A stretch of 35,440 nt of DNA from Chryseobacterium gleum (GTDB taxonomy: Bacteria > Bacteroidota > Bacteroidia > Flavobacteriales > Schleiferiaceae): contig CAMCXO010000025.1 of NCBI GenBank assembly GCA_945883565.1, positions 1 to 35,440 on the forward strand. The letters run 5' to 3'. Position numbers and translations under genes: made by a program. Shown here piece after piece: positions 1-35,440 of the stretch. Position 1 is the first letter of the stretch; the number at the start of each line of letters is the position of its first letter. A model generated the notes under the pieces. It worked only from the letters and a program-made list of their open reading frames with translations, had not been told where the DNA came from and did no database searches.

Positions 1-458
1 CCGTATTGTGCGCAATACCCACCGGCCACCTCCAAAACATACAAAGCCGGCCCTTCACTGGGCAAACTTCTGTCGTTAAGTGGTTGAGCTTGTTCTTGAA
101 TACTTACAATTTGGTTGGCTGAATTGATGTAAATGATATCGAGCGGCACATACGTATTGCGCATCCAGAAAGACTGCATTTCTTCTAGTGGCCTAATAAA
201 CAACATTCCGGTATGTTCCGGAATGTGTTTGCGGTACATCATTCCATAAGCTTGTTCCTCTTCGGTTTCGGCTAATTCTATCTCTAAACGGGCTAAAGTA
301 TCACTGTTTTGAGCCGATAAAATTTCCAATTCCCCTTCTTTTTTAAACTTGGGCTCGTACACGGTTTTTTGATTTTCGACGGGTTTTGGCGGTTTGGGGG
401 CTTCTTCGCAAGCCCAAATGGCCAGCAACAAAAACAGACTTTTAAAAGGCTTAAACAT
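1..458 (-). CDS. DUF192 family lipoprotein (C-terminus cut by window edge)
   Basis: The minus strand reads from an ATG at 458 without a stop to the left edge, giving 152 residues. The N-terminus is a lipoprotein signal with lipobox LAIWAC (Cys at about residue 17), followed by a Pro/Lys-rich linker. The DUF192 fold then follows: MMYRKHIPEHTGMLF, then FWMRNTYVPLDIIYI, then VLEVAGGY. These are the conserved blocks of PF02643, a small beta-rich envelope family of unknown biochemical role. The start codon overlaps the last 8 bases of lgt, so the two are probably co-transcribed and translationally coupled. The family call is firm; the function is not known. Confidence 0.85.
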   Translation of the reverse strand, partial: MFKPFKSLFLLLAIWACEEAPKPPKPVENQKTVYEPKFKKEGELEILSAQNSDTLARLEIELAETEEEQAYGMMYRKHIPEHTGMLFIRPLEEMQSFWMRNTYVPLDIIYINSANQIVSIQEQAQPLNDRSLPSEGPALYVLEVAGGYCAQY

Positions 459-1530
459 GTTTAACCGATTTTTGAGTAAATGCCCGGGCCACAAAAAACA
501 ATCCGATAAGCACCAATGGAATGCTCAATTGCTGACCTAAATTGAGGGACATGCCGTATTCGGCTTCTACTTGAACCACTTTCATGTATTCCACAAAAAA
601 GCGAAACCCGAAAACAGTAATTAAAAACATGCCGAAAAGCAGACCCTCGCGCTTCCACAGGCCTTTTTGGTACATCCACAATAACAAAAAGAAAATAAGT
701 AAATAGGCCGAGGCCTCTACCAATTGAGAGGGGAATCGCGGCATGCCCAAAACAGCCAATGTGGCAACCTGATGGCCCGAATCTACCTGCCATTGTGGCG
801 GGTTCATTCCTATAATAATGTTTTTTTCGTCGTTGCCAAAGCCATTCAAATAACGCATTTGCTGGGCCAGCATTTGTTCGGCCTGGGGCTGTGAGGTGGT
901 TTTAGAAAACACCACTTCCATAGTGTATTCAGGCAGTTGAAGGCTATCGGTGGCAAAATGCCGGTTCATATTGGTGAAATAAACGGCTTCTACCTCCGGC
1001 CAATTGCCCAGAATGCTTTGGCGCGGAAGATCTAAATACACGGTTTCTATAGACGAGTTATGCAGTTTGCCGTAAATTTCGGAGTTAAACATATTGCCCA
1101 TCCGAATAAAGCAACCCGCCAAAGCCACCGTAACTACCACTTTGTCAAGAATCCAAAGCGTGCTTTTCTTGCTTACTTTTTTTGAGAAAAAATACAGAGC
1201 TATAATGATGGCTATGGCTGCACCATGACTGGCCAGGCCACCTTCCCAAACCTTTAGAATTTCCACAGGGTGCTGGCTGTAATAGTCCCACTGGTAAAAG
1301 AACACATGCCCAAGGCGCGCGCCAATTACAGTGGCTATAACCATATAAGTTAACAACTGGTCCAGAACTTCTTGGGCTATTCCTTCGCGCTTAAAGAAGC
1401 CTTTCATTAAGTAGAAACCTACCACAAAGCCCGAAGCGAAGAAAATTTGGTAAAAGCGAATGCTGAAGTTTCCGATTGGAATGCCTTTACCAACATCCCA
1501 GCCAATGGTTAAAAAATCGTATAGAAACAT
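451..1530 (-). CDS. lgt: Prolipoprotein diacylglyceryl transferase Lgt
   Basis: Lgt transfers diacylglycerol from phosphatidylglycerol to the lipobox cysteine of prelipoproteins in the inner membrane, the first step of lipoprotein maturation. The 359-residue protein is polytopic. Visible family motifs are GARLGHVFFY (about 70-79), GGLASHGA with His102, and RMGNMFNSEIYG with Arg143, matching the essential His103 and Arg143 of the E. coli enzyme. It is longer than E. coli Lgt (291 aa) because of a polar segment at about residues 155-260 before the last membrane helices. ATG start at 1530. The downstream DUF192 gene overlaps its end. Many lipoproteins in this window would be substrates. Confidence 0.95.
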   Translation of the reverse strand: MFLYDFLTIGWDVGKGIPIGNFSIRFYQIFFASGFVVGFYLMKGFFKREGIAQEVLDQLLTYMVIATVIGARLGHVFFYQWDYYSQHPVEILKVWEGGLASHGAAIAIIIALYFFSKKVSKKSTLWILDKVVVTVALAGCFIRMGNMFNSEIYGKLHNSSIETVYLDLPRQSILGNWPEVEAVYFTNMNRHFATDSLQLPEYTMEVVFSKTTSQPQAEQMLAQQMRYLNGFGNDEKNIIIGMNPPQWQVDSGHQVATLAVLGMPRFPSQLVEASAYLLIFFLLLWMYQKGLWKREGLLFGMFLITVFGFRFFVEYMKVVQVEAEYGMSLNLGQQLSIPLVLIGLFFVARAFTQKSVKHV

Positions 1531-1546
1531 AATTGGGCTTTGTGTG

Positions 1547-1554
1547 CGAAAATA
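1547..1554 (-). promoter_or_regulatory. Putative -7 box for lgt
   Basis: The minus strand reads TATTTTCG, 7 of 8 matches to the Bacteroidota -7 consensus TAnnTTTG, about 17 bases before the lgt ATG. No good -33 TTG was seen, so this is tentative. Confidence 0.3.
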
Positions 1555-1657
1555 GAACGTCTATGTGAATAGAATATTTAAGAAGTGGAAAGTTTTAATT
1601 TGTACGAAGAAGCCTTTGGCCGATTATTTTATCAAAGTCAATCCAAGCGCATTCCTT

Positions 1658-1665
1658 TATCTTTG
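1658..1665 (+). promoter_or_regulatory. Putative -7 box for the PlsC-like gene
   Basis: TATCTTTG is a perfect match to TAnnTTTG and ends 11 bases before the ATG at 1677. It implies a very short leader. It supports the 1677 start over any upstream start. Confidence 0.4.
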
Positions 1666-1676
1666 GCGCCCATCGT

Positions 1677-2456
1677 ATGGCAATATTTAAAAAAGACGCA
1701 TTCGGCAATATTCTGCTTATCAAGCGGTTTATTATTTTCTTTTTCGGTGCCATCACCTATTACCGTTTCAATATGGCCAACCGCACCGAAGTGGTTGGAA
1801 GTGAGAATTTAAAGGGACTGCCCGATACCAAGGTGCTCTTTGTGAGCAACCACCAAACCTATTTTGCTGACGTAGCGGCTATGATTCATGTTTTTGGTGC
1901 GGCCAAATGGGGTGTTTACAACCGGATGGACTTTTTTTGGCATTTGCTTAATCCTCGCTTAAATGTGTACTTCATTGCGGCGGTAGAAACCATGAAAAAG
2001 GGCATTTTGCCAAGGTTGTTTGCCTATGTAGGTTCGGTAAACATAAAAAGAACCTGGCGGGCTGCCGGCAAAGACATTGACCGATCGGTAGACCCACGCG
2101 ATGTGCGAAAAATAACCAAAGCCATTGAAAGCGGCTGGGTAATTACGTTTCCACAAGGCACCACCAAGCCTTTCGCACCCGGTCGAAAAGGCACGGCCAA
2201 GATTATAAAAGAGTACAAGCCCATTGTGATTCCGGTAGTTGTAAATGGGTTTAGAAGGGCATTTAACAAGCGTGGGCTGCTCATGAAAAAGCGAGGCCAG
2301 ACACTGAGCATTACCATAAAACCGCCTTTAAACATAGACTATAGTTCAACGCCCGACTTTATTTTAAACCAGATTATGGATGCCATAGAGCAAACCGATG
2401 GCTTTATGAAACCCAAAAAACTAAGAAGCAACCATACGTCAAACCCCAATGGCTAA
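1677..2456 (+). CDS. 1-acyl-sn-glycerol-3-phosphate acyltransferase-like protein (PlsC family)
   Basis: The 259-residue protein belongs to the PlsC/LPLAT family, membrane enzymes that acylate lysophosphatidate or related lipids. A hydrophobic segment lies at about 12-30. Motif I reads NHQTYFAD (His59, Asp65), so the spacing is HX5D rather than the usual HX4D. The FPEGT block is replaced by FPQGTT, with Gln160 in place of Glu. The region from APGRKGTAKI to VIPVVVNGFRRAF fits the later conserved blocks. These differences suggest a divergent subfamily with an unproven acyl acceptor. The stop codon lies 64 bases before the following lipoprotein start. Confidence 0.8.
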   Translation: MAIFKKDAFGNILLIKRFIIFFFGAITYYRFNMANRTEVVGSENLKGLPDTKVLFVSNHQTYFADVAAMIHVFGAAKWGVYNRMDFFWHLLNPRLNVYFIAAVETMKKGILPRLFAYVGSVNIKRTWRAAGKDIDRSVDPRDVRKITKAIESGWVITFPQGTTKPFAPGRKGTAKIIKEYKPIVIPVVVNGFRRAFNKRGLLMKKRGQTLSITIKPPLNIDYSSTPDFILNQIMDAIEQTDGFMKPKKLRSNHTSNPNG

Positions 2457-2520
2457 GCCAAAAGCCCAGAGTGCTCAATATCACCAAAACCTAAGCGAGC
2501 CGACCTTAAATTTATCCCAT

Positions 2521-3303
2521 ATGAAACACAGCCCCTCTTATCTCATTATCGCCTTTTTTGCAGTTTGGGCCTTAACGGTTTCCTGCGAAAAAGACATTAG
2601 CGTGGGATCGGGTGTTACAGCCGACAACCGAAATGTATTTTTAAAGGCATTTTTAACCTACGAAGGCGAGGAGTTTTTTGAAGATTCGGTATATCAGCAT
2701 CCTGTATATCCTATGTCTTTTGTAATTACGGATTTCCGCATGGTAATTAGCAATTTTTTTGTTGAAACAACCGAAGAATTGTTTATCGATACCACCGTTT
2801 TTGCCGTTGTTAAGCCGAATGTTATCGATTATCCGGTTTTAAAACTCAGCAAAGGTTCGTACTCCGGACAAGTGGGTTTTGTATCGGGCATTCCGCTATT
2901 TCAAAATTTCATAACCGTTCCTCAAATGTTTCCAGAAAACTCGCCCATGCGTGAACCTATTCTATACAGAGGTCTGGTACCTCCTGTAAATGGCTATAAT
3001 TTCTTGGTTATACAAGGTTATGTATTAATTGAAAGCGGGGTTCCCGGGGTAGATTCTCTCACCTTACCCTTTAAATACGAATTGGGCCATGAACTGTTTT
3101 CGATTCCCAATGTGAATAAAAACTTCTCGGTGGCCAACAACACCCAAGCTTCGTTTGGAATAAGGGTTGACATTGACCGCATTATCGAAGATTTCGATTT
3201 GGTAATCATCGATAAAATTCGTTCTAATCCTAACGACAGTGCCGATTATCAAAATGCCAGAAGCCTACGCGAGGCTCTGGACTCGAGTATAGTATTCTTT
3301 TAA
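2521..3303 (+). CDS. Trp-less MbnP-like lipoprotein
   Basis: The frame is open from 2449, but the ATG at 2521 gives a clean lipoprotein signal: a hydrophobic stretch ending TVSC, with Cys at residue 22. A TAAATTTA box (2507-2514) sits just upstream. The 260-residue product can be aligned by eye with the MbnP-family protein encoded next. FRMVISNFFV corresponds to MRFYFSHLYA, LSKGSYSGQVGF to LPAGQYKGLQFS, and NKNFSVANNTQASFGIRVDI to NHNFTVNEGGTTNLRLTTDV. The W-x-W block of MbnP is replaced by a Trp-free stretch around GYNFLVIQG, and the mature protein contains no tryptophan at all. It therefore could not carry a kynurenine copper site. It is probably a periplasm-facing partner or a decayed paralogue. 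Family membership is my inference from motif order. Confidence 0.6.
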   Translation: MKHSPSYLIIAFFAVWALTVSCEKDISVGSGVTADNRNVFLKAFLTYEGEEFFEDSVYQHPVYPMSFVITDFRMVISNFFVETTEELFIDTTVFAVVKPNVIDYPVLKLSKGSYSGQVGFVSGIPLFQNFITVPQMFPENSPMREPILYRGLVPPVNGYNFLVIQGYVLIESGVPGVDSLTLPFKYELGHELFSIPNVNKNFSVANNTQASFGIRVDIDRIIEDFDLVIIDKIRSNPNDSADYQNARSLREALDSSIVFF

Positions 3304-3311
3304 AAAAAACT

Positions 3312-4070
3312 ATGAAAGCCAAAATTGCCTTTGTTTCGCTCGGACTGGTTTTGATGTCTATGAACGGTTGTGAAAAAGACAAGAAGAATGAAACCGCTGA
3401 GTCTAAAATTCAATTGGAGTTTGCCATGGTCAAGCCCGATGGCAGCCCTTTGGCTTTCGAATCTCCCATTCCCATTACCGAACAAACAGATGTAACCATA
3501 AGCGAGATGCGCTTTTACTTTAGCCATCTTTACGCCATTCCGCAGTCTGGCAATCCTGTAAAATTATCCGACCTCGAGCTTTTCGACCTTAAAAAAACGA
3601 ACCGAACCGCCTTTACTTTCACATTACCGGCTGGTCAATACAAAGGCTTGCAGTTTTCTGTTGGGCTCGATTCTAACCAAAATTATTCAGACCCAACGGG
3701 CTTTGCCCAATCACATCCGCTTAGTGCTTTTGCGGGCATGTATTGGACTTGGGCCACCCAATACCGCTTTGTTTTGGTTGAAGGAAGAGCCAATACAACC
3801 GGCAATACCGGCAGCAACAACGACCGCGCATTTAGCTATCACCCCGGGGGTAACCACCTATATGTTAAAGACCATATTATCAACCACAACTTCACGGTAA
3901 ACGAAGGCGGAACCACCAATTTGCGCCTTACAACTGATGTGGCCCAATGGTTCAATGCCAGCGGCGGAACCATAGACCCTTTCGTAGAATTTGCAGCCCA
4001 CGATGCACCGGCCGAGCAACCTTTGGCTGTAAAATACATCACCAATTTTACCGAAAGTTTGAGTCTTTAA
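3312..4070 (+). CDS. MbnP-family (copper-binding type) lipoprotein
   Basis: This 252-residue lipoprotein (lipobox Cys20, MSMNGC) has the MbnP signature blocks. These are MRFYFSHLYA (66-75), LPAGQYKGLQFSVGLD (105-120), GMYWTWATQYRF (142-153, with Trp145 and Trp147), VEG (156-158) and FSYHPGG (His177). In methanotroph MbnP a tryptophan is oxidised to kynurenine by the partner enzyme MbnH and copper is bound there. The conserved Trp pair and several histidines (72, 177, 182, 188, 192) make the same chemistry plausible, but which residue is modified cannot be told from sequence. It starts 8 bases after the Trp-less paralogue, and 3 bases separate its stop from the diheme enzyme gene. Confidence 0.8.
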   Translation: MKAKIAFVSLGLVLMSMNGCEKDKKNETAESKIQLEFAMVKPDGSPLAFESPIPITEQTDVTISEMRFYFSHLYAIPQSGNPVKLSDLELFDLKKTNRTAFTFTLPAGQYKGLQFSVGLDSNQNYSDPTGFAQSHPLSAFAGMYWTWATQYRFVLVEGRANTTGNTGSNNDRAFSYHPGGNHLYVKDHIINHNFTVNEGGTTNLRLTTDVAQWFNASGGTIDPFVEFAAHDAPAEQPLAVKYITNFTESLSL

Positions 4071-4073
4071 CCA

Positions 4074-5045
4074 GTGCGAATAGCTTGGCTGGCAGCGCTT
4101 ATAGCTGTATTTGGTGTTGGCTGTAATCAAACACAACCAAGCTTGGCCGATGGTGCCTTTCAGCCCCGGCTGCCGGAACACTTTCCACCTTTTGTTTACC
4201 CTTTAAACAACAAGCCAACAGAAGCCAAAATTGAATTGGGCAGAAGGTTGTTTTTCGATCCATCTTTTTCCGGCGATGGTAAAACGGCCTGTGCCAACTG
4301 CCATTTCCCCAAACATGCCTACAGCGATACCGTAGCTTTAAGTCCCGGATTTTTAAGCAGAACCGGCAAACGCAACGCCCCGGGATTATTTAATCTGTGT
4401 TGGCGAAAAAACTTTTTTAAAGATGGGGGCGTTCGAAATCTCGAGCTTCAGGTGTTGGCGCCTTTGTTGGATAGTCTGGAAATGCATTTTGGAGTGAGCC
4501 AATTTGTAAAGAAACTTGAAGATAATCAGGCCTATAGAGAAGCTTTTAAAGCCGCATTCAACAGTGCACCCGATTTGCAAAAAGCCGTTCAGGCCATAGC
4601 TTCATTCGAACGGAGTTTATTGACGTTCGAAACCCCATTTGATGCATTTTTGGCCGGCGATTCAAGTGCCTTAAGCCGACAGGAACAATTGGGTTTCGCC
4701 TTATTTTTTAGCCCCAAAACCCAATGCGGAAGCTGCCACAAAGGGGTATTTTTAAGCGATGACCAATTTTACAATCTGGGCTTCCAAACCACCATAGACC
4801 CCGGAAGATATCGAATTACCTACCAACCGATGGATGAAGGGAAATTTAGAACTCCAAGTCTTCGCAACATTTCTAAAACATGGCCTTATATGCACGATGG
4901 CCGGTTTAATACCCTAGAGGAGGTTCTGGCCTATTATGTAAAAGGGGGCGAAAATAACCCTTACCAAGACCCACGTATTCAACCTCTTGATCTCGATTCT
5001 AACCAACAAGAAGCCTTACTTGCTTTTATGCGGAACGCGCTTTAA
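4074..5045 (+). CDS. Diheme cytochrome c peroxidase/MauG family lipoprotein, MbnH-like
   Basis: The GTG at 4074 starts a 323-residue protein with lipobox GVGC (Cys17). Two c-type heme sites are visible, CANCH (73-77) and CGSCH (218-222), with the family blocks LGRRLFFDPSFS, FRTPSLRNI and PYMHDGRF. This is the CCP/MauG fold. MauG and MbnH use their two hemes to oxidise protein tryptophans rather than to detoxify peroxide. Placement 3 bases after the MbnP-family gene argues for the MbnH-like role. The block that reads WDGG in many relatives is FKDGG here, and the segment NLCWRKN carries an extra cysteine. The product is likely anchored in the outer membrane, facing the periplasm. Confidence 0.85.
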   Translation: MRIAWLAALIAVFGVGCNQTQPSLADGAFQPRLPEHFPPFVYPLNNKPTEAKIELGRRLFFDPSFSGDGKTACANCHFPKHAYSDTVALSPGFLSRTGKRNAPGLFNLCWRKNFFKDGGVRNLELQVLAPLLDSLEMHFGVSQFVKKLEDNQAYREAFKAAFNSAPDLQKAVQAIASFERSLLTFETPFDAFLAGDSSALSRQEQLGFALFFSPKTQCGSCHKGVFLSDDQFYNLGFQTTIDPGRYRITYQPMDEGKFRTPSLRNISKTWPYMHDGRFNTLEEVLAYYVKGGENNPYQDPRIQPLDLDSNQQEALLAFMRNAL

Positions 5046-5080
5046 CCCAAGCGCGGACCAACACAAGCACGGCTACAACC

Positions 5081-5088
5081 TATCTTTG
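5081..5088 (+). promoter_or_regulatory. Putative -7 box for lysS
   Basis: TATCTTTG matches TAnnTTTG exactly, 25 bases before the lysS ATG, in the 68-base gap after the diheme enzyme gene. It suggests lysS has its own promoter. No clear -33 TTG was seen. Confidence 0.45.
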
Positions 5089-5113
5089 CACACTATATTT
5101 CTTCTTTCTACAC

Positions 5114-6820
5114 ATGCTTAGCGAACAGGAACGTTTGAGGCGCGAGGCCCTCGCCAATTTGCGCCAAATGGGTATTGAACCTTATCCGGCAGCCGAATAT
5201 AAAATTAGCCACAGAGCCCTCGATATTTTAAATCGAAGCGAACTCGAAACCCAAAAAGCCGAAGTTCAAGTGGCCGGGCGATTAATGGGTCGGCGTATAA
5301 TGGGCAAGGCATCATTTGCAGAATTGCAAGATGCCACCGGACGCATACAGTTGTATTTAAACCGCGACGTTCTTTGTCCGGGCGAAAACAAAGAACTCTA
5401 TAATGAAGTTTTCAAACGCCTTTTGGATATTGGCGATTTTGTGGGTGCCCGAGGCCATGTTTTTAGAACCCAAACCGGAGAGTTGAGCATAGAAGTGGTA
5501 GAATTAACCCTTCTAAGCAAAAGCCTTCGTCCTTTACCGGTGGTAAAAACCGATGCCGATGGCCATGTTCACGATGCCTTTAGCGATCCGGAACAGCGCT
5601 ACAGAATGCGTTATGTTGATTTGGCGGTAAATGAATATGTGCGCGAAACCTTTGTTAAACGCACCCGTATTGTTAATGCCATGCGGCAGTTTTTTAACCA
5701 ATTTGGTTATTTAGAAGTAGATACACCCATTTTACAGCCCATTCCGGGTGGCGCAGCAGCACGCCCCTTTATTACCCATCACAATGCCCTCGACATTCCG
5801 CTTTATCTCCGAATTGCCAACGAGTTATATTTAAAACGCCTTATTGTGGGCGGATTTGAAGGGGTTTATGAGTTTGCCCGAAATTTCCGCAACGAAGGGA
5901 TGGACCGAACCCACAATCCGGAATTTACCATCATGGAAATTTATGTGGCCTACAAAGACTATTTATGGATGATGGATTTCACCGAGCAAATGCTCGAGCA
6001 TGTGGTGAAAGCTGTAAACCATGGAGAAACTGAGGTGGCTTTGGGCGATAAAACCATTGAATTTAAAGCCCCCTTTGCTCGGGTCAGCATGCGTGAGGCC
6101 ATTTTAATGCATACCGGTTTCGATATTGAAGGCAAGACTGAAGAGGCGCTTCGCACGGCCTGCCATGAAATGGGCATAGAAACCACCCCGGCCATGGGAA
6201 AGGGCAAACTTATTGATGAAATGTTTGGCGAAAAGTGTGAAAAACACTTTATCCAGCCTACGTTTATTACCGATTATCCGGTAGAAATGTCGCCTTTGTG
6301 CAAACGGCATAGGCACAATCCCGAACTCACCGAGCGTTTCGAATTAATGGTGAACGGCAAAGAAATTGCAAATGCGTATTCGGAACTTAACGACCCCATT
6401 GACCAGCGCGAAAGGTTTGAAGAACAACTGAAACTAAGCGAAAAAGGCGACGATGAAGCCATGTTTATCGACCACGACTTTTTGCGAGCCCTCGAATTTG
6501 GCATGCCGCCAACTTCAGGCATGGGCATAGGCATAGACCGCTTAACAATGTTGCTAACCAATCAACAAAGCATTCAAGAAGTTCTTTTGTTTCCTCAAAT
6601 GCGGCCCGAAGCCCCATCGGCCAACCGTTTGACACACACTTTTAACAGTTTGAATATTTCGGAGGATTGGGTGGCTGTTCTCGAAGAGCTGTATGGAAGT
6701 TTAGAGCAAATGAAGGCGTTAAAACCCACCCAGGTTCACCAACAACTCAATGGCCACCGCAAAAAACACAAGCTCGAGGTACCCGCCTTAAGTCTTGAAG
6801 ATGTGCAGAACTGGTTTTAA
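5114..6820 (+). CDS. lysS: Lysyl-tRNA synthetase, class II
   Basis: LysRS charges tRNA-Lys with lysine in the cytoplasm. The 568-residue protein has an N-terminal OB-fold anticodon-binding domain (about 50-140). The class II catalytic core shows motif 2 (FRNEGMDRTHNPEFT) and motif 3 (GMGIGIDRLTMLL), with the LysRS block PPTSGMG just before it. After the usual end of the core (LLFPQMRPE) there is a tail of about 69 residues not found in E. coli LysS (505 aa); a C-terminal extension is common in Bacteroidota LysRS. The ATG at 5114 gives a normal N-terminus. The SCO gene follows 12 bases downstream and may be read from the same transcript. Confidence 0.97.
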   Translation: MLSEQERLRREALANLRQMGIEPYPAAEYKISHRALDILNRSELETQKAEVQVAGRLMGRRIMGKASFAELQDATGRIQLYLNRDVLCPGENKELYNEVFKRLLDIGDFVGARGHVFRTQTGELSIEVVELTLLSKSLRPLPVVKTDADGHVHDAFSDPEQRYRMRYVDLAVNEYVRETFVKRTRIVNAMRQFFNQFGYLEVDTPILQPIPGGAAARPFITHHNALDIPLYLRIANELYLKRLIVGGFEGVYEFARNFRNEGMDRTHNPEFTIMEIYVAYKDYLWMMDFTEQMLEHVVKAVNHGETEVALGDKTIEFKAPFARVSMREAILMHTGFDIEGKTEEALRTACHEMGIETTPAMGKGKLIDEMFGEKCEKHFIQPTFITDYPVEMSPLCKRHRHNPELTERFELMVNGKEIANAYSELNDPIDQRERFEEQLKLSEKGDDEAMFIDHDFLRALEFGMPPTSGMGIGIDRLTMLLTNQQSIQEVLLFPQMRPEAPSANRLTHTFNSLNISEDWVAVLEELYGSLEQMKALKPTQVHQQLNGHRKKHKLEVPALSLEDVQNWF

Positions 6821-6832
6821 AAATCCATTAAA

Positions 6833-7495
6833 TTGAAAACCCTCATTATTAGGGCGGCTTTGGTCCTTGGAATTTTCGGTCTGGCGTTTCTGTTTGCCTG
6901 GTTTTATATGCAGCCCGACTATAAAACCCTGCCTTATTACAATCCTTCTGATGTAAACGAAGAATTGTACGACGTCAGTTTGAAGGGTAAGGGTAGGGGG
7001 CATATTATTCAAAACTTCCGGCTCACCGACCAAGAAGGTAAAAATTTCACCGAGCAGCAACTAAAAGGCAAGGTGTATATGGCCGATTTCTTTTTCACCA
7101 CATGCCCCAGTATTTGCCTCGACATGGCCAAAACCAAACGGTGGCTTCAAACCGAAATGGAAAGTTATCCGGATTTCTTAATGGTTTCACATACGGTTAT
7201 GCCCGAAGTGGATTCTGTTTCGGTAATGGCAGCCTATGCAAATGCACAAAATGCCCAGTATGGCAGGTGGTTTTTGCTTACCGGACAGCGAGATAGCATT
7301 TATAAGTTGGCAAGACAATCGTATTTGGTGGCCAAAGAACCATCTGAAACCGAAAAGTCTCACGACTTTATTCATACCGAAAATTTTGTTTTGGTAGACC
7401 GTGAGGGCCGAATTCGCGGTTTTTACAACGGCACCGATTTAAAAGATGTGGAGCGTTTGGCTGCCGATGCCAAATGGCTCTTAAACAGGCCTTAA
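6833..7495 (+). CDS. SCO1/SenC family copper chaperone, membrane anchored
   Basis: SCO proteins are thioredoxin-fold copper chaperones that metallate the CuA site of cytochrome c oxidase. This 220-residue protein has one N-terminal membrane segment (about 5-25). Its thioredoxin-like domain carries the metal ligands: TTCPSIC with Cys91 and Cys95, and the distal His181 in DFIHTENF. The start is a TTG at 6833, 12 bases after lysS. The next in-frame Met (residue 26) would remove the membrane anchor, so TTG is preferred. Its position close to an MbnP/MbnH-like locus fits a local copper theme, although lysS lies between them. Confidence 0.9.
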   Translation: MKTLIIRAALVLGIFGLAFLFAWFYMQPDYKTLPYYNPSDVNEELYDVSLKGKGRGHIIQNFRLTDQEGKNFTEQQLKGKVYMADFFFTTCPSICLDMAKTKRWLQTEMESYPDFLMVSHTVMPEVDSVSVMAAYANAQNAQYGRWFLLTGQRDSIYKLARQSYLVAKEPSETEKSHDFIHTENFVLVDREGRIRGFYNGTDLKDVERLAADAKWLLNRP

Positions 7496-7502
7496 AAACA
7501 GC

Positions 7503-7522
7503 CGGCTGCCCGAAAGCAGCCG
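7503..7522 (+). terminator. Hairpin after the SCO gene
   Basis: A 7-bp GC-rich stem (CGGCTGC/GCAGCCG) with a 6-base loop lies just after the SCO stop. The downstream T-run is weak, so it may be a poor intrinsic terminator or an mRNA 3'-end stabiliser. Confidence 0.45.
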
Positions 7523-7639
7523 ACCTTTGAGAAAAACTAAAACACAAAAACGAAAAACCACTACGTGGACTCTTCCCTCCAAATATAGTTTTTTTGTTAA
7601 TTCAAAAGTTGTTTACATAAAACATTATACAAATCGATC

Positions 7640-8437
7640 ATGTCTGAAACATTTCCCGGAAATTTAAATGTTGCCTTGGTTCAATGTCCCCTCTTTTGGG
7701 AAGATCCGGCTCAAAACCTCCGGCAAATCGAAACCTTGCTGTATCGGCATACAGGGGTCGATTTATTTGTTCTGCCTGAAATGTTCAGCACTGGATTTAC
7801 CATGAATCCGCAAACTTCGGTTGATTTGAACCGCGATTTGGTTTTGCCGGCTCTTCTGAATCTAAGTGTGCAATTGAGCGCCGCTGTATGTGGCAGCATG
7901 TGTTGGATGGAAAATGGAGCCTTTTACAACCGGTTTTTCTTTATCGACCAAGGTCATGTGGTTTATACCTACAACAAAAGGCATCTTTTTAGTTTGGTTG
8001 GTGAAGAAACGGTATATACCACGGGCCATGAAAGGAGTGGCTTTGTTTGGAAATCGTGGAGGATTATGCCGCTCATTTGCTACGATTTACGCTTTCCTGT
8101 TTTTAGCCGAAACAGCAAGCCATATACAGATTTATACATTTATGTTGCCAATTGGCCCCAAAGAAGAGTACAGGCTTGGCAGGCTTTGTTGCCGGCCCGG
8201 GCCATCGAAAATATGGCCTATGTTCTGGGGGTCAATAGAGTAGGCTACGATGGCTATGACATTTACTACAACGGACATTCGGCGGCATACGATGCTTTGG
8301 GCGAAGCCCTTTGTCCGTTTAACCAAGAACAAGAAGAGGTTTTTCTTATCAGCTTAAGCAAAAGTCATCTAGAAGAGTGTAGGCAAAAATTCCAGTTTCT
8401 GGATGATGGCGATAAGTTCGAAGTGTTTCTTGATTAA
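7640..8437 (+). CDS. Nitrilase-superfamily amidohydrolase, omega-amidase (YafV-like)
   Basis: The 265-residue cytoplasmic protein has the complete nitrilase catalytic triad: Glu47 in VLPEMFSTGF, Lys113 in YNKRHLF and Cys147 in LICYDLRFP. The STGFTM block after the Glu and the overall length match omega-amidases of the YafV/NIT2 type, which hydrolyse 2-oxoglutaramate or 2-oxosuccinamate in methionine salvage and glutamine transamination. ATG start at 7640, after an AT-rich 140-base leader region. No neighbour points to a pathway, so the substrate is a family-based assignment. Confidence 0.85.
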   Translation: MSETFPGNLNVALVQCPLFWEDPAQNLRQIETLLYRHTGVDLFVLPEMFSTGFTMNPQTSVDLNRDLVLPALLNLSVQLSAAVCGSMCWMENGAFYNRFFFIDQGHVVYTYNKRHLFSLVGEETVYTTGHERSGFVWKSWRIMPLICYDLRFPVFSRNSKPYTDLYIYVANWPQRRVQAWQALLPARAIENMAYVLGVNRVGYDGYDIYYNGHSAAYDALGEALCPFNQEQEEVFLISLSKSHLEECRQKFQFLDDGDKFEVFLD

Positions 8438-8444
8438 TAATCAG

Positions 8445-8471
8445 ACACTTCATAAAGTTAAGTGTGTTTTT
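8445..8471 (+). terminator. Intrinsic terminator after the omega-amidase gene
   Basis: The stem ACACTT (8445-8450) / AAGTGT (8460-8465) is followed by GTTTTTG. A further AAGTGT at 8421 could form a competing hairpin with the same ACACTT arm. The remaining bases to 8633 are AT-rich and hold only a possible TAACTTTA -7 box at 8615-8622. Confidence 0.5.
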
Positions 8472-8633
8472 GTAGAAAAGAGCTTTTTAGTAAGGAAGTG
8501 TCTACATAAAATATTTTAAAACTTACAATTATCATCGTTTTCGCATCATTTTGGTTGTATGTTAGTCTTATTAAGCGCTATGAGTAATTGATATTCAGAA
8601 GCTTATAACAAAATTAACTTTAAATTAAACATT

Positions 8634-9452
8634 ATGGGACTTTGGAAACTGAAATGGGCTATTTCAACAGCCATTAAACCAACTAATTACAAATCTATTA
8701 AAAGAGAATTCAGCCATGTCTGGAAATTTTATGCAGGATTGGTGCTCAAGTTCAAGAGAAGTTGGTACCAAGCCGACTGGATTTTAAAACACCGCAGCGG
8801 TCAAAAATTCTTTATACAGGAATTTATGGACCTTTTTAAAGTTCAGGAAATTTATGCAGAGCGTTGCTACGACATAGAACTGGAGAATTATAAAAATCCG
8901 ACAATCCTCGACATCGGTGCAAATAAGGGATTTTTTACCATGCGAATGAAGTTTTTGTACCCCAAAGCCCGAATTGTTTGTGCAGAACCGGTTGCCGACA
9001 ATTTACAAGAGCTGTACAAGCATTTAAAGTTAAACAATATCGATGCAGAGGTTTGTGCTTACGCAGTGGGATTTCCGGAAAGGGTAGAGAAAATTTTCCT
9101 CGACCCTGAAAATTCCGGGGCCCATTCTTTTTTTCGAGTTCAAAAGCATTTGCCTTTCAATTGGGTTCAGGTTATTTCGCTGGAACGCCTTTTCGAACAA
9201 CACCATTTGAACCATTGCGATTTGCTCAAGCTCGATTGTGAAGGCAGCGAATTGGAAATTATTGAAAGCCTTAGCCCAGAGATGGCAGCCAAAATTGACA
9301 ATATTCTTTTCGAGTCTACAGCAAACGATTTTTTCTCACCTCAACTGGTGGTTGAGAAGTTAGAGAAACTCGGTTTTAAAGTTCAACCAAAAGGCAATTT
9401 GTTTTGGGCAGAAAGAGAAAGAGTGGCTCAGATGTCGGCCAAGTCGGCTTAA
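8634..9452 (+). CDS. FkbM family SAM-dependent methyltransferase (copy 1)
   Basis: This 272-residue protein has a Rossmann-type FkbM methyltransferase domain. Motif I is ILDIGANKGF (91-100), the acidic ribose-binding block is CAEP (Glu118), and the family signature LLKLDCEGSELEII has Asp200 and Glu202. FkbM enzymes typically O-methylate sugars or other small acceptors. The first 90 residues are basic and amphipathic, starting MGLWKLKW. The same N-terminus occurs in the next gene, which marks the pair as tandem paralogues. No glycosyltransferase lies beside them, so the acceptor is unknown. Confidence 0.85.
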   Translation: MGLWKLKWAISTAIKPTNYKSIKREFSHVWKFYAGLVLKFKRSWYQADWILKHRSGQKFFIQEFMDLFKVQEIYAERCYDIELENYKNPTILDIGANKGFFTMRMKFLYPKARIVCAEPVADNLQELYKHLKLNNIDAEVCAYAVGFPERVEKIFLDPENSGAHSFFRVQKHLPFNWVQVISLERLFEQHHLNHCDLLKLDCEGSELEIIESLSPEMAAKIDNILFESTANDFFSPQLVVEKLEKLGFKVQPKGNLFWAERERVAQMSAKSA

Positions 9453-9495
9453 ACAGGCATCGAATGACTTTGTGCGAATAATTTGAATCAAAAAC

Positions 9496-9526
9496 TTGGT
9501 TTTTCAACAAATGCGCCTACTTTTAT
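9496..9526 (+). promoter_or_regulatory. Putative promoter for the second FkbM gene
   Basis: A TTG at 9496-9498 and TACTTTTA at 9519-9526 (7 of 8 to TAnnTTTG) are separated by 20 bases, the expected Bacteroidota -33/-7 spacing. The box ends 15 bases before the ATG at 9542. Confidence 0.45.
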
Positions 9527-9541
9527 CGAAACCAAACCTAC

Positions 9542-10339
9542 ATGGGCCTCTGGAAACTAAAATGGATGCTAAACGAAGGCTTGCATCCTAAAAACAAAAA
9601 ACGCCTACAACAAGAATTTGAAAACCAACGTACATTTTATAACCTTCAGTTCTTAAAACTCAAGAGCGGCGTACACCGCAGTCCGGTTAAACTACGTCAC
9701 CGTAAGCACCAGGTTTTGCAGGTAGATGAGTTCATGGATTTGTACATTATTCACGAAATTTTCGTTCAGGCCTGTTACGATGTTTGGCCCGAGCGACCTA
9801 AAAATCCGGTAATTATAGATGTAGGTGCGAATAAAGGCTTTTTCGCCCTGCGCATGCAGCAGTTGTTTCCTGATATGCGTTTGCATTGCATCGAACCTGT
9901 AGAACACAATCTCGATCGATTGAGAGCCCATATTACCGACAATAAAATTCCGGCCAAAGTGCACCCTTTTGCCATTGGTTTTCCGGAACGCACCGATACC
10001 ATCTATCTGCATCCTACCAATTCAGGTGGTCACTCGCTTGTATTGAAAAACAAAGGTGGAGAGCAAGAAGTTAAAGTTGTTAGCCTGAGAAATTTCATGG
10101 CTCTTAACGACATAGACCATTGTCATATGTTAAAACTCGATTGTGAAGGAGCAGAAAAGGAAATAATTCTTTCTATAGACGAGGAACTGGCCAAACGTGT
10201 TGATGCCATTTTGTTCGAATCGGCTACCACGGAGTTGTTTTCTCCCCAGTTGTTACTTGACCACCTTAAAGGTTTGGGGTATGTGGCAAAAGCCCATGAA
10301 GACCTTTTTATTGCATACAAACCAAAACAGAAAAATTGA
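9542..10339 (+). CDS. FkbM family SAM-dependent methyltransferase (copy 2)
   Basis: This 265-residue paralogue of the preceding gene has motif I IIDVGANKGF at the same position (91-100), the acidic block CIEPV, and MLKLDCEGAEKEII in the C-terminal half. The two proteins are colinear over their whole length and share MGLWKLKW at the start, then diverge clearly, so the duplication is not recent or the copies have specialised. The 89-base gap contains its own promoter-like pair. Function is expected to be O-methylation of a glycan or small molecule; the acceptor cannot be read from sequence. Confidence 0.85.
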   Translation: MGLWKLKWMLNEGLHPKNKKRLQQEFENQRTFYNLQFLKLKSGVHRSPVKLRHRKHQVLQVDEFMDLYIIHEIFVQACYDVWPERPKNPVIIDVGANKGFFALRMQQLFPDMRLHCIEPVEHNLDRLRAHITDNKIPAKVHPFAIGFPERTDTIYLHPTNSGGHSLVLKNKGGEQEVKVVSLRNFMALNDIDHCHMLKLDCEGAEKEIILSIDEELAKRVDAILFESATTELFSPQLLLDHLKGLGYVAKAHEDLFIAYKPKQKN

Positions 10340-10510
10340 GGGTTTTAAAAGCAAATTGACCGAAAATCAAATAAAAGGGCTGGTCGTGCTTTAAAATGCG
10401 CATTCAATAAACAACTCAATTCATTTAACAAAGATTTATATATCAGCTGATTGTGTGAAGGCTAATTTGCTTTGTTAATTTGTGTAATTTAGAATAATAA
10501 ATCTTTTTCA

Positions 10511-11203
10511 ATGAAGAATTCAATCTTTGCCAAATACGGGCTTTTAACAGTCTGCTTATTCAGCATTTCCCTAATGTTTGGCCAGACCAAAGAAACCCAT
10601 AAACTACCACCTTTTCAAAAGTTGGACATAGGCGGAGGATTTGAGGTATTCTTGCGCTTAGGCGACACACACGAAATGGTGGTGGTAGCCGATGAGAAAC
10701 AACATCAGCGCCTTGATTATGAAGTTGAGAACGGCACCTTAACCATTGGCCTCAAAAAAGGATGGAGCAGTGCCAACAACACCAAACTTTACATTACTAC
10801 CGTACAGCTTCAAGAAATAGATTTAAGTGGTGCTGTAAACTTAAAGGCCAGCAATACCATAAGAGGCGAATTTTTAAATCTTACATTAAGTGGGGCCTCA
10901 CAAGTCAAAATGCCCATAGATGCCGAACTTATATCGGTTGATGGCAGTGGGGCATGCGAAGTGGCTTTGGAAGGTGCAGTGGGAAAACTAAAGCTAGACT
11001 TAAGCGGCGCGAGTGAAATTAAAGCCCCTTTGCTTAAGGCTAAAAACGCTACCATAGACATGAGCGGAGCAAGCAGCGGGTACATTCAAGTTTTAGAATC
11101 TATTAGCTTGGAATTGAGCGGTGCCAGCACCTTGAAAATGGAAGGCAAGGCCAAAGTAGATTATCAGGAAACCACTGGAGCCTCTACCTTTAAACGAATC
11201 TAA
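10511..11203 (+). CDS. DUF2807 (head GIN domain) beta-helix secreted protein
   Basis: The 230-residue protein has a signal peptide ending near MFGQ and a DUF2807 domain, often named putative auto-transporter adhesin head GIN domain. The sequence shows repeated turns of the type LSGA/DGSGA/MSGAS/TTGAS about every 20 residues, as expected for a right-handed beta-helix. Family members are exported Bacteroidota proteins without a proven function. The upstream 171 bases contain AT-rich sequence with two TAATTTG stretches but no clear promoter. Its last 4 bases overlap the convergent ACMS decarboxylase gene. Confidence 0.85.
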   Translation: MKNSIFAKYGLLTVCLFSISLMFGQTKETHKLPPFQKLDIGGGFEVFLRLGDTHEMVVVADEKQHQRLDYEVENGTLTIGLKKGWSSANNTKLYITTVQLQEIDLSGAVNLKASNTIRGEFLNLTLSGASQVKMPIDAELISVDGSGACEVALEGAVGKLKLDLSGASEIKAPLLKAKNATIDMSGASSGYIQVLESISLELSGASTLKMEGKAKVDYQETTGASTFKRI

Positions 11204-12234
11204 GGGCGGGTAAAGAAAGTTTTCTCCATATTTAGCCATTCCAAAGCGGCTCCTCCCAACAGGTTTTCGATGGCTTGTTCGGAGTAGCCACTTTCTTTTA
11301 TAAGCTTACCGGGTTGTAACTCGCCTAAAGGAAATGGATAGTCGGTTCCCAAAGCCACGCGTTTATCGCCAAACATGTCGACCACATGGTCGAGCATGCG
11401 CTTGTCGTGAACCAAGCTGTCTATCCAAAACCTCCCCAAATATTCAATAGGGGCAACAGGATTGTCGATGGCACATAAATCAGGTCTCACTTCAAATCCA
11501 TGTTGAATACGTCCAATGGTGGCCGGAAAACTCCCCCCACCATGGGCCACAGCGATGCGCAATTTGGGCAAACGTTCCAAAACCCCTCCAAAAATAAGCG
11601 AGCAAATGGCCAATGAACTTTCGGCCGGCATCCCTACCAGCCAAGGCAGCCAGTATTTACCCATTTTCTCTTTGCCCATCATATCCCAAGGGTGAACAAA
11701 AACCGCCATATCGAGCTCTTGACAAGCAGCAAAAACCTCAAATAACTGGGGTGAATCTAAATTCCATTCATTTACATGTGTTCCGATTTGAATGCCTCTC
11801 AGGCCAATTTTCTTGCACCTAAGCAATTCTTGAACAGCCAAATCAGGGTCTTGTAGCGGCAATGTTCCCAGCCCTACAAACCGGGTTGGATACCTCTGAA
11901 CCACCTCGGCAATGTGGTCGTTTAAGAATATCGAAACTTCGAGCGCATCATCGGGCTTTGCCCAATACGAGAACATAACCGGAACGGTACTTAAAACCTG
12001 AACGTCCACATGGTGCAAGCCGCAGTCTTTTAAACGGGCGTCTGCATCCCAGCAATTGTCTTCTATTTCGCGAAAAAAGCGATCGTCCATCATCATGCGC
12101 GCTCTACAAGGGGCATGATGGTCGAGATGAATAAAGCCCCCATAACCAAATTTCTTTTTGAAGTTGGGTATGTTCTCAGGCAATATATGGGTGTGTATGT
12201 CTATTGTGAGCGGTTGGCCGCTGTTTTGGCACAT
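11200..12234 (-). CDS. nbaD: 2-amino-3-carboxymuconate-6-semialdehyde decarboxylase (ACMSD)
   Basis: ACMSD is a zinc amidohydrolase-superfamily enzyme that decarboxylates 2-amino-3-carboxymuconate semialdehyde, diverting the kynurenine pathway away from quinolinate and NAD. In the 344-residue product the metal ligands are visible: HTH (His14, His16), His181 in VHPWDM, His231 in AHGGGSFP and Asp298 in GTDYPFPLGE. Arg52 in DDRFFREI fits the substrate-binding arginine. ATG start at 12234, 6 bases after the dioxygenase that makes its substrate, so the two form an operon in pathway order. Confidence 0.93.
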   Translation of the reverse strand: MCQNSGQPLTIDIHTHILPENIPNFKKKFGYGGFIHLDHHAPCRARMMMDDRFFREIEDNCWDADARLKDCGLHHVDVQVLSTVPVMFSYWAKPDDALEVSIFLNDHIAEVVQRYPTRFVGLGTLPLQDPDLAVQELLRCKKIGLRGIQIGTHVNEWNLDSPQLFEVFAACQELDMAVFVHPWDMMGKEKMGKYWLPWLVGMPAESSLAICSLIFGGVLERLPKLRIAVAHGGGSFPATIGRIQHGFEVRPDLCAIDNPVAPIEYLGRFWIDSLVHDKRMLDHVVDMFGDKRVALGTDYPFPLGELQPGKLIKESGYSEQAIENLLGGAALEWLNMEKTFFTRP

Positions 12235-12240
12235 AACGAA

Positions 12241-12762
12241 CTATGTGAATCTGGGGTCCGTTTCCATCACATGCCCGCATTTTTTGCAAGTTCGTAGAGA
12301 TTCATCACCATAAAAATGCTTAAATCGAGGCAAAAAATCGTCTTCGATGTTAGAAAGCGGGAAATAGGTTTCGTGAAGTTTGTGGTTACAGTTTTCACAA
12401 AACCACAGCAAGCCATCTTGGTGTTCAGAGCTTCTCACGCGCTCAATTACCAAACCTATACTACCGGGCGAGCGAGAGGGGCTATGGGGTACTTTTGGAG
12501 GCAATAAAAACATTTCGCCTGCTTTAATTGGAATATCAACGGCCTCCCCATTTTGTTGGGTTTTCACCAAAATGTCGCCTTCCAATTGATAAAACAACTC
12601 TTCTGTTTCGTTGTAGTGGTAGTCTTTTCGAGCATTTGGACCAGCTACTATCATAACAATATAGTCGGTTCCTTCAGGGTATAGGTTTTTATTTCCTACC
12701 GGTGGTTTAAGTAAATGGCGGTTTTCTTCTATCCAACGCTGCAAATGGAAGGGGGCTTTCAT
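12241..12762 (-). CDS. nbaC: 3-hydroxyanthranilate 3,4-dioxygenase
   Basis: This cupin-fold non-heme iron enzyme opens the ring of 3-hydroxyanthranilate to give the ACMSD substrate. With the ATG at 12762 the protein has 173 residues, close to characterised bacterial enzymes. Iron ligands are His49, Glu55 (in [11 protein letters not shown]) and His93 (VPHSP); Arg45 fits the substrate arginine. Bacterial enzymes also carry a rubredoxin-like second iron site, seen here as Cys122/Cys125 and Cys159/Cys162. An in-frame GTG at 12792 would add 10 residues. I prefer the ATG because the family N-terminus begins at this point. Confidence 0.93.
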
Positions 12763-12814
12763 AGGGGTCTGGCTTTGTGGGCAAGTTAACACAAAGCCTT
12801 ATTATCTTCATCGC

Positions 12815-13597
12815 ATGGAAATACACTTAAGTGGAAAGCGCGCTTTGGTATGTGGAAGCACCCAGGGCATCGGTTTGGCTGCGGCCCGCGAATTGGCCGG
12901 GCTTGGGGCCGAAGTGGTATTAATAGCCAGAAATGCCGATAAATTGAAGGCTGTATGCGATGCCTTGCCAAAGGTAAATGGCCAACACGAGTTTGTAGTG
13001 GCCGACTTTAATAAGCCCGAGAGCGTGGCAAAAGCGGCTGCCGAAATAACCCAAAGTGGTCCGGTTCACATTTTAGTTAACAACACGGGTGGGCCACCTC
13101 CCGGAGCTGCGCATTTGGCCGATTTGAGTGGCTTTCAAAGTGCATTTGAAGCCCATTTACTCAACAACCACTTGCTTATGCAGGCTTGTTTGCCCGGCAT
13201 GAAAGCAGAAGGTTATGGCCGCATAATAAACGTGATCAGCACTTCGGTAAAAGCACCACTGAAAGGTCTGGGGGTGAGCAATACCATTAGAGCAGCCGTT
13301 GCCAATTGGAGTAAAACCCTAAGTCTGGAGTTGGCCTCGTGGGGCATAACCGTTAACAATGTTTTACCTGGAGCCACGGCTACTGAGCGCCTACAGCAAA
13401 TTATTTCCAATAAAGCGGCGAAAAGTAGCCTGCCAATAGAAGAAGTTGAAGCAGAGATGCTGGCCGAAATACCTTGCGGACGTTTTGCTCAACCTTCTGA
13501 AATAGCCGCGGCCATTGCGTTTTTGGCAAGTCCGGCTGCAGCTTATATAAATGGCATCAACTTACCGGTAGATGGTGGGCGAACACCTTCTCTTTAA
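12815..13597 (+). CDS. Atypical short-chain dehydrogenase/reductase (SxxxR in place of YxxxK)
   Basis: The 260-residue Rossmann protein has the cofactor motif GSTQGIG (14-20), NNTGG (89-93) and a normal C-terminal PVDGG. The catalytic YxxxK is replaced: the residues at the aligned position are SNTIR (Ser155, Arg159). The upstream serine region (VISTSV) is present. Known SDR subgroups with this replacement are of uncertain activity. It is divergent from the dioxygenase/ACMSD operon, which suggests a link to kynurenine catabolism, for instance handling of the aminomuconate semialdehyde product, but that is only a guess from position. A TATCTTCA box at 12803 lies just before the ATG. Confidence 0.85.
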   Translation: MEIHLSGKRALVCGSTQGIGLAAARELAGLGAEVVLIARNADKLKAVCDALPKVNGQHEFVVADFNKPESVAKAAAEITQSGPVHILVNNTGGPPPGAAHLADLSGFQSAFEAHLLNNHLLMQACLPGMKAEGYGRIINVISTSVKAPLKGLGVSNTIRAAVANWSKTLSLELASWGITVNNVLPGATATERLQQIISNKAAKSSLPIEEVEAEMLAEIPCGRFAQPSEIAAAIAFLASPAAAYINGINLPVDGGRTPSL

Positions 13598-13615
13598 CTT
13601 GGTTTTAAACGACTT

Positions 13616-15220
13616 GTGCAAGATTTTCTTAAATTAATCGATGGACTCGATCAAACCAAAAAAACCTCGGTAAAGGTTCAGCTTTTGGTGCGATTTTTCG
13701 AGAAAGCTGCTTTCACAGACCGACTTTGGGCGATTGCGCTTTTTTTGGGTAAAAAACCGAAAAAAATAGCAAGTTCTGTTCAATTGAGGCTTTGGGCCTC
13801 AGAACTGGCCCAATTGCCAGAGTGGCTTTTTGAAGAATGCTACCACACTGTTGGCGATTTAGCCGAAACCATAGCCCATTTATTGCCCGATCCTCAAAAT
13901 AGGATAACCAAATCGTTGACCCAATGGCTAGAAGACATTCATGCCTTGAAATTAGCAGAAGAAATACAAAGAAAATCTTTTGTGATTTTGGCTTGGAACG
14001 GATTGGATACTGCTGGACGATTTGCTTTTAATAAACTCATTACCGGGGGCTTTCGAATCGGAGTTTCCAAAAACCTTTTAATACGTGCATTGGCCGAATT
14101 CGAGCATTTGGAAATAGCCGAAGTGGCACTGCGATTAACCGGCAATTGGCAAGCCTGGAGCACCTCCTACGAAGAACTTATCACCAAACCTCAAACTTCT
14201 GATCAAAACAAGCCCTTTCCATTTTGCTTGGCCCATCCACTCGACTTCGACCCAAACGATTTAGGCCCTGCCCAGCATTGGCAAGCCGAATACAAATGGG
14301 ATGGCATTCGGGCACAATTGGTTTATAGACAAAACGAAATTCAGATTTGGAGTAGGGGTGAGGAACTTTTAACCGAACAATTCCCTGAATTTCAAAAACT
14401 ATTAGGTGTACTGCCTTATTCGTGTGTTTTAGATGGCGAAATTTTGGCTTTTAATGAGGGCATTTTATCTTTTGCCAGTTTGCAGCAGCGAATAAGTCGA
14501 AAAAACATTTCCAAAAAGCTTTTGCAAACCTGCCCGGTGGTATTTAGAGCTTACGATTTGCTCGAAATTCAAAATATCAACTGCTTGAATCGCCCGCTTT
14601 TTGAAAGGCAACAAGAGCTTCAGGATTTACTAAACAAAACGGCTTCTGAGTTGCTTCAGTTATCAGAGGTTTTGCCTTTTAAAAACTGGTCTGATTTAGA
14701 GGCAATGCGTTTTGAAGCCAGGCAATATATGGCCGAAGGCCTTATGATTAAAAAACGGGATTCGGTTTACGCTTTTGGGCGAAAAAAAGGCCTTTGGTGG
14801 AAATGGAAACTACAACCTTTGCACATAGATGCCGTGCTTATTTATGCTATGAAAGGCCATGGGAAACGGGCCGATTTATACACCGACTATACGTTCGCCG
14901 TTTGGCACAACGAACAACTAACGCCTTTTGCCAAGGCCTATTCGGGCCTAAATCTGGAAGAAATAAAAGCAGTTGATCGATTTGTGAAACAGAATACATT
15001 AGACCGCTTTGGGCCGGTTAGAAGTGTTAAGGCCGAGTTGGTTTTCGAAATCGCATTCGAAGGCATTCAAAAAAGCAGCCGTCATAAGTCGGGCATTGCG
15101 GTTCGCTTTCCACGAATAAGCCGCTGGCGAACCGATAAAAAGCCCGAAGACGCAGGTACCTTAAACGAACTACATCGCCTATTGGAGGTTTATGGAAACC
15201 CAACCCAAGAAAACGCATAG
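13616..15220 (+). CDS. ATP-dependent DNA ligase (bacterial LigB-like)
   Basis: The GTG at 13616 starts a 534-residue ATP-dependent DNA ligase. The N-terminal helical domain (about 1-200) is followed by the adenylation domain with the nucleotide-binding lysine in EYKWDGIRAQ (Lys227), DGEILAF, EGLMIKKRDS and the motif V block WWKWKL. A C-terminal OB-fold with RFPRISRWR ends the protein. It seals nicks using ATP, alongside the NAD-dependent LigA that all these bacteria have. In many bacteria this type is encoded with a metallo-beta-lactamase-fold exonuclease and a DEAD/H helicase; neither is present here. The upstream gap after the SDR is 18 bases. Confidence 0.93.
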   Translation: MQDFLKLIDGLDQTKKTSVKVQLLVRFFEKAAFTDRLWAIALFLGKKPKKIASSVQLRLWASELAQLPEWLFEECYHTVGDLAETIAHLLPDPQNRITKSLTQWLEDIHALKLAEEIQRKSFVILAWNGLDTAGRFAFNKLITGGFRIGVSKNLLIRALAEFEHLEIAEVALRLTGNWQAWSTSYEELITKPQTSDQNKPFPFCLAHPLDFDPNDLGPAQHWQAEYKWDGIRAQLVYRQNEIQIWSRGEELLTEQFPEFQKLLGVLPYSCVLDGEILAFNEGILSFASLQQRISRKNISKKLLQTCPVVFRAYDLLEIQNINCLNRPLFERQQELQDLLNKTASELLQLSEVLPFKNWSDLEAMRFEARQYMAEGLMIKKRDSVYAFGRKKGLWWKWKLQPLHIDAVLIYAMKGHGKRADLYTDYTFAVWHNEQLTPFAKAYSGLNLEEIKAVDRFVKQNTLDRFGPVRSVKAELVFEIAFEGIQKSSRHKSGIAVRFPRISRWRTDKKPEDAGTLNELHRLLEVYGNPTQENA

Positions 15221-15261
15221 GTTTAAAACCCGAATTTATCTCTCCAGATTTTTAAACAGTT

Positions 15262-15269
15262 TATTTTCG
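15262..15269 (+). promoter_or_regulatory. Putative -7 box for mltG
   Basis: TATTTTCG, 7 of 8 to TAnnTTTG and identical to the box before lgt, lies 34 bases before the ATG at 15303. If used, it excludes the in-frame ATG at 15192. Confidence 0.3.
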
Positions 15270-15302
15270 CCAAGCATCAACAACCCGTTATTCAATAAAC
15301 AG

Positions 15303-16334
15303 ATGAGGAAAGTAGCCATATTGGTAGGAGGGTTACTCGTTATTATAAGCGGATTTACGTGGATAATATGGGAAGCATATTTTAAAGCAGGCTTCGAGAA
15401 AAGCGGTCATTTCTATCTCTCTCAATACAGCGATTTGGGTGTAGAAGCGGTAACAAAAGAACTTGTTAGCCAGGGGTATATTAAAAATAAAGGGGGCTTT
15501 ATTCAAGCAGCAAGACTTAAAAGAATCCAAAAATTTAAGCCGGGCCGATATTCGTTTGAAAAAGGACAAAGCCAATGGCAGGGCATAAATGCTTTGCGCT
15601 CTGGTTCCCAAACGCCCGTAAATGTGGTGATAAACGCCTGCTCGGGGGTTGATCGTTTGGCCGCGGTTTTGGGTAATCAACTCGATGTTGACAGTACCGA
15701 ATGGTATCGCTTTTTTATGTCTGAAGAAAATATTAAGGCATGCCAAAGTACAAAAGAAGCATGGACCTATTTAATTACACCTAATACCTATTCGTTTTAT
15801 TGGACAGTTAGTCCCGAAGATTTTATGAAGCGCATGCGCGAAGAGCATGAAGCGTTTTGGAGCAAACAAACCGAAGCACTAAGCAAAACAGGTCTTACAC
15901 GTTTACAAGTGGTAACTTTGGCCAGTATTGTAGAGAAAGAAACCAATAAAGCCGCTGAAATGCCCAAAGTGGCCGGATTGTATTTAAACCGATTAAAGAA
16001 AAACTGGAAATTAGAAAGCGACCCAACAGCCCTCAAAGGCGTTCAAATGGCCTTTCCAGATAGTGTGGTTAAAAGAGTTTTGAGAAAGCATATTGAATTC
16101 CCTTCGCCTTACAATACCTATTTAAATACAGGATTGCCACCTGGCCCTATTAGCATTCCCAGTATTCAATCCATAAAAGCAGTTCTTGAGCCTGAAATGC
16201 ACGACTATTTTTTTATGGTGGCCAGTGTTGATCGTCCGGGCTATCACGAATTTTCGAGGGCCAACGAATATTTTAGGCATTCGGGTTTGGCGAATAGGTA
16301 CAGACAATTTCTTCAAGAGAACCGCATTCGCTAA
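15303..16334 (+). CDS. mltG: Endolytic murein transglycosylase MltG
   Basis: MltG is an inner-membrane lytic transglycosylase of the YceG family that cuts nascent glycan strands and so sets their length. The 343-residue product has one N-terminal membrane helix (about 3-23), a LysM-like subdomain, and the catalytic block TLASIVEKET with the glutamate at residue 211. The block NTGLPPGPISIPS near the C-terminus is also typical. The frame is open from an ATG at 15192, which would overlap the ligase gene by 29 bases and add 37 polar residues. The inner start is preferred because it places the helix at the N-terminus. Confidence 0.93.
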   Translation: MRKVAILVGGLLVIISGFTWIIWEAYFKAGFEKSGHFYLSQYSDLGVEAVTKELVSQGYIKNKGGFIQAARLKRIQKFKPGRYSFEKGQSQWQGINALRSGSQTPVNVVINACSGVDRLAAVLGNQLDVDSTEWYRFFMSEENIKACQSTKEAWTYLITPNTYSFYWTVSPEDFMKRMREEHEAFWSKQTEALSKTGLTRLQVVTLASIVEKETNKAAEMPKVAGLYLNRLKKNWKLESDPTALKGVQMAFPDSVVKRVLRKHIEFPSPYNTYLNTGLPPGPISIPSIQSIKAVLEPEMHDYFFMVASVDRPGYHEFSRANEYFRHSGLANRYRQFLQENRIR

Positions 16335-17026
16335 TGGGTACCAACGATTTCGGGCTTAAACTTTACAACATCGTAGGCAACTGGGTTAGCGCCATTTTTG
16401 GCAGCGAAAAAGCCAAATATTTTTTCGAAGCGGCCTATTGGAGAGGTCGTTGGATACTAGAAGGCGGTAAACTCAAAAACAGTCATTATCAAAATGTTTA
16501 CACCAAGGCCTTCAACCTTCAATTTTCCGATTTCGAGAACGCCAAAATTTTGGATTTGGGTTGTGGACCTCGTGGCAGTTTAGAATGGGCACAATTGGCC
16601 AAGGAACGCATTGGCCTCGATCCTTTGGCACATTTTTATCAAAAATTAAACGGCCAATCGCATCAAATGCAGTATTTGACTGCTAAAGCCGAGTCGCTTC
16701 CATTTCCTAACGAATATTTCGATATCGTTAGTTCGTTCAACTCGCTCGATCATGTAGACGATTTGAAAGAGGTTTTGAGCGAAATAAAACGTGTTTTAAA
16801 GCCCGGAGGTCTGTTTTTGCTAATTACAGACATTCACCCTCATCCTGCTCTTTGCGAACCAACTGTAATAAATTGGGACATACATGAACAACTGCGGCCA
16901 GAACTGCATTGCGAAATGCGTCGTGAAATAAAAAGGCAAAAACATATATACGAAAGCATTCATGCCAACTTGGCCTATGAAGGTGCGGAGTACGGCATTT
17001 ATATGGGAAAGTTTTTGAGGGTTTAG
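16334..17026 (+). CDS. Class I SAM-dependent methyltransferase
   Basis: This 230-residue protein has a methyltransferase-11-type domain. Motif I is ILDLGCGPRG (72-81), followed by LPFPNEYFDIVSSFNSLDHV and the post-motif IKRVLKPGGLFLL. The start ATG shares one base with the mltG stop (TAATG), so translation is probably coupled. The C-terminal third (INWDIHEQLRPE, then AYEGAEYGIYMGKFLRV) does not point to a known acceptor. The product might act on an envelope lipid, sugar or a small molecule. Confidence 0.8.
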   Translation: MGTNDFGLKLYNIVGNWVSAIFGSEKAKYFFEAAYWRGRWILEGGKLKNSHYQNVYTKAFNLQFSDFENAKILDLGCGPRGSLEWAQLAKERIGLDPLAHFYQKLNGQSHQMQYLTAKAESLPFPNEYFDIVSSFNSLDHVDDLKEVLSEIKRVLKPGGLFLLITDIHPHPALCEPTVINWDIHEQLRPELHCEMRREIKRQKHIYESIHANLAYEGAEYGIYMGKFLRV

Positions 17027-17057
17027 TTCATTTCTAAGCGGTTATTCTGATTAACGC

Positions 17058-17990
17058 TTAAAAAAACCGCAATACATGAATACTCAAGGCATAATCCCAG
17101 CGGGGTTGATAACCACTGTAGCTAGCTCGTACCGGCAATTGTACCCTAAGGCCAGAGCTCCAATTTCCCCAATAAACATCGCCTCCGGTTTGCAATACCA
17201 TTCGGCTGCTGCCACTGTGAGGATTTTCGACGCTTTCTGGACTTTTATCGAGACCGTTGTTTTCGAACCGAAAACCAATGAGCGGTGTAACCAAGGTTTT
17301 GGTTGAACTATGGTAATAAATGGCGGTGGCCGATGCCTGTTTGTAAAATCCCATGCGATAACCATCTTCATTTTCGGTGAAATAGGTGGCCATTAACTCC
17401 GATAAAAGCCCCCATTTGTTATGCCTAATGCCAAATTGGGTAAACATTGGAAAAGCATAGGCACCACTACCGGCCTGCATACCAAGCGGAAAAACAACCT
17501 TTCGGTAGTCGCGTTGGCGGTATTTACCGGTAGGCAACTGAATACTTAAGCCTGCATTCCATTGTCCTTGCCAACCATTTTCCCAAATTCGCTTTAACAG
17601 TTGTTGGTTGATGGTAAATTGTATATCGCCTATGCCGCTCAACATTTGTTGCCTATTTGTTTCAATGCGTTCCTTCCACACATAGGGCACGTTTACCATT
17701 AATTGGGTTTTTTCGTTAAAAACCCACCGCCCCCAAATATCCATCTGATTCCAAACATCGGTTTCAACCCGGCCGGCATTTGTTTGGGTTTCCGGAATAT
17801 TGAGATGAGAAAAGCGCAGTTGGTGGTATCGGAATGATAAAAACGAGCGGGAAAACTGAGGCAAAACACCCATTTGTCCTCCGGTTGAGAGGCAGCCACA
17901 TAAGTCGCAGGCTTTTGCACTAAAACTGTTTGAAACAATCAGAACGCTAAAAAGGATTCTGAAACTCGCTTTGATGTAAAAAGGTTTCAT
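17058..17990 (-). CDS. Outer-membrane beta-barrel protein with CxxCxC N-terminal motif
   Basis: The 310-residue protein has a signal peptide (cleavage near residue 27) directly followed by CDLCGC (Cys28, Cys31, Cys33). The rest is alternating beta-strand sequence ending in an aromatic residue (HVLRFF), typical of outer-membrane barrels. Proteins of this shape are often called transporters in Bacteroidota. The cysteine triplet at the mature N-terminus is a plausible soft-metal site. The ATG lies inside the upstream diheme enzyme gene (44-base overlap), so the two are coupled. With the MbnP/MbnH-like genes upstream, a role in copper movement across the outer membrane is an inference. Confidence 0.7.
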   Translation of the reverse strand: MKPFYIKASFRILFSVLIVSNSFSAKACDLCGCLSTGGQMGVLPQFSRSFLSFRYHQLRFSHLNIPETQTNAGRVETDVWNQMDIWGRWVFNEKTQLMVNVPYVWKERIETNRQQMLSGIGDIQFTINQQLLKRIWENGWQGQWNAGLSIQLPTGKYRQRDYRKVVFPLGMQAGSGAYAFPMFTQFGIRHNKWGLLSELMATYFTENEDGYRMGFYKQASATAIYYHSSTKTLVTPLIGFRFENNGLDKSPESVENPHSGSSRMVLQTGGDVYWGNWSSGLRVQLPVRASYSGYQPRWDYALSIHVLRFF

Positions 17991-18975
17991 CGCTAAGTGC
18001 CTTTAAGAAGGCTAAAAGTTGTTGTTTTTCGCTGTTAGAAAATTGAAATCCCCCGGTAGGTAAACTGGGGTCTAATTGTTTATGAGCTGTAATACCGCTG
18101 CTATAGTGTTCTATTACCTGCTCCAGACTTTCAATACGACCATCGTGCATATAGGGGAGGGTATAGGCAATGTTGCGCAATGAGGGCACCTTAAACTTCA
18201 TCGAATCCTCGGCCAAAAGGCTAATCATACCCCTTCCGGCATCGCTATAACCCTCTGCCAACCCATTATTCCGAAAGCTGAAATTTGTGAACAAAGGGGG
18301 TTTGTGGCATTGGCTGCAGTTCTGATTAAAAAGGGCTAAACCGGCTAATTCTTCTCCATTTAGGGCGTTTTTATTCCCTTTAACATATTGGTCGTATGGT
18401 GAATTCTCGCTTATAAGGGCGCTCATAAACTGAGCGAGGGCCAGAAACATTTTTCGGTCGTTTATATCGCCTTTCCCAAACGCATTTTCGAAGTCGCGCT
18501 GGTATTCGGGCGAACGCTTCAATTTGGCCACCACTTCCTTTAAGTCGGAACCCATTTCAACGGGGTTGGTAATTGGGGCAAAGGGCATGATTTCAATATG
18601 CTGCACACCGCCATCCCACATAAACTCGGGCATCCAAGCCAAATTAAACATGGCCGGACTATTCCTTAAACCGAATTCATCGTTTAAGCCATGGCTTAAT
18701 GGGTGAAAAGGATCGCTAAACGCTGCCCAAGGTTTGTGGCACGATTCGCAACTTATGGTGCTGTCTACCGATAAAATGGGGTCGAAAAAGAGCTTTCTTC
18801 CCAAATTGGTTATTCGCTTATCGGGCAAATTGCCTTCAAATTGATAATGGGCCGGAGGGAAGTGCTCGGGTTGAAAGAAGAGGCCCCCGGCAGGAGCCTC
18901 CTCTTGATTTTTCTCAGGAGTGCAAGCCAAAGCCGCCAAAAACAGCAGAAGCAAACTCCCAAAAACAGGTTTCAT
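17947..18975 (-). CDS. Diheme cytochrome c peroxidase/MauG family lipoprotein, MbnH-like (locus 2)
   Basis: The 342-residue lipoprotein (lipobox LAALAC, Cys18) has heme c sites CESCH (76-80) and CSQCH (220-224). CCP/MauG blocks are LGRKLFFDPILS, RNSPAMFNLAWMPEFMWDGGV, ITNPVEMG, FKVPSLRNI and PYMHDGRI. It starts directly after the stop of the MbnP-family gene, with no spacer, and overlaps the barrel gene downstream. That arrangement argues for an MbnH-like enzyme that modifies its neighbour, rather than a peroxide-scavenging peroxidase. Compared with the enzyme at 4074 it retains the WDGG block and an NPVEMG block, so the two loci are clearly diverged. Confidence 0.87.
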   Translation of the reverse strand: MKPVFGSLLLLFLAALACTPEKNQEEAPAGGLFFQPEHFPPAHYQFEGNLPDKRITNLGRKLFFDPILSVDSTISCESCHKPWAAFSDPFHPLSHGLNDEFGLRNSPAMFNLAWMPEFMWDGGVQHIEIMPFAPITNPVEMGSDLKEVVAKLKRSPEYQRDFENAFGKGDINDRKMFLALAQFMSALISENSPYDQYVKGNKNALNGEELAGLALFNQNCSQCHKPPLFTNFSFRNNGLAEGYSDAGRGMISLLAEDSMKFKVPSLRNIAYTLPYMHDGRIESLEQVIEHYSSGITAHKQLDPSLPTGGFQFSNSEKQQLLAFLKALSDETFLHQSEFQNPF

Positions 18976-19734
18976 TTAGTTGTGAATATGTTCCAATTCA
19001 AACATTTCAACATAATTCTTTGAAATGTTTACCGCGTTCATACCGGGCATGGTAACCCTTGGGTTTTGCGAAACGCGCAATTCCATTCCGGGGCCATCAA
19101 ACATTTTTTCTACATGAACCATTTGGTGCAATTCAGGGGTGGCTGTTGAGGTTATTTGCAATGGCAAAGGGAATAAATAACTAACTTCCTGCAAAGCATT
19201 CGTTTTATTTGCGTTGCGGAATCCGCCTATGTGATAAGCAAAATCAGTTCCATTGCTTTGTCCTTCGGTTTTTAAGAAAATATAACCCGAATTCCAGCTC
19301 CAAAACATACCCTCCGCCGGGCTTAGTGCGCCTTCCTGGGCTCCAGAAACGTTGCGCGTGCTGTCTACCCCAATGGTGAAACGCATACCTGAATAGGTTT
19401 TGGCAGGTATATTCTCCAATTCGAGTTCAAGGGTGGACTGGCTGCCTAGCTTAAACAGATGGTAGCTTTCGGGAACTGAATATACCGAGCCGTCTACAGC
19501 AATCCATTCAATATTGCTGATGTAATAGTTGAACATGCTGAAATTTAAAGCTTCGCCACCAATGTTGGTAACCGGCTGTGCGGTGGGAATGGTAAACGGG
19601 CTGCTACCCCATTTGTGTTCAAACTCCAATATGGCTTTGCCAAATTGTGGTTGGGTGTTGTTGTTATTGTTTTCGTCTTTTTTACAAGCCAAAACACTAA
19701 GGCCGAGCAAAGCGGCCAATACTAAATTGCGCAT
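18976..19734 (-). CDS. MbnP-family (copper-binding type) lipoprotein (locus 2)
   Basis: The 252-residue lipoprotein (Cys17 in SVLAC) carries the MbnP blocks FNYYISNIEWI (68-78), IPAKTYSGMRFTIGVDSTRN (109-128), EGMFWSWNSGYIFLKTEG (141-158, Trp145 and Trp147) and FAYHIGG (His168). An Asn-rich spacer (22-26) follows the lipid anchor. A His-rich end (LEHIHN) could add ligands. It is the same family as the protein at 3312 and has the same W-x-W spacing. As in methanotroph MbnP, one Trp could be converted to kynurenine by the adjacent diheme enzyme to make a copper site; this is expectation from the family, not shown by sequence. Confidence 0.83.
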   Translation of the reverse strand: MRNLVLAALLGLSVLACKKDENNNNNTQPQFGKAILEFEHKWGSSPFTIPTAQPVTNIGGEALNFSMFNYYISNIEWIAVDGSVYSVPESYHLFKLGSQSTLELELENIPAKTYSGMRFTIGVDSTRNVSGAQEGALSPAEGMFWSWNSGYIFLKTEGQSNGTDFAYHIGGFRNANKTNALQEVSYLFPLPLQITSTATPELHQMVHVEKMFDGPGMELRVSQNPRVTMPGMNAVNISKNYVEMFELEHIHN

Positions 19735-19773
19735 TTTTTTGTTGATTTTGAGTTTTTTAACTGAGATTAGTAC

Positions 19774-20172
19774 TTAAACGTCCGTGTGAACAGGTGATGT
19801 AAAAACCCAAAATTTTGGAGGATGCCAATTCTGAAACCGATATCCAATTAACAAATTAGCCCCAAAGTATACAGGACTTTTCGTTTGTATGAAGGAAACT
19901 CTATTTATATCGGGAAGGAATGTCTCTAAGAAAAACAGAAGCAAATGTTCGGCTTCCGGAATAACAGGGGCTTGCTCAGAATTCTTAGAACCGGCTTCGA
20001 GCATGTCTTTTAAATGACATTGTCCGCGACAGTCAAGCTCAGGTTTGTCTTTATTTACGCAAAACACCTCAGCTATATACGTGCGATTTGCTTCGAAAAA
20101 CGCCAATGCCGCAGTTTGATACAACCACAGCTGAGCAATTGACAACATAAACAAAGCCGCTACAACACGCAT
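19774..20172 (-). CDS. Small envelope protein with C-x9-C-x3-CH motif
   Basis: The 132-residue protein has an N-terminal hydrophobic segment (about 3-25) and then FCVNKDKPELDCRGQCHL, in which Cys38, Cys48, Cys52 and His53 form a possible metal or disulfide site. A hydrophobic middle stretch (77-86) and a WHPPKF motif near the C-terminus follow. I have no named family for it, though the KDKPELDC-G-CHL pattern looks like a conserved Bacteroidota small protein. It is first in the operon with the MbnP-family, MbnH-like and CxxCxC barrel genes (39-base gap to the next gene). A role in copper sensing or delivery would fit the context but is unproven. Confidence 0.7.
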   Translation of the reverse strand: MRVVAALFMLSIAQLWLYQTAALAFFEANRTYIAEVFCVNKDKPELDCRGQCHLKDMLEAGSKNSEQAPVIPEAEHLLLFFLETFLPDINRVSFIQTKSPVYFGANLLIGYRFQNWHPPKFWVFTSPVHTDV

Positions 20173-20198
20173 GGGTACAAATTACGGTCAGAAAACAT

Positions 20199-20231
20199 AA
20201 AAAAAGCAAACCATCTTTTCAAACATGGTTT
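20199..20231 (-). terminator. Intrinsic terminator of the 28401-20272 operon
   Basis: On the minus strand a 7-bp stem (AAACCAT/ATGGTTT, 20208-20214 with 20225-20231) is followed by a run of T (plus-strand A-run at 20199-20205). It lies 40 bases after the glycosyltransferase stop. It separates that operon from the MbnP operon downstream. Confidence 0.6.
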
Positions 20232-20271
20232 TCATCGAACAAACTCTTTATTTCGAGGGCCTTTTTCTTTT

Positions 20272-21735
20272 CTATTTTGATTTATAGTACACCCGACTTT
20301 CAAAAGTGGGTGTTATCAGCATAACGCTTGGCATTAATTGGGCTTTTTCCAGTTCCCTGCTAAGTTCTCCCTTTACATCGGTTAAAGCCATACCGCCGTC
20401 TACCACCAAAAGGCTGTCACTCTTGTTAATGAAGCCTAAAGGTAAATCTGAAGCCTTGTAAACAGAATAAATCCCCATACGCTCTAAGTGTTCCTCAAGC
20501 TTACCATAGTCTTTAAAGGCCTCCGGGTAGGCATGATAGGCCAGGTTTTTATTCCACCATGGTGGACAAATAATCACTTTACCTCCATTGCTTTGATGGG
20601 TTTTCATTAATAAGGCAGTCTCGCGATGTTTCAAATGGTCGTTGCCATGCAAATCGCTTTTAAACAAATAAAACAAAAGCAAGCCCATGGCAGGCCATTT
20701 TAGTGCGGCGAAGGCATTAATCCATTCAAGGAAAGCCCTCGAAATAAGGGCCAGCCAAATGGGTAGAAACAACAACAAATACCGTTCATGAAAAACCGGA
20801 ATTTTAAGAGAAATTATATAAGACAAGAGAAGAAAAAACAGCCCGAACAGAAGAAGTACTTTATCAGCTGTTTGGAAGCGCTTTTTTTGCCATAAGTAAA
20901 AAAGTATATGCATCACTAGCCCTAATCCGGCGAATAAGGCCAAGCCCCCTTGATTGGTAAATCGCCTTAAAATCCAATATAAATCTAAAGGAACCGGGGG
21001 CATTAGCCATCCTATGCTTTGTTCGGTAGCGGTTAAGCGTGTAAAGAAAACAGACAAATAAGGCAGAAAGCCCAGTAGCAATAGGGCATAAAGCCAGAGC
21101 ATGTTTTTGAATTTTTGCGCTTCCTTCCAATTAATAATCAGGGTGATTAATGCCAAACTCAAGAAATATACAACAGAAATAAAGTGGGTATAGAGCATGA
21201 GTATGCCGGAAATAATAAAAAGAATACTGTGTTTTTTACCTGAAGTGGAAATGGTCAAAGTGAAAAATGAAAAAAAGTTGAGCATAAACAGAAACAAAAG
21301 CAAACTGTAAGCCCGTATGTCGTGGGCGTAAAAAATGGCCGAATTTGAAAATAAAAGCAATAGGCTAGAAATAGCTGCCAATTTGAAGTTGAAAAGTTTA
21401 TTTAAACCAAAAAAGTAGAGCGAAACTGATAGAATAGAGAAAACAGCTGAAGAAAACCGAAGCATCCAAACACCATTACCAAGCCATTTCATCCAAAAAT
21501 GTAACAGTAAAAAGTGTATGGGTGGGTTGTTTTCGTTGGGCATTAAACCCAAAATATTATCGATGCTGCCTTGGGCATGATAAAGGCTAAATGGTTCATC
21601 AAGGCTTATTTCCCTTTCAGTTAAATAAAGCAATCTAACGAGAGCAGCCAAAACCCCCAAAGCCATACCTGTTACCAAAATCAGGTTTTTCTGAGAAATG
21701 GATTCCCGAAATCGGTAAAAGGGCAGTTTTTCCAA
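20272..21735 (-). CDS. GT-C family membrane glycosyltransferase (ArnT/PMT-like)
   Basis: The 487-residue protein has about ten hydrophobic helices and the GT-C signature in the first periplasmic loop: REISLDEPFSLYHAQ with an acidic Asp-Glu pair (46-47). HDIRAYSLLLFL resembles the second conserved loop of the PMT_2/ArnT group. Such enzymes transfer sugars from polyprenyl-phosphate donors on the outer face of the inner membrane. The start is a TTG at 21735, 2 bases after the stop of the preceding gene; the next Met lies inside the first helix. As the last gene of a surface-protein operon it may glycosylate an exported product, which is inference. Confidence 0.8.
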   Translation of the reverse strand: MEKLPFYRFRESISQKNLILVTGMALGVLAALVRLLYLTEREISLDEPFSLYHAQGSIDNILGLMPNENNPPIHFLLLHFWMKWLGNGVWMLRFSSAVFSILSVSLYFFGLNKLFNFKLAAISSLLLLFSNSAIFYAHDIRAYSLLLFLFMLNFFSFFTLTISTSGKKHSILFIISGILMLYTHFISVVYFLSLALITLIINWKEAQKFKNMLWLYALLLLGFLPYLSVFFTRLTATEQSIGWLMPPVPLDLYWILRRFTNQGGLALFAGLGLVMHILFYLWQKKRFQTADKVLLLFGLFFLLLSYIISLKIPVFHERYLLLFLPIWLALISRAFLEWINAFAALKWPAMGLLLFYLFKSDLHGNDHLKHRETALLMKTHQSNGGKVIICPPWWNKNLAYHAYPEAFKDYGKLEEHLERMGIYSVYKASDLPLGFINKSDSLLVVDGGMALTDVKGELSRELEKAQLMPSVMLITPTFESRVYYKSK

Positions 21736-21737
21736 GA

Positions 21738-24700
21738 TCAGAAATCGGTACTAAGCGAAAAATAGAAAACCGAAGGCAAAACAACGCCATCTTCTATTCC
21801 CCAGGCCCAGTCGGCCCTCATAAAATAGCCCAGCAATCGGGTTCTAAGGCCAAATCCGGTGCCATACACAATGGGGTCTTTTTGTCTGTCAACCACAATA
21901 CGCAAGCTTGGAGGCAGCTCCACAATTCGATTGTTTAAGGCATTTTCAGCACTCCATGGACTAGATCCATTCCAGGCCGTTCCCACATCACCAAAACCTA
22001 TAATTTGGAAATTGGCAATAAAATCGTTTCGAATAGGGCGGTTTAATATGTACTTAAAGATAGGAACGCGCAATTCACTGTTTAAAACGGCAAAGCTGTT
22101 TCCATTCCTTACGTTTTGAAAGAACCCGCGCATATTGGTTACCAAGGTTTGAAAAACGTAATTTTCGGTTTGCGAAATGGGGGTGCTGTTGTCGAACTGA
22201 GGACCAAATTGATTGTCGACCCCTCCTAAAAAGTGCACCAGCTTTTGGGCGCCAAACGAGGTACCCCCTGCAAAGCGGTTAGCCCAAATAATGGTTCTGT
22301 GCACTTGGGTATATTGCCTAAAATCAATACCTGCAGTATGCAAGCCTGTATTCGAGGCACTGAAATTTCGGTAGTATTCGCTAAAGATCTTAAAACGCAT
22401 TCCGGCGTGTAAATTCAAGCCTAGTTTACGGGTATTATCGTAAATATAAGCAGCCCTTAATATGCCATAGTCAATTGAAGTGGCCGGAATATTTACCGAA
22501 TACCCATCGGTGCTCAATGCAATGCCTCGGTCGTTTCTATAGGCCAAACTGCCTTCTACAGACGATACAGGATTGAGTGGATAACGGTTTTTATAGGTAA
22601 CTTCATGGGTAATCACGCGGGCCAATATGGGGAAACCCAATGGATCGCGGGCTTCTCCAAAACGAGAGCGTCGGTAAACCATCAGGGTTTTATCGAGGCG
22701 CTTGCTAAAATCGGTTAGCCCAATAAAAAATTCAGCATTCGGACTAAGTGAAAGTCCGGGTATGGGCTGAAAGTCGGTTCTTAATCCGGCAGTAATTCTG
22801 TAATTATTGAACAAGTCAACCACCCCTACTTTAAACAACATATTAAAACCTGCATTCAGCAAATTGGGTGATGGAACTCCGGTGAAAGGTTGGTATTGCG
22901 GATTGGCGAAAATATTGTCTATCTGCGTGGTGAATTCATCCTGATATAAACTCACAAAGTAGTTTCTCTTATTGGGGATGATTAAACTATCGGCTTTTTC
23001 ATCTTTTTGGGGAAAGGCTACCAAAGTAGCAGGTTCTATAATGGTTTCGGCCGGTTTTGGTCTTAACACCAAACGGTTGGCTGTTAGTTTAGGGTGAAAT
23101 TGATAATTTAAAATATCTATACTGCCTTTTGGCCGACCTTCTTTTGGAGGTAAAATAACCGCTGTGCGCTCTGTTAGTTTGGGGGTTTCGGGGGTATCCT
23201 TTGAAGTGGATGTCGAATCTGAATTTTCTACAGATGAAGTGGATGTCGAATCTGAATTTTCTACAGACGTTTTGTGGTTTAAATCGAGATTAACTTTACG
23301 CAATTCATAACGCCCACGTGCTAAAAAGGTCTGTAAGCCCATAGTGCCATCGTTCGAAATAGCCTGTTGAACAATGTCGTAGCGGCCTTCACTCAATCTA
23401 AAGTGTTTGAAATGGTAGTTGTAGTGAATGCTGGTATCAATATAGGCTATACTGCTGTCTATTTGCAATTGATAAACATTTCTGTAGCCGTTGAGGTTGC
23501 TTAAATAGGCTAAAGAGGTATTGTTGAATACCTCAAGGTTGTCTTCTTGAATATTGGGTGTTTTACTCAGTCTCCAAAAACTGCCAATGCCTTCGCCATT
23601 TCGGTTTGCCACATAGAGGTCGAAGGTGGGTTCTATAGAAGGACGCGTTTTGGTGGTGGTTGGCTCTAAACTTTCTTTCGGACGGTTCGAGCGAAACACT
23701 ATGCGTTTGTCGCTTTGAAAGAACACCGCGTCAAAATCATCATAAACATCCTGGGTAATTTCTTCTATACTGGTATTCAAGATGGTGTAGAGATACACGT
23801 CCGATTGCCCGTTTTTACTTGCCGTCATAAGCAATTGTTTGCCGTCTTGGCTGTATTGCATACTGTGCACTTTATCGAATTTAAAAAATTCCTTTGTTTC
23901 GGTTTTTTTCTTTTCCAAATCATAAAAGTTTAACCATAAAAAGCCTTTCTCCTCGGTTAAAAAAGCTATTATTCTGCCATTGGGATGCCAAGCGGGCAGT
24001 GGAAACGTGTAATCGGCATTTTGTGGAATCCGATAGCCGCCGTAGTACAGATTTTTGCTCTTTTTCTTTTCGATGTCGAAAAGCTTCAATCTGTAACGCC
24101 CTTGCCTGTTAACCACAGCCACTGCTTTGTTGCCTTCGGCATTTAACTGCAAATGGCTAATCCGTTCGTCGTGGCGGCTTTTCCAAACCACATCGCCCGG
24201 TAAATCTTTAAAAGCTTTTTTTCCTTCTTGGGAGCGCTGCAATTCACTCTGGTAATACAAATTCCAGTTTTGCATGATTTGCTTGAGGTCGCTGCCCAAA
24301 ATATACCGAAAACCGGCATCTACATTTCGGTTCACTACCGCCATATACAGCACATTTCGAATAACCTTTTTGCCGTAATTGGCCGCAATAAAGTCCCATA
24401 TAGAATGCCCTGCCACCCGGGCATCTTCGCCGGTTAACGAATTGAAGCGCTTAAAGCGTTTACCTGCAAATCCATCTACCAAAAGAGCGCGGTCGTGGGC
24501 ATTCATAGGGCCCGATAGGTGCGAAATAAGCCCCTCAAAATACCATTCCGGAAAATTTAAAAGGGTAGAGTTTTTAAAACTCTCGGCAAAACTTCCGTAA
24601 ATTAAATTATTCAGAAGCAATTCGGCCATGCCCGAACGCATTTGTCCTTCGAGATTGGCATAACTTCCGTCGAAGTATAAAAACATTTTATTGCCCGAAA

Positions 24701-25091
24701 TATGGGTAACCCCACCCGTATTATACGCGTCTTCGTCTGAGGCGATTAAATTGCTTTGTTTGAGTTCACTTAAATTATTGAACACCAAAATACTTATTCG
24801 GTCTTGTATGGGCGAATCGAGGCTTCTTTCCAGATCGTTGAGGTTGCGATGGGCCATTTCAGCGGCCTTTCGGGCTATGGCCTCACTGCTTTTATAGAAG
24901 TAAACATCCATTTTCTCGAACCTATAAAAGTTCCAGTCAAATCGGTTGTACTCCACCCTGTTTTTGCCAAACTCCTGATGCAAGCCATAAAAAAACTGAG
25001 CTTTCACCGGCACAAAACCCAGCCAAACCATCAACCACATAACAGGCCAAGGCTTTTTGCAAAAGTTGAAAACGGTTAGAGACTTGTGCAT
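21738..25091 (-). CDS. Large exported protein: peptidase-MA-like, TolB-type propeller and surface beta-barrel domains
   Basis: The 1117-residue protein starts with a signal peptide (about 15-31). Residues 60-290 resemble a gluzincin-type (peptidase MA) fold ending with FPEWYFEGLISHLSG, but no HExxH is present where it would be expected (QMRSGMAELLLNN), so it is probably not an active protease. Residues about 300-600 show WD40/TolB-like propeller repeats (AWHPNGRIIAF, SMQYSQDGKQLLM). A Ser/Thr/Pro-rich linker with an 11-residue tandem repeat follows at 608-630. The rest (about 720-1117) is beta-strand rich, with FGFGDVGTAW-like surface-antigen features, and ends YFSLSTDF, an outer-membrane barrel. 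Function unknown. Confidence 0.75.
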   Translation of the reverse strand: MHKSLTVFNFCKKPWPVMWLMVWLGFVPVKAQFFYGLHQEFGKNRVEYNRFDWNFYRFEKMDVYFYKSSEAIARKAAEMAHRNLNDLERSLDSPIQDRISILVFNNLSELKQSNLIASDEDAYNTGGVTHISGNKMFLYFDGSYANLEGQMRSGMAELLLNNLIYGSFAESFKNSTLLNFPEWYFEGLISHLSGPMNAHDRALLVDGFAGKRFKRFNSLTGEDARVAGHSIWDFIAANYGKKVIRNVLYMAVVNRNVDAGFRYILGSDLKQIMQNWNLYYQSELQRSQEGKKAFKDLPGDVVWKSRHDERISHLQLNAEGNKAVAVVNRQGRYRLKLFDIEKKKSKNLYYGGYRIPQNADYTFPLPAWHPNGRIIAFLTEEKGFLWLNFYDLEKKKTETKEFFKFDKVHSMQYSQDGKQLLMTASKNGQSDVYLYTILNTSIEEITQDVYDDFDAVFFQSDKRIVFRSNRPKESLEPTTTKTRPSIEPTFDLYVANRNGEGIGSFWRLSKTPNIQEDNLEVFNNTSLAYLSNLNGYRNVYQLQIDSSIAYIDTSIHYNYHFKHFRLSEGRYDIVQQAISNDGTMGLQTFLARGRYELRKVNLDLNHKTSVENSDSTSTSSVENSDSTSTSKDTPETPKLTERTAVILPPKEGRPKGSIDILNYQFHPKLTANRLVLRPKPAETIIEPATLVAFPQKDEKADSLIIPNKRNYFVSLYQDEFTTQIDNIFANPQYQPFTGVPSPNLLNAGFNMLFKVGVVDLFNNYRITAGLRTDFQPIPGLSLSPNAEFFIGLTDFSKRLDKTLMVYRRSRFGEARDPLGFPILARVITHEVTYKNRYPLNPVSSVEGSLAYRNDRGIALSTDGYSVNIPATSIDYGILRAAYIYDNTRKLGLNLHAGMRFKIFSEYYRNFSASNTGLHTAGIDFRQYTQVHRTIIWANRFAGGTSFGAQKLVHFLGGVDNQFGPQFDNSTPISQTENYVFQTLVTNMRGFFQNVRNGNSFAVLNSELRVPIFKYILNRPIRNDFIANFQIIGFGDVGTAWNGSSPWSAENALNNRIVELPPSLRIVVDRQKDPIVYGTGFGLRTRLLGYFMRADWAWGIEDGVVLPSVFYFSLSTDF
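23203..23268 (-). repeat. 33-bp tandem repeat, two copies, inside the 1117-aa gene
   Basis: Two adjacent 33-bp copies (23203-23235 and 23236-23268) differ only at the last base. They encode SVENSDSTSTS twice, in the linker between the propeller and barrel domains. The in-frame unit can change copy number without breaking the gene. Confidence 0.95.
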
Positions 25092-25093
25092 GT

Positions 25094-25705
25094 TTATTTT
25101 GCTTCTTCGTGCATCAAACGGCTTTGCAACATACGAGAAACATATTTACCCAAAATATCAAATTCGAGATTCACTTTTTGGCCTTCACCCAAATGTTTAA
25201 ACTGGGTATGCTCGTAAGTGAATGGAATTATAGAAACCGAAAATGAACCGGGCCGAGAATTTACAACGGTTAGGCTCACCCCATTTACACAAATTGAGCC
25301 CTTGGCAACGGTTATAAATTCGGGCGAATGGGTAGGATGGGAAAAGTGAAAATTCCAACTGCCATTTCGTTCTTCTACCTCAGTACAAAGACCGGTGCAA
25401 TCTACATGTCCCTGAACCATATGCCCATCTAATCGAGCGCCCAACTGCATACACCTTTCCAAATTTACCTCATCGCCCAATTTCAAATCGCCGAGTTGGG
25501 TTCTGAGAAGGGTTTCTTCTATGGCTGTAACCGTATGGGTATTGGCATCGCACCGAATTACGGTTAAACACACCCCATTATGCGCCAAACTTTGGTCTAT
25601 TTTGAGTTCCCCTGCGAGTTTAGAAGCAAAGGTAAAGTGAACATTGCTGCCTTCAGTTTCCCTTTCTAGCAGGGTACCCATCGTTTCTATGATTCCTGTA
25701 AACAT
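25094..25705 (-). CDS. ribE: Riboflavin synthase, alpha subunit
   Basis: Riboflavin synthase dismutates two molecules of 6,7-dimethyl-8-ribityllumazine into riboflavin. The 203-residue protein begins MFTGIIETMG, the diagnostic N-terminus, and has two lumazine-binding halves, each with its conserved block: HNGVCLTV (42-49) and NGVSLTVV (141-148). Length is standard. It is separated from both neighbours by only 2 bases, although neither is a riboflavin gene. No other rib gene is in the window. Confidence 0.96.
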   Translation of the reverse strand: MFTGIIETMGTLLERETEGSNVHFTFASKLAGELKIDQSLAHNGVCLTVIRCDANTHTVTAIEETLLRTQLGDLKLGDEVNLERCMQLGARLDGHMVQGHVDCTGLCTEVEERNGSWNFHFSHPTHSPEFITVAKGSICVNGVSLTVVNSRPGSFSVSIIPFTYEHTQFKHLGEGQKVNLEFDILGKYVSRMLQSRLMHEEAK

Positions 25706-25707
25706 GC

Positions 25708-28401
25708 TTATCTAAACAAATGAACAAAGCCTTTTAACTGGGTTTTCCCTACAGGCCTAATGCTTTTTGCACGGTAGGCGGCCACATAGTAATACACCCC
25801 TTCGGCACAGGCCTGCCCACTTTGGGCATCAGTACCATCCCAACCGGTTTCTATGAATGTTTCAAGCGATTGGCTTTCATAAACCAATGATCCCCATCGG
25901 TTGAATATCTGAATTTCAAAACTCTCAATTCCTCTGGCCAGAACCCTTCCTTGCTCGCGTACGGCGGTAAACCATTCGTTGTTTCCATCCTCATTGGGCG
26001 TGAATACATTAGGCAATACCAAAAGTGGACAGCTTTCTACACAAACCGTATTACTCAATGCGCTTTCATTGGCCAATCCGTTAGGGTCGGTAGAAGCATC
26101 ATCCACTGCACTTACTGCAAAACACCCAATTAGTTCGCCATCAAAAGCATCAAAAAAGGTTTCGGTGATGTTGGTGGCAAATGGGGTAGATGGAAAGGCC
26201 GACTCTTCATCTGGCTTAAAATACAAATTGTAAAAGGCTATATCGTTGGGGCAAATCGGATTGTCGGTACCCCAATTTAAAACCAAAGTTTGTGCCTCAC
26301 AATTATAGCTTGCGGCCAAAGTAGGCGGGCAGGGTAGGGTGGTGTCTATAGGGGTGGCACATGCCTCTTGACTATAATTAACCAAAGGTTCCGGGTAACC
26401 GGATAAAGTATACCGGCCAATGGCCTTTACCTTATAACAATATAAATCGCCATTGGTTAGAGCAGTATCAATGTAAAAATTCAAATCGGTTTCGGCCAGG
26501 CTGTCGAAGACTCCGCTACCCGGGTTGGTTTCTCTAAACACAACATAACGTTCGTTTAGCCAAGGGGTTGAGGCCTTCCAGCTTAAAGCATTTAATTCAT
26601 CGCCCGGCGTAACGCTTAAACGAACGCTGGAAGCCGGGTTGCTTTCGGGCCCCAATAAAAAACCGCTGTTTGGGGTCTTTCCATAAAGCAAGCGAACGTA
26701 GTAGGCGTAAGCGTTGTTTTCGGTATCTAAGCCTTGATCACGTAATACGGTATCCCCATACGCCAAAAGCCGGGCTATGGTGTCGAAAACCGTTGGATTG
26801 AGACCCGTTCCTCTGTACAACAAATAACCATAATTAGCCGGAAATAAGGCACTATCTATGGCAAGCGGAGGCATCCATTTCAAAGCTATTTCACCATTAA
26901 AGGCATCGGTTTCTGTTATATCTACCTTCAGCATTAAAGGGGAATCGGTGGTGAAGCCCGCGCAGAATTCAACCGATGCTACACTTTCCGAACCGTCGGC
27001 AAAGAAGGCAATTACGCGGTAGCAATACAAATTTCCGGCTTCCAAACTGTCGTCATCAAAATAAGAGGTGGAGCCTAGTCCGTTGAGTTCGGCAATTAAG
27101 CGGTAGCCTGCTGAAGGCGGCACCCCTGTTTCACAAAAACCGGGAACAAATCCTGAACCGCCTTTTCTGCGGTATAATCTATAGCCAATGGCTTGTTGGC
27201 ATAGGCTAGTGTCCCATTGTAAATTAATTCCACCCGAAACACTTAAGGCCAGGGGATTTTGAGGTGCTGGGGCTATAACTTGAATTTCGGCATTTTGAAA
27301 TCCCACCAAAGCCGGGTCGTTTGGGTCGGAGGGTATGTCTTTTACCTTAAAAACTATGGTATAGGGTTGCAAACGAACGTGGCTGCAATTGGTCATCCAC
27401 AAAAAGTTGGCTGTTAGGGGCGAAGGGCCTGAAACGGGTTGAATAAATGTAGCAGGATTGTCAACAACGAAGGGGCCACCGCTGGCTGTTAATACCACAT
27501 TGTTTCCATCAGGATCGCGTGCTGTAACTTGAAAATTCAAATTTTGACCGGCAACCACACAAAATGGCCCCAATGGATCGATGGTTGGTGGTAAATTATT
27601 GCAAACTCCAATGTCAACTTGTAAATCGCGGGTAACACTTCCTATGAACTCCCAACTCCCGCTGCTGTTTTTTCTATATTCACTAATTAGCAATGCAAAA
27701 TTGTACTGTCCTTGATTTTGTGGAGTATCCCAAACCAGTTGCCCTAAATTATTGTCAACCAAAACCGGGTTTTGCACTATAACGGGGTCGTAAGTTTGAA
27801 TGATTTCGAGCCCTGCCGCCCCTCGACAGTTTACCAATTGATACCCTAAACTGTCGCCATCTGGATCAAATGAGCCGGGGTTATGAATATAGGTCCGATT
27901 TACACAACCATCGTCTACAGGCGGGTTGAGCAACTGCACCGAATTATTAGGACCGAGCTGTGGATTTATGCGTAAAACGGTTTGAATAAAAAAGGGCACG
28001 TTTACCGAAACAGGAATGTTGCTAACGCCTGCATTCCGGTTTTGGTCTTCTACAGTTATGGTATAAATACCTGGGGCCGCAAAGGTGTGTTGGCCTCTGT
28101 ATCGGTTTAATTTGAAATCGCCCGGTAATATTTCACCCATTCGAGCTGGCGACGGACAGGTGCCAATTAACCCATTAATGCGCTGAAATACACTGCTGCT
28201 GCCATCGCCCCAAACAATTTCCAATTCACAGCGGTCGGCCGGAGCCGATTCTTTGGTGTAGGTGGTAATGGTAAACTCATAGGTAAGACCACTTACCCAT
28301 GTATAGGTTATTTCGCCCGCTCGGTTGTGGGTAGCAAAAAGGGGCCAAACAAGCAAACACAGAAGGCCCAATAACCAAAGCCTATTTCCTCCAAAAATCA
28401 T
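25708..28401 (-). CDS. T9SS-exported multidomain protein with gliding-motility-type C-terminal domain
   Basis: The 897-residue protein has a signal peptide ending near ATHNRAGEITYTWV, the start of a common Bacteroidota surface-protein N-terminus. Two PKD/cadherin-like beta domains follow, then several fibronectin-III-like repeats (for example GYRLYRRKGG, YCYRVIAFFADGSES, GYLLYRG, YCYKVKAIGRY). The last ~104 residues are the gliding-motility-associated type B sorting domain: LPNVFTPNEDGNNEWF, IQIFNRWGSLVYES, GWDGTDAQSGQACAEGVYYY. This signal directs export by the type IX secretion system and attachment or release at the cell surface. It is first in a four-gene operon with 2-base gaps. An adhesion role is likely but unproven. 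Confidence 0.88.
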   Translation of the reverse strand: MIFGGNRLWLLGLLCLLVWPLFATHNRAGEITYTWVSGLTYEFTITTYTKESAPADRCELEIVWGDGSSSVFQRINGLIGTCPSPARMGEILPGDFKLNRYRGQHTFAAPGIYTITVEDQNRNAGVSNIPVSVNVPFFIQTVLRINPQLGPNNSVQLLNPPVDDGCVNRTYIHNPGSFDPDGDSLGYQLVNCRGAAGLEIIQTYDPVIVQNPVLVDNNLGQLVWDTPQNQGQYNFALLISEYRKNSSGSWEFIGSVTRDLQVDIGVCNNLPPTIDPLGPFCVVAGQNLNFQVTARDPDGNNVVLTASGGPFVVDNPATFIQPVSGPSPLTANFLWMTNCSHVRLQPYTIVFKVKDIPSDPNDPALVGFQNAEIQVIAPAPQNPLALSVSGGINLQWDTSLCQQAIGYRLYRRKGGSGFVPGFCETGVPPSAGYRLIAELNGLGSTSYFDDDSLEAGNLYCYRVIAFFADGSESVASVEFCAGFTTDSPLMLKVDITETDAFNGEIALKWMPPLAIDSALFPANYGYLLYRGTGLNPTVFDTIARLLAYGDTVLRDQGLDTENNAYAYYVRLLYGKTPNSGFLLGPESNPASSVRLSVTPGDELNALSWKASTPWLNERYVVFRETNPGSGVFDSLAETDLNFYIDTALTNGDLYCYKVKAIGRYTLSGYPEPLVNYSQEACATPIDTTLPCPPTLAASYNCEAQTLVLNWGTDNPICPNDIAFYNLYFKPDEESAFPSTPFATNITETFFDAFDGELIGCFAVSAVDDASTDPNGLANESALSNTVCVESCPLLVLPNVFTPNEDGNNEWFTAVREQGRVLARGIESFEIQIFNRWGSLVYESQSLETFIETGWDGTDAQSGQACAEGVYYYVAAYRAKSIRPVGKTQLKGFVHLFR

Positions 28402-28417
28402 ACATCCATATTAACAC

Positions 28418-28447
28418 AAAAGCCCGCAGCTTGTTGTAGGGCTTTTT
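28418..28447 (-). promoter_or_regulatory. Terminator-like hairpin in the leader of the T9SS-cargo operon
   Basis: AAAAGCCC (28418-28425) pairs with GGGCTTTT (28439-28446) around a 13-base loop and is followed by T on both strands. It lies between two divergent genes, not at a gene end. A TACCTTTA box on the minus strand (28457-28464) would start transcripts just before it, so it would form the 5' end of the operon mRNA, as an attenuator or 5' stabiliser. Confidence 0.45.
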
Positions 28448-28536
28448 CACATTGCGTAAAGGTACAAAGCATACTTAGCACACGGCTTTATTTTACGCGG
28501 CCATAAAACAAACTCACTCATTAAAAAGGGCCGTCT

Positions 28537-28544
28537 TACATTTG
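28537..28544 (+). promoter_or_regulatory. Putative -7 box for the leucyl aminopeptidase gene
   Basis: TACATTTG matches TAnnTTTG exactly, 17 bases before the ATG at 28562. No clear -33 TTG was seen. Confidence 0.45.
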
Positions 28545-28561
28545 ACGCAAAGCACAAATTT

Positions 28562-29983
28562 ATGTTTGTATTTACCAACGAGCCCATTGAGGGCGCTCCA
28601 GGTTTGGAGTGGTTTCTGTTTTCGAATGTGCGCGATTTGGCTAAATTGCCCCTGGCCCGCAACACAAGAGCCTGGCTTAAAGAAACTTTTGATAACGATA
28701 AGGTGGATGTTTTCGAGCTTACCGAAGGCAAACGCCGAATAATAGTTCAAAAAACAACAGCCGACTTTGTGAGCCCTGCTGAATGCGAAAAACTTCGAAT
28801 CTTGGGCATGACCGCTTTTAAAAAATCCAAGCAACTCAAAACCGATTCGGTTCAACTTATAGCTTTGGGTAAAAACCAAGGCTTGTTTTTTGTTTGCGAA
28901 GGATGGCTTTTAAGCGCCTATTCGTTTAACAAATACCTCAAAGCCAAAGAAACTGAAACGGATCTAACGCTTTCGGTGCCGGGTTTGCACGATGCCGAGT
29001 TTCAAGAACTCAAAGCCATTCAAGAAGCCGTTTATTTCAGTCGCGATTTAATAAACGAACCTGTAATTCATTTAAGCGCAAGCGAATTGGCCGATCGAAT
29101 CCGTTTAAAAGGATTGGAATGTGGATTTGGTGTCGAAATTTTAAGCAAAAAGAAAATAGAAAGCCTAAAAATGGGCGGACTGCTTGCGGTTAACTATGGC
29201 AGCGTAGACCCTCCTAGCTTTAGCATTCTCGAGTACAAACCCAATCACCACACCAATGTAAAACCATTGGTTTTAGTGGGTAAAGGGGTGGTTTACGATA
29301 CGGGAGGACTAAGTCTTAAGCCTACTCCTGGAAGCATGGACAGCATGAAGAGCGATATGAGCGGTGCGGCGGCTGTGGCAGGTGCTTTTATTATGGCCAG
29401 CCGAATGAATCTGCCGCTTCACATCATCGGGCTCATTCCGGCTACCGATAACCGTCCGGGCGGAAATGCTTATACCCCTGGCGATATTATCACCATGATG
29501 GACGGAACCACCGTTGAGGTTTTGAATACCGATGCAGAAGGCCGTATGATTTTGGCCGATGCGCTCCATTACGCTAAAAAATACGATCCTGAATTGGTAA
29601 TTAACTTGGCTACTTTAACCGGCGCTGCCTCTGTGGCAATAGGCAAAAATGGAGTTGTAGCCATGGGAAATGCCCATCAAAAAGAAATGAAAGCCCTTGA
29701 GGAAGCAGGCCATAAAGTGCACGAGCGCTTGGCGGTTTTTCCCTTCTGGGACGATTATAAAGAGCTGCTCAAAAGCCCAATTGCCGACCTTAAAAACATT
29801 GGAGGTCGCGAAGCCGGGGCCATAACTGCCGGAAAATTTCTCGAACACTTCACCAATTACCCCTTTATTCACCTCGATATAGCAGGTCCTGCTTTTTTAG
29901 ACGGTGACGATAAATACCGCTTGCGTGGCGGAACAGGGGTGGGGGTTCGTTTGCTATACGAATTTCTAAAGAAACGTTCATGA
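28562..29983 (+). CDS. pepA: M17 family leucyl aminopeptidase
   Basis: This 473-residue cytosolic metallopeptidase removes N-terminal residues from peptides. The C-terminal catalytic domain shows the M17 metal and catalytic residues: VGKGVVYDTGG (Lys241, Asp246), MKSDMSGAAAV (Asp265) and the signature NTDAEGR (322-328, Asp324 and Glu326). The N-terminal domain is divergent, as usual in this family. The ATG follows a good -7 box. Its TGA overlaps the ATG of pdxA (ATGA), so the two are translationally coupled. Confidence 0.95.
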   Translation: MFVFTNEPIEGAPGLEWFLFSNVRDLAKLPLARNTRAWLKETFDNDKVDVFELTEGKRRIIVQKTTADFVSPAECEKLRILGMTAFKKSKQLKTDSVQLIALGKNQGLFFVCEGWLLSAYSFNKYLKAKETETDLTLSVPGLHDAEFQELKAIQEAVYFSRDLINEPVIHLSASELADRIRLKGLECGFGVEILSKKKIESLKMGGLLAVNYGSVDPPSFSILEYKPNHHTNVKPLVLVGKGVVYDTGGLSLKPTPGSMDSMKSDMSGAAAVAGAFIMASRMNLPLHIIGLIPATDNRPGGNAYTPGDIITMMDGTTVEVLNTDAEGRMILADALHYAKKYDPELVINLATLTGAASVAIGKNGVVAMGNAHQKEMKALEEAGHKVHERLAVFPFWDDYKELLKSPIADLKNIGGREAGAITAGKFLEHFTNYPFIHLDIAGPAFLDGDDKYRLRGGTGVGVRLLYEFLKKRS

Positions 29984-31044
29984 GCGATTCGGCCAAAACC
30001 AAAATTCGATTGGCTTGCAGCTTAGGCGATCCCAACAGCATTAGCCCTGAAGTGCTTTTAAAAGCGCTTGCAGCCGAAGGCGCCCTCGACTTATTCTCTC
30101 CAATAATTTATGCCTCGTGGCGCCTCATGGGCTACTACCGCAAACTATACGACCTCCAAGGCATTAGTTTGCACCAGGTGAGAAAACCCGGCGATTTAAA
30201 AGACGGCATGATTAACGTGGTGAACGTTTGGGAAGACGATGTGCGGGTTGAGCCGGGAACACCAAACAAAGAAGTTTCCCTTTTTGCCCTTAAATCGCTT
30301 CAGGCTTCTTGTGAAGCATTAGACAACAATGAAGCCGATGCGTTGGTAACCATGCCCATCGATAAATCGCTCATTGCGGCACATTTAGAGGGATTTACAG
30401 GCCATACAGGCTTCTTGGGCCAACGCTATCAAGCCAATCCACTTATGATTTTGTGCAACCAAAACCTGAGAGTGGCATTGGTTACCGGACATATACCTCT
30501 AAAGCAAGTAAGTCAGGCCTTAAGCATAGACGGCATAATGCAAAAAATACTGGATTTTCACAGGGCTTTGCGAGAAAACTTTGGTCTTCACCGTCCGCGT
30601 ATTGCGGTTTTGGGGCTTAATCCGCACAATGGTGAAGGTGGACTTTTAGGAAATGAAGAAATAGACATAATAAAACCGGCAGTTGAACGCAGCTTTGCTC
30701 AGGGACTGTTGGCTTTTGGTCCGTTTTCGCCCGATGGTTTTTTTGGAAGTGGGGCCCAAAACGATTTCGATGGCGTTTTGGCTATGTACCACGATCAAGG
30801 ACTGATTCCATTTAAAATGTCGGGTTTTGAACAAGGCGTTAACTTTACAGCAGGTTTACCCATTGTTCGTACTTCACCCGATCATGGCACAGCATTTTCG
30901 GTGGCCGGCAAGGGCGAGGCTTCTTTCAGCAGTACGCTTCAAGCTATGTACCTGGCCTGCGACACCCTTCGCAACCGTGGCATTTATGCCGAAATAAGCG
31001 AAAATCCTTTGCCCTTTAACAAAAGAGGCAATAGAGATTCCTAA
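29980..31044 (+). CDS. pdxA: 4-hydroxythreonine-4-phosphate dehydrogenase PdxA
   Basis: PdxA oxidises 4-phosphohydroxy-L-threonine with NAD in de novo pyridoxal phosphate synthesis. The 354-residue protein has the metal-binding histidines His171 (TGHIPL), His216 (LNPHNGEGG) and His271 (MYHDQGLIPFK), spaced exactly as in the E. coli enzyme (166, 211, 266). The substrate-site His142 lies in FTGHTGF. The conserved start SLGDPNSISPEV and end block SPDHGTAFSVAGKG are present. It overlaps the aminopeptidase by 4 bases and ends a few bases from the convergent porin gene. Confidence 0.97.
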   Translation: MSDSAKTKIRLACSLGDPNSISPEVLLKALAAEGALDLFSPIIYASWRLMGYYRKLYDLQGISLHQVRKPGDLKDGMINVVNVWEDDVRVEPGTPNKEVSLFALKSLQASCEALDNNEADALVTMPIDKSLIAAHLEGFTGHTGFLGQRYQANPLMILCNQNLRVALVTGHIPLKQVSQALSIDGIMQKILDFHRALRENFGLHRPRIAVLGLNPHNGEGGLLGNEEIDIIKPAVERSFAQGLLAFGPFSPDGFFGSGAQNDFDGVLAMYHDQGLIPFKMSGFEQGVNFTAGLPIVRTSPDHGTAFSVAGKGEASFSSTLQAMYLACDTLRNRGIYAEISENPLPFNKRGNRDS

Positions 31045-31103
31045 CCGTTAAATGCCAATTTCTACCTGAAACCGCCATGTCCACGGTTCAATAATACCCG
31101 GTG

Positions 31104-32291
31104 TTAATGCAGGTTGCAGCCGGGTGTACTTAGGTCGGTTTGAATTTTTAAACGATGCCCCCTCAGGTATTTGCTGGCGCCAAGGGTAAATTCCTGAATT
31201 CCGGGTTCAAATTCCTGGATGGTTAAAGTTGGAGCAATTTGGGTATAGCGTATGGCCAACTCATATTGATTGGGCCATAAATAGCTTAGCTGGTGGTTAT
31301 GGCCAAAACCAACATACACATAGCGCATCTCGCCCAAATCGTTTATGGTTAAGGGGTTTTCACTCTTTCGGTACATCCATTCGCTCGAAAGCGCCCAACC
31401 CCTGTATTTCAGTAAAAAATCGCCGGCCCAAGTGCGCATGTTTCTGGGTTCAAACAGGGGCAAGCCGGTTTGCCCCCCTGTTCGCAAGGTTTGCGCATTG
31501 TAGCTATAAGTAAAGCCCATGGCTATTTTGGGCCGGGGTTCGCGAAGCAAATCGCCTTCAAAATAATCGCCAAACTTTTGAAACTGTCCCAAAGGTAAAA
31601 CCTCTATTCGACCGGTATAGGCCAATCCTTTGTTGGTACTCAACACATTTCGTCCATCGCCCGAGCTTAAAGCGCCTCTTAAAACCGTGTAAAAATCCAA
31701 GAACCAGCGTTCGGTATAAGCTGCTTGAAGGCCAAAATCACGGTCAATGTTAAAAGTGGCATTTACCAAACTGCGGTCTACAAACTGTAAATCACCCGAT
31801 GAATTAATTCTTTGTCGGTTTCCGGGCAATTTGGTTTGCCCAAAGCCAAACTGCCACTTTTTACCGGGCTTATAAAAAATCATGGCGTCGCGCACCACAT
31901 TCGGAAAACCGGTATTCTCCCAATCTAAATCGCCTCTTGAAAACGACAGTTGAATAACATAATAAATTTCAGGGCGCCAAACAAAACCATCAAACCTCAG
32001 CCTCAACCGCCTCACACGGGCCTCAATCTGCTCTATATCTTCACCTAAAGCGGTTATGCCCAATCTGTTTTGCATTCTTATGCGCAAATTGAACGAAAAC
32101 AAACTATCGGCCGGAAAAATGCCAATTCCTCTACCAAATGTAAAATAAGGCACCTCGGCAAAAGCTTTCGGCGCGGCCTGCATCAATCGCACACTATCCT
32201 TCTGCTCATCTAAACCTGGAGTGTTGCCTGCACTTTGACCTTTCATTAAAAAGGGCAAGCACAATCCCCATAAAACCCATACTGTTTTCAA
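31104..32291 (-). CDS. Phosphate-selective porin O/P-like outer-membrane protein, 3' end frameshifted
   Basis: The 395-residue reading frame is an OprO/OprP-type beta-barrel. It has a signal peptide ending MKGQS, then FNLRIRMQNRLG, RRLRLRFDGFVWRPEIYYVIQLSFSR and FGFGQTKLPGNRQR, all typical of Bacteroidota members. The start is a TTG at 32291; no in-frame ATG precedes it and later Mets remove the signal. The frame ends TDLSTPGCNLH, which is not a barrel end. One base out of frame, from about 31130 to a TAA at 31048, the sequence reads YTRLQPALTPGIIEPWTWRF and then QVEIGI, an ideal terminal strand. One base is therefore missing near 31128-31131, as a true mutation or a sequencing error. Confidence 0.85.
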   Translation of the reverse strand: MKTVWVLWGLCLPFLMKGQSAGNTPGLDEQKDSVRLMQAAPKAFAEVPYFTFGRGIGIFPADSLFSFNLRIRMQNRLGITALGEDIEQIEARVRRLRLRFDGFVWRPEIYYVIQLSFSRGDLDWENTGFPNVVRDAMIFYKPGKKWQFGFGQTKLPGNRQRINSSGDLQFVDRSLVNATFNIDRDFGLQAAYTERWFLDFYTVLRGALSSGDGRNVLSTNKGLAYTGRIEVLPLGQFQKFGDYFEGDLLREPRPKIAMGFTYSYNAQTLRTGGQTGLPLFEPRNMRTWAGDFLLKYRGWALSSEWMYRKSENPLTINDLGEMRYVYVGFGHNHQLSYLWPNQYELAIRYTQIAPTLTIQEFEPGIQEFTLGASKYLRGHRLKIQTDLSTPGCNLH

Positions 32292-32344
32292 TCTCCATGC
32301 ATTACCGAGGCTAAGGTAGTAAGCCCTCTAAACAGGGCATAGGG

Positions 32345-32382
32345 CAAAAACAAAAAAGCCGCTTTGGATTCCCCAAAACGGC
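32345..32382 (-). terminator. Intrinsic terminator of the cytochrome c peroxidase gene
   Basis: The minus strand has an imperfect stem (GCCG-c-TTTGG with CCAAA-a-CGGC, 32358-32382 on the plus strand) followed by a T-rich tract (A-rich at 32345-32357). It lies 30 bases after the peroxidase stop and separates that gene from the porin. Confidence 0.7.
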
Positions 32383-32411
32383 CATTGCATTTTGCTAACC
32401 ACTGTGTTTCC

Positions 32412-33443
32412 TTAAGCCTCCGGCAAAGCCTCTACCGGCAATTCACCATCTAAACTCTTTAAAAAAGCCACAATCTTGCCGACTTCTTCGTCGCTTAAAT
32501 CTTTGTTCAATTGGGTTTTACCCATTATTCTGCATGCATCTTCCAAAGAAGCCACCGACCCATCGTGAAAATACGGATAGGTTTGGCTCACATTGCGCAG
32601 GCTGGGTACCTTAAACATAAACTCATCTTCCGGTTTTTGGCTCACTTCTGCCTTGCCCTTATCGTGTTTGGTGCTGCCTGTATATTCCCAATAAGGTCCA
32701 TTCATTAAACCAAACTTCTGAAACATATTGCCACCTAATCCGGCCCCCATATGGCAGGTTATACAGCCGGCATCAAAAAACGCCTGCAAACCAGCCTGTT
32801 CATCGGACGTTAAAGCCCCAATGTCTCCATTAATATACCGATCGAAGCGCCCGGGTGTAATCAAAGCTTTTTCGTATTCGGCAATGGCGTCGGCTATATT
32901 TTGGTAGCTTACCACCGGATTTTCAGGAAAAGCCTCTGCAAACAATGGCCCGTATTCGGCTATGGCTTTAATACGCGCTTCAGCCGTTTTCTCGTCTTTA
33001 ATGCCCATTTCAATTGGATTTAATATGGGCCCCTTGGCCTGCTCGCTCAAATCGGCCGCGCGCCCATCCCAAAATTGGGCAATGTGCAAAGAAGCATTAA
33101 ATACCGTTGGACTGTTTCTATCGCCCCTTTTGCCCTCATGCCCTGGCGAAGTGGGTTCACGGTCAACCCCAAAACGCTTTACATCGTGGCACGAATTGCA
33201 GCTCATCTGCCCATTGGCCGACAAAGCCGTTTCAAAATACAAACGCTTGCCAAGTTGCGCTTTGGCACTGTTTAATCCAGGCGATTCAGGCAAAGCCTTA
33301 AAAATACCCTGAGCACGTGCCAGCAAAGCCTCTGTAACCTCTTGTTCGGCAGTGTCTTGAACCTCTACCTTAGGCTCAGCATTTTGACAGGCCCAAACCA
33401 CCATTGCGGGAAAAAGGGCCTTTAAATACATGCTTATTTTCAT
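32412..33443 (-). CDS. Diheme cytochrome c peroxidase, classical CcpA type, lipoprotein
   Basis: Bacterial CCP reduces hydrogen peroxide to water in the periplasm using electrons from cytochrome c. The 343-residue protein has a lipobox-like end to its signal (VVWAC, Cys19) and heme sites CNSCH (82-86) and CITCH (227-231). RNSPTVFNASLHIAQFWDGRA, the active-site block NPIEMG (Glu145), FKVPSLRNV and YPYFHDGS match classical CcpA enzymes more closely than the two MbnH-like proteins do. No MbnP-family gene is adjacent and the gene has its own terminator, which supports a peroxide-defence role. The ATG at 33443 follows a -7-type box. Confidence 0.92.
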   Translation of the reverse strand: MKISMYLKALFPAMVVWACQNAEPKVEVQDTAEQEVTEALLARAQGIFKALPESPGLNSAKAQLGKRLYFETALSANGQMSCNSCHDVKRFGVDREPTSPGHEGKRGDRNSPTVFNASLHIAQFWDGRAADLSEQAKGPILNPIEMGIKDEKTAEARIKAIAEYGPLFAEAFPENPVVSYQNIADAIAEYEKALITPGRFDRYINGDIGALTSDEQAGLQAFFDAGCITCHMGAGLGGNMFQKFGLMNGPYWEYTGSTKHDKGKAEVSQKPEDEFMFKVPSLRNVSQTYPYFHDGSVASLEDACRIMGKTQLNKDLSDEEVGKIVAFLKSLDGELPVEALPEA

Positions 33444-33463
33444 CTTTCAAATTATTTGTTCTA

Positions 33464-33471
33464 CAAAAATA
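33464..33471 (-). promoter_or_regulatory. Putative -7 box for the cytochrome c peroxidase gene
   Basis: The minus strand reads TATTTTTG, a full match to TAnnTTTG, 20 bases before the ATG at 33443. The -33 region is not convincing. Confidence 0.4.
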
Positions 33472-33627
33472 TAGGCAAAAGCAAGTCTTTCCTTGCTTAA
33501 TCCATTCGCTTTTGTTTATCGGTATTTGGCAAAGCCTATTAAGCCAAAGCCCTATGGCCATAGCCTAAATTCATCAACTAAAAAGCCTGCGCAATCTTTT
33601 TCTTTGCCGCACAAAATGCCGCTTCTT

Positions 33628-34296
33628 ATGAAACCCATTTATACCTTACTCTTTTTGTGCTTCGGTCTTTTTGGTCAATTGTGGGCACAGCCCAAACCCC
33701 ATCAAAAAAGACAAGACCTAATTTTTTACATCATCACCCATAACCAGTTTCTAAATACCCCCACTTACTACGAAACCAGCTGGCAATCAAACGAACACCG
33801 CTTTCAGTTTATGTGGGAAACCAAGCCCGCCAAATTTTTTACTTTGGCCTATGGTCTAGGCTATACATCTTCAAATACCCATCACAATTTGGCCCTTAGC
33901 ACCGAACCCGAAACCGGAGAAACGGAATGGAATTTTTTATCAAGCAACAGCTATGAACGAAACTATTTAAATCGAAAAGCGGTAGAACTTCCCATTGAAT
34001 TCCGATTTAGGTTTCGCAGCCCAAAAGACCATGTTTACCGAGCGTATTTAGGTGGAAGCCTGGGCTATCAGTTTGCAAACTACAGCCGCTTAACCACCAA
34101 CCAGGCCAAAACCAGCCACCACCGCCTAAAAGCACTCTCTCCACTTCAATATGGAGTATACGTTAAGCTCGGATACCGTGTGCTAAGCCTTTTTGCCTAC
34201 TACGGTTTTTCGCCCATTTTTCAGAACCAGACCAACACCCCTAACGCCTTTCAAAACATAAATCAATTTAGCTTAGGCATCGCCATAGGCGGTTAA
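33628..34296 (+). CDS. Small outer-membrane beta-barrel protein
   Basis: The frame is open from 33493, but the ATG at 33628 begins a clear signal peptide (hydrophobic core LLFLCFGLFG, then LWAQ) and lies just after a TTTCTTTG box at 33599. The 222-residue product is rich in alternating strands with aromatic residues (FTLAYGLGYTSS, VELPIEFRFRFRS, YRAYLGGSLGYQF, FSLGIAIGG), the pattern of eight-strand porin-like barrels. No specific family or ligand is recognisable. An in-frame Met three codons upstream (33619) is also possible. Its last 4 bases overlap the convergent thioesterase gene. Confidence 0.7.
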   Translation: MKPIYTLLFLCFGLFGQLWAQPKPHQKRQDLIFYIITHNQFLNTPTYYETSWQSNEHRFQFMWETKPAKFFTLAYGLGYTSSNTHHNLALSTEPETGETEWNFLSSNSYERNYLNRKAVELPIEFRFRFRSPKDHVYRAYLGGSLGYQFANYSRLTTNQAKTSHHRLKALSPLQYGVYVKLGYRVLSLFAYYGFSPIFQNQTNTPNAFQNINQFSLGIAIGG

Positions 34297-34817
34297 AGCT
34301 TGTCTGGATAAAACAAAGCCTTCAGTTCAGTAGCCTCCTGCGCATCGAGTTTGCCCGCCAAAATAAGCGCCAACTGCCTGCGCCTCAATGCCCCATCATA
34401 ACGCTGCTTCTCAAGTTCCGTTTCAGGTTCTATAGCCGCAATTTGAATGGGCGTGCCCAGCTGATCAACCGCTACAAACGTATAAATGGCCTCATTGGCC
34501 TTTAAACGCGCACCATTCGGCGTATTTTCCTCGATAAAAACATCCACAAATACCTCCATCGAACTCCCAAACGCCCTACTCACCTTTGCCTCTAAAGTCA
34601 CAATACTCCCCTGAGGAATAGGGTGTTTAAACGAAACATTGTTAACCGAGGCCGTTACCACAATACGCCTGCTGTGCCTGTGCGCAGAAATGGCCGCACA
34701 ACGGTCCATCCACGACAACAGCTGCCCCCCAAACAAATTGTTCAGATTGTTAGTGTCGTTCGGCAACACAATTTCCGTCATAACCGTAAGCGATTCAGAA
34801 GGCCTTTTAGATAGCAT
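34293..34817 (-). CDS. Acyl-CoA thioesterase, hotdog fold (YciA/ACOT type)
   Basis: The 174-residue cytoplasmic protein has one hotdog domain with NNLNNLFGGQLLSWMDRCAAI, the central-helix motif of acyl-CoA thioesterases. TASVNNVSFKHPIPQGSIV and EAIYTFVAVDQLGTP follow in the usual order. It hydrolyses acyl-CoA to free acid and CoA; chain-length preference cannot be read here. A TTG at 34844 would add 9 residues, but a full promoter (-33 TTTG, -7 TAACTTTG) ends inside that extension, so the ATG at 34817 is preferred. Confidence 0.9.
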   Translation of the reverse strand: MLSKRPSESLTVMTEIVLPNDTNNLNNLFGGQLLSWMDRCAAISAHRHSRRIVVTASVNNVSFKHPIPQGSIVTLEAKVSRAFGSSMEVFVDVFIEENTPNGARLKANEAIYTFVAVDQLGTPIQIAAIEPETELEKQRYDGALRRRQLALILAGKLDAQEATELKALFYPDKL

Positions 34818-34841
34818 GCCCACAACATTAAAATAGAAGCC

Positions 34842-34870
34842 CAAAGTTACACCAGCATGTTCTACTCAAA
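34842..34870 (-). promoter_or_regulatory. Promoter of the acyl-CoA thioesterase gene
   Basis: The minus strand carries TTTG (plus 34867-34870), a 17-base spacer and TAACTTTG (plus 34842-34849), a perfect Bacteroidota-type promoter pair. The expected start site lies about 18 bases before the ATG at 34817. It is the best promoter match seen in the window. Confidence 0.65.
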
Positions 34871-34887
34871 ACGTTTAATAATGAAGA

Positions 34888-34905
34888 GGGCGCCCCCGCG
34901 CGGGG
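34888..34905. repeat. GC-rich double palindrome
   Basis: GGGCGCCC (34888-34895) overlaps CCCCGCGCGGGG (34894-34905), both perfect palindromes, in otherwise moderate-GC sequence. It is followed by TATAAAAACC. It could form a cruciform or be part of a dispersed repeat. Confidence 0.6.
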
Positions 34906-34980
34906 TATAAAAACCATATAAAGCCAAAACATCTCCAACCCCTCGCAGCCCGGGCTTTCCGCTCCAAGTCCTCGCCGCCA

Positions 34981-35028
34981 TTGTCTGAACCATGATTTTC
35001 CGGATTTAAGGATGGGCATGATTAATTC
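34981..35028. repeat. Dispersed-repeat-like segment
   Basis: The segment begins TTGTCTGAACCATGATT and contains CATGATT twice (34991 and 35017) and two GGATTTAAGGAT-like half units. TTGTCTG recurs at 35083. The pattern resembles short intergenic repeats I associate with Bacteroidota genomes; only one copy is in the window, so this is tentative. Confidence 0.35.
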
Positions 35029-35112
35029 AGAAGGCTTTGGTCAAGGCGGCTGCGGGCTTTACGCTGCAATCCCTGGCGCAGATTGTCTGGTTTTTCAGTT
35101 GTTTGTTGTTGT

Positions 35113-35157
35113 GAGACGTTGTTTTTTATTATAGAGACGTTGCATGCAAGGTCTCTA
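35113..35157. repeat. 26-bp palindrome with upstream direct repeat
   Basis: Positions 35132-35157 form a 26-bp palindrome centred on TGCATGCA with a single mismatch (35139/35150). Its left arm GAGACGTTG (35134) also occurs 21 bases upstream (35113). The arms could form a cruciform or an RNA hairpin. Confidence 0.7.
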
Positions 35158-35285
35158 CCGCACCGCCACGGAACAAAACACCGTTTGGTAAGATAATAAC
35201 CTTAGCCCCTTTTTGGATTGGATTCTTGTTTTTGAAACCTTCTAAAACAAAGCCATATGGCAACATAAGCTGCCTATAATGAATT

Positions 35286-35440
35286 ACATGGACCAAAAAA
35301 CATACATGCCCGCTTCAAAAAGCGCTTTACCCAAATTGAAGACCACAATGCCCGCTTAAAATGGCAGTAAAACCACATAAAAGAGCGCTAAAACCAAATT
35401 CATTACCGCCGTGCCCGCTTAGTAACACATCCATGCCCGA
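35286..35440. repeat. Degenerate 21-bp phased repeat array running off the right edge
   Basis: TGCCCGCTT recurs at 35307, 35349 and 35412, and TGCCCG at 35434. Between them AAACCACAT (35370) and AAACCAAAT (35391) keep the same 21-base phase; CCCAAATT (35330) also fits. AGCGCT occurs at 35321 and 35384, 63 bases apart. The units are mosaics of a few 9-10 base words. The array is cut by the window end, so its full length is unknown. Confidence 0.75.

Follow-up and report, generated by a model that had tools for sequence, protein, structure and literature searches.

What does a pair of lipoproteins related to MbnP and MbnH do in a genome without methanobactin genes, and what do the genes on either side of the pair contribute? 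MbnP/MbnH pairs are known far beyond the methanotrophs, and their occurrence outside methanobactin operons was noted in 2013 (PMC3621798); our literature search found nothing on MbnP/MbnH in Bacteroidota or on the four-gene unit described here. The window, by which we mean the whole 35,440-nucleotide stretch of DNA analysed, from a contig deposited as Chryseobacterium gleum, holds such a pair within a run of four genes:

19774–20172, minus strand: CYS, 132 aa, small cysteine protein
18976–19734, minus strand: MBP, 252 aa, MbnP-family lipoprotein
17947–18975, minus strand: MBH, 342 aa, MbnH/MauG-like diheme lipoprotein
17058–17990, minus strand: BAR, 310 aa, predicted outer-membrane barrel of the COG4313/FapF type

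Our check of the open reading frames agrees with a sequence-only reading of the window, which had placed four minus-strand genes here and described their junctions along CYS-MBP-MBH-BAR as a gap of 39 bases, a gap of 0 and an overlap of 44 bases. The motifs it had listed, W-x-W and YHIGG in MBP, two heme sites in MBH and a mature start at CDLCGC in BAR, are all present in the ORFs. It had further placed the unit outside any methanobactin context, in keeping with which the MbnB family (PF05114) was not found in a search of the whole genome. A promoter and terminator scan of the operon gave signal at the level of shuffled sequence.

Conservation of the gene order across Bacteroidota

The sequence-only reading depended chiefly on co-occurrence of the four families across genomes, and the four do co-occur. 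We searched 247 Bacteroidota genomes of at least 90% completeness independently with models of BAR, MBP and CYS, and then combined the results. At a threshold of 76 bits or more there are 33 BAR loci, 28 of which have an MBP gene within 5 kb on the same strand; it lies 1.7–2.5 kb upstream of BAR in 26 loci and just downstream in two. CYS is also present in 24 of these 26, so that 24 of the 33 BAR loci show the order CYS-MBP-BAR, and the 26 are spread over nine families. By a simple distance estimate, which assumes about 1.3 MbnP genes per 4 Mb and takes 5 kb either side on the same strand, the MBP-BAR neighbourhood is expected in about 0.05 of 33 loci. As the same order is found in at least nine Bacteroidota families, it exceeds chance. 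The MbnP family itself (PF20243) is present in 96 of the 148 genomes of the window's order, and the full arrangement CYS-MBP-MBH-BAR occurs in the window's own family (loci L033–L036, L038) and in two further families (L053–L059; L065, L067–L072).

A scan of named genomes yielded at least 563 relatives, and among the best 80 of these (L137–L216) the carriers are Hymenobacter, Pedobacter, Owenweeksia, Thermaurantimonas, Taibaiella, Rufibacter and many Bacteroidota MAGs. All four families are held by 36 of the 66 loci within this best 80 that are uncut by a contig end. The genes in the named loci are tightly packed: MBP and MBH overlap or lie within 10 bases of each other in 43 of 61 pairs, as do MBH and BAR in 24 of 34.

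Some records stand apart. The Hymenobacter negativus locus (L168, 2665–7795) carries the unit in two tandem copies, the first with an MbnP lacking the W-x-W...H pattern. CYS-MbnP-MbnH also occurs in a gammaproteobacterial chromosome record (L215, CP034120, Glaciecola amylolytica), through transfer or a mislabelled record, and a plasmid search gave just two distant Deinococcus matches.

The MbnP/MbnH pair

Identification of MBP as an MbnP, made earlier from the sequence, holds at family level. MBP matches PF20243 with an E value of 3.4e-51 and 174.3 bits, against a gathering cut-off of 27. It falls below the equivalog cut-off of NCBIfam TIGR04052 (42.2 vs 140 bits) and lacks the four-Cys motif of that family, its sole cysteine, Cys17, being that of the lipobox. 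Its other landmarks are M143, W145-S-W147, Y-H168-I-G-G and a C-terminal H249-x-H251. A single-sequence search of the PDB with MBP gave no meaningful match; a profile search found 7L6G, the MbnP of Methylosinus trichosporium. The AlphaFold2 model of MBP (pLDDT 89, 46 sequences) superposes on 7L6G with Z 17.3 over 207 residues at an rmsd of 2.9, the next entry having Z 5.6, and all six Foldseek matches of the model at E<0.001 are 7L6G chains.

When 156 MbnP-family proteins are placed in a tree, MBP belongs to a 116-member clade (support 0.875), and so do 72 of the 73 proteins that have BAR as a neighbour and 93 of the 98 that have CYS. Within this clade W145 is conserved in 100% of members, W147 and H168 in 99% and M143 in 97%. 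The profile alignment places M143, W145 and W147 on the M-x-W-x-W stretch (MAWNW) of 7L6G, and H168 on its H-x-G stretch (HVG). We take the copper site of 7L6G, as a lead, to be formed by a His, a Met and a kynurenine made from the first Trp of W-x-W; by analogy, Trp145 would be the residue of MBP that is converted to kynurenine.

The diheme partner was likewise rightly assigned at family level. MBH matches Pfam CCP_MauG (E 7.9e-54) and is a lipoprotein with a PYMHDG motif and two CxxCH motifs (C76-C79-H80, C220-C223-H224), both kept in 60 of 60 relatives. Its best match among solved structures is MbnH 6E1C (E 5.3e-74), and it also aligns well to ordinary cytochrome c peroxidases. Tyr291 aligns with MauG chain position 294 and with the Tyr of 6E1C, at the place where peroxidases have an axial Met; together with the two CxxCH motifs, this Tyr marks MBH as an MbnH/MauG-like diheme oxidase. 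Its score with NCBIfam TIGR04039 is below the equivalog cut-off (214.7 vs 362.85 bits).

The lipoprotein export signal of Bacteroidota consists of acidic residues after the lipobox Cys (PMC5080379). A loose fit to this signal is seen in 70 of the 93 clade MbnPs, and 28 of the 44 MBH proteins, with a recognised lipobox, which is suggestive of surface export of both lipoproteins.

The barrel and the three-cysteine protein

BAR begins with a signal peptide (AKA^CDLCGC), followed by CDLCGC at residues 28–33, a short segment and a first strand from residue 50. Its AlphaFold2 model (pLDDT 88, 47 sequences) is a 12-strand barrel that superposes on the COG4313 channel 4RL8 with Z 26.4 (249 residues, rmsd 2.6) and on FapF 5O65 with Z 25.7. 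A Pfam search at E<=1 gave no match to BAR, PF13557 included, and NCBIfam gave nothing of note; a single distant relative, that of L122, is matched by PF13557. We thus describe BAR, from its model, as built like a COG4313 channel, and do not file it as a member because the PF13557 profile is not matched. C31 and G41 are invariant among its relatives, and C28, D29 and G32 almost invariant. The pore of 4RL8 is all but shut by its first ~14 residues, which enter the lumen from the periplasm (PMC4493636). As the 4RL8 alignment starts at residue 36 of the model and residue 1 of the chain, shortly after CDLCGC, these cysteines would be expected at the plug of BAR or at its periplasmic mouth, in a stretch modelled at low confidence (pLDDT <50 for residues 21–38).

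CYS matches no Pfam family and nothing of note in NCBIfam; throughout the phylum, its homologues precede either MbnP or the barrel. It had been described by the motif C-x9-C-x3-CH, of which the three cysteines stand and the histidine does not: in C38-x9-C48-x3-C52-H53, the residue after C52 varies among 62 relatives (H in 21, Q in 11, Y in 11, F in 9). The wider pattern is C-x-N-K-D-K-P-x-x-x-C-x-G-x-C with a C-terminal PP, and the invariant residues are C38, N40, C48, G50, C52, P118 and P119. An N-terminal hydrophobic stretch suggests that CYS is anchored in the inner membrane with its cysteines in the periplasm.

Two modules and their variants

The sequence-only reading had called the four genes a complete unit, which is too strong: CYS and BAR are also found without MbnP/MbnH, and some units have no local MbnH. 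CYS directly precedes BAR, with neither MBP nor MBH, in L109–L115 (the window's family and one other genome of its order) and in several other families of the 247-genome set, and the MbnP-MbnH pair occurs alone in many loci. Because CYS and the barrel also occur without MbnP/MbnH, the four-gene unit is best described as a merger of two modules, MbnP/MbnH and CYS plus barrel. In seven loci the order is CYS-MBP-BAR with no MBH gene alongside; as each of the seven genomes has MBH relatives at another place, MBP could be matured in trans where the local gene is missing.

Other clusters headed by CYS contain either a YtkA-domain protein together with a TonB receptor (L060–L062, L117, L120) or genes of the YHS, SCO and Mn/Fe-SOD kinds (L065, L067, L069–L072). 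In L109–L115, a small His-rich lipoprotein of 100–148 aa, possibly a further metal-binding partner, directly follows the CYS-BAR pair. The BAR relatives in L116 and L122 lack CDxCGC and are Met/His-rich instead. A differing family architecture, MbnP followed by two tandem diheme genes, is seen in L043, L045, L049, L076 and L082.

Comparison with known systems

The closest known counterpart is the MbnP/MbnH pair of methanotrophs (7L6G, 6E1C; GenProp0940), with which the window unit shares folds, the W-x-W and His positions, adjacent genes and a diheme enzyme with a Tyr in the axial position. Unlike that pair, the unit has no methanobactin genes and no four-Cys motif, scores below the TIGR04052 and TIGR04039 cut-offs, and combines its lipoproteins with a channel and a thiol protein. 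A second parallel comes from CorA/CorB and MopE/SACCP of methanotrophs: CorA and MopE carry kynurenine in a Cu(I) site, are repressed by copper and have an adjoining diheme peroxidase gene (PMC3912023). The likeness is that of a Trp-to-kynurenine Cu(I) protein beside a diheme peroxidase-like gene, with a surface or envelope location; in the window protein, the kynurenine is putative. The sequence of MbnP is described as showing no marked similarity to those of MopE and CorA (PMC3621798).

The COG4313/FapF channels (4RL8, 5O65), the best structural matches of BAR, share with it a barrel of ~270 residues and a segment preceding the first strand. BAR differs in its CDxCGC start, its failure to match PF13557 and its conserved place beside MbnP/MbnH; known members of the group are tied to hydrophobic compounds or amyloid export. 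Other Bacteroidota clusters have the same small C-x9-C-x3-C protein in the lead, but there a YtkA-domain protein and a TonB receptor follow, in place of the MbnP/MbnH and barrel of the window.

Proposed copper handling and its alternatives

We somewhat favour the view that the four genes make up a TonB-independent copper-handling unit of the outer membrane, whose most likely task is to acquire scarce copper or to hold on to it, though the observations fit acquisition, buffering and export alike. A putative link to copper comes from the families of the proteins, from SCO genes next to the unit and from relatives rich in Met and His. An SCO gene follows BAR directly or after one ORF in six Pedobacter-type loci, and in another family lies between two CYS genes, with YHS and Mn/Fe-SOD genes; SCO adjacency is confined to these two lineages. 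Sister loci contain Met-rich barrel relatives and small His-rich lipoproteins, and a P1B ATPase gene lies near a related CYS cluster. COX2 was considered as a marker of copper need and shows no simple tie: it is matched in 184 of the 247 genomes, and because three genomes with the unit have no COX2 match, the unit is not tied to the CuA oxidase.

The analysis itself shows the linkage of the genes, their folds and families and the conserved site residues; the scheme that we infer, with copper as ligand, Trp oxidation, a relay and an inward direction, would run as follows. MBH would oxidise Trp145 of MBP to kynurenine, which by homology could complete a Cu(I) site with His168 and probably Met143, so that MBP would load or buffer Cu(I) at the outer membrane. 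BAR would be the passage across this membrane, and its CDxCGC might be a Cu(I) site at the periplasmic mouth that gates or receives the ion, because it stands just before the segment that plugs the lumen in the solved COG4313 channel. On the periplasmic side, CYS might then accept the ion, for instance on its way to SCO-type chaperones. As a whole, this TonB-independent copper gate, in which a kynurenine-copper lipoprotein passes Cu(I) through a COG4313-like channel with a CDxCGC plug to an anchored three-Cys acceptor, is offered as a speculative proposal and judged unlikely.

The same proteins could instead serve detoxification, trapping excess Cu(I) of the envelope for release through the barrel, in which case high copper would induce the unit. 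The P1B-type ATPase and SOD genes adjoining related CYS clusters fit this equally well, the partners are thiol-rich and Met/His-rich, and the unit has no TonB receptor of its own as a constant member; yet the known kynurenine-copper proteins CorA and MopE are produced under low copper (PMC3912023), and other CYS clusters adjoin TonB-dependent receptors, which are uptake systems. We regard detoxification as unlikely. More distinctly unlikely is a different ligand, or an MbnH that is a peroxidase and an MbnP with a redox or scaffold role, and no kynurenine-copper site. Scores below the curated equivalog cut-offs for both MBP and MBH, the good alignment of MBH with ordinary cytochrome c peroxidases and the clusters that lack a local MbnH would suit such a role, against which stand the near invariance of W145, H168 and M143, the swap of the peroxidase axial Met for Tyr, as in MauG and MbnH, and the SCO adjacency.

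A third possibility fits the copper reading and competes with the relay only: MbnP/MbnH and CYS plus barrel may be separate modules that share a promoter because they serve the same metal, without any physical relay. Each is indeed found without the other, as CYS, barrel and His-rich lipoprotein in L109–L115 and as MbnP-MbnH alone in many loci. This would not lead one to expect MbnP/MbnH to be inserted between the other two, in the order Cys-MbnP-MbnH-barrel and with coding overlaps, in at least nine families, and we hold it to be somewhat doubtful.

The phylum-wide gene order names two partners of MbnP/MbnH, a channel with a cysteine tip and a protein with three cysteines, which make the purpose of the pair outside methanobactin operons testable in cultured Pedobacter, Hymenobacter and Thermaurantimonas. 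The relay, if true, would give copper a way of its own across the outer membrane, independent of a TonB receptor.

The same genome holds further members of these families. A third MbnP-family protein, on another contig (C16, 36662–37054; L003), lacks W-x-W, and in the window a further MauG/peroxidase-like gene (32412–33443, minus strand), which scores 186 bits with the MbnH-like model, has no adjoining MbnP gene. At 2449–5045 of the window, on the plus strand, lies a second set of MbnP/MbnH genes, which belongs to a different subfamily:

2449–3303, plus strand: weak MbnP-like lipoprotein
3312–4070, plus strand: MbnP with YWTW and YHPGG
4074–5045, plus strand: diheme gene

It is followed, after one unrelated gene (lysyl-tRNA synthetase-like), by an SCO gene at 6833–7495.
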